A stretch of DNA of 30,979 nucleotides from a virus. Both the position numbers and the translations under genes were made by a program. The notes under the pieces were generated by a model. The model was not told where the DNA came from. It saw only the letters and a program-made list of their open reading frames with translations, and did no database searches. The DNA is taken from the IMG/VR virus record IMGVR_UViG_3300013120_000616, positions 1-30,979 of that record; one strand, 5' to 3'. Shown here one piece after another: positions 1 through 30,979 of the stretch; the first letter of the stretch is position 1; every line of letters starts with the position of its first letter.

Positions 1-183
1 CTCCAGTGGAACGGCGCGTGGTTCGTTGAACTTCTTAATGAGTGGCTGAGCCAGGAGCTTACTATCCAGGACTTGGAGCGCCGGCTGAGAAATCAGCGCA
101 TGACGATAGACAACATGGAAGGTGAGTTGGCGCAGTACCGGGCAGGAGAGGAGAGGCCCGATGGCGAAGAAGGCAAAGACTGA
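1..183 (+). CDS. C-terminal part of an unidentified phage protein (5' end outside window)
   Basis: An open frame runs from the first base to a TGA at 181-183, giving 60 residues. The visible part starts with an aromatic and acidic segment (QWNGAWFVELLNEW), continues with a likely amphipathic helix around LEERRLR-type residues, and ends in a strongly acidic tail (GEEGKD). No family is recognised. Its last 23 bases overlap the start of the next gene, the usual tight spacing of this operon. The gene is incomplete, so neither its length nor its start can be judged. Confidence 0.55.
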   Translation, partial: LQWNGAWFVELLNEWLSQELTIQDLERRLRNQRMTIDNMEGELAQYRAGEERPDGEEGKD

Positions 184-370
184 CAAACCGGAACCGGTGA
201 ACTGCGCGTGCGGGAAGCGTACCACACCAGGCAACTATACTTGGAATAACGATCAGTACGCAATTGCTTGTCGCAATCGTTCTTGTTGGTTCGGTCCATA
301 TCGCAAGACCCGACGTGGCGCCGTCAATGCCTGGAACAGGGTGATGGAGAAGGTGTATGCGAAGGTATGA
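161..370 (+). CDS. Lar-like restriction-alleviation / zinc-finger protein
   Basis: A 69-residue basic protein. The ATG at 161 is preferred over upstream starts because a purine-rich GGAGAGGAGAGG ribosome site lies just upstream. The sequence shows a CxC pair (CACGK), a second pair C-x4-C (CRNRSCW), and a C-terminal NAWNRVMEKV block. This matches the layout of Lar-family (restriction alleviation) phage proteins: a small zinc ribbon followed by an A-x-x-x-W-N-R motif. Rac-prophage Lar modulates host type I restriction; that role here is inference from the family and from its place next to DNA-processing genes. It overlaps both neighbours. Confidence 0.6.
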   Translation: MAKKAKTDKPEPVNCACGKRTTPGNYTWNNDQYAIACRNRSCWFGPYRKTRRGAVNAWNRVMEKVYAKV

Positions 371-728
371 GCTTCCATATCCGCCGAGCATCAACACCTA
401 CTGGCGTCACAACCGGGGTCGCACGCACATCAGCACGAAGGGTCGGGCGTATCGGGAGGCCGTGATCTCCGTGGTAGACGAAGCTGTCGTGTCGTTCATC
501 GACCCTATTGAGGTCAGCGTCGAGGTGTTCCCGCCGGACCGCCGCAAGCGTGACCTTGACAACGTGCTCAAGGCGTTGCTGGACGCGCTTCAGCATGCGG
601 GAGTCTATGCGGACGACGCTCAGATTGACCGTCTCGTAGTGGTGCGGCGGCACCTTGTGAAGGGCGGGAAGGTAATCGTGCGCATCTGGGCCATGATGGA
701 ACAGAGTAAGGGGGCGGCTGATGCCTGA
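357..728 (+). CDS. rusA: RusA-type Holliday junction resolvase
   Basis: 123 residues, the usual size for RusA. The N-terminal PPSINTYWR motif and the block RKRDLDNVLKALLDAL followed by GVYADDAQID are the family signature; the aspartates in DLDN and DDAQI correspond to the metal-binding active site. RusA is a dimeric endonuclease that cuts four-way DNA junctions, in phages probably clearing branched replication intermediates before packaging. The ATG at 357 overlaps the preceding gene by 14 bases, and the stop overlaps the next gene by 8, so translation is probably coupled. The position ahead of the packaging genes is common for lambdoid rusA. Confidence 0.92.
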   Translation: MRRYELPYPPSINTYWRHNRGRTHISTKGRAYREAVISVVDEAVVSFIDPIEVSVEVFPPDRRKRDLDNVLKALLDALQHAGVYADDAQIDRLVVVRRHLVKGGKVIVRIWAMMEQSKGAADA

Positions 729-972
729 CCCGTCTCACGAGCACTACACATTTCTGCTGTTCTGGAGTGACGAGGACGATTGCTACGTTGCCAAGTTGCC
801 GGAGTTCGGTGCAGCTGCTTTCGGTGACACGCCGGAAGAGGCGTTGCGGGAGGCGCAGGATGCGCTCGCTGGATGTATCGAGGTCTATCGGGAGAGCGGG
901 CAACCCCTGCCGCGCGTTCGCAGTTGGATGCTGACGGAGATCGAGCCGGGGGGCGTGGTGCACTGTGACTGA
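721..972 (+). CDS. HicB-family antitoxin-like protein (orphan)
   Basis: 83 residues with the HicB N-terminal layout: a strand-rich start (YTFLLFWSDEDDCYVAKLPEF), then FGDTPEEALREAQDAL, then an IEVYRESGQPLP segment. HicB proteins adopt a partial RNase-H fold and neutralise the mRNA-cleaving HicA toxin. No HicA-type gene is visible on either side, so this is an orphan. Full HicB proteins often carry a C-terminal DNA-binding domain; here the frame stops and an XRE helix-turn-helix gene starts 8 bases earlier, as if the two domains were encoded separately. AAGGGGG precedes the ATG. Whether it blocks a host HicA is speculation. Confidence 0.75.
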   Translation: MPDPSHEHYTFLLFWSDEDDCYVAKLPEFGAAAFGDTPEEALREAQDALAGCIEVYRESGQPLPRVRSWMLTEIEPGGVVHCD

Positions 973-1231
973 GAGGCCAAATACAGTATTCGGGCAACGG
1001 CTGAAGGCTGCGCGCAGGAAGGCGGGCCTGAGCCAGGCGGCGCTGGGGATGCGGCTCGGGGTATCCAGACATGCTGTCCGGCAGTATGAACGCGGCCGGG
1101 GGGTGCCGGGGTCCCAGGTGTTGCTGGACATGGCACGGGTGCTGGGTGTGGCTGTCGACTACTTTCTTCGGCCGGATCCGCTGCCCAGAATGGACCGCGT
1201 GCACTGGACCACCTCCATGGGGCCGAAGTAG
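965..1231 (+). CDS. XRE/Cro-type helix-turn-helix regulator
   Basis: 88 residues from a GTG at 965, overlapping the preceding stop. Residues about 9-65 form a standard XRE domain: FGQRLKAARRKAGLSQAAL, MRLGVSRHAVRQYERG (recognition helix), then LDMARVLGVAVDYFL. The short C-terminal tail has no known domain. It probably binds DNA as a dimer. Given its overlap with the HicB-like gene, it may serve as that protein's DNA-binding partner or control this operon. No obvious operator is visible nearby. Confidence 0.85.
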   Translation: MTERPNTVFGQRLKAARRKAGLSQAALGMRLGVSRHAVRQYERGRGVPGSQVLLDMARVLGVAVDYFLRPDPLPRMDRVHWTTSMGPK

Positions 1232-1252
1232 CGGAACAGAACAGGGATTGAA

Positions 1253-2170
1253 ATGTGGCTGCACATGCCATCACACATCTTAGCCTCTGCGCCGGGGCAG
1301 GCGGTCTTGACCTCGGACTCAGACTCGTCCTCGGAGACGTCCTGCGCACTGTGTGTTACGTCGAGCGGGAAGCCTACGCAGCGGCTACTCTCGTGGCGCG
1401 GATGGAAGACGAGGCCCTGGATCAAGCGCCTGTGTGGAACGATCTCAAGACCTTCGACGGCGGCGCGTGGCGTGGCTGCGTGGACATCATCTCTGCGGGC
1501 TACCCGTGCCAGCCGTGGAGCGTTGCGGGTCGGCAGCTTGGCGAGTCTGATGAGCGCGACCTTTGGCCCGACGTGGCGAGAGTCATTGACGAGTCGCGGC
1601 CTGCCTTCGTTTTCCTGGAGAACGTGCCAGGGGTTGCTGCTGTCTTTGCCGAGAGGGAAAGACCCGAACTCGAAGCGATGGGCTACGTGGTTGCGGCAAG
1701 ACTATTCAGCGCGGGAGAAGTCGGCGCAAGCCAGCGGCGGCTTAGGTTTTTCGCGCTGGCCCACTATGCGCGTAGTCGCCAGCAGAGATGTGTGCAGAGA
1801 CCGAGGGAAGGGGAACCTAGGCGAAGTGGCGGCGATGTGGCCCGCTGCCAAAGCTACTCAAGCAGGTTCGTTGAACAGGAGCAGCAGCGGTGGCCCGCCT
1901 CAAGACCTCGCTCTAACTGCGAAGGGGTGGCAAACACCATCGGCTGCGGATGTGTTGGGCGGGCACAAGACAAGAGGGGGCAAACGAAGGGGGGAGGCTC
2001 TGTTGAAGGGCCAAGCCTCCCGCTTTTTCCGCCCAGCCCCGGATACACAGACGCCTGGGCAAGAGTCCTTGAAACCGGCCCGGCGCTTGAACCCGCTGTT
2101 TGTGGAGTGGCTGATGGGGTGGCCCCTATCTTGGACGCAGATTCCTTCAGTGTGTGGCAAAGGAGAATGA
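1253..2170 (+). CDS. Overprinted ORF in an alternative frame of the methyltransferase gene
   Basis: A 305-residue frame that begins at an ATG two bases before the methylase GTG and runs unbroken for 918 bases inside it. Its second half does not look random: WRTCQGLLLSL, YSAREKSAQ, FSRWPT, WQTPSAAD and, near the end, RLNPLFVEWLMGWPLSWT. From memory, such WPTP/NP-VEWLMG-P-WT strings recur in phage methylase loci. Hand count of third-position G/C over 1861-1980 is 25/40 in this frame against 27/40 in the methylase frame, so composition does not decide. The stop lies between the ribosome site and ATG of the next nested gene, suggesting coupling. It could still be a passive shadow. Confidence 0.42.
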   Translation: MWLHMPSHILASAPGQAVLTSDSDSSSETSCALCVTSSGKPTQRLLSWRGWKTRPWIKRLCGTISRPSTAARGVAAWTSSLRATRASRGALRVGSLASLMSATFGPTWRESLTSRGLPSFSWRTCQGLLLSLPRGKDPNSKRWATWLRQDYSAREKSAQASGGLGFSRWPTMRVVASRDVCRDRGKGNLGEVAAMWPAAKATQAGSLNRSSSGGPPQDLALTAKGWQTPSAADVLGGHKTRGGKRRGEALLKGQASRFFRPAPDTQTPGQESLKPARRLNPLFVEWLMGWPLSWTQIPSVCGKGE

Positions 2171-2616
2171 GAAATGCCTTGTACTGGCTTATCAATAATG
2201 GCAAGCATCCGCAAGCGCGCACAGAGAGCGGTATCACTTCAGGGGGCAACTTGTATGCAGTGCGGCAGCACAGAGAGACTACGACGACACCACCCAGATT
2301 ATGCCTGCCCAATAGATGTGGAGATTCTCTGCGAACCGTGCCATGTCAAGGTGGAGATGAAACGGAACCATTGGGGCGGCGGGAAAGTGGAGATGGCGAC
2401 ATGCCAGATATGCCACAAGTCCTTTCAGCCGAAGCGAACCCGACGCAACCGGCTGTGCGGGAATCCTGTGTGTCTGCAAGAAATGGGGCGGAGGGCGGCA
2501 TACAGACGATGGAGAACAGAGTAGACCGACTGCGGCTCTGCGGTAACGGGGTGGTCCCGCTGGCAGCGGCGTATGCGTTCTGCACTCTGCTGGCTGATCT
2601 CACGAGAGAGCAATGA
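1255..2616 (+). CDS. DNA (cytosine-5-)-methyltransferase with an internal ~390-bp insertion
   Basis: 453 residues from a GTG at 1255. Visible C5-methylase motifs: I LCAGAGGLDLG (residues ~11-21, SAM binding), IV with PCQ (84-86; C85 the catalytic cysteine), VI LENVPG (121-126), VIII SQRRLR (159-164), and X LCGNGVVPLAAAYAF near residue 428. It transfers a methyl group to cytosine C5, probably to shield phage DNA. The segment FPPSPGY..W..VLETGPALEPAVCGVADGVA and the following RVDRLRLCGNGVVP are expected to be adjacent; here 390 bases (2125-2514) with a separate gene in another frame lie between them, yet the frame stays open. Two ORFs in the +2 frame are nested inside. Activity with this insertion is uncertain. 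Confidence 0.88.
   Translation: MAAHAITHLSLCAGAGGLDLGLRLVLGDVLRTVCYVEREAYAAATLVARMEDEALDQAPVWNDLKTFDGGAWRGCVDIISAGYPCQPWSVAGRQLGESDERDLWPDVARVIDESRPAFVFLENVPGVAAVFAERERPELEAMGYVVAARLFSAGEVGASQRRLRFFALAHYARSRQQRCVQRPREGEPRRSGGDVARCQSYSSRFVEQEQQRWPASRPRSNCEGVANTIGCGCVGRAQDKRGQTKGGGSVEGPSLPLFPPSPGYTDAWARVLETGPALEPAVCGVADGVAPILDADSFSVWQRRMRNALYWLINNGKHPQARTESGITSGGNLYAVRQHRETTTTPPRLCLPNRCGDSLRTVPCQGGDETEPLGRRESGDGDMPDMPQVLSAEANPTQPAVRESCVSARNGAEGGIQTMENRVDRLRLCGNGVVPLAAAYAFCTLLADLTREQ
2174..2524 (+). CDS. HNH-like zinc-binding protein nested in the methyltransferase gene
   Basis: 116 residues in the +2 frame of the methylase gene. The ATG at 2174 has a strong AAAGGAG site eight bases upstream (2159-2165). 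The core CMQCGSTERLRRHHPDY, followed by ILCEPCHVKVE, is the compact HNH-like zinc fold seen in many small phage proteins (CxxC, HH-P-D-Y, CxxCH). A second CxxC zinc finger (TCQICHKSF, then LCGNPVC) and a basic tail follow. Whether it cuts DNA is unknown: a typical HNH nuclease has further catalytic residues that are not clear here. It ends ten bases into the resumed methylase-conserved region. Confidence 0.7.
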   Translation: MPCTGLSIMASIRKRAQRAVSLQGATCMQCGSTERLRRHHPDYACPIDVEILCEPCHVKVEMKRNHWGGGKVEMATCQICHKSFQPKRTRRNRLCGNPVCLQEMGRRAAYRRWRTE

Positions 2617-2798
2617 CTGAGCCACGCATCTACCGGGGCTGGAAGGAGATCGCGGCGCGGCTGCGGGTCGGCGTGCGGACGGCGCGGCGGTGGGAGCAGG
2701 AACACGGTCTGCCCGTGCGGCGCGGGCCGGGAATCTACGTTCTTGAAAAGGAGCTTGAACGGTGGCTAAAGAAGCAAATGAGAAGACAAGGCCGCTAA
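2613..2798 (+). CDS. Small helix-turn-helix DNA-binding protein
   Basis: 61 residues; ATG overlaps the methylase stop as ATGA. The whole protein is one MerR/excisionase-like winged helix: YRGWKEIAARLRVGVRTARRWEQEHGLPVRR, then YVLEKELERWLKKQ. The helix pair AARLRVGVRTARRWE is the likely DNA-reading element, and the GLPVRRGPGIYV strand pair the wing. Possible roles are local regulator or recombination directionality factor; it sits far from the integrase, so a regulator is more likely. Very basic throughout. Confidence 0.75.
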   Translation: MTEPRIYRGWKEIAARLRVGVRTARRWEQEHGLPVRRGPGIYVLEKELERWLKKQMRRQGR

Positions 2799-3034
2799 CT
2801 TGGCAAGAGAGATATGCGAAAGAGCACAACTGTACGGAAGAAGAGGCGCTAGCTTTTTCCAGAGCGGAAGCGAGGAGTTGGTGTGATACGGGTGAGCAAG
2901 ACGGTGTGGACTGGCTCGTGGCGGCGCAGCGCCAGTTCATCGAGTTGCTGCTGAAGTTCTGTGAGATGATGGCGGGAACACCCAAGAAGCTTGTGCTTCA
3001 CACCGCTGATAGCAGGTACGAAAGCGAGTTATAG
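2762..3034 (+). CDS. Hypothetical protein, unrecognised
   Basis: 90 residues from a GTG at 2762, overlapping the preceding gene by 37 bases. The sequence is mostly helical in character, with an acidic stretch (KEHNCTEEEALAF), aromatic helix (DWLVAAQRQFIELLLKFCEMM) and a polar tail. No family or motif is recognised. No other in-frame ATG lies near the N terminus, so the long overlap is hard to avoid. It is the last gene before the non-coding stretch that separates the early operon from the packaging genes. Confidence 0.55.
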   Translation: MAKEANEKTRPLTWQERYAKEHNCTEEEALAFSRAEARSWCDTGEQDGVDWLVAAQRQFIELLLKFCEMMAGTPKKLVLHTADSRYESEL

Positions 3035-3051
3035 CGCCAAGAAAAAGCGGA

Positions 3052-3106
3052 CATTTGCGGCCAAATGCGGCCAAATTGGGCCATCCGCCGGATTTGCGGT
3101 CCATAT
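3052..3106 (+). repeat. Iteron-like repeats upstream of the packaging genes
   Basis: The decamer GCGGCCAAAT occurs twice head-to-tail (3057-3066, 3067-3076). The longer units ATTTGCGGCCAAAT (3052-3065) and ATTTGCGGTCCATAT (3092-3106) are near copies of each other. The stretch sits in the only clear intergenic gap before the sigma-like and terminase genes. Repeats here could be terminase-binding or protein-binding sites; function is inferred from position only. Confidence 0.6.
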
Positions 3107-3117
3107 CCGGCGGTTTT
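3085..3117 (+). terminator. Rho-independent terminator-like hairpin
   Basis: A perfect 9-bp inverted repeat, CCGCCGGAT (3085-3093) and ATCCGGCGG (3105-3113), encloses an 11-base loop and is followed by TTTT (3114-3117). It lies 51 bases after the last gene of the early operon and 35 bases before the sigma-like gene, so it would separate early from late transcripts. The T-run is short, so termination may be partial. Confidence 0.6.
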
Positions 3118-3151
3118 GCACTCTATATGGGTAGAGGGACGGCAGGCAGCA

Positions 3152-3517
3152 ATGGATATTCAGGCGATTGCCGGGCATACGGTGGGTCTTCTGCGGGGCA
3201 TCGAATCCCACGACCTCGAGGACCTCGAGCAGGACATCACGTTGTGCCTGATCGAGCAGGAAGAGGCGATCGGCGCGGCCGATAACCCGGAGGCGTATGC
3301 CCACCAGGTCGCGCACAACCGAATGCTTCGGTGGTTCAACGAGCGTGAGAAGACCGTAATCGGTGTGTTCAGCACGCAGTTCGTGGAGGGGCAGGAGGCC
3401 GCCACGCCGACGCCGCTGGACGTGCTGATTGCGGACGAGGAGCTGGGGCGGGTGGGTCTGTCCCCTGGTCTGCTCGATGGCGGGCCGCGAGAGACCAAGG
3501 AGTGCGAGGGTGCGTGA
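3152..3517 (+). CDS. Sigma-70 region-2-like protein lacking region 4
   Basis: 121 residues from the ATG at 3152; frames further upstream would run into the hairpin. Residues ~18-75 (HDLEDLEQDITLCLIEQEEAI, NPEAYAHQVAHNRMLRWFNE) resemble sigma-70 region 2: the DLEDL-Q-I helix and the Y-x-x-x-x-A-x-N-x-x-L-x-W-F helix used for core RNA polymerase and -10 contact. After PLDVLIADEELGRV, where a short linker and the region-4 helix-turn-helix would be expected, the protein ends in a Gly/Pro-rich tail. It may be a degenerate sigma factor or late-gene regulator. Its stop overlaps the terminase small subunit start. Confidence 0.5.
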   Translation: MDIQAIAGHTVGLLRGIESHDLEDLEQDITLCLIEQEEAIGAADNPEAYAHQVAHNRMLRWFNEREKTVIGVFSTQFVEGQEAATPTPLDVLIADEELGRVGLSPGLLDGGPRETKECEGA

Positions 3518-4266
3518 ACAAGCGCTCGGCGGTGACACTCAGGCAGCTTGCGGAGCATTACGGCGTTGCGCTGCGCACGACGCAGCAGTGGCGCGAGCGG
3601 GGGATGCCGGCGAGACGCAAGAAAGGCCCGCACGGGGCGCTCCTCTACACCCTCGGCAAGGCAGACCAGTGGCTTGCGGCGCACGGGATTGTGCCTGGAA
3701 CGCACGGCAAGGAGGGGGGCCGGGCCCGCCGGGCAAGTAGGCCCCATGGGACCTATGGGGCGAATGGGGCGAATAGGGCGAAAGAGGACAACTCCTCCGA
3801 GGTCCCACTTTCTGAGCCGGACGGTGAAGAGGGGCTCGAGGCGACGGTTGGCCGGCTGAAGCGGATGGAGCGGATGCTGGGCGGGGCGCTGGTCGCCGAG
3901 ATGGCCGGGGCGGGGTCCGGTCCGGTCGAGAGACAGGGCAAGATTCGGAACTATCAGCTGATTGCCGACCAGCTTCGCAAGACGACGGCGGGGCTGCTGG
4001 ACCTGGAGGTGATGCGCGGTCGGCTGGTGCCGAGGGACGACCTGCGGGACACGGTGACGCATCTGGCGGCGATTCTTCGGTCGAGTGTAGAGCGGTTTGC
4101 GGACGACGTGCCGCCGAGGATCGTCTCGGCGCTGGGTCAGGTGGGCATTGAGGTGGGTGACATTGCGGGGTTCCAGCGGGCGCTTCACGACCAGGCGCAG
4201 AAGCTGGCGGACGAATGGCTGCGGCGGCTCAGCGACGAGGTGAGACAGGCCGGGAATGGGGGCTGA
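3514..4266 (+). CDS. Terminase small subunit-like protein (TerS, DNA recognition)
   Basis: 250 residues. The GTG at 3514 overlaps the previous stop (GTGA) and has AAGGAG eleven bases upstream, so it is preferred over a GTG at 3502. The N terminus is a Nu1-like winged helix (TLRQLAEHYGVALRTTQQWRERGMP, then GKADQWLAAHG), followed by a low-complexity linker built from a 9-bp DNA repeat, and a helical region (ATVGRLKRMERMLGG, YQLIADQLRKTTAGLLDLE) typical of small-subunit oligomerisation. TerS rings bind the packaging site and control the large subunit. Position directly before TerL supports the call. Confidence 0.8.
   Translation: MNKRSAVTLRQLAEHYGVALRTTQQWRERGMPARRKKGPHGALLYTLGKADQWLAAHGIVPGTHGKEGGRARRASRPHGTYGANGANRAKEDNSSEVPLSEPDGEEGLEATVGRLKRMERMLGGALVAEMAGAGSGPVERQGKIRNYQLIADQLRKTTAGLLDLEVMRGRLVPRDDLRDTVTHLAAILRSSVERFADDVPPRIVSALGQVGIEVGDIAGFQRALHDQAQKLADEWLRRLSDEVRQAGNGG
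3757..3783 (+). repeat. Three tandem 9-bp units inside the TerS linker
   Basis: GGGGCGAAT, GGGGCGAAT, AGGGCGAAA follow each other without gaps. The unit is three codons long, so copy changes keep frame and only alter the length of a Gly-Ala-Asn linker between the DNA-binding domain and the oligomerisation region. Confidence 0.7.
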
Positions 4267-6114
4267 GTGCCGATAGTCACTGACGCGGCGATCTGGGCTG
4301 GGACGGCGGACGCGCTGGCGCCGCCGGAGCGGCTTCGGCCCTCAGAGTGGGCCGAGAAATACCGCGAGCTGAAAGAGGGGACGACCGATCAGCCGGGCCG
4401 GTGGAGCAACAGCTACTTCCCGTGGCTTGCCCCCATTATGGACGCCCGGGTGGACTTCCCCCACAAGAAGGGACAGATATTCCAGAAGTGCGGCCAGATC
4501 GGGGGCAGCGAGCGGGCGGTGAACAACGTCGGTTGGTCGGTCTGCACCCGGCCCGGGCCGATGCTGTTTCTCACCACGACGGACAACCAGGCGAAGGAGT
4601 TCAGCCGGGACCGGTTCGACTACATGATCGAGTCGGCGCCGATCCTGAAGACGCGGCAGCTCACGGGGCCGAAGAACCGGGACACCGTGCACGTGAAGCG
4701 GTTTGCGGGGGCGAAGCTGGCCATATGCGGCAGCGGATCCCCGTCGAAGCTGATGAGCGAGCCGTATCAGGTGGTCTACCTGGACGAGGTGGACCAGCTT
4801 CCGATCTTCCCGCGGGTGGGTTCCGCTTGGAAGCTGGCGGAGATACGGATGCGGACCTTCCGGCGGAGCTGGCTGGACGCCTGGTCGACGTCGACCTACG
4901 AGGACCGGGGCATTGCGAAACAATACAAGGAGTTGAGCGACCAGCGGCGGTTCTTCGTGGCGTGTCCGCACTGCGGCACGTGGGATTGGCTGAAGTTCGG
5001 GCAGGTGCGCATCGAGGAACGGAAGGCGGCAACGGCGAAGTACATCTGCGAGCACTGCGAGGAAGAGATCTCGGACATACAGCGGGCGGCCGCCGTGTAT
5101 GGGGGCGAGTATCGGTCGACGCTGCCCGAGAAGCAGGCTGCGGAACGGAGTTTCGTGGGGTTTCAGATCGGGCGGCAGTACGACCCGTACCTGCCGCTGA
5201 TCGACCTGGCGGGGGCATACGTGAGCTGCCGGACGGAGGCGGAGCTGCAGGTGTTTCACAATGCGGACCTCGGCGAGCCGTTTTCTCCGTCCTCGACACC
5301 GGTAGGCGTGGCGGACCTCGACGCGCGGCAGATGCGAACGCCGAACGAGCCTGCGCCGGCGGACACACAGTTCATCACGGCCGGGATCGACGTGCAGAGC
5401 AAGTTGACTTTCTACTTCGACGTGTCGGCGTGGACGAGCGACGGGCTCAAGCACCTGCTTCAGTATGGGCGGGTTCAGGGGTGGGAGCGCCTGCGGACGT
5501 TTCTTCGGGGCTTCGAGATCGACAAGCAGGGGGCGCAGGACCGACTTGGCATCCGGCTGGCAGCGGTAGATGCCGGGTACGAGACGACCCAGGTCTACAA
5601 CTTCTGCATGGCGGTTGGCGTGAACTTCGTCATCCCGGTCAAGTACGGTCCGTCGGGGCATGCGGCGCACTGGCGGCTGGTGAAGGTGGCAACCGCACGG
5701 AACATCGGTTGTTGCATGTTGGATCGCGGCTACTGGATGGACCGGGCGATGGGCCGGTTCGGGGGCGGCGACGAGCTGGCGGGCGTAGTGACGCCGATGC
5801 TGTCGGACGAGTATCGGGCGCACGTGCTGTCGCCGAAGCGCGAGGTGATCATCAACCCGCGCGGTGGCTACGAGAAGGTGGTGTGGACCAAGGACAGCGG
5901 GCTGCACGATGATTACTTGCAGGCGGCGGTCTATGCGGAGTTCGCGGCGATGCGGTGCGGGCTCGACCGGTTGCAGCGTGAGGGCGAGGCGTTCAAGCAG
6001 GCCCGCAAGGCGCTCAGGGTGAAGAACGAGGAGATAGAGCAGGGATGGGTCAGCCGGGGCTACAGGAAGACGAGGGGGACGTGGCTGGGCAGGCCGAAGG
6101 GGAAGAGGTCGTGA
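4267..6114 (+). CDS. Terminase large subunit, GpA family (TerL)
   Basis: 615 residues from a GTG directly after the TerS stop. ATPase part: the GpA-type P-loop region FQKCGQIGGSERAVNNVGW (residues ~72-90) and Walker B VVYLDEVDQLP (~169-179). A zinc ribbon follows (CPHC at ~233, CEHC at ~261), as in lambda gpA. Nuclease part: GIDVQ near 370, a VDAGYE block near 430 and HDDYLQAAVYA near 560, the acidic residues expected for the RNase-H-like endonuclease. It cuts concatemeric DNA and drives it into the prohead through the portal. GpA-family packaging usually implies cos cleavage. Size and order are standard. Confidence 0.95.
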   Translation: MPIVTDAAIWAGTADALAPPERLRPSEWAEKYRELKEGTTDQPGRWSNSYFPWLAPIMDARVDFPHKKGQIFQKCGQIGGSERAVNNVGWSVCTRPGPMLFLTTTDNQAKEFSRDRFDYMIESAPILKTRQLTGPKNRDTVHVKRFAGAKLAICGSGSPSKLMSEPYQVVYLDEVDQLPIFPRVGSAWKLAEIRMRTFRRSWLDAWSTSTYEDRGIAKQYKELSDQRRFFVACPHCGTWDWLKFGQVRIEERKAATAKYICEHCEEEISDIQRAAAVYGGEYRSTLPEKQAAERSFVGFQIGRQYDPYLPLIDLAGAYVSCRTEAELQVFHNADLGEPFSPSSTPVGVADLDARQMRTPNEPAPADTQFITAGIDVQSKLTFYFDVSAWTSDGLKHLLQYGRVQGWERLRTFLRGFEIDKQGAQDRLGIRLAAVDAGYETTQVYNFCMAVGVNFVIPVKYGPSGHAAHWRLVKVATARNIGCCMLDRGYWMDRAMGRFGGGDELAGVVTPMLSDEYRAHVLSPKREVIINPRGGYEKVVWTKDSGLHDDYLQAAVYAEFAAMRCGLDRLQREGEAFKQARKALRVKNEEIEQGWVSRGYRKTRGTWLGRPKGKRS

Positions 6115-6308
6115 CGGCGGACGGCTTTGTCGCGCGGCGGTTTCCTTACCCAGGGATGCTGCGCAACCGGCTCTGCCCCTGTGGCAGCAAGCGCAAGTTC
6201 AAGCGGTGCTGCGGGACGGGGGGCGTGTGGGTGGTGGACCTGACCAGGCGGGCGAACCTGGTGGCGTTCGACATGCTGCCGGACCAGCATCCGGGGCGTT
6301 ACGTGTAG
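6111..6308 (+). CDS. SEC-C motif zinc-binding small protein
   Basis: 65 residues from a GTG overlapping the TerL stop (GTGA), with GGAAGAGG just upstream. The centre carries the SEC-C zinc motif LCPCGSKRKFKRCC (CxC ... CC), known from the SecA C terminus and many small proteins. The tail (FDMLPDQHPGRYV) is unremarkable. SEC-C modules bind zinc and often mediate protein contacts. Its place between terminase and the head-tail joiner is unusual; a packaging accessory role is possible but not shown. Confidence 0.75.
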   Translation: MTADGFVARRFPYPGMLRNRLCPCGSKRKFKRCCGTGGVWVVDLTRRANLVAFDMLPDQHPGRYV

Positions 6309-6316
6309 GAGGGGGC

Positions 6317-6559
6317 ATGCCAGTTTACGAGTATGAGTGCTCGAAGTGCGGGCGCACGTACCAGATGATCAGGCCGGTTGCCGAGCGGGACATGTTGCAG
6401 GGGTGTGTGCTGTGTAACAAGGTCGGCGGGGTTCGGCGGCTGGTGTCCAGGCCGAACATCCAGTTTCGGGGCAAGGGGTTCGTCGAGACTGACACGCGGT
6501 CCGAGCGGGGGGTGCACGGCGAGGGCAGCGTACTTCACAAGACGGGGCGGTACGCATGA
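6317..6559 (+). CDS. FmdB-type zinc ribbon protein
   Basis: 80 residues. The ATG at 6317 has a strong AGGAGGGGG site. MPVYEYECSKCGRTYQMI is the typical FmdB-family N terminus (CxxC), followed by the second pair CVLCNKVGGVRRLVSRP, so the ribbon is complete. FmdB-like proteins are small putative regulators of unknown biochemistry and are occasionally phage-encoded. The C terminus is glycine-rich and polar (RFKGKGF-like region, then VHGEGSVLHKTGRYA). It overlaps the gpW-like gene by four bases, so it belongs to the head operon. Confidence 0.8.
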   Translation: MPVYEYECSKCGRTYQMIRPVAERDMLQGCVLCNKVGGVRRLVSRPNIQFRGKGFVETDTRSERGVHGEGSVLHKTGRYA

Positions 6560-6801
6560 GCGACAGCTACACGGACAGGCTGGAGGCGGTGCGCACGGCG
6601 ATTGACGCCGTGATAGCGTCCATGGCCGACGGCGAGTACATGACCAGCTACAGCGTGGGCGACCGGCAGTATTCGGGCGAGTCGACGGCACAGCTTCTTC
6701 GGACGTTGCGGGCTGAGGAGAGCATTCTGATAGGACGGGTAGCGGCGGAGTCGAAGACGGGCGGCGCGCGGTCGGTTGTGCGGTTCCGCGAGCCTCAGTA
6801 A
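6556..6801 (+). CDS. gpW-like head-tail joining protein
   Basis: 81 residues, ATG in an ATGA overlap. Size and pattern fit lambda gpW: N-terminal helix (YTDRLEAVRTAIDAVIA), a beta hairpin around YSVGDRQYSGES, and a second helix (AQLLRTLRAEESILIGRV). gpW enters the head after packaging and prepares the tail attachment site. The order TerL, joiner, portal copies lambda A-W-B, apart from the two small zinc proteins inserted before it. The call rests on size, secondary-structure pattern and position. Confidence 0.75.
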   Translation: MSDSYTDRLEAVRTAIDAVIASMADGEYMTSYSVGDRQYSGESTAQLLRTLRAEESILIGRVAAESKTGGARSVVRFREPQ

Positions 6802-6822
6802 GCCGAACTTGGGGGCGGAGCG

Positions 6823-8370
6823 TTGGCAAAAGCGGGGGCGTCGTTGCTGGACCGGGCCATTGGTGTATGGTCGCCGCGCCGGGCGTTTCAGCGCGTGCAG
6901 TATCGCCGGGCGCTGGAGATTCTCGACAGGCACAAGGGGCGCGGCCGGCGGGACCGGAAGTTCGAGTTCGAGAGCTACCGGCATGGGGTTCGGACGCGGC
7001 TCAACCGCGCTCGTGAGGGGTTCAGCGGCGGTGCGGACGCCCACCTGACGGCTACCGAGCGCGAGGGCATGCTGGAGAGCTCGCGCGACCTGGAGCGGAA
7101 CAACTCGATTGCGAAAGGGATGCTGGACCGGGTTGTCGAGAATGTGGTCGGCACGGGCATCACCCCACAGGCGCAGAGCGGCGATGAGGAATGGAACGAC
7201 GAGGCGGAGGACCGGTTCGGGGGCTGGGCGGAGCGCGGGTGTGACGTGCAGGACCGATTGAGTTTCTGGCAGATGCAACGGCTGGCGCTTCGGAGCCTGG
7301 AACGGGATGGAGATGTTGGATTCGTGCTCAATGGCGGGCAGCTCCAGGCGGTCGAGGCGGACCGGATAGTCACCCCGAACGACAAGGAGAAGGTGACGCA
7401 GGGCATCGAGCTCAACGCGGTCGGCAAACCGGTGGCCTATTGGGTGGCGGACTACGCGGCGCGGCAGAACTACATCAACTCGGCTGAGGCAACAAGGGTA
7501 GAGGCCCGGAACTTCATCCACCTGTTCGACCCGGAGCGGTTCAGCCAGACGCGGGGGTGTCCGGCATTAGGAACGTGCCTGAACTCGTTCGACCAGCTCG
7601 ACCAGTACATCGAGGCGACGCTGGTTGACGCGATGGTGTCGGCGTGCGTGGGCGGCATTATCACGGGTAACGAACAGGTAGATCCCCTCGCAGCATCTGC
7701 GGGAAATGAGGAGGACGAGACGGGCGAGGACCAGCGGGTGATCGACCTGGAGCCCGGCGTGATTCTGAACCTGTCGGGTTCCGTGAAGGGGGACTTCAAG
7801 TCGCTCACGCCGTCGAAACCCGCCCCTCAATTTCCCGACTTCGTGTCGGCCATTCTACGGTTCTTGGGACTGTCGCTCGGACTGCCGATCGAGCTGGTCT
7901 CACTGAACATGCAGTACGGGTCGTATTCGAGCGCGCGGCTCTCGCTGCTGCAGGCGTACAGGACGTTTCGGGGGATGCAGAAGCTGCTCATAACGCAGTT
8001 CCTGCGGCGCGTGTGGCACTGGAAGATCAGCCAGTTCATGCTGCACGAGGGGCTACGGGAGCCAAAGGTTGGGGCGGGCTGCGATCCGATGTGGGCGGCG
8101 TGGAGACACATCTGGCAGCCCGACGGGTGGGAATGGATAGACCCCGAGAAGACAGCGAATGCAAACGCGCTGATGCTGGACCGGAGTATGACCACGCTTG
8201 ACGAGTATGCGAAACAGCGGGGTGTGGACGCAAAGCAACTAATTGACGGTCGGGCGCGTGACATCAAGCGGGCGATGGATAAGGCGAAAGAGCTTGGGTT
8301 GGACGACTGGCGGGACATCTTGCGGGCGGACACGCGCTCGAAGGTCTCGCAGGGGGCAGGGGGAGGCTAA
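6823..8370 (+). CDS. Portal protein, lambda gpB family
   Basis: 515 residues from a TTG at 6823 preceded by GGCGGAG. The sequence matches lambda-type portals: a basic N terminus (RREDRKFEFESYRHG-like), SRDLERNNSIAKGMLDRVVENVVGTG, LSFWQMQRLALRSLERDGDVGFVL, VEADRI, and the conserved IHLFDPERFSQTRGCPAL block near residue 230, then LSLGLPIELVSLNMQYGSYSSARLSLL. It forms the dodecameric ring at one head vertex through which DNA enters and to which the tail joins. It is followed after three bases by the protease gene, as in lambda B-C. Confidence 0.94.
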   Translation: MAKAGASLLDRAIGVWSPRRAFQRVQYRRALEILDRHKGRGRRDRKFEFESYRHGVRTRLNRAREGFSGGADAHLTATEREGMLESSRDLERNNSIAKGMLDRVVENVVGTGITPQAQSGDEEWNDEAEDRFGGWAERGCDVQDRLSFWQMQRLALRSLERDGDVGFVLNGGQLQAVEADRIVTPNDKEKVTQGIELNAVGKPVAYWVADYAARQNYINSAEATRVEARNFIHLFDPERFSQTRGCPALGTCLNSFDQLDQYIEATLVDAMVSACVGGIITGNEQVDPLAASAGNEEDETGEDQRVIDLEPGVILNLSGSVKGDFKSLTPSKPAPQFPDFVSAILRFLGLSLGLPIELVSLNMQYGSYSSARLSLLQAYRTFRGMQKLLITQFLRRVWHWKISQFMLHEGLREPKVGAGCDPMWAAWRHIWQPDGWEWIDPEKTANANALMLDRSMTTLDEYAKQRGVDAKQLIDGRARDIKRAMDKAKELGLDDWRDILRADTRSKVSQGAGGG

Positions 8371-8373
8371 CGA

Positions 8374-9681
8374 ATGCCATTGCCGAAGCCGAAGAAGGGC
8401 GAAAGCAAGGTGGATTGGGACGAACGCTGCATGGGCAGCGACGTGATGCGGCGGGAGTATCCCAAGCAGAAGCAGCGATACGCCGTGTGCAGCCAGATAT
8501 GGCGCGACAAGGGGAAGAAGCATTCCGAGTCGAGGCCGACGTTCGGCGAGGCGTATGCGGACGAGGCGGGGCCGCTGAAGATTCCCGCCGGCGCGTGCAG
8601 GTTCGAGCTCGCTGAAGGGGCGCTGGCAATGCTGGAGCCGAGCGAGGAGAAGCCGCACGACTTCCGCGTGGTAGTGAGCAGCGGGGAGGCGATGCAGCAT
8701 TGGTTCTGGGGCGACATGGCAATCGATCTGTCCGGGGTGCGGCCGCGCAAGAAGAAGCTGGCCGTGCTTCGAGACCATCGGGGCGACGAGATAGCCGGTT
8801 GGGCCGACAGATTTGGGGCCGAGGAGGACGGCTGGATCGCGTATGGGCAGTTCAGCCAGGTGACGGATGTCGCGCGCGAGACGGCCGCGCTTCTCAAGGA
8901 GGGATTCCCGTGGCAGGCGAGCATGTTCGTCACGCCGCAGCGACTCGAACAACTCGAGAAGGGCACGAAGGCAGAGGTCAACGGGTTCGAGATGAAGGGC
9001 CCGGCAGTGATATGGCGCGAGAGTGTGGTGGATGAGGTTACCTTTACGCCGGTCGGGGCGGACCGCAAGACGAGCGTGACGGCCCTGGCCGAGGAGGGGG
9101 AGGCAATAGCCTTCAACCGAAACCTTGTGACTCTAACCCAATCGCAACATCAAGATACCACAAAGGAGGACGAACAGGTGGATCAGAAAGAACTGAAAGA
9201 AGCGGTCGTTGCTCTGACGGCGAAGGAGCTGACCGAGATTGCATCGGAAACGGTGGACGAGATAGTCCTTGAGGCCGTGAAGGCGGAGCGGGAGAAGGCC
9301 TGGGCTTACTTCGAGGCGTTCCCCGACGACGCCGCCTATGCGCGGCGGGCCTATTTCGAGGAGAAGGACCTGACGGGGGCGCAGGTCGAGCACGCCAAAG
9401 CGCGGGCCACCGCCGCCGAGAAGCGGGCCGAGGAACTGAAGGCCCAGCTGCCGGGCGAGGGGCAGACTGCGGTGCCGTTCGAGGCCGATGAGAATCGGCG
9501 CCTGGCCGGGGAAAAGCCCAAGGGGCAGGACGGCGAGTCCGCCGTGACGAAGTTCGAGGCGCGGAAGGCCGAGCTGATGGGGGCCGGCAAGAGCGAGGGG
9601 CAGGCCATCCAGGCGATTGTCCAGGAAAATCCCAAGCTGCACAAAGCTTGGATTGACGAGATCAACGCCCCCAAGGTTTAG
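8374..9681 (+). CDS. Prohead maturation protease fused to scaffold-like C terminus
   Basis: 435 residues. An N-terminal CMGSDVMRREYPKQKQRYAVC-type block is often seen at the start of phage head proteases. Residues ~95-235 form the prohead serine protease: LAVLRDHR (catalytic His), WQASM (catalytic Ser), and VTFTPVGADRKTSV. From about residue 255 the protein becomes helical and charged (KELTEIASETVDEIV, HAKARATAAEKRAEELKAQL), the character of a scaffold that guides capsid assembly and is then digested. Protease and scaffold in one chain resembles lambda C/Nu3. The C-terminal GKSEGQAIQAIVQENPKLHKAWIDE motif is typical of such scaffolds. Confidence 0.85.
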   Translation: MPLPKPKKGESKVDWDERCMGSDVMRREYPKQKQRYAVCSQIWRDKGKKHSESRPTFGEAYADEAGPLKIPAGACRFELAEGALAMLEPSEEKPHDFRVVVSSGEAMQHWFWGDMAIDLSGVRPRKKKLAVLRDHRGDEIAGWADRFGAEEDGWIAYGQFSQVTDVARETAALLKEGFPWQASMFVTPQRLEQLEKGTKAEVNGFEMKGPAVIWRESVVDEVTFTPVGADRKTSVTALAEEGEAIAFNRNLVTLTQSQHQDTTKEDEQVDQKELKEAVVALTAKELTEIASETVDEIVLEAVKAEREKAWAYFEAFPDDAAYARRAYFEEKDLTGAQVEHAKARATAAEKRAEELKAQLPGEGQTAVPFEADENRRLAGEKPKGQDGESAVTKFEARKAELMGAGKSEGQAIQAIVQENPKLHKAWIDEINAPKV

Positions 9682-9715
9682 GGGCAGGATCATCGATACG
9701 TAAGGGGGCTTTTAG

Positions 9716-10672
9716 ATGGCTACGTACAACGAGGGGATCAAATCCTTTGTCGCCGGCGAGGCGCTGGTTGGCCAGCGGCGAGTCAAGCAGGACAGCACGG
9801 TCGGGCAGGTGGTCTACGCCGATGCCGGCGAGGACTACATTGGCATCACCCAGTTCGATGCCGCGAATGCCGCGCGCGTCAGCGTGAAGATGAAGAACTA
9901 TCCGGGCACGGTGGTCGTCACTGCGGCCAGCGCGTTTGCCCTGGCCGCGGTTCTCTATGGTGCCGCCGATGGCAAGGTTGACGACACCGCGGTTGGTGAG
10001 CCTCAATTCGTCGCGCTTGAGCTTGCATCGGCCGGCGACGACGAGATCGAGGCGCAGCCGACGCAGAGCGTGACCTATGGTGCCGGCGCGGGTTGGGACA
10101 TCGCGTTGGGCACGCTTGCTGGCGCAGCTGCGGACAACGCTTTCGCAATTACTGTGACCGACTCGACCACGTTTTCCAGTGGTTACGCCAACATGATCTA
10201 TCTGAACCTGACCAACAGCGGCGCCAAGACGGGCGGGTGTTCGGTGTCACAGCTAAACGCCTTTGCGTCTGACGTTTCACTGGCCGCAGTATGTAACTTC
10301 AACGGGATTTACATATATGTCGACGACAGTGGATCGCCAGACTTGAGTAGTCAGGCCATTGCCGGCGCGAATTTGGATCTTCAGGAGATGGGGGCGACCG
10401 ACTATTTCACGGGCCTGTGGCTCCAGAAGTCGAACACCACAAAGGGAACCAGCGTGGATGCGTTCGTTCTGGCGTCCTTGCAGGGTGCCGGTGTGGCCAA
10501 GTCGGTCATACACTGCCAGGGCATTGCTCTGCCCGACTACTTCCTGACACTGCCGGGCAGCGCCAGGGACATGTGGACTTCTGACAGTCCGGGCGCCGGC
10601 ACCACCTACTACTTGAAGGTGGACCTGAATGGTTCCGAGTACAAGATCAAGCTGGAATCCGAGGCTTCGTAG
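9716..10672 (+). CDS. Capsid decoration-like protein (DUF2190-like N terminus) with a long extension
   Basis: 318 residues. Residues ~1-110 (FVAGEALVGQRRVKQDSTVGQVVYA, then DYIGITQFDAANAARVSVKM) resemble DUF2190/head-decoration domains: a small beta barrel beginning with a modified-value plus capacity pattern and located just upstream of the major capsid gene. The remaining ~200 residues are Thr/Ser/Gly-rich and strand-like, including SSGYANMIYLNLTNSGAK and YYLKVDLNGSEYKIKLE, with no recognised domain. The protein is about three times the usual length, so the extension may form an external capsid decoration. Function is inferred from position and the N terminus. Confidence 0.6.
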   Translation: MATYNEGIKSFVAGEALVGQRRVKQDSTVGQVVYADAGEDYIGITQFDAANAARVSVKMKNYPGTVVVTAASAFALAAVLYGAADGKVDDTAVGEPQFVALELASAGDDEIEAQPTQSVTYGAGAGWDIALGTLAGAAADNAFAITVTDSTTFSSGYANMIYLNLTNSGAKTGGCSVSQLNAFASDVSLAAVCNFNGIYIYVDDSGSPDLSSQAIAGANLDLQEMGATDYFTGLWLQKSNTTKGTSVDAFVLASLQGAGVAKSVIHCQGIALPDYFLTLPGSARDMWTSDSPGAGTTYYLKVDLNGSEYKIKLESEAS

Positions 10673-10693
10673 GATTCCTGAAGGGAGAAACCG

Positions 10694-10927
10694 ATGGTAG
10701 ACGTGCAGAAGTTGCGGCAGGTGGTAGCTCAGCAGCTCAGTCAGGCGGCGACGGCGGCGAATCAGCATCTCGCCCAACACTCCCGCCTAACGGAGATGGC
10801 CGGGCGGGCGCAGGCTGATGCGCACTCAAGCGCAGGGGCCGTGCAGGCGCTCCAAAAGGTTATAGAGGTAATCGGGACGCTGGATAAGCCGGAAGAGCCG
10901 CAAGCTGTTGCGCCTGCCGTCGAGTAG
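10694..10927 (+). CDS. Small helical hypothetical protein
   Basis: 77 residues with a GAAGGGAGAAA ribosome site ahead of the ATG. Alanine/glutamine-rich, probably one long coiled coil (VQKLRQVVAQQLSQAATAANQHL ... AVQALQKVIEVIG) and a Pro/Ala/Glu tail. No cysteine, no membrane segment and no recognised family. It lies between the decoration-like and major capsid genes, where lambdoid phages sometimes carry small head-assembly proteins; that role is only a guess. Confidence 0.7.
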   Translation: MVDVQKLRQVVAQQLSQAATAANQHLAQHSRLTEMAGRAQADAHSSAGAVQALQKVIEVIGTLDKPEEPQAVAPAVE

Positions 10928-10958
10928 AAATGAGTGTGGAACAGTAAAGACGGATGGC

Positions 10959-10999
10959 GGGCGGGTGCTCGTGCCCTGGGGGCAGGAGGGCACCCGCCC
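10959..10999 (+). promoter_or_regulatory. GC-rich hairpin upstream of the major capsid gene
   Basis: A perfect 10-bp inverted repeat, GGGCGGGTGC (10959-10968) and GCACCCGCCC (10990-10999), with a 21-base loop. It occupies the 100-bp gap before the capsid gene and ends 28 bases before its ATG. No T-run follows, so it is not a standard terminator; an mRNA-stability or processing element is more likely. Confidence 0.6.
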
Positions 11000-11027
11000 C
11001 ACCACAGACTGACAGGGGGCATTTCAG

Positions 11028-11975
11028 ATGCCGAGACCTACGAGTGCAACGACTCTCCAGCGCCCGGACCTGGCGTCCATGGCGTGGGAGTTCATTGAGA
11101 ATCAGAACCTTTTCATCGGAACCAGATTGTCGCCCGACTTTGGTGTGCCGGAGCAGAGCGCCGACTATCCGTGCTACCCGAAGGAATATGCGGTGAACAT
11201 GCCGGACACCAAGAGGTCCGAGCGTGGTAACTACAACCGGGTGGACTGGAAGTTCGAGACCGACACCTACTCCTGTGTGGAGAACGGTATCGAGGAGCGC
11301 GTGGACGACGTTGAGAAGAAGCTTTACGCGCGTTACTTCAACGCCGAGGTGATGGCCGCGCGGCGTGCTACGGCTACTATTCTGCGCCGGCGCGAGAAGG
11401 CGACCCTGGACATTCCGCAGGCGCTTTCGGCCGACGCGAGTCCCACCAATGAGTGGGATGATGCGACAAACGCTGCGCCGCTGGCGGACGTGAACACCGG
11501 CAGGAATACCATTGAGGCGGCTACGGGCGTATACCCGAACACCCTTGTCATCGCCGGGACAACCTTCCAGGATCTCGGCGTGGCCGCAACGATCATCGAC
11601 CGGATCAAGTACACGCATCCGGGTGTGAAGAAAGGCGAGCTGACAAAGGAGCTCCTGGCCGAGTACCTCAATCTGGAGCAGGTTCTTGTCAGCACGGCGG
11701 CCTACAACAGCGCCAAGCAGGGCGCAACGGCCGTTATGACAAAGATGTGGGACGAGGAATATGCCCTTCTGGCATGTTGCCAGACAGGGCAGGACCTCAT
11801 GATGCCTTCGTACATGAGGACGTTTCGCTGGACGAAGGAATGTCCCAGCCCGGTAGTCGTCGAAAGTTACTACAACGACGAGGTCCGTGGGAATATCGTT
11901 CGTTGTCGTGACTTCACGGACATAGAAACCATCTGGGCGGCGGCGGTCTACTTGATGGACAACATCGCGGCCTGA
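11028..11975 (+). CDS. Major capsid protein (HK97 fold expected)
   Basis: 315 residues, ATG preceded by GACAGGGGG. The position after the decoration-like gene and before the connector genes, the length, and the pattern fit a lambdoid major capsid protein: N-terminal arm, a basic/acidic E-loop-like region (TKRSERGNYNRVDWKFETDTYSC), a long spine helix region (RVDDVEKKLYARYFNAEVMAARRATATILRR), GVYPNTLVIAGTTFQDLG, and a P-domain-like end (WTKECPSPVVVESYYNDEVRGNIVRCRDFTDIET). No closer subfamily is named. It is the main building block of the icosahedral head; expression may be set by the flanking hairpins. Confidence 0.85.
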   Translation: MPRPTSATTLQRPDLASMAWEFIENQNLFIGTRLSPDFGVPEQSADYPCYPKEYAVNMPDTKRSERGNYNRVDWKFETDTYSCVENGIEERVDDVEKKLYARYFNAEVMAARRATATILRRREKATLDIPQALSADASPTNEWDDATNAAPLADVNTGRNTIEAATGVYPNTLVIAGTTFQDLGVAATIIDRIKYTHPGVKKGELTKELLAEYLNLEQVLVSTAAYNSAKQGATAVMTKMWDEEYALLACCQTGQDLMMPSYMRTFRWTKECPSPVVVESYYNDEVRGNIVRCRDFTDIETIWAAAVYLMDNIAA

Positions 11976-11992
11976 CGTTGACGACTGAGTCT

Positions 11993-12025
11993 GTGGGGGC
12001 GGGATGGTTGCGATACCCGCCCCAC
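11993..12025 (+). promoter_or_regulatory. GC-rich hairpin downstream of the major capsid gene
   Basis: GTGGGGGCGGG (11993-12003) pairs with CCCGCCCCAC (12016-12025) with one bulged G and a 12-base loop. It starts 18 bases after the capsid stop. No T-run follows. Together with the hairpin at 10959-10999 it brackets the most highly needed structural mRNA, which suggests protection of, or partial termination after, the capsid message. Confidence 0.55.
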
Positions 12026-12048
12026 ACAGGCGTTTGCGGGGGCGAACA

Positions 12049-12411
12049 GTGGCGGACTTTCAGACCCGCATGGCGGGCCACGTGACTATTGTGTTCCTGA
12101 ACACGGACCATTTCGCCGAGACGGTGACCTACACACCCTATGGCGGCTCGGGATCCTCGATTGATGCGGTGGTTATGCGCGACCCGGTGGAGGCCCAGGA
12201 CGCGCTGGACGGGAGCTGGGAGGCCGGCGGGGCGAGGGTGCTGGTGAACGAGGACGACGTGAGCCAGCCGGCGCGGGGCGATACGGTGACGGTGACCTCG
12301 CCGGCGGCGACCTACATCGTCAACGGCTGGCAGCACACAGAGGGCATGTGGTCGTTGACGTGCGTGGTGCAGGGCGAGCACAGACAGCATGGCAGCGGGG
12401 CACTGACATGA
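12049..12411 (+). CDS. Putative head-tail connector (FII-like)
   Basis: 120 residues from a GTG at 12049 preceded by GGGGGCGA; an upstream in-frame ATG at 12004 would translate through the hairpin and is less likely. The pattern VLVNEDDVSQPARGDTVTV, then ATYIVNGWQHTEGMWSLTCVV, resembles the small beta-barrel head-tail joining proteins of the lambda FII type (a protein that ends the head and receives the tail). The call is based on this pattern, length and location. Confidence 0.6.
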   Translation: MADFQTRMAGHVTIVFLNTDHFAETVTYTPYGGSGSSIDAVVMRDPVEAQDALDGSWEAGGARVLVNEDDVSQPARGDTVTVTSPAATYIVNGWQHTEGMWSLTCVVQGEHRQHGSGALT

Positions 12412-12422
12412 GGTTGATGTAG

Positions 12423-12926
12423 ATGGCGGTCACACCGACAGGCGCATTCGGGCTGGGGCTGAAGAACCTGCGGACGCTGCTCTCGAACTGCACGAGCTTT
12501 CAGTCGTGGTGCGGGCACGCGGGTGATGCCAGCGCGAGCCTAGACCATATCTTCATCTATGGCACCGAGGCGGACGAGGCGGACATACCCCGGGCGAGCA
12601 TTTTCTGGAGCGATGAGGACAGATTCACGCGGGAGACGATAGCACAGGGTGAGGGGCATGCGTTCTTCACGGAGATGAGCGCGCGAGTAGAGTTCAAGGC
12701 GGACTTCAGTGTGACCTACGCCGCTTACACGACTATGGAGGACATCCTGCTGGCGTTCACGAACGACGTGGGCGCGGTGATCGACAACATCACGACCTTG
12801 AGCAACACGGAGACCTACCTGAATGTGACCGAGATGACGAAGTCGGGGGGGCCGGGGCACACGGACAAGGACAAGTCCGACACCCTGGTTGCCATGCACG
12901 TGCGGATGGCCTGGGAGGGCATCTGA
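12423..12926 (+). CDS. Putative tail terminator / tail completion protein
   Basis: 167 residues. It is the last gene before the tube protein, the slot of the lambda Z and U products. The sequence shows an N-terminal helix (GLGLKNLRTLLSNCTSFQSWCG), a strand-rich centre (ASARVEF-type, FKADFSVTYAAYTTMEDILLAF) and a C-terminal strand (LVAMHVRMAWEGI), compatible with a small tail-terminator fold. No specific family is recognised, so the role is mainly positional. The start ATG lies 12 bases after the previous gene. Confidence 0.6.
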   Translation: MAVTPTGAFGLGLKNLRTLLSNCTSFQSWCGHAGDASASLDHIFIYGTEADEADIPRASIFWSDEDRFTRETIAQGEGHAFFTEMSARVEFKADFSVTYAAYTTMEDILLAFTNDVGAVIDNITTLSNTETYLNVTEMTKSGGPGHTDKDKSDTLVAMHVRMAWEGI

Positions 12927-13011
12927 TCATTAATAAGAGCCTCAAGCGGCAGTGGGAGACGGAGAAAAGCCCACAGCGGCGCTTGTAGCACATACGAAGG
13001 GGGACGGGGGC

Positions 13012-13947
13012 ATGGCGGTCACTAAACTTTACACGATGTCGTACATCGACATCGACACGGCGTCGGGGGCGAGTGTCGATCTGTTTCAGCTCCTCAACTG
13101 GAGCCCGGATCCCGGCATTGCGAATCTGATCCTGGGCGGTGCGGGTGAGGTCAATAACACGTTCGTGACTACGACGGGGCAGGCGCCTTCGCTGTCGTTC
13201 GTCACGTCCCAGCTTGATACGGCGCTGGACGGCATTGCCCTCACGGGACTCATAATCGATTCGGACGCGGACGATGAAGGGTTTGTGGCGTTCCTGAAGA
13301 AGTATGCCGAGGGAGGCACGCGGGCGAGCGGGGCGAACCAGATGTCGCTCACGGTCAACGAGGGCCTCCTGGTACCCCGGCAGCTCACGGCGTCGCTCGG
13401 CGGCGTGGCGACGATCAGCTACGACCTGTTCGTGACATACGACGGTACGAACCTGCCGGTTGTGGTGTCCGTAACCGACACCATCACGCCGACGCCGGTG
13501 GCCGACCAGGCGTTCACGCTCGGCCCGATCGTCTCGAACGGGACGAACCTCGAGGGCGTGCAGTCGGTGACGGTGGACTTCGGGCTGTCGGTGGTGGTGC
13601 AGCGGTCGCCGAGCGACCTGTATCCGACGTTCGTTGCCATCGACAAGCAGCAGCCGACCATTTCATTCGTGACCACGATGGCGGATTACCTCAACACGCT
13701 GTCCATGTTGGGCGCGGCGGTGAGCGCGTCCGACTTCATCGTCTACCTGGCGAAGCAGACCGAGGGGGCGAACCGGGCGGCTTACAATGCATCAACCCAC
13801 ATCAGCATCACGGTTGACGAGGGCGTGATCCAGCCGGCGGCCTCGACGTTCGGGCCGGGTCCGGCGCTGATGAACTGGAATTGTGTGCCGACCTACGACG
13901 GGACGAACGCTGTGCTGGTGATCTCGACCGTCGCCGATCTTCCTTGA
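13012..13947 (+). CDS. Major tail tube protein with two tandem homologous halves
   Basis: 311 residues; ATG at 13012 preceded by GAAGGGGGACGGGGG. An upstream GTG-type start at 12952 is less likely. The two halves repeat one another: PSLSFVTSQLDTAL / PTISFVTTMADYLN, FVAFLKKYAEGGTRA / FIVYLAKQTEGANRA, MSLTVNEGLLVP / ISITVDEGVIQP, VTYDGTNLPVVVS / PTYDGTNAVLVIS. Tube proteins form stacked hexameric rings that conduct DNA. A duplicated chain could make trimeric rings with pseudo-sixfold symmetry, as described for T5 pb6. Position directly before the chaperone and tape measure genes supports the tube role. Confidence 0.75.
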   Translation: MAVTKLYTMSYIDIDTASGASVDLFQLLNWSPDPGIANLILGGAGEVNNTFVTTTGQAPSLSFVTSQLDTALDGIALTGLIIDSDADDEGFVAFLKKYAEGGTRASGANQMSLTVNEGLLVPRQLTASLGGVATISYDLFVTYDGTNLPVVVSVTDTITPTPVADQAFTLGPIVSNGTNLEGVQSVTVDFGLSVVVQRSPSDLYPTFVAIDKQQPTISFVTTMADYLNTLSMLGAAVSASDFIVYLAKQTEGANRAAYNASTHISITVDEGVIQPAASTFGPGPALMNWNCVPTYDGTNAVLVISTVADLP

Positions 13948-13960
13948 TGAGGGGGACGCA

Positions 13961-14713
13961 ATGGCGCAGTTCGTGTACATGCTGCCGGGCAGTGAAAGTG
14001 TCTCTGAGCTCGTGGCCGAGCGCGGTCTATCGGACCAGCTTGGCAGCGGGGCCAGCCACCGCGGCTGCCGCATCGGCCTGAGTGCAGGCCTGCCGTGCAT
14101 GCCCGCCGGCGCGGAGGATGTGCAGGACGTGACGGTCATTGGCCGCGGTGAGCGGGTCGGGTTCTTCCCGGCCGAGCAGACGTGGGAGCGGGTCGAGGAG
14201 GACGGGAAGGCCTGGTGGCTCGGCTGGCAGACGGAGGATCCTCCGAAGGAGGCCGACCTGCGGCGGGCGGACTTCCGGGGCGGATACCGCGTGTTGATGG
14301 GGGGTGGCGACAGGTGGGCCATACCGCCGGTTCGGCGGTATCCGGAGGGCTCTGCCCTGCCATCGGTCCTACGGCTCAATGCGGACGGGTCCGAAAGCCG
14401 GGAGATACTACCTGCTTGGCAAAGCCTGTGGCATGAGATCGGACCGTTCGCAGAAGTGTACTACACGACGTTGCAGGAAGACAAGGACCAGGAGTCTAAC
14501 AAGCAGTTGCCAGAACTTCCGCTCACTACATGCCTGCGGCTTCTGCAGCTCAACTATCAGGTCGGGCGAGTAGAAGTCAACGTGCTGGGGCTCATCACGG
14601 ACCGGGCGCTTGTGGACGTTGGGCTTGCCGCGATCGACCTGGCAAGTTTCATGGCAGTTCTTGGTCCCGCAACGGGGGGCAGCACGGAGGCCGTGGAGGC
14701 GGACCCTACATGA
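13961..14713 (+). CDS. Putative tail assembly chaperone (upstream frame, G-like)
   Basis: 250 residues, ATG preceded by GGGGGACGC. No sequence family is recognised, but the slot between tube protein and tape measure, and a slippery heptamer near its 3' end, match the G/GT chaperone of long-tailed phages. Visible parts: an acidic and aromatic centre (TWERVEEDGKAWWLGW), and a helical leucine-rich end (LPLTTCLRLLQLNYQVGRV, VDVGLAAIDLASFM). G-type chaperones bind the tape measure and recruit tube subunits. It is longer than lambda G (about 140 residues), which weakens the assignment. The stop overlaps the next start as ATGA. Confidence 0.6.
   Translation: MAQFVYMLPGSESVSELVAERGLSDQLGSGASHRGCRIGLSAGLPCMPAGAEDVQDVTVIGRGERVGFFPAEQTWERVEEDGKAWWLGWQTEDPPKEADLRRADFRGGYRVLMGGGDRWAIPPVRRYPEGSALPSVLRLNADGSESREILPAWQSLWHEIGPFAEVYYTTLQEDKDQESNKQLPELPLTTCLRLLQLNYQVGRVEVNVLGLITDRALVDVGLAAIDLASFMAVLGPATGGSTEAVEADPT
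14674..14680 (+). promoter_or_regulatory. Candidate -1 programmed frameshift slippery site G GGG GGC
   Basis: The heptamer is in exact X XXY YYZ phase with the frame starting at 13961: the last base of ACG, then GGG, then GGC (codon 240). A -1 slip here enters the frame of the next gene, which is open from the site through 14838. The fusion would be 240 + 52 = 292 residues. It corresponds in place and geometry to the lambda G-T slip. No clear downstream stem was identified. Confidence 0.6.
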
Positions 14714-14838
14714 TTGGCGTCGAGTATTGGAAGCGGTCTGAACGCCGGGGCCTGTTTAAGGTCTGGGCACGCGGCGGCATGCCGGGCTATGCTCCAACGT
14801 GGGCCGACTTTGCTCTACTCGAGGAAGCAATAGCGTGA
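14710..14838 (+). CDS. Frameshift extension / small downstream ORF (T-like)
   Basis: Read alone from the ATG at 14710 this is only 42 residues (WKRSERRGLFKVWARGGMPGY, then WADFALLEEAIA), overlapping the upstream stop. It lies in the -1 frame relative to the 13961 gene, with no stop between the slippery site and its own end, so it is better read as the C-terminal part of a frameshift fusion. In lambda, the T part of gpGT contacts the tube protein. It may also be translated from its own start, though no good ribosome site is visible. Confidence 0.55.
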   Translation: MIGVEYWKRSERRGLFKVWARGGMPGYAPTWADFALLEEAIA

Positions 14839-15341
14839 TACGAGCAACATTTGAAGAGGCGCGTGAATGGTGGGGAAACAGTGAGCGTCTGATGATGGGC
14901 GACGTGCGGGCCAGTCTCAAGGGCTCTGTTGTGCACCGGCACCAGCACCACATGCCCGCCCACTTCACGACTGCGGCTTATCACCGATACCCGGGTGTGT
15001 ACAAGAAGCGCAAGCCGAGGCGGTATCGGTCGCGCAGCGGGGGCCAATGGAAGTCGTACAACCCCGCGCCGCTGGTGAGCTCCGGCCACACGCGCAACCA
15101 GGTCATGGGCACTGCCCGGTTCACGGCTTCAAAGCAGCGCGGGACGCATATCGTAACCGCCAGGAGCACATTCAACGTGCCGCCCTATCTGAAGTTCATC
15201 AAGAGCCGGGGCTATGACCCTAGCAAAGAACTTGCGGCAACAAACCGGCAGGAAAAGGGGGCTATGCTCCGCGTCTTCCGGGACGGCTTGCAGCGACGAA
15301 TCAATGACCGGCGCACTGGGAAGCGGCGCATAACCCTGTGA
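14835..15341 (+). CDS. Basic minor tail/morphogenesis protein
   Basis: 168 residues from a GTG overlapping the previous stop (GTGA). Strongly basic: RYPGVYKKRKPRRYRSRSGG in the middle and QRRINDRRTGKRRITL at the end. The centre has APLVSSGHTRNQVMGTARF, a P-L-x-x-S-G type segment seen in phage virion-morphogenesis and tail-completion proteins, followed by a strand and helix (TARSTFNVPPYLKFIKSRGY). Family not certain. Its place between the chaperone and the tape measure is unusual, because those two are normally adjacent. Confidence 0.6.
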   Translation: MIRATFEEAREWWGNSERLMMGDVRASLKGSVVHRHQHHMPAHFTTAAYHRYPGVYKKRKPRRYRSRSGGQWKSYNPAPLVSSGHTRNQVMGTARFTASKQRGTHIVTARSTFNVPPYLKFIKSRGYDPSKELAATNRQEKGAMLRVFRDGLQRRINDRRTGKRRITL

Positions 15342-15350
15342 GGTAAGAAC

Positions 15351-16754
15351 ATGCCGAGCGAGAAGTACGTGCTTCAGGCTGACGTGAAAGAAATGTTGAG
15401 CGCTCAGCGTGCCGTCATCGGGCAACAGTCCAAGATGCTCACTGAAATGAAGCGGGGCACCAAGGCCACCAAGAACATGAAGAAAGGCCTCCTTGGTATG
15501 AGCAAGGAGGCCGCGCGCACAACTATTGGCATGGTCGGTGGTTTCATGAGTGTGAGCACCGTCATCGAGAAGACCCGGGACCTCATCCGGGGCATTCGAG
15601 AGGACCTCAAGAGCACGGCATCGGCTGCTAGGGAGATCTACCAGGCCAGTGGTGCGCTCTACACGATGGGCGGCGATGTTCCGGGCGCCATCGCGGAGGA
15701 TTGGCAGACGGCTATCCGGCAGGGGCTCGATGTTCGAGAGCTCGGGCGGATGCGCGTGCAGATGACGGCCGCTGTGCCGCGAGCACCTATGCGCCAAGCG
15801 CTGATGGAGCAGGCCCGTGAAATGCGCTGGATACTGCCCGAAGAGAACCTGACTGACATTGCGCTAGGGCTCGCTGCCGGCCAGGCCGCCATGGGCAGCT
15901 CGGCTGAGCAGGCGCAGCAGATGGCGCTCTTTGTTCAGCGGCGCGGCAAAGGCGCCTATGGCCAGCTCGCCGGCTACGGCGGGCGGGCTATTGGTGCCGC
16001 AACGCAGCTGGGCCTGACAAATCCCGAGGCGCTGGCTCTGTTCGCTCAGGCCACGCAGGCTCCCGGCGCGCCGCCTGAGATTGCCGGAACGGCGGTTCGC
16101 AACATCGTGTCTCGTCTCGGCGAACAGCCGTGGGCGGAGCTGACCGAGCTTGCCGGGCGGCGCCGAGCGGGGGAGTTCGGCAAAGTAGAGGCCCGGAAGA
16201 TGTTCGGGCAGGAATCCATAGCGGTGGCGCTGCACCTGCTGAAGAACTGGGAAGAGACGCAGGCCTGGCGCGGCGAAGCAGAAAGTTATCTGGGCGGGCA
16301 AGTCGACTATGGCCGGCGCGGCATGCGTGACTTTCTGGCTGACCCCGCCAACGCCGAGATGGTTACGATAAATCAACTTCGCGGACGGGTGGCGTACCAG
16401 AAGTACCGTGCCCGGACGCGAGCCCTGCGCCTGGAAACTGCCGATGAGTACTGGAATTTGGCGATGGAGGGACTCGGCGAAGGTTGGGGGCCGACCTGGG
16501 GCAAGACGAAGTACTACAGCGCTCGGGCATATCACGCGGGGTTCGGCCGATTCTTCGGGATGGATTTCCCGTACAGCCAGCAAGCCCTGGAGCACCTGAA
16601 TCTCAAATGGCGGGCGCGCCAGACGCCTGTTGAGGAGGGCATGCCGGTGCCGCTGGTGACGCCGTCCGAAGCCTACGGCGTGGACGTGCAGCAGGACGTG
16701 GCTACGCCGCAGCAGGAGACCAGGCACTTATCCTTGGACGAAGGCGAGGAATGA
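15351..16754 (+). CDS. Tape measure protein (short)
   Basis: 467 residues. The N terminus is a long coiled coil with basic patches (LSAQRAVIGQQSKMLTEMKRG, then KNMKKGLLGMSKEAARTTIGMVGGFMSVSTVIEK, a hydrophobic helix like those found in tape measure proteins). The rest is helical and alanine-rich, with repeated aromatic residues near the end. Tape measures set tail length by spanning the tube; at about 1.5 angstrom per residue this would give a tail near 70 nm, short for a siphovirus. The last residues, TRHLSLDEGEE, recur in a separate small ORF downstream. Confidence 0.75.
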   Translation: MPSEKYVLQADVKEMLSAQRAVIGQQSKMLTEMKRGTKATKNMKKGLLGMSKEAARTTIGMVGGFMSVSTVIEKTRDLIRGIREDLKSTASAAREIYQASGALYTMGGDVPGAIAEDWQTAIRQGLDVRELGRMRVQMTAAVPRAPMRQALMEQAREMRWILPEENLTDIALGLAAGQAAMGSSAEQAQQMALFVQRRGKGAYGQLAGYGGRAIGAATQLGLTNPEALALFAQATQAPGAPPEIAGTAVRNIVSRLGEQPWAELTELAGRRRAGEFGKVEARKMFGQESIAVALHLLKNWEETQAWRGEAESYLGGQVDYGRRGMRDFLADPANAEMVTINQLRGRVAYQKYRARTRALRLETADEYWNLAMEGLGEGWGPTWGKTKYYSARAYHAGFGRFFGMDFPYSQQALEHLNLKWRARQTPVEEGMPVPLVTPSEAYGVDVQQDVATPQQETRHLSLDEGEE

Positions 16755-16924
16755 TGTTTCCCGACCTGCCGGCGGACGTGAACCTACTCATTGAGGTCCT
16801 ACAACCGCTCTGGTTTGCCTGCGATGAGAACCCACGAGCTTGCCCGCGCTGCACAAGCCGGCAGTACAGGTCCACATGGGAGACGGGCACGCCGCTGCTG
16901 AGCACGTGCGAGCGTTGCGGGTGA
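16751..16924 (+). CDS. Small zinc-ribbon protein
   Basis: 57 residues; the ATG overlaps the tape measure stop (ATGA). A hydrophobic N-terminal half (LPADVNLLIEVLQPLWFAC) is followed by a zinc ribbon with CPRC at residues 31-34 and CERC at 53-56. Nothing identifies a specific role. The GAGGA just before the start is shared with the end of the tape measure gene. It lies between the tape measure and a short repeat of its C terminus, so it may be part of an inserted or duplicated unit. Confidence 0.6.
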   Translation: MMFPDLPADVNLLIEVLQPLWFACDENPRACPRCTSRQYRSTWETGTPLLSTCERCG

Positions 16925-16970
16925 CATCATACTGTCGCCGCTTGACATACTGCGACTTGAAGGAGGTCCG

Positions 16971-17069
16971 GTGCATCACCTGCAGGAGTTCTTGGACACT
17001 ATCGAGGGGGATGTAGTGCCGCCGCAAATGCAGGGTAGGCACATATCCCTGGACGAGGGGGAGGAGTAG
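16971..17069 (+). CDS. Very small ORF repeating the tape-measure C terminus
   Basis: 32 residues from a GTG with AAGGAGGT at 16960-16967, only three bases away, which is closer than usual. The sequence VHHLQEFLDTIEGDVVPPQ runs into GRHISLDEGEE, a near copy of the tape-measure ending TRHLSLDEGEE; the underlying DNA is also similar. The frame upstream stays open to 16902 but has no other usual start. It may be a functional tail peptide or the remains of a once longer gene. Confidence 0.4.
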   Translation: MHHLQEFLDTIEGDVVPPQMQGRHISLDEGEE

Positions 17070-17073
17070 GTAG

Positions 17074-17475
17074 GTGGCGGGGACGATTCGGTTCGGCAAC
17101 GCGCAGGCACAATACTCCGTCGGCCTGCCCGTGAACTGGCAGACCCGCACCGCCCTGCGTTCGCGACCCGAACAGAAGGGTGCCGACGTGCTGCGCAGCG
17201 GGGGGAAGGAACCCGTGCCCTTTTCCATGATGGCGGTGCTGTTCGGCACCACCGCCCGCCAGATATACGCCAAGCTGCGGGTGTGGGACGGAGAGGTCGG
17301 ACATGTCAAGACCCTGTACTTCGAGGATCCCGTGCCGACTGTCGGGGCGGGTGTGACATTGAGGCATTATTATCCTGCCAGTCCGATCATAGCGATTGCG
17401 AACGCAACGAACAGCGCGAACTACATGCTGCGGATAAACCTCGTGTTCGCAAGGGTGTCAGAGACGGAGGCGTAG
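17074..17475 (+). CDS. Minor tail protein (distal-tail-like position)
   Basis: 133 residues, GTG at 17074 with GGGGGAGGAG upstream. The sequence is strand-rich: TIRFGNAQAQYSVGLPVNWQT, a polar loop with RPEQKGADVLRSGGKEPV, VGHVKTLYFEDPV, and a C-terminal strand YMLRINLVFARV. No family is recognised. It is the first gene after the tape measure module and precedes a large hub-like gene, the slot of the distal tail protein in many siphoviruses. The role is positional. Confidence 0.6.
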   Translation: MAGTIRFGNAQAQYSVGLPVNWQTRTALRSRPEQKGADVLRSGGKEPVPFSMMAVLFGTTARQIYAKLRVWDGEVGHVKTLYFEDPVPTVGAGVTLRHYYPASPIIAIANATNSANYMLRINLVFARVSETEA

Positions 17476-17478
17476 GGC

Positions 17479-19542
17479 GTGGGCGAAGAGCTTGTATTGG
17501 GGGAGACCAAGGTCTACGTCCGCAAGCTGCTTACGGACTCGTGGACGGACGTCTCCAGCACGCTCAAGCTGGGCAGTCCGGTGGAGCTGTCGGCGGGGAA
17601 GGTGATGCCGATCATGTTCCATGAGTCCTATGCGCCGGGCGTGCCGATGGGCAAGGAATCGGACTATCACAAGTGGTGGGCCAAGGTGACGTACACGCCC
17701 GACGGCGGGGCGGAGGCGCTTGTGTGGTACGGGGACATCGAGGACTCTGTCATCAACGAGCGGGCGCAGCGCGTCGAATGGTTCGGATCGAGCATCGAGG
17801 CGCAGCTTCGGCGCATTCGTCTCGGGCCGATGGCCTACGCTGAGAACATGGATACCGGCGGCAACGCCCTACCCATCAGCCTGCCGGTGTTCAATGAGAA
17901 CATCGACGACACCGGCGACAAGCGGCGCGGCCTGAAGTCGAGCAATCGGTATCACTTCCGGCTTTCGGACCAATCTCTCGAACTCTATAACGGCGGGGAG
18001 CGGACGACCGACATCGCATACGTGTTCGGCAACAACAACCTCTGGTGCAATGACCAGGTGCTGGACTTCCTGCTGATGTCTCATACGGGGGGCGATGAGG
18101 GCGGCTGGCGCTGGTCGCCCCTGACGTTCAAGTATTCGGCGACGACGGCTGCGGCTCTCGATCTGGCGGCGGCCAAGGAGACGTGGGACTTTCGCGGCAA
18201 GACCCTGCTGGATGCGGTGAATGCATTGGTGATCCGCTCGGGACCGTTGATCTGGTGGTGTGACGCGACCGAATACGACGCCGGGAACCAGGAATACATC
18301 GACGTGAAGGTGGGGTCGCGGCTCTGGTCGGACGAGAAGGACGACGGGGCGGTTACGAAACACACCCTTGCCGTGAATGATTGTATGCCGGCTGTGCTGC
18401 GGCGGCGGGTGAAGGACCGCGTGACCGAGGTGACGGCGGTTGGGGCGCCCGTAAAGGTCATGTTCAGCGTCAAGTACGACAAGGAGCTGCCGGTCTCGAT
18501 GAAGGTGACCGGCCCCACCTACGACCAGGGGTGGGCGAGCGGCGAGCAGACGGCGTACCTGGCGGCGGACGACGACCAGCAGAACAAGTCGCAGTATGCG
18601 CCGGTGTTCCTGCGGTTCTATATCCCGCACGACCAGGTCGATACCGGCGTGTCTACCTGGCGGCGGGTGTTCCCCCTGTTGGCGATTGCGGCGGAGGATT
18701 ACGAGGCGGAGATCGGGGACAAGTTTCTGGAGGACGCCACTGACACGCCCACGCCGAGCGGGTTTTACGCACGGCCGCGCCGGCTGCTGAGCTACAACCT
18801 GAGCTATCCCGGCTACACATACAGCACGGCGAATGACGGCACGATGCCGGTGGAGCCGACCGGGGCGGCCGTGCTGGGCGAGCACGATCCGATAATGTGC
18901 TGGTGGGTGCCGGACACGATTACGGGCGGCGACAACGTGATACCGGTGAAGGGGGCTCACGCGCTGTACGATCAGGCAGGCGTATATTTCTCTGATACGA
19001 GATTGCGGTTTCCCACGTTGCCCTGTCTGGAAATGCCAACAGGCACGTATGACAACTGGAAGAACCTGATCTTCACGGTGTCGATGGAGACGGACCAGCT
19101 TGCGGCGGTGACGGTCTGGGACTCGGAGTCGAGCGACGACCAGCGGCGTGCCGAGGTCATCGAGATGCCCCAGTGCGAGTGGTGGGCCGCTGCGGGTGCG
19201 GCGCTGGACATTCAGCCTGACGGCACGGTGACGTGGGCCTACGGGGTGATACGCAACGACCTGCCGATACTTCACCAGGCGGCGCTGAACAGGTATGCGG
19301 AGCTGAACCAGGCAAAAGCCGACGGCAGCGTGCAGCCACGACTCCACGGGACGATAGCCTTCAAGATTCCCACGACGGTCTACGACAGCAATGCGCTGAA
19401 GGTGGGGGACTTCGTCCAGGAATACAACGGGCGGGACATACACGAGGCAATCATGTCGGTAACCCACGAGCTGCGCGACATCAACACGGCAAGCACGCAT
19501 CTGACGACTTACAAGGCACTGAGCAGGAGGGATACGCCTTGA
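17479..19542 (+). CDS. Large tail hub / tail-tip protein
   Basis: 687 residues from a GTG at 17479. The protein is beta-rich with many Trp and Asp residues. Visible regions: an N-terminal strand block (ETKVYVRKLLTDSWTDVSSTLKL), DGGAEALVWYGDIEDSVI, WDFRGKTLLDAVNALVIRSGPLIWW (a helix-strand element common in baseplate-hub proteins), a middle part with HDQVDTGVSTWRRVFPLL, and an end with VQPRLHGTIAFKIPTTVYDSNALKVGDFVQEYNG, a barrel-like unit. It probably caps the tube and starts the tail tip. No enzymatic motif was seen. It is the largest gene of the tail region. Confidence 0.65.
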   Translation: MGEELVLGETKVYVRKLLTDSWTDVSSTLKLGSPVELSAGKVMPIMFHESYAPGVPMGKESDYHKWWAKVTYTPDGGAEALVWYGDIEDSVINERAQRVEWFGSSIEAQLRRIRLGPMAYAENMDTGGNALPISLPVFNENIDDTGDKRRGLKSSNRYHFRLSDQSLELYNGGERTTDIAYVFGNNNLWCNDQVLDFLLMSHTGGDEGGWRWSPLTFKYSATTAAALDLAAAKETWDFRGKTLLDAVNALVIRSGPLIWWCDATEYDAGNQEYIDVKVGSRLWSDEKDDGAVTKHTLAVNDCMPAVLRRRVKDRVTEVTAVGAPVKVMFSVKYDKELPVSMKVTGPTYDQGWASGEQTAYLAADDDQQNKSQYAPVFLRFYIPHDQVDTGVSTWRRVFPLLAIAAEDYEAEIGDKFLEDATDTPTPSGFYARPRRLLSYNLSYPGYTYSTANDGTMPVEPTGAAVLGEHDPIMCWWVPDTITGGDNVIPVKGAHALYDQAGVYFSDTRLRFPTLPCLEMPTGTYDNWKNLIFTVSMETDQLAAVTVWDSESSDDQRRAEVIEMPQCEWWAAAGAALDIQPDGTVTWAYGVIRNDLPILHQAALNRYAELNQAKADGSVQPRLHGTIAFKIPTTVYDSNALKVGDFVQEYNGRDIHEAIMSVTHELRDINTASTHLTTYKALSRRDTP

Positions 19543-19934
19543 GGGAAGGGGGCATACGGGGGGTCTCGCAGGCGTCGGTAGACCGGCGGCTGGTGGGGCT
19601 GGAGCATGCAGCTGAGGCGCTGCTGCTGCCGGACAATTCGCCGCAGGCTGTATACGAGGTGACGGCGGTCGACACCGGGGCGGGCACGTGCACGGTGAAG
19701 GCATGCTACAACCACACAGGGACGCTGGTAAGCACGACGGAGCAGGCGGGCATCTATTACGATTCGGACAACGAGCCAAGTGTGGGGGATGTCGGCCTGG
19801 TTATGCGTACGGCCAACAACGCACTGTTTTTGGTGACTGGTCGGGCCACGCCGCCAGTATACCTGGAATGTCGCACAAGTGATCCAGGCTCCCCGACAAA
19901 CGGCGAGATGTGGTTGAGGACGGACTTGTTATGA
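19539..19934 (+). CDS. Small tail-associated protein
   Basis: 131 residues from a TTG at 19539 that overlaps the hub stop (TTGA); AGGAGGGA lies six bases upstream, which decides this start. It has a short helix (ASVDRRLVGLEHAAEALLL), then a strand-rich region (YEVTAVDTGAGTCTVKACYNHTGTLV, then VGDVGLVMRTANNALFLVTGRA), and ends with DPGSPTNGEMWLRTD, a segment often seen in phage tail fibre and adhesin proteins before C-terminal domains. Function unassigned. Confidence 0.65.
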   Translation: MREGGIRGVSQASVDRRLVGLEHAAEALLLPDNSPQAVYEVTAVDTGAGTCTVKACYNHTGTLVSTTEQAGIYYDSDNEPSVGDVGLVMRTANNALFLVTGRATPPVYLECRTSDPGSPTNGEMWLRTDLL

Positions 19935-20671
19935 CAATGGCGTTTCCATCTACCGAGTTCAGCAACACCGACTTGGATAGTCCGTGGGTGTTTTCCGAAT
20001 CCGGTACAGGGGGGGCGTATTCTGTGAGCGGTGGGTTGCTCACGCTTACACACGACGCCAACCCCAACGTCAGTGCCATCAACGTCGGCACGCAGACGCG
20101 ACCGGTAGAGAGGCCGGTGAAGATAAGGGCAAGTGGGGCGACTCGTGGGTTCTTCTTGGTAACACCAGCTGTTGCGGGAACGCCATACGTCTCGGTGGCA
20201 CCGGGTTCCGGTGTGATTCCCCTTATCCCTTCGCCCGTCACGTCGCCCACTGTGCAGGGGCGTGTCAGGGTGGCATACGACGGCACGACATACGGTCTTC
20301 AAGAGTCGCTCATAGAGGGCGATTTTGATATTCAGGCAAAGTGCGATAGTTGGGGTGGGACAAGGAGCTGGTTGGACAACGAGCGGAATCTTACATTCTA
20401 CATACGGTATTACACTGGGGACGGAAGCGCCTCTGCCTATTTTGGGGTTGCCATCAGTGTAATGGGGGCGTCAGGTGGGCCATTCGAGCTTCGCATTGTG
20501 CGAACCAACGATGACCTCCAGTCTTTCTTTGATATCGGGGGCGGGTGGGTAGTGAAGAGCAACCTCTACAACTACACTGGCCCCATTGTGAACTGCTACA
20601 TCAAGGACGACATCAAGATTTCTGCGAGTGGTGATGCTTGGTCAAAGTGGGACTACATAAAGGCAGCATAA
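19931..20671 (+). CDS. Putative tail adhesin, beta-sandwich (lectin-like) protein
   Basis: 246 residues, ATG overlapping the previous stop (ATGA). An opening such as FSNTDLDSPWVFSESGTGGAYSVSGGLL resembles the first strands of concanavalin-like laminin G/lectin domains, followed by repeated strands (RVRVAYDGTTYGLQESLIEGDFDIQAKC, FYIRYYTGDGS, YFGVAISVMGASGGPFELRIV) in keeping with a carbohydrate-binding jelly roll. It uses more A/T-ending codons than the neighbouring genes, hinting at separate origin. Likely part of the host-recognition apparatus; no specific ligand can be named. Confidence 0.6.
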   Translation: MTMAFPSTEFSNTDLDSPWVFSESGTGGAYSVSGGLLTLTHDANPNVSAINVGTQTRPVERPVKIRASGATRGFFLVTPAVAGTPYVSVAPGSGVIPLIPSPVTSPTVQGRVRVAYDGTTYGLQESLIEGDFDIQAKCDSWGGTRSWLDNERNLTFYIRYYTGDGSASAYFGVAISVMGASGGPFELRIVRTNDDLQSFFDIGGGWVVKSNLYNYTGPIVNCYIKDDIKISASGDAWSKWDYIKAA

Positions 20672-20678
20672 AATAGCA

Positions 20679-20909
20679 ATGCCAACCTACAACAACGGGC
20701 GGCAGGATGCGTGGATCGAGGCGCTTCGCGAGAGCATCAAGCAGCAGGGAGACCGCATCGAGAGTGAGCTGCACAACATCCGCAAGAGGCTGACGTTCCT
20801 CGCGGGTAAGGTGAACCACATCTACGGCGGAGCTGCGGTGCTGGGGGCAATCGCGGGACTCGTCGCGGCGGCCGCGGTGCAGTTTGTCATCGCGCTGATC
20901 TTCAGGTGA
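20679..20909 (+). CDS. Holin-like / XhlA-type small membrane protein
   Basis: 76 residues. The first half is a charged amphipathic helix likely to form a coiled coil (IEALRESIKQQGDRIESELHNIRKRLTFLAGKVN), the last third one hydrophobic segment (YGGAAVLGAIAGLVAAAAVQFVIALIF) ending in Arg. This two-part layout is that of XhlA-type hemolysin/holin accessory proteins, which sit in the cytoplasmic membrane and help time lysis. No endolysin gene is adjacent, which is unusual. Its ribosome site is weak (AAAATAGCA before ATG). Confidence 0.6.
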   Translation: MPTYNNGRQDAWIEALRESIKQQGDRIESELHNIRKRLTFLAGKVNHIYGGAAVLGAIAGLVAAAAVQFVIALIFR

Positions 20910-20926
20910 GTTGACGGGGGCGAGCA

Positions 20927-22048
20927 ATGCCGGACTTTTCTAGCTACGACACGCCGAACTTCCCGGGCTCGGTGGCCGAGGACATGGACTTCGTCGTCTC
21001 ACACGACGACGCCACCGACCGCGACTCGGCCAACCCGGACGAGTGCGCCGGCGCGCACCTGCGCCGCATCATCGCCGAGATACAGGCCGTCCAGAACTAC
21101 GTGATAGTCGGCACCGGCCTCGAGGTGACCGACAACGGCGGGCTGGACGTGGCGTTCTCCGCCGGGCGGATTCGCGTCGGCACGGGCGCGCCGGTGGACG
21201 TGTCCGCATCGACCCTCACCGTCGCCGACGACGACACCAGCTACGTCGAGTGCAACAGTTCCGGCACGGTGAGCGACAACACGACGGGGTTCACGGCGGG
21301 CAGCCTGCCCCTGGCGACCGTCATTGCGGCCGGCGGCGACATCTCAAGCGTCACCGACGACCGGACCGCCTACTGGCTGCCGGACGTGGCGGACTTCATC
21401 ACCGCCGGGGCGTTCGAGATCGACGGTGACAAGCTGGATATTGACTGGAACCCGTCGAACTACACCCCCGCCACGACGCCGGCCGAGGCGAGCAGCGTCG
21501 ACAACCTGACCGCGCACCTGTATGGCATCGATCAGGCGCTCTTGCTGCTGCCGGACGTGGTGCTGAATTACTCGCCGGCGAACCTGAAGGTTCCGACGGC
21601 CAACGGCGCGCCCATCATAGTAGACACCGGCACGAACGGCGAGATCGACTCCAACGCTTTCGACGACACGACCGAGGAGTTCGTCGAGGGAAACTTCCAG
21701 GTGCCGGCGGACCTGGACACGTCCGGCACGGTGACGTTTCGGTCTATCGGCTATGCGCAGACGGCGGTGGCGTCGAAGAACATTGAACTCACGTTCTACC
21801 ACAGCGCGAAGGCGGACGGGGAGAGCTGGGACGCCGCCTACGCAACGAAGATCAGCGGGGACTTGGCGACGGACGGCACGCAGGACCAGCTTGACGTGTT
21901 CGCCTGGACGGAGACGGTGAGCAACCTGGGCTGGGCGGCGCTTGACAACGTGCGGTGGAAGATCGGGCGGACCGCGCCGTCGGCCGACAACCTCAGCGAC
22001 GATTGGAACCAGGTGCATTTCTCAATCGCGCTCCCGATGACGAGGTAG
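20927..22048 (+). CDS. Tail fibre-like structural protein
   Basis: 373 residues, ATG with GACGGGGGCGAG upstream. Near the N terminus a helix-like stretch (HLRRIIAEIQAVQNYVIVGTG) is followed by repeated Asp/Thr/Gly-rich strands: LEVTDNGGLDVAFSAGRI, GTGAPVDVSASTLTV, TTGFTAGSLPLATVIAAGG. The pattern is that of phage receptor-binding and fibre shaft proteins, with a more globular C-terminal part (ASSVDNLTAHLYGIDQALLLL, DNVRWKIGR). Third codon positions are almost all G/C, unlike the gene at 19931. No catalytic motif. Role inferred from position and composition. Confidence 0.6.
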   Translation: MPDFSSYDTPNFPGSVAEDMDFVVSHDDATDRDSANPDECAGAHLRRIIAEIQAVQNYVIVGTGLEVTDNGGLDVAFSAGRIRVGTGAPVDVSASTLTVADDDTSYVECNSSGTVSDNTTGFTAGSLPLATVIAAGGDISSVTDDRTAYWLPDVADFITAGAFEIDGDKLDIDWNPSNYTPATTPAEASSVDNLTAHLYGIDQALLLLPDVVLNYSPANLKVPTANGAPIIVDTGTNGEIDSNAFDDTTEEFVEGNFQVPADLDTSGTVTFRSIGYAQTAVASKNIELTFYHSAKADGESWDAAYATKISGDLATDGTQDQLDVFAWTETVSNLGWAALDNVRWKIGRTAPSADNLSDDWNQVHFSIALPMTR

Positions 22049-22058
22049 GAGCTGAAAC

Positions 22059-22331
22059 ATGCCGGAAGAACTGACCGAAAACACGGAAACAACTCACGCG
22101 AACAACCTGCGTGTGACGATCCAGGCCAATGTGGGCCAGATAGTCTGCGATTGGGATGTGGGTTATGTGGACGGCCCGGATTTTGTCGCCACGGGGCGGC
22201 GGCAATACATATTCGTCGGCGCGGAGTTCGATGCGCTTGCCGCCGGCGAGGATTTCGAGACGGGCGTGAGCAACTACACGAACATCCGTAATGTAATCTA
22301 CGCCGCGCTCAAGGCTGCGGGGGTGCTGTAA
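22059..22331 (+). CDS. Small hypothetical tail-region protein
   Basis: 90 residues, ATG with TAGGAGCTGAAAC upstream. Acidic, with strands around NLRVTIQANVGQIVCDWDVGYVDG and a C-terminal helix (FETGVSNYTNIRNVIYAALKAAGVL). No recognised family. The stop abuts the ATG of the next gene, so they are likely co-translated. The helix at the end may carry a small assembly or attachment role, but nothing in the sequence shows it. Confidence 0.6.
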   Translation: MPEELTENTETTHANNLRVTIQANVGQIVCDWDVGYVDGPDFVATGRRQYIFVGAEFDALAAGEDFETGVSNYTNIRNVIYAALKAAGVL

Positions 22332-22895
22332 ATGATCTGCGGGATGCGGGTCGGCAACCCGGTGGGGCACGTTGAGCCATCGGACATTACCGTGCGGATC
22401 GAGCCGGACGCGCCCGGCGCCCGGACGCTGAGCTGGACGCCGGAGCGGTCCTCGGGGGTGGTCTATCACGTGATGGTGGACGGGGTGGAGCTGCTGGTTA
22501 CCTCTGAGACCACAGTGTACGACTTCCCGCAGGATGCGCGGGACCACATCCGCATCATCGAGACTTCGGATCAGAACGCGGGCGAGGACGTGACGAACGT
22601 CGTCACGACGGCGCAGGACCGGGTGAAGCTCTCCTGGAGCGAGGCGGCCGGGGCGGACCGATACGAGATATTCCGCAAGGTGAGCGGCGGCAGCTACCCG
22701 ACCGAGCCGCTGGCCGTGCTGGCGGCGGGGTTTGCGACCTACGAGTGGGTTGACGAGTCGCTGGACGATGAGACCTACGTCTACAAGGTGGTGGCCTACG
22801 ATGCGGCGGGCAACAGCGCGGACTCGAACGAGCCCTCGCAGGCCATAAGCGCGGCGCCGGACGCGCCGACCGACCTGACGGTTACGGTGAGCTGA
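22332..22895 (+). CDS. Fibronectin type III domain protein
   Basis: 187 residues. A first, weak beta-sandwich segment (TVRIEPDAPGARTLSWTPERSSGVVYHVMVDGVEL) is followed by a clear Fn3 domain at residues ~97-177: VKLSWSEAAGADRYEIFRK, YEWVDESLDDETYVYKVVAYDAAGNSADSNE. The last residues, APDAPTDLTVTVS, look like the first strand of another Fn3 repeat, after which the frame stops. Fn3 modules in phage tails are thought to bind cell-surface carbohydrate or act as spacers. Co-transcribed with neighbours. Confidence 0.75.
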   Translation: MICGMRVGNPVGHVEPSDITVRIEPDAPGARTLSWTPERSSGVVYHVMVDGVELLVTSETTVYDFPQDARDHIRIIETSDQNAGEDVTNVVTTAQDRVKLSWSEAAGADRYEIFRKVSGGSYPTEPLAVLAAGFATYEWVDESLDDETYVYKVVAYDAAGNSADSNEPSQAISAAPDAPTDLTVTVS

Positions 22896-22911
22896 TAGAA
22901 GGGATGTTCAC

Positions 22912-23193
22912 ATGGCAGGAACATGGGAAGCCACGATCCAGGTCGTTGACCTGGCCAAGAGGACGGTTCGGGTGCAGGCGGTCCGCACAGACGGCGAGGA
23001 CGTGCGCACCTATAGCGCCGAGGGCAAGTACGACACGGTGACCAACACGCCGCAAGAACTGCTTGCCATATATACCAACCTGTTCTGGGGCCTCTATCAG
23101 GCCGAGGTCGCGCAAGAGGGACAGGTTACGGCGCTGGTGGGGCAGGCTGAGAATGCTTTGGCCAATGCGCTTGATGCGAAGGAGACTCCATAA
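22912..23193 (+). CDS. Small hypothetical tail-region protein
   Basis: 93 residues, with GAAGGG ahead of the ATG. It starts with strands (TWEATIQVVDLAKRTVRVQAVRTDGEDVRTYSAEG), then a helix with aromatic residues (LLAIYTNLFWGLYQAEVAQE) and an alanine-rich coiled end (VTALVGQAENALANALDAKET). The layout could suit a fibre-attachment or chaperone-type small protein, but no family is recognised. The stop codon shares its last A with the next ATG (TAATG). Confidence 0.6.
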   Translation: MAGTWEATIQVVDLAKRTVRVQAVRTDGEDVRTYSAEGKYDTVTNTPQELLAIYTNLFWGLYQAEVAQEGQVTALVGQAENALANALDAKETP

Positions 23194-23600
23194 TGCCCGA
23201 TACAGGGTTGAACTGGGACAACAGTTGGACGACCATTGACGCAGCGATAACCCTCACGCAGGGTGGCACCACTACGGACATATGTGCGGTGGTTGACTGT
23301 GACGGGAAGGCTGCATGCGAGATCAGCATCGACGCCGACTACTCGAATCACGCAAAGGCCACGGGAGGGTTGTTTGTCTACGTCCTGCGGGACATCAACG
23401 GTACGGACTATGAGGATGAGACGGACAAACCATGGGGCTATGAGATGCCCTTCGTCCAAAACGGCACGCGCAGGCGCACATTCACCGTGGAGAAGATCAG
23501 CAAGTTCAAGATTCTTCTGGACTGGGATAACAGCACGGGCTCAAGTGAAGTAGTTGTCGCCACAATGAAGAAATATGCCACCGTTCCTCTGGCGAGCTGA
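23193..23600 (+). CDS. Putative beta-sandwich tail protein
   Basis: 135 residues starting in a TAATG overlap and ending in a TGATG overlap with the next gene. Alternating strands: GLNWDNSWTTIDAAITLTQGG, EISIDADYSNHA, GLFVYVLRDING, TFTVEKISKFKILLDWDNS, SEVVVATMKKYA. This is the alternation expected of a jelly-roll or fibre-tip domain. No family recognised. Codon use is less G/C-ending than in the gene at 20927. Confidence 0.6.
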   Translation: MPDTGLNWDNSWTTIDAAITLTQGGTTTDICAVVDCDGKAACEISIDADYSNHAKATGGLFVYVLRDINGTDYEDETDKPWGYEMPFVQNGTRRRTFTVEKISKFKILLDWDNSTGSSEVVVATMKKYATVPLAS

Positions 23601-25474
23601 TGATAACGACAGCGAGCGTAATCAAACCGCCGATGTGGTGTCCCGGCCGCAACGGGCATGAGTTGTGGCGGGGGGCCGTAGGCGTATTCCCATTCTGGGA
23701 AGCTGCTGGTGTTACTACCTATGCCTTGGGCAGCGCCCTTGCTCTAACAGGTGCGCTTGTCGGTACAGTAGATTGGGCCGCTGCCCCACCGGGCTGGTGT
23801 GTTGACAACATCAACGCGAATACTGACTGGGTTGTCCTGTCTGACAAGCTGATTGATGCGACCTGGACGGAACTTACAATTGCCGCGCTGGTGCGGAGGA
23901 CCTCAATGGCTGACCGTGGTACTATTGTCTCTAATTGGAACACTGATCCTTCGCACGGCGCAGTTTTGTGTCGTTGGGACCTAACAGACCTGCAGTGCTG
24001 GATAAGTTCTAGCGGCGCGGAGCAGCCGGTTGGGGGCGATACATTTCCTACAGCCGGGGTGGTGGATACTTGGCAGTTTGTCGTTTACCGTTGGGATGGG
24101 GCTGAGCTAAGCGGGTGGGTAGATGGGATTAAGGGTGGCACTACGTATGCTGCAACCGGTGCCCTGGGTGTCCCAGTTTGGGCTCTGCGTTGGGGCACTA
24201 GCCCCCATTCTACTTCATCTCCGCTTGACGGCGGCATTGCCTTTGGCGGCGTGTGGAATCGTGCCCTCTCTCCTGGTGAAATCCAGGAACTCGCCGCCGA
24301 CCCGTTCTGCATGATCCGGCCCCGGCAGCGGCTTGCACTGTTTGTTGGGGCGACGTCGGTTGGCGCAGCGGCGGGCGTCTTCCTCGACTGGACCGCCCCC
24401 GACAGCGCCGACCTCTCCCACTACAACATCTACCGCGGCGACCCCGTTGATCTGATGGCGGCGGTCCACGATACATCGGTCGACAACTCGTGGAGCGAGG
24501 CGGTCCCCGCCGGGCACTACGAATACCTCGTCCGGGCCGAGGACGCCGCCGGGAACGAGGAGGCGAATCTGAGCCAGATGGTGGCCGTCGACATCGACGG
24601 CGGCGTGCAGGTGCTCCGGCCGAACACGCCGGAGATCCTCGGGGGCGAGGCCATTGCCGGCGGCGAGGTGAAGCTGCAACTGAGGTACGACCGCACCGGC
24701 GAGGCGGCCGTCGCGACCGTCATTCACCTCTACACCGATGGCGCCACCACGACCTACCTGCCCAACAGCACGAACTGCACGGGCTGGTATGGCTATGACG
24801 CGAACCGGCCTCCGAACACGCTGGCGATGGACGACGAGACGCAGCTCAGCGGCGCGCAACTGAACACCATCAGCGCTGACGACGACAACAGCGTTGACAC
24901 GGACCCCGGCGGCGCCAAGATTGCGGGCCACCACATTCGGTATAAGATCACCGAGGCCGAGGGCACGGTAACCGACATCACCCTGACCTCGAAGGGCTAT
25001 GGCTACCACGTCACGGCAGCCACGTATGCGTTCTATCTCTACATCTGGAACTTCGATTCGACTACGTGGGAGCTGCTGGACAGCCACACGACGGGCAGCA
25101 AGGACACGGCGACCGGGTCAATAACGTCGAACTGGCCGAACTATATCGACGGCGACGGCTACGTGCACGCGCTGATTATGAACGCGGGCACGGGTGACAT
25201 CGTGAACGCCCTCTACGATTACTACAACGAGATGATCATATCCTATTCCGGCGTGGACTGGGGCTCGAGCGTGGGCAGCGTGGCCCTCGCTACGGGCTCG
25301 ACATTCCAGTTTGTCGAGGTCGAGTCGAGCGGATTGACGGGCGGGCAGACCTACCTGTGCGGGGTGCGAGCCCAGACGGCGGGTGCCGTGCAGGACGAGA
25401 ACACGAACACCACGTCCGTGCTCACCGACTCGACGGCGCCGGGTGCGCCGAGTGTGAGCCTGGCGGTGACTTGA
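23600..25474 (+). CDS. Large tail adhesin: LamG-like domain plus Fn3 and a C-terminal beta region
   Basis: 624 residues. The N-terminal ~235 residues look like a laminin-G/concanavalin-like lectin: ELTIAALVRRTSMADRGTIVSNW, WQFVVYRWDGAELSGWVDG, and the typical IAFGGVWNRALSPGEIQELAADPF. From about residue 255 an Fn3 domain follows (GVFLDWTAPDSADLSHYNIYRG, YEYLVRAEDAAGNEEAN), then a long strand-rich region with TYLCGVRAQTAG and a last APGAPSVSLAVT resembling the start of another Fn3 repeat. Composition changes sharply near 24330, suggesting the two halves have different histories. Likely receptor binding. Confidence 0.75.
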   Translation: MITTASVIKPPMWCPGRNGHELWRGAVGVFPFWEAAGVTTYALGSALALTGALVGTVDWAAAPPGWCVDNINANTDWVVLSDKLIDATWTELTIAALVRRTSMADRGTIVSNWNTDPSHGAVLCRWDLTDLQCWISSSGAEQPVGGDTFPTAGVVDTWQFVVYRWDGAELSGWVDGIKGGTTYAATGALGVPVWALRWGTSPHSTSSPLDGGIAFGGVWNRALSPGEIQELAADPFCMIRPRQRLALFVGATSVGAAAGVFLDWTAPDSADLSHYNIYRGDPVDLMAAVHDTSVDNSWSEAVPAGHYEYLVRAEDAAGNEEANLSQMVAVDIDGGVQVLRPNTPEILGGEAIAGGEVKLQLRYDRTGEAAVATVIHLYTDGATTTYLPNSTNCTGWYGYDANRPPNTLAMDDETQLSGAQLNTISADDDNSVDTDPGGAKIAGHHIRYKITEAEGTVTDITLTSKGYGYHVTAATYAFYLYIWNFDSTTWELLDSHTTGSKDTATGSITSNWPNYIDGDGYVHALIMNAGTGDIVNALYDYYNEMIISYSGVDWGSSVGSVALATGSTFQFVEVESSGLTGGQTYLCGVRAQTAGAVQDENTNTTSVLTDSTAPGAPSVSLAVT

Positions 25475-25499
25475 CACGCGGCTTGCATTTGTATAGCAT
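25471..25499 (+). promoter_or_regulatory. Near-consensus sigma-70 promoter at the end of the tail operon
   Basis: TTGACA (25471-25476), 17-base spacer, TAGCAT (25494-25499). It overlaps the stop codon of the adhesin gene. Transcription would begin about 25505-25508, at or beside the ATG of the 30-residue ORF at 25506, so the message could be nearly leaderless. The -10 deviates at two positions from TATAAT. Confidence 0.65.
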
Positions 25500-25505
25500 G
25501 GGGGC

Positions 25506-25598
25506 ATGGAGCTCTGGATACTCGTGGTGGCATTCGGCATCGTAGCGCTGCTGATCGCCCTGACGAAGGGCCCGCCGAAGTGGTGGCGGGGGAGGTAG
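25506..25598 (+). CDS. 30-residue single-pass membrane peptide
   Basis: ATG at 25506 to TAG at 25598. The first two thirds are hydrophobic (MELWILVVAFGIVALLIAL), then a short basic tail with Trp residues (TKGPPKWWRGR): a minimal membrane helix with a positively charged inside end. GGGGG precedes the ATG. It may be a lysis or superinfection-related micropeptide, or a toxin-like peptide; none can be told from sequence. It lies directly after a strong promoter and before another. Confidence 0.5.
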   Translation: MELWILVVAFGIVALLIALTKGPPKWWRGR

Positions 25599-25615
25599 GC
25601 GCTTTTGGCTTCTGC

Positions 25616-25644
25616 TTGACAAGCACTTATCAATCGTGTAACAT
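25616..25644 (+). promoter_or_regulatory. Near-consensus sigma-70 promoter for the accessory (moron) genes
   Basis: TTGACA (25616-25621), 17-base spacer, TAACAT (25639-25644). It would drive the frameshifted regulator and PAPS-reductase genes, with a leader of about 195 bases. The leader contains small stems such as GGAG...CTCC near 25721 and CTCC...GGAG near 25757, and two tiny ORFs (one of 28 codons from 25707), none identified. Confidence 0.7.
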
Positions 25645-25845
25645 AGGGGTAGCTGATGCTGCTTGCCCGCCGGCGGTGAGCAAACAAGAGCAAGCCAGGG
25701 CTGTCCATGGGTGTAAACGGGAGTCTTGATCTCCGCAACCCTGATCCACTACTGCTCTCCGTTTCTGGAGCGATCGCTTGGGGTGGAGGGTAAAGATGGT
25801 GGGGGTGGCCCTGGTTAGCCGGCGCCCGCTGAGGTGGTGGCGGGG

Positions 25846-26081
25846 ATGATGGAGAATGACTTGAAGAGAGAACTCGCTCTTGTCCTCTCGCTTTGCAAGC
25901 AACGCCTGGGGGTGTCTCGCGAATCTCTGCAACTTGCGGTCTGCCCCAGCCATCGTGGAAGCCAAATGAGCGTGAGGAAGTTCTGGCCAACATGCTTATG
26001 ACCAAGCAGATTGTACGGGAGGAAGTGTCTACCGCCGGGGCGCCGAAGACGATCTATCGAATAGCAGGCAGCGTAAAATGA
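25846..26081 (+). pseudogene. Small helix-turn-helix-like gene split by a frameshift
   Basis: The frame from the ATG at 25846 (after GGCGGGG) reads MMENDLKRELALVLSLCKQ, then LGVSRESLQLAV, and soon stops. About there, the -1 frame becomes the coherent one: GLPQPSWKPNEREEVLANML, then QIVREEVSTAGAPKTIYRIAG, ending at 26081. Joined, they would give a protein of about 78 residues with a winged-helix-like end (TAGAPKTIYRI). The junction is near 25930-25950, in CTTGCGGTCTGCCCC. No classical slippery heptamer is present, so a real mutation or sequencing error is more likely than programmed shifting. The stop overlaps the next ATG. Confidence 0.5.
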
Positions 26082-26914
26082 AGACACAACTTCACCTTGA
26101 TGGTTCAACGTGTGTGGATCGCGCAATAGAGCGGCTGCGCCTGTTCGAGCCCAAAGACGCCTACGTGCTCTGCTACAGCGGTGGGAAAGATTCAGACGCC
26201 CTGAAGGGCCTAGCCGACGAGGCTGGCGTGAGCTATGAGGCGCACCATCATGTCACGACGATGGATGCGCCGCCTGTAATTCGGCACATCCGGCGGGACC
26301 ACCCGGACGTCATCCTGGACAAGCCCGTTCACGGGATGTCCTTCGGACAACGAGTCGCCATCAAGGGATTTCCGACCCGGCAGAGGCGCTGGTGCTGCCA
26401 GGAGTTCAAGGAGCGCCACTTCCCAGGGCGCATACTGCTGCTGGGCATCCGCAGCGCCGAGAAGCGGGCTAGCAGCCAGCGTGCAGGATCAGGAAGCGGG
26501 CTGAAACGGATATGCCGCCGCACAGGCGATATTGCCATCCAACCGATCCATGACTGGACTGATGGCGAGGTCTGGGGTTACATACGCTCTCGAGGGATCA
26601 AGTACTGCTCGCTCTACGATGAGGGGTTCTCGAGGATAGGCTGTGTCTGCTGCCCGTTTGCCTCGATTCGGGAGATCAATCGCAACCGGGTGCGGTGGCC
26701 GTCGATGTTCGAGGCGATCCGGCGGGGGTTCCACCGGCGCTGGCGGGAGCATTGGTCCAAGGGCCAGATTGAGACGGTCTACGCCGAGTCGGGGTTGTTT
26801 GACGAGGATGGCGAACCGGAAAAGGTGCCGATAGCTGAGTATCTGCAGTTCGTAGCGGCTGGACCAGACGAGATTTTCGAGTGGTGGCTAACCGGGCCAG
26901 GGAGGCGCAAGTGA
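26078..26914 (+). CDS. PAPS reductase-family (PP-loop) protein
   Basis: 278 residues; ATG overlaps the preceding stop. CYSGGKDSDAL (SGGKDS at residues 34-39) is the PP-loop that binds ATP or a nucleotide. RWCCQEFKE (Cys106-107), GIRSAEKRASS, PIHDWTDGEVWGYIRSRG and GFSRIGCVCCPF (Cys189, 191, 192) follow, a pattern shared by phage PAPS-reductase-like proteins and by DndC of DNA phosphorothioation, where paired cysteines can hold an Fe-S cluster. Probable role: activation or transfer of sulfur; substrate unknown. Own promoter upstream suggests expression outside the late program, possibly in the lysogen. Confidence 0.85.
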   Translation: MKTQLHLDGSTCVDRAIERLRLFEPKDAYVLCYSGGKDSDALKGLADEAGVSYEAHHHVTTMDAPPVIRHIRRDHPDVILDKPVHGMSFGQRVAIKGFPTRQRRWCCQEFKERHFPGRILLLGIRSAEKRASSQRAGSGSGLKRICRRTGDIAIQPIHDWTDGEVWGYIRSRGIKYCSLYDEGFSRIGCVCCPFASIREINRNRVRWPSMFEAIRRGFHRRWREHWSKGQIETVYAESGLFDEDGEPEKVPIAEYLQFVAAGPDEIFEWWLTGPGRRK

Positions 26915-26917
26915 GCG

Positions 26918-27139
26918 TCAAGATGGGGGTAGCTCCGGCACAAGCGTCCGCCCGCTACGAGACTGGACGATCGGCCTAAGCTGTAGCCCCTTACCCCACA
27001 GCGCAACCCATTGGCCGTCAAGCTTAGGCTCGGCCACGTATTCACCGCTGCGCTCCATGCGCTCGAGGTATGGGCACAACTGGTCAACAGTGCCAGCCGC
27101 GCCCTGACCACAGCCCATGTAGTAACTGTGCCCGTTCAT
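26918..27139 (-). pseudogene. N-terminal fragment of an ATP-dependent DNA ligase
   Basis: 73 residues on the - strand. The ATG at 27139 has AGGAGG eight bases upstream, so it is a proper gene start. CPYLERMERSGEYVAEPKLDG contains the ligase motif I (EPKLDG, with Lys as the AMP-accepting residue), followed by QWVALWG and QSRSGR, corresponding to the region just after. The protein then ends; the rest of the nucleotidyltransferase and OB domains is missing. It ends four bases from the stop of the convergent PAPS-reductase gene, as if that gene had replaced the rest. A functional micro-protein cannot be excluded. Confidence 0.6.
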
Positions 27140-27168
27140 GCCTCAACCCTCCTACCAGAGCCGTTCTC

Positions 27169-27423
27169 GTGCCCGGTTTCCGCCAGGCAACCGCCATTCA
27201 TTGTCGACACTGCTGGCGGATTGTCAATACTTGGTACGTCGCAACCGCTCGGCCATACGAGACTTATGATGCGTATCACGACCAGGTGCGGGCGTGCCCC
27301 CATCGGGCGTATAGCGGGTCCTTCCGGAGCGTTTTCGAGCCTCGAAAGTTCCGCGCTGTTGTAAAAAAACGTCGATGGTGCTCAATTTCGCGGTGGGAAG
27401 CTAGCTGGGTTGGCGGGATGTGA
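27169..27423 (+). CDS. Uncertain small ORF with cysteine/histidine pairs
   Basis: An open frame of 84 residues from a GTG at 27169, divergent from the ligase fragment. It contains HCRHCWRIVNTWY and ACPHRAYSG, which could form a zinc site, and a basic segment (EPRKFRAVVKKRR). No good ribosome site is visible and no family is known. It fills most of the otherwise gene-free stretch between the ligase fragment and the attachment region. It may be spurious. Confidence 0.3.
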   Translation: MPGFRQATAIHCRHCWRIVNTWYVATARPYETYDAYHDQVRACPHRAYSGSFRSVFEPRKFRAVVKKRRWCSISRWEASWVGGM

Positions 27424-27439
27424 ACGCAGTGTGAACGCA
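27419..27439 (+). repeat. Two direct decamers TGTGAACGCA near the attachment site
   Basis: TGTGAACGCA occurs at 27419-27428 and 27430-27439, 11 bases apart and in the same orientation, about 130 bases left of the tRNA-like core. A third copy is at 27674-27683 on the other side. Spaced direct repeats flanking a core are typical arm-type integrase or excisionase binding sites. Confidence 0.55.
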
Positions 27440-27567
27440 AGAAGCGGGAATTGAATCAACTTGGTCAGTGTTGAATAGGGTGGGTTCTATTTGTAGGTCT
27501 TGATAGCCAGGGCGGTTAGTTGTAACTATGGGGCAGGAAGGCGCTTCGGGGAAAGGGGCAAAATGGT

Positions 27568-27607
27568 ATTCGAAGTCCGCTACTCTGTCCAATTGAGCTA
27601 CGGGCGC
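27568..27607 (-). other. Attachment site candidate: 5' half of a tRNA-Arg(TCG) gene
   Basis: Read on the - strand, 40 bases match the first half of a tRNA: acceptor strand GCGCCCG, TA, D arm GCTC...GAGT, stem GCGGA, loop CTTCGAA (anticodon TCG). Pairing then ends, since the 3' side of the anticodon stem and everything after it are missing. The half-tRNA lies 33 bases beyond the integrase stop. Tyrosine integrases often cross over in the anticodon loop. This is best read as phage attP carrying host tRNA identity to restore the gene after integration. Confidence 0.7.
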
Positions 27608-27639
27608 GCCGTTGTGGTAAGCTGTGTGTGCGGAAGCAG

Positions 27640-28743
27640 TTAGGGGGCGTTCAAGAGTGCCCTATCCATGCAGTGTGAACGCACTGCAAGCGCGACCTCC
27701 CGGTTGGAATCCGCTCGATCCCGGCCCCGGGGCCGCAGATGGGCATACCATTGTTCGGTTGTCTGCGCAGTTGAGTGGTCTGCCCAGGCGGCGACGTCCT
27801 GGAGGCTCTCGCCCATCATCGCAAGCCACGAGCAAAAGGCGTGCCGGAGGCTGTGGAGCGTGTATTCGTGTCCCAGATCGGCGCAGGCAGTCTTGAAACG
27901 GGTCCGCACGTAGGTGCGCGTCGGCTGGCGGGTCTTCCACATGTGCTGACCCAGCCGGGTAAGGTCTGCCGCCCAGAATGGGCACCCGTCATCGTAGCGC
28001 AGCATCCATTCACGCCCCCGCTTCGTGTGGGGGACGAGTATCCCGTCGGGCCGGAAGCTCTCCGGCGTCAGGCTCAGGAAGGAGCCCCGCCGCAGGCCTG
28101 TGAAGGTCAGCAGGCACCACAGCCCGGCGTCGTGGGGGCTGGACTGATCTACAAGGGCCTGCATCTGCTCGAGGGACGGGAAGGCTTTGTATGCGACGAC
28201 CACCTTGACGGGGCTCGTGCGGGAAACGGGGTTCCGGGCCACCTGATCGCGGCGTTCCGCCCAGGCGAACCAGCCCGATAGGAGGGCCCGTTTCTTGTTG
28301 AGCGTGCGGGGCGAACGGCCCAGCCCGTGAAGGTGCTGTAGGAACTGCTCGACATGCCGGACTCCGAGACGGTCGATGAACTTGACCCCGGCGTGCTCGA
28401 TAAGGCCGGTGCCAGCGAGCGCTGCATCGCTGACGTGTTTATCGGACCGACCGCAGCGGCGCAGTTCGGCCAGGTAGTCGTTGAGGGAGTTCTCGGCTTT
28501 GCTGGGCTCCAGCCGGTCAAACCTGGCAAGCTGGGCCTCTGCATAGGCATTGCGCACATGCTGCCGAAGCATCTGAAGCGTCAGCTTGGCCCCGGTGTAC
28601 ATCCACTGTCGGGTGACGGGACCGTTGCGCCCGCCCCTGGGTCGGTAGCAGAGGAGATAGCGCTTCGGCTCGTCGAGAGCCTTCCAGAGCCCCCATTCGA
28701 GCTTTTTCAGTTCATGGCCGCGGTAGGTCCAGGTCTTGCCCAT
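27640..28743 (-). CDS. int: Tyrosine recombinase (phage integrase)
   Basis: 367 residues from the ATG at 28743 (AGGA six bases upstream); a longer form from 28791 is possible. The N-terminal half holds an arm-binding region and core-binding SAM-like domain (LNDYLAELRRCGRSDKHVSDAAL, LHGLGRSPRTLNKKRALLSGWFAW). Catalytic residues: Arg in TFTGLRRGSFLSL, Lys in TKRGREW, His-x-x-Arg in LHSLRHAF, His in ADHST, and Tyr in EQWYAHL. It joins phage and host att sites by strand exchange. The stop is 33 bases from the half-tRNA. Transcribed with the membrane protein and repressor genes, whose reading frames nearly touch. Confidence 0.95.
   Translation of the reverse strand: MGKTWTYRGHELKKLEWGLWKALDEPKRYLLCYRPRGGRNGPVTRQWMYTGAKLTLQMLRQHVRNAYAEAQLARFDRLEPSKAENSLNDYLAELRRCGRSDKHVSDAALAGTGLIEHAGVKFIDRLGVRHVEQFLQHLHGLGRSPRTLNKKRALLSGWFAWAERRDQVARNPVSRTSPVKVVVAYKAFPSLEQMQALVDQSSPHDAGLWCLLTFTGLRRGSFLSLTPESFRPDGILVPHTKRGREWMLRYDDGCPFWAADLTRLGQHMWKTRQPTRTYVRTRFKTACADLGHEYTLHSLRHAFCSWLAMMGESLQDVAAWADHSTAQTTEQWYAHLRPRGRDRADSNREVALAVRSHCMDRALLNAP
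27674..27683 (+). repeat. Third copy of decamer TGTGAACGCA
   Basis: Identical to the two copies at 27419-27439, here inside the 3' end of the integrase gene and within a CAGTG...CACTG dyad. Together the three copies bracket the half-tRNA core, as expected for P and P' arm sites. Confidence 0.5.
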
Positions 28744-29008
28744 AGGGGTCCTGGTGCTTGCGTTTCGGCGGGTCATCTCGTTCGGCCACACGGCGTATCA
28801 TGCCGATGATGCCAGCCATGCCGATCATAATCGAGCCGAGGAACCATCCGGCGAAAGCGGCAATAACAGTGCCGAAGGACGCGGTTTCCCCAAAGCGTGA
28901 CTGGCTGATTGTGCCAGCACAGGAGCTCATGCCAGTGAGAATGGCAGCAATGCCGACCATAATACAGAACACCTCGAAGCCGATTCCAAGCTTTCGCTTT
29001 CCCGCCAT
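28712..29008 (-). CDS. Two-helix membrane protein between repressor and integrase
   Basis: 98 residues, ATG at 29008 with GGAGGGG upstream. Two hydrophobic segments, FEVFCIMVGIAAILTGM (about residues 11-27) and FGTVIAAFAGWFLGSIMIGMAGIIGMI (about 45-71), are followed by a charged cytoplasmic-type tail with Asp/Lys/Pro. The MSSC after the first helix resembles a lipobox but has no clear signal-peptide n-region, so a lipoprotein is doubtful. Location next to the repressor is that of superinfection-exclusion genes in other temperate phages; the role is inferred. It overlaps the integrase start by 32 bases. Confidence 0.65.
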   Translation of the reverse strand: MAGKRKLGIGFEVFCIMVGIAAILTGMSSCAGTISQSRFGETASFGTVIAAFAGWFLGSIMIGMAGIIGMIRRVAERDDPPKRKHQDPYGQDLDLPRP

Positions 29009-29016
29009 ATCCCCTC

Positions 29017-29754
29017 CTACTTGCTGAAGTCCTGCCAGGCCCAGACGACCCTCCCGATGATGGCATCCGGGTGGTCCTCGAGGTCCACCAGGACCGGCGG
29101 ATACTCGTCCTGATCCGGGTTGTCCGAACACAGGATAAGCGATTTCCCGCCCCGACGCAAGCGCTTGACGACAATCTGTTCCTCGTCCTCGACGCGGCAG
29201 CAGACGATCTCGCCCTCGAGCTGGGCGGGGTCCCGCTGCGTGATGTCCACTCCGACGATGCTGCCGTCGGGCAGGGTGGGGGCCATCGAGTCGCCGGTGA
29301 GCCGGATGCCCCGCAGGTGGTCGGGAACCGGGGCAACCCGCTCGTGTATGACGATATGGCCCTCGACCTCGTCTTCCATGATCCTGCCGCTGCCGGCGGA
29401 GGCGGTGTCGGCCATGTAGGGGATGGCCCGGTAGTGCTCGGCCTCCTCGCGGACGGCTGAGTCCACGTCGGCAACGAGATTGAGGGCTGGGTGGGCGGCC
29501 TCGTCACCGTGTTGGAGCCAGTTGACGCCCACGCCAAGCACGGCGGCCATCGTGTGCAGCATTGTTGAACTGCAGTTTGCACGCCCCCGAGAAAGCCTAC
29601 TGAGAGTTGTTGGGGTAACGCCGAGCGCCTCTGCAAATTTGCTCTGTGGTCTAAGTCCTTGCTGTATGGCCATTTGCCAAGCCCGCTGGTATATCTGCAT
29701 ACTTTTTTCGCGTATTTCCTGTTTTTGCCTTGACAATCCCCCCACGTTACGCAT
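29017..29754 (-). CDS. CI/LexA-type repressor with S24 self-cleavage domain
   Basis: 245 residues from the ATG at 29754 (AGGGGA six bases upstream); starts at 29799 or 29700 are alternatives. N-terminal XRE-type helix-turn-helix: QSKFAEALGVTPTTLSRLSRG (about residues 37-57). A likely Ala-Gly cleavage site at A120-G121 (TASAG) precedes the S24 domain with GDSM (Ser156) and VVKRL (Lys198), the catalytic pair. It should hold the lysogenic state and be inactivated by RecA-stimulated self-cleavage. It is followed by the membrane protein and integrase genes on the same strand. Confidence 0.92.
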   Translation of the reverse strand: MRNVGGLSRQKQEIREKSMQIYQRAWQMAIQQGLRPQSKFAEALGVTPTTLSRLSRGRANCSSTMLHTMAAVLGVGVNWLQHGDEAAHPALNLVADVDSAVREEAEHYRAIPYMADTASAGSGRIMEDEVEGHIVIHERVAPVPDHLRGIRLTGDSMAPTLPDGSIVGVDITQRDPAQLEGEIVCCRVEDEEQIVVKRLRRGGKSLILCSDNPDQDEYPPVLVDLEDHPDAIIGRVVWAWQDFSK

Positions 29755-29759
29755 AATAT
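29730..29759 (+). promoter_or_regulatory. Rightward promoter over the repressor start
   Basis: TTGACA (29730-29735), 18-base spacer, TAATAT (29754-29759); a shifted CATAAT at 29752-29757 gives a 16-base spacer. It points right, toward the early genes, and overlaps the start codon region of the repressor on the other strand, so initiation here and repressor transcription should interfere. Confidence 0.6.
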
Positions 29760-29788
29760 GTCCCCTGTCACAAGTGGGAGGGTGGCGG

Positions 29789-29989
29789 ATGTCAGACAAC
29801 TCACGGACTGCGGGCGCCTGCCCAGACTTTCTCCGCAGACTCGTGAAGCGAACTTGGCGTCATCGACGCCGAGCGCGGGGCTCGGACCGGTACCATCCTC
29901 CCGGAATCACCGGTCCGAGTCTCAATCTATACCTCTGTAGTCCATTATCGCACATGACGCACGTTTGTCAAGGCTTTTTTTGCAGGTAA
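29789..29989 (+). CDS. Uncertain basic small ORF downstream of the rightward promoter
   Basis: 66 residues from an ATG with GGGAGGGTGGCGG upstream, the first start after the rightward promoter. The first half is basic (FLRRLVKRTWRHRRRARGS); the second half is translated from the region that also holds the inverted repeat and leftward promoter (LCSPLSHMTHVCQGFFCR) and does not look protein-like. It might be a leader or regulator in the cro-like slot, but no family is recognised. Confidence 0.3.
   Translation: MSDNSRTAGACPDFLRRLVKRTWRHRRRARGSDRYHPPGITGPSLNLYLCSPLSHMTHVCQGFFCR
29881..29919. promoter_or_regulatory. Perfect 11-bp inverted repeat in the lysogeny switch
   Basis: CTCGGACCGGT (29881-29891) and ACCGGTCCGAG (29909-29919), loop 17 bases. 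Each arm contains the 6-bp palindrome ACCGGT. There is no T-run on either side, so it is not a terminator. It lies between the two facing promoters, which suits a regulator-binding site pair or an RNA structure in the repressor leader. Confidence 0.55.
29942..29971 (-). promoter_or_regulatory. Leftward promoter for the repressor operon
   Basis: On the - strand: TTGACA (29971-29966), 18-base spacer, TAATGG (29947-29942). It would start transcripts near 29935 that run left through the inverted repeat into the repressor, leaving a leader of about 180 bases. Together with the rightward promoter at 29730 it forms a facing (convergent) pair. Confidence 0.6.
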
Positions 29990-29995
29990 TGCAAA
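29979..29995. promoter_or_regulatory. Operator-like dyad TTTGCA-GGTAA-TGCAAA
   Basis: A 17-bp dyad with perfect 6-bp arms and a 5-bp centre, close to the size of phage repressor operators. It covers the ribosome site and start of the rightward HTH gene and begins 8 bases beyond the -35 of the leftward promoter. The repressor or the HTH protein itself are the obvious candidates to bind it. Confidence 0.5.
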
Positions 29996-30366
29996 TGATG
30001 CGTGTGGCAACCAGCGGGCCGGAGCAGCTTATCGAGCGTCGCAGGAAGGACGCGGCGATTCGGGCTGCCGGTCCAACCCGCCCCGAGCGGGTGCCCCGCG
30101 AGCCGGCCCCGCCGATCCCGGCGCGGCCTCCATGGCTGATCCCCGGGCCGGCGGACGGGGTCTCCTACTCGCAGCAAGAGGTGGCAACGCTCTGCAAGGT
30201 GCGGGTCAAGACGGTTCAGAACTGGCGCGTGCGGGGTGTCTGCGTTCACGGCCGGCAGGTGCGGCTTGTGACCATGTACGCCGGCCGGAAGGGCGAGGTC
30301 TCACCGGGAGCGCTCTGCGCGTTCCTGGGTGAGGCGAACGGGCTGGAGGTAAAGATCAGGGCGTGA
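29995..30366 (+). CDS. Helix-turn-helix protein in the cro/excisionase position
   Basis: 123 residues from the ATG at 29995 (AGG eight bases upstream; 29989 and 29998 are alternatives). The first ~60 residues are basic then proline-rich (PREPAPPIPARPPWLIPGP), probably disordered. A MerR/excisionase-like domain follows: YSQQEVATLCKVRVKTVQNWRVRG, and a wing with RQVRLVTMYAG, then SPGALCAFLGEANGL. It is the first well-supported gene right of the repressor, where Cro or a directionality factor would be expected. An operator-like dyad covers its start. Confidence 0.7.
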   Translation: MMRVATSGPEQLIERRRKDAAIRAAGPTRPERVPREPAPPIPARPPWLIPGPADGVSYSQQEVATLCKVRVKTVQNWRVRGVCVHGRQVRLVTMYAGRKGEVSPGALCAFLGEANGLEVKIRA

Positions 30367-30671
30367 ACGACTCCGTGACATGCTACGTCTGCGGGCGGGA
30401 GATACGACGTTCTGAGGCGCTCTACGTGCCCGGGCCGGTGGGCAAAGAGGGCATCTATCGGCACCGGAGCAAGTGTGAGCCAGGGAGCGTGAGCTACATG
30501 CGGAACCGCAGCTTGGCGCGGGCGTGGTGCAGGGAGTTCAAGAAACCGAGGGGGGCGGAGAGGGGAGATTGTCCTGAGAATGCTGCGGTTGACCACCTTG
30601 TTATCTCAGGAGCAAGGCGGACAGAGTCATCTGCACGGACCTCCCTTTCCTCCCCCACCAATAGGAGCTAG
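30363..30671 (+). CDS. Small zinc-binding-like hypothetical protein
   Basis: 102 residues from a GTG overlapping the previous stop (GTGA). The N terminus reads VTCYVCGREIRRSEALYV, with a CxxC pair, then a basic helix-like section with HRSKCEPGSV carrying His and Cys that could complete a zinc site, and LARAWCREFKKPRG. The last 30 residues are Ser/Thr/Arg-rich and of uncertain value. No named family. Early-operon member by position. Confidence 0.6.
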   Translation: MNDSVTCYVCGREIRRSEALYVPGPVGKEGIYRHRSKCEPGSVSYMRNRSLARAWCREFKKPRGAERGDCPENAAVDHLVISGARRTESSARTSLSSPTNRS

Positions 30672-30675
30672 CGGA

Positions 30676-30979
30676 ATGATTCTGACTCATTCAAATGTTA
30701 AACGTTATGTGACAGGTCAGGAGGATGACGGAAGCCAACCACTGTCAATGTGGAACCTTGCCAAGGATTGGTTGGAGCTGTCCGATCAGGTCGTGGGCCT
30801 ACGGCGCTGCCTCGACTACGAGAGGGGTAAAGCCGACCGTCTTCACAGTGAGATGGGTGAGGCCGTGGAGGAGATGTGGTACTTCCTCCGCGACGGCGAG
30901 CGCACCGGTCCCCTGTCGCTGAGCCAGGTGGCGGCCGCCGCCGAAGAGGGCAGCCTGCGCGCCTCCGACAGGGTCTGGT
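30676..30979 (+). CDS. GYF_2 (DUF4339)-domain protein, cut by the window end
   Basis: 101 residues visible; ATG at 30676 with AGGAG eight bases upstream. An N-terminal polar part and a helix (WNLAKDWLELSDQVVGLRRCLDYERGKADRLHSE) lead to EEMWYFLRDGERTGPLSLSQVA, then EEGSLRASDRVW, the GYF_2 signature (W-Y-x-x-x-G-x-x-x-GP-x-S ... G-x-L ... D-x-V-W). GYF_2 modules are thought to bind proline-rich peptides; the preceding HTH protein has a proline-rich N terminus, though a link is speculative. The domain is common in environmental bacteria with complex envelopes. The 3' end lies outside the window. Confidence 0.75.
   Translation, partial: MILTHSNVKRYVTGQEDDGSQPLSMWNLAKDWLELSDQVVGLRRCLDYERGKADRLHSEMGEAVEEMWYFLRDGERTGPLSLSQVAAAAEEGSLRASDRVW

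Follow-up and report, generated by a model that had tools for sequence, protein, structure and literature searches.

Outside small genomes, genes that overlap at length on one strand are regarded as rare, and annotation pipelines leave them out. The window analysed here, that is, the whole stretch of 30,979 nucleotides from the IMG/VR virus record IMGVR_UViG_3300013120_000616, contains a DNA methyltransferase gene which the initial annotation described as having two genes overprinted in its +2 frame. The question is whether the second frame encodes a protein at all and, if so, how that protein relates to the methylase with which it shares its DNA.

Organization of the locus

Two long open reading frames, referred to here as frame A and frame W, begin at overlapping start codons:

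1253..2170, plus strand: open reading frame W (+2 relative to A), ATG at 1253, TGA at 2170, 305 amino acids
1255..2616, plus strand: open reading frame A, GTG at 1255, stop at 2616, 453 amino acids
1253..1257, plus strand: overlapping starts ATGTG, with the W ATG at 1253 and the A GTG at 1255
1243..1247, plus strand: AGGGA, Shine-Dalgarno-like, common to both starts, read from the sequence

All coordinates of the initial annotation, together with the shared ATGTG start, proved correct on re-reading. The AGGGA is spaced 5 bases from the W ATG and 7 from the A GTG, and the paired starts, only 2 bases apart, will compete with each other. The N-terminal ~150 codons of W overlap motifs I-VIII of A. 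Each W codon starts at base 2 of an A codon, the wobble base of A is base 2 of W, and the wobble base of W is base 1 of A, so that the selected frame can be told apart by the position of substitutions.

The start of A lies at -4 (ATGxATG), +2 or +5 relative to that of W in most relatives, and W has a conserved N-terminus, M(T/A/S)WLYxPP or MSWLF, paired with the A start. A fitting W start (M(T/A/S)WLYxPP or a close variant) was found in 138 of the 158 loci of the first clade, the remaining 20 being lost to contig ends or missed by the pattern. In a second clade of 79 loci, found with the frame A protein of Salmonella phage S9-5, W starts four bases 3' of the A start, which is ATG or GTG, in 74 loci.

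Phage packaging genes lie close by in the window, with a terminase GpA gene at 4267-6114. Just upstream of the methylase are a RusA resolvase gene (357-728), a weak match to a HicB-like antitoxin (721-972) and an HTH repressor-like gene (965-1231).

Frame A and the catalytic domain

The predicted features of frame A are:

1255..2616, plus strand: C5-cytosine methyltransferase large (catalytic) domain, with motifs I-VIII and X and two linkers
2515..2580, plus strand: motif X, NRVDRLRLCGNGVVPLAAAYAF, in which GNGV is invariant in homologues

Judged by its motifs and profile matches, frame A is the large domain of a C5-cytosine methylase. It matches PF00145 (7e-30, residues 7-174) and phrog_363 (8.5e-49), and the PCQ (IV), ENV (VI) and RxR columns are invariant or almost so in 67 homologues. 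Its order is motifs I-VIII, a linker over the region in which W is selected, a linker over an HNH-like gene, and motif X. The methylase had been credited with all main motifs, which holds for I-VIII and X; the target-recognition domain and motif IX are absent from the frame A polypeptide, where the PF00145 match stops at residue 174, and are both in W. The AlphaFold model of A is confident at residues 1-175 and in the C-terminal motif X helices, with pLDDT below 50 over most of residues 177-250 and low confidence in the HNH-derived insert. A Foldseek search with this model retrieved M.HhaI and M.HaeIII at 1e-12 over ~170 residues.

Frame W, target recognition and motif IX

The features assigned to frame W are:

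1253..2170, plus strand: putative target-recognition region and motif IX, from the phrog_1008 match, homology and dN/dS
2087..2137, plus strand: motif IX, LNPLFVEWLMGWPLSWT

The W protein of the window matches phrog_1008 at 2e-16, and 71 of 73 W proteins scanned match phrog_1008, as 71 of 73 match phrog_27243; a Pfam search did not recognise W. In the single-ORF methylases L207 and L117, motifs I-VIII, LPTP repeats, LNPELTEWMMGWPAGWVT and CGNGVVPQQ all lie in one frame. In split methylases (L101, L096 and others), motif VIII is the last motif of ORF1, and the LPTP repeats, RLSSRFTEWMMGLPDGWIT and CGNGVVPQQ follow in ORF2, which is in the +1 frame. The W-type LNPxFVEWLMGWPxGWT and the LPTP repeats are in frame with motif X in both single-frame and split methylases. 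Because W aligns to ORF2 of the split methylases (hhalign 97.9%, 3e-13) and to the single-frame enzymes (96.9%, E 2e-10), it is assigned as target-recognition region plus motif IX. By this homology W is predicted to be the missing small domain of the same methylase, not an unrelated overprinted gene. The initial annotation was right that the RLNPLFVEWLMGWPLSWT and WPT strings of this frame are non-random; the former is motif IX of the methylase and the latter are the counterpart of the LPTP repeats of single-frame C5-methylases. Its picture of a methylase with two overprinted genes has to be given up, since homology to ORF2 and to the single-frame enzymes makes W the target-recognition and motif IX half that A lacks.

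The AlphaFold model of W alone is poor (pLDDT 59, pTM 0.27) and improves only toward motif IX. Foldseek of this model against PDB gave no match, and neither did a PDB search with the split-ORF2 profile. A match of the W profile to the MS2 coat protein in PDB (6e-4) was rejected as spurious; it covers 27 residues in the part of W opposite motifs I-VIII.

Openness of the two frames

In the window alone, W has no stops over motifs I-VIII against 1.8 expected (P 0.08), and A has none over the W-selected middle against 3.7 expected (P 0.008), a modest excess of openness. A first sample of 80 viral loci was fetched through W and is hence biased; all 80 carry frame A in the same relative register. 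Because of this bias, loci were resampled with motif X of frame A, written as a DNA pattern, as the sole criterion, which gave 73 loci with an A-family N-terminus, in 66 of which W motif IX was recognised by the pattern used. None of these 66 loci has a W stop between motifs I and IX. Over motifs I-VIII, 0 W stops are seen against 51.7 expected when the synonymous codons of A are shuffled, and W is open even at 46-48% GC (L138, L165, L195). Frame A is stop-free over its nearly neutral middle in 63 of the 66 loci. More distant C5-methylases caught by the motif X pattern have 6-14 W stops, as expected.

Among the 158 A-family matches at E<1e-30, 151 have a W that spans 85% or more of A; the other seven are three copies of the HNH-interrupted locus, three loci with the W start just inside the A match, and L192, in which the frame changes. 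The second clade has 77 W stops against 256 expected, about one per locus across its 79 loci, and in the cases inspected this stop is the TGA inside ATGAATG just 5' of the W start. A continuous A overlaps W by >600 nt in 79 of 80 relatives fetched from GTDB genomes, which are mostly from Rhodobacteraceae and other alphaproteobacteria. Across homologues the excess of openness is overwhelming: random breakage of the +2 frame in homologous methylases, named by the initial annotation as the sign of a shadow, is not what is found. Bias from W-based fetching was considered as an explanation and removed by resampling via A motif X and via the Salmonella phage A protein.

Selection along the gene

Substitution rates were estimated by an OLGenie-style count, whose dN/dS values are pairwise approximations from non-independent pairs. 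Between closely related pairs, the third position of A is fastest in motifs I-VIII and X; in the middle, the first position of A (the third of W) is fastest and the first two positions of W are conserved. In the first clade, dN/dS of A is 0.14 [0.10-0.20] in motifs I-VIII, 0.73 [0.59-0.90] in the middle and 0.12 in motif X, and that of W is 0.20 [0.15-0.24] in the middle, the target-recognition region, and 0.09 in motif IX. Over motifs I-VIII, W is under weak constraint (0.56 [0.41-0.75]), compared with 0.92 [0.66-1.29] in a control with a closed +1 frame. The second, independent clade gives 0.18, 0.84 and 0.36 for A in motifs I-VIII, middle and X, and 0.31 and 0.24 for W in the middle and motif IX. 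The selected frame switches along the gene, from A (motifs I-VIII) to W (target recognition and motif IX) and back to A (motif X). Dual coding of the methylase and the +2 frame, as first suggested for this window, is supported, with +2-frame sites under purifying selection in homologues.

An HNH-like insertion between motifs IX and X

Three further features lie at the 3' part of the locus:

2174..2524, plus strand: HNH-endonuclease-like open reading frame, 116 amino acids, between motifs IX and X and in the same frame as W
2149..2193, plus strand: W C-terminal tail, copy 1, SVWQRRMRNALYWLI, now in frame A and without the bases that coded for motif X
2555..2599, plus strand: W C-terminal tail, copy 2, SRWQRRMRSALCWLI, lying across from motif X and separated from W by the TAG that ends the HNH-like frame

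The HNH-like frame matches phrog_2340 (3e-8) and phrog_4234 (1.9e-6), with no Pfam HNH model above the cut-off. Its AAAGGAG site, at 2159-2165 and eight bases 5' of the ATG, was placed correctly in the initial annotation; its reading as a second overprinted gene does not stand, as it is a separate insertion outside the conserved arrangement. Across it A has 0 stops against 2.8 expected (P 0.03, in the window). Downstream of W motif IX, a degenerate copy of the motif X/W-tail region is followed by the HNH-like gene and by a second copy; there motif X is intact in A, and the TAG of the HNH-like gene closes the W frame. The nucleotide likeness of the copies is marginal (score 26, against 28 for the best of 200 shuffles), and the protein likeness of SVWQRRMRNALYWLI and SRWQRRMRSALCWLI appears to be the better evidence for duplication.

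The insertion spares motif IX in W and motif X in A. The HNH-like gene would have entered at the sole point where W has finished motif IX and A has not yet begun motif X. With the surrounding segment duplicated, W ends after copy 1 and A reads through the HNH-like gene to motif X in copy 2; since copy 1 is degenerate with its tail in frame A and motif X is intact in copy 2, W uses copy 1 and A uses copy 2. An intron or other structured RNA at the insertion was also considered and rejected, as Rfam gave no match at E up to 1 within positions 1-6000.

A two-polypeptide methylase and its alternatives

What the analysis shows is that both frames are open, how selection is distributed between them, and that W is homologous to the target-recognition region plus motif IX. 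We consider it probable that the locus encodes a two-polypeptide C5-cytosine DNA methyltransferase, in which A and W from the paired starts assemble into one enzyme. A and W would be translated separately from these starts, and the assembled enzyme would methylate phage DNA, presumably as protection against host restriction; translation of both frames, assembly, target sequence and biological role are what we infer from the observations above. Linkers that must stay open and have little sequence constraint of their own would make up the middle of A and, in W, the N-terminal half. The low confidence of the AlphaFold model of A where a target-recognition domain is expected supports such a split, as does the sparing of motif IX in W and motif X in A by the insertion.

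Counting against the two-polypeptide model are the poor AlphaFold model of W, the competition to be expected between starts 2 bases apart, the assignment of target recognition to the large subunit in M.EcoHK31I, and seven loci in which A is interrupted and W is open. Six of these loci are closed mid-gene (L106, L122, L034, L017, L075 and L195); the seventh, L076, is interrupted once, near motif III. Motif X remains in frame A in all seven but L195. L106, L122 and L034 have a common in-frame MGNA start-like stretch upstream of motif X. In L195 (1190-2700), motif VIII is the last motif of ORF1, and a single W ORF runs the whole length of the gene, with motifs IX and X both in it; its target-recognition region has 35% GC, and it is possibly an intermediate.

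A single polypeptide made by double programmed frameshifting, from A (motifs I-VIII) by +1 into W (target recognition and motif IX) and by -1 back to A (motif X), would follow the A-W-A course of selection and could read the five loci with A closed mid-gene and motif X in frame A. It is nevertheless unlikely, for it leaves unexplained the openness of W over motifs I-VIII, the conserved W start and N-terminus, and the stop-free A over the nearly neutral middle. Two polypeptides are preferred because the W N-terminus is conserved and W has no stops over motifs I-VIII.

It is slightly less probable still that W is a translated protein of independent function, for example in anti-restriction or as a cognate nuclease, overprinted on a complete methylase A. 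Purifying selection, a start of its own and the lack of Pfam recognition would all fit such a protein, but W is homologous to the C5-methylase target-recognition region and motif IX, and A lacks motif IX, shows no target-recognition domain modelled with confidence and evolves almost neutrally in that region. A shadow ORF, with W open because codon use is GC-rich and the methylase is conserved, would be allowed by the weak significance of W openness over motifs I-VIII in the window, but it is highly improbable. It is contradicted by the stops that codon-preserving shuffles predict and that are absent, by the low-GC homologues, by frame-specific rates in the middle opposite to those of a shadow, and by W being open where A is closed, unless some unrecognised constraint on the DNA or RNA gave rise to all of these signals.

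Extending the two-polypeptide model beyond this window, we regard it as fairly likely that a large class of C5-methylases of tailed phages, ranging from those of Rhodobacteraceae prophages to that of a P22-like Salmonella phage, are obligate heterodimers whose catalytic and target-recognition subunits lie on the same, almost coextensive DNA, with starts 2-5 bases apart. Most stretches would be selected mainly in one frame (A-W-A), and both would be fully translated. The ratio of the subunits may be set by the paired starts, and in some lineages motif X may come from frameshifting.

Comparison with known split methylases

C5-methylases consist of a large domain (motifs I-VIII and X) and a small domain (variable region and motif IX) (PMC3404938). 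M.EcoHK31I has two polypeptides, the large one with motifs I-VIII and X, to which the target-recognition domain is assigned, and the small one with motif IX; M.AquI is split inside the variable region, with motifs IX and X on the small subunit (PMC3404938). By this described motif division, the locus resembles M.EcoHK31I (YGGCCR), with I-VIII and X in A and a separate motif IX in W, which the starts and the openness suggest is a separately translated polypeptide. The gene for the small subunit of EcoHK31I reportedly overlaps that for the large subunit in another frame (Lee, Kam and Shaw, 1995). Unlike in M.EcoHK31I, selection and homology here place target recognition in W and not in the large subunit. 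M.EcoHK31I belongs to one restriction-modification system, whereas here W and A begin together and cover almost the same DNA, roughly 0.7-1.5 kb, in hundreds of phages and prophages.

M.AquI and the phage split methylases (L096, L101, L107 and others) likewise consist of two polypeptides, and in the latter the second ORF is in the +1 frame and carries an LPTP-type target-recognition region and motif IX, as in W. In contrast to the W/A pair, these split phage enzymes have motif X in the second ORF and an overlap of only about 200-320 nt. The libraries give phrog_1008 and phrog_27243 (W) and phrog_363 (A) as separate families, with no hint of shared DNA, and a search of the open-access literature found no dual-coded phage methylase.

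Other layouts were also seen. In the single-ORF methylases L098 and L141, the region between motifs VIII and IX reads as an A-like ADAD frame, not as LPTP, with IX and X in frame, possibly double coding of another layout. In the short methylases L088 and L093, motif X is preceded by a VAHGIPNR or VANGIPRR stretch; W is closed over motifs I-VIII in L088, yet the +1 frame there contains LNPNWVEWLMG, and a short separate motif IX ORF may exist in this type.

Distribution and significance

Relatives of W number 308 in GTDB genomes, and IMG/VR has at least 563 relatives of the frame A of the second clade. Opposite the methylase, isolated phages of Klebsiella, Acinetobacter, Salmonella, Vibrio and Paenibacillus also have an ORF in the +1 frame, as do Citrobacter and Klebsiella plasmids; the plasmid search used a hand-made W consensus as query, and only the existence of matches is drawn on. 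A W locus of Rhodobacteraceae type (L353) lies in a MAG labelled Exiguobacterium profundum, a label that may be wrong. These data suggest that the arrangement, of a kind known from M.EcoHK31I, is far commoner than that example suggests.

The records inspected list just one of the two frames, with W sometimes named a methyltransferase. In Synechococcus phage Ssp-JY39 (L002:2333-3448) the GenBank CDS is the W frame and the catalytic frame A is unannotated. Acidovorax phage Alfacinha3 (L003:2501-3667) has its W frame CDS named cytosine-specific methyltransferase, again with A unannotated, and PGAP gives one methylase CDS at the E. coli PT62 locus, a prophage in which, as in Salmonella phage S9-5, the arrangement is compact.

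The locus offers a clean case for the study of overlapping genes, because the coding load is split between the frames and the insertion in this window separates the two. Divergent dsDNA phages and prophages have kept an overlap of about 1 kb. If the two-polypeptide model is true, a phage cytosine methylase of this class cloned as A alone would lack activity or specificity, the latter residing in an unannotated protein.
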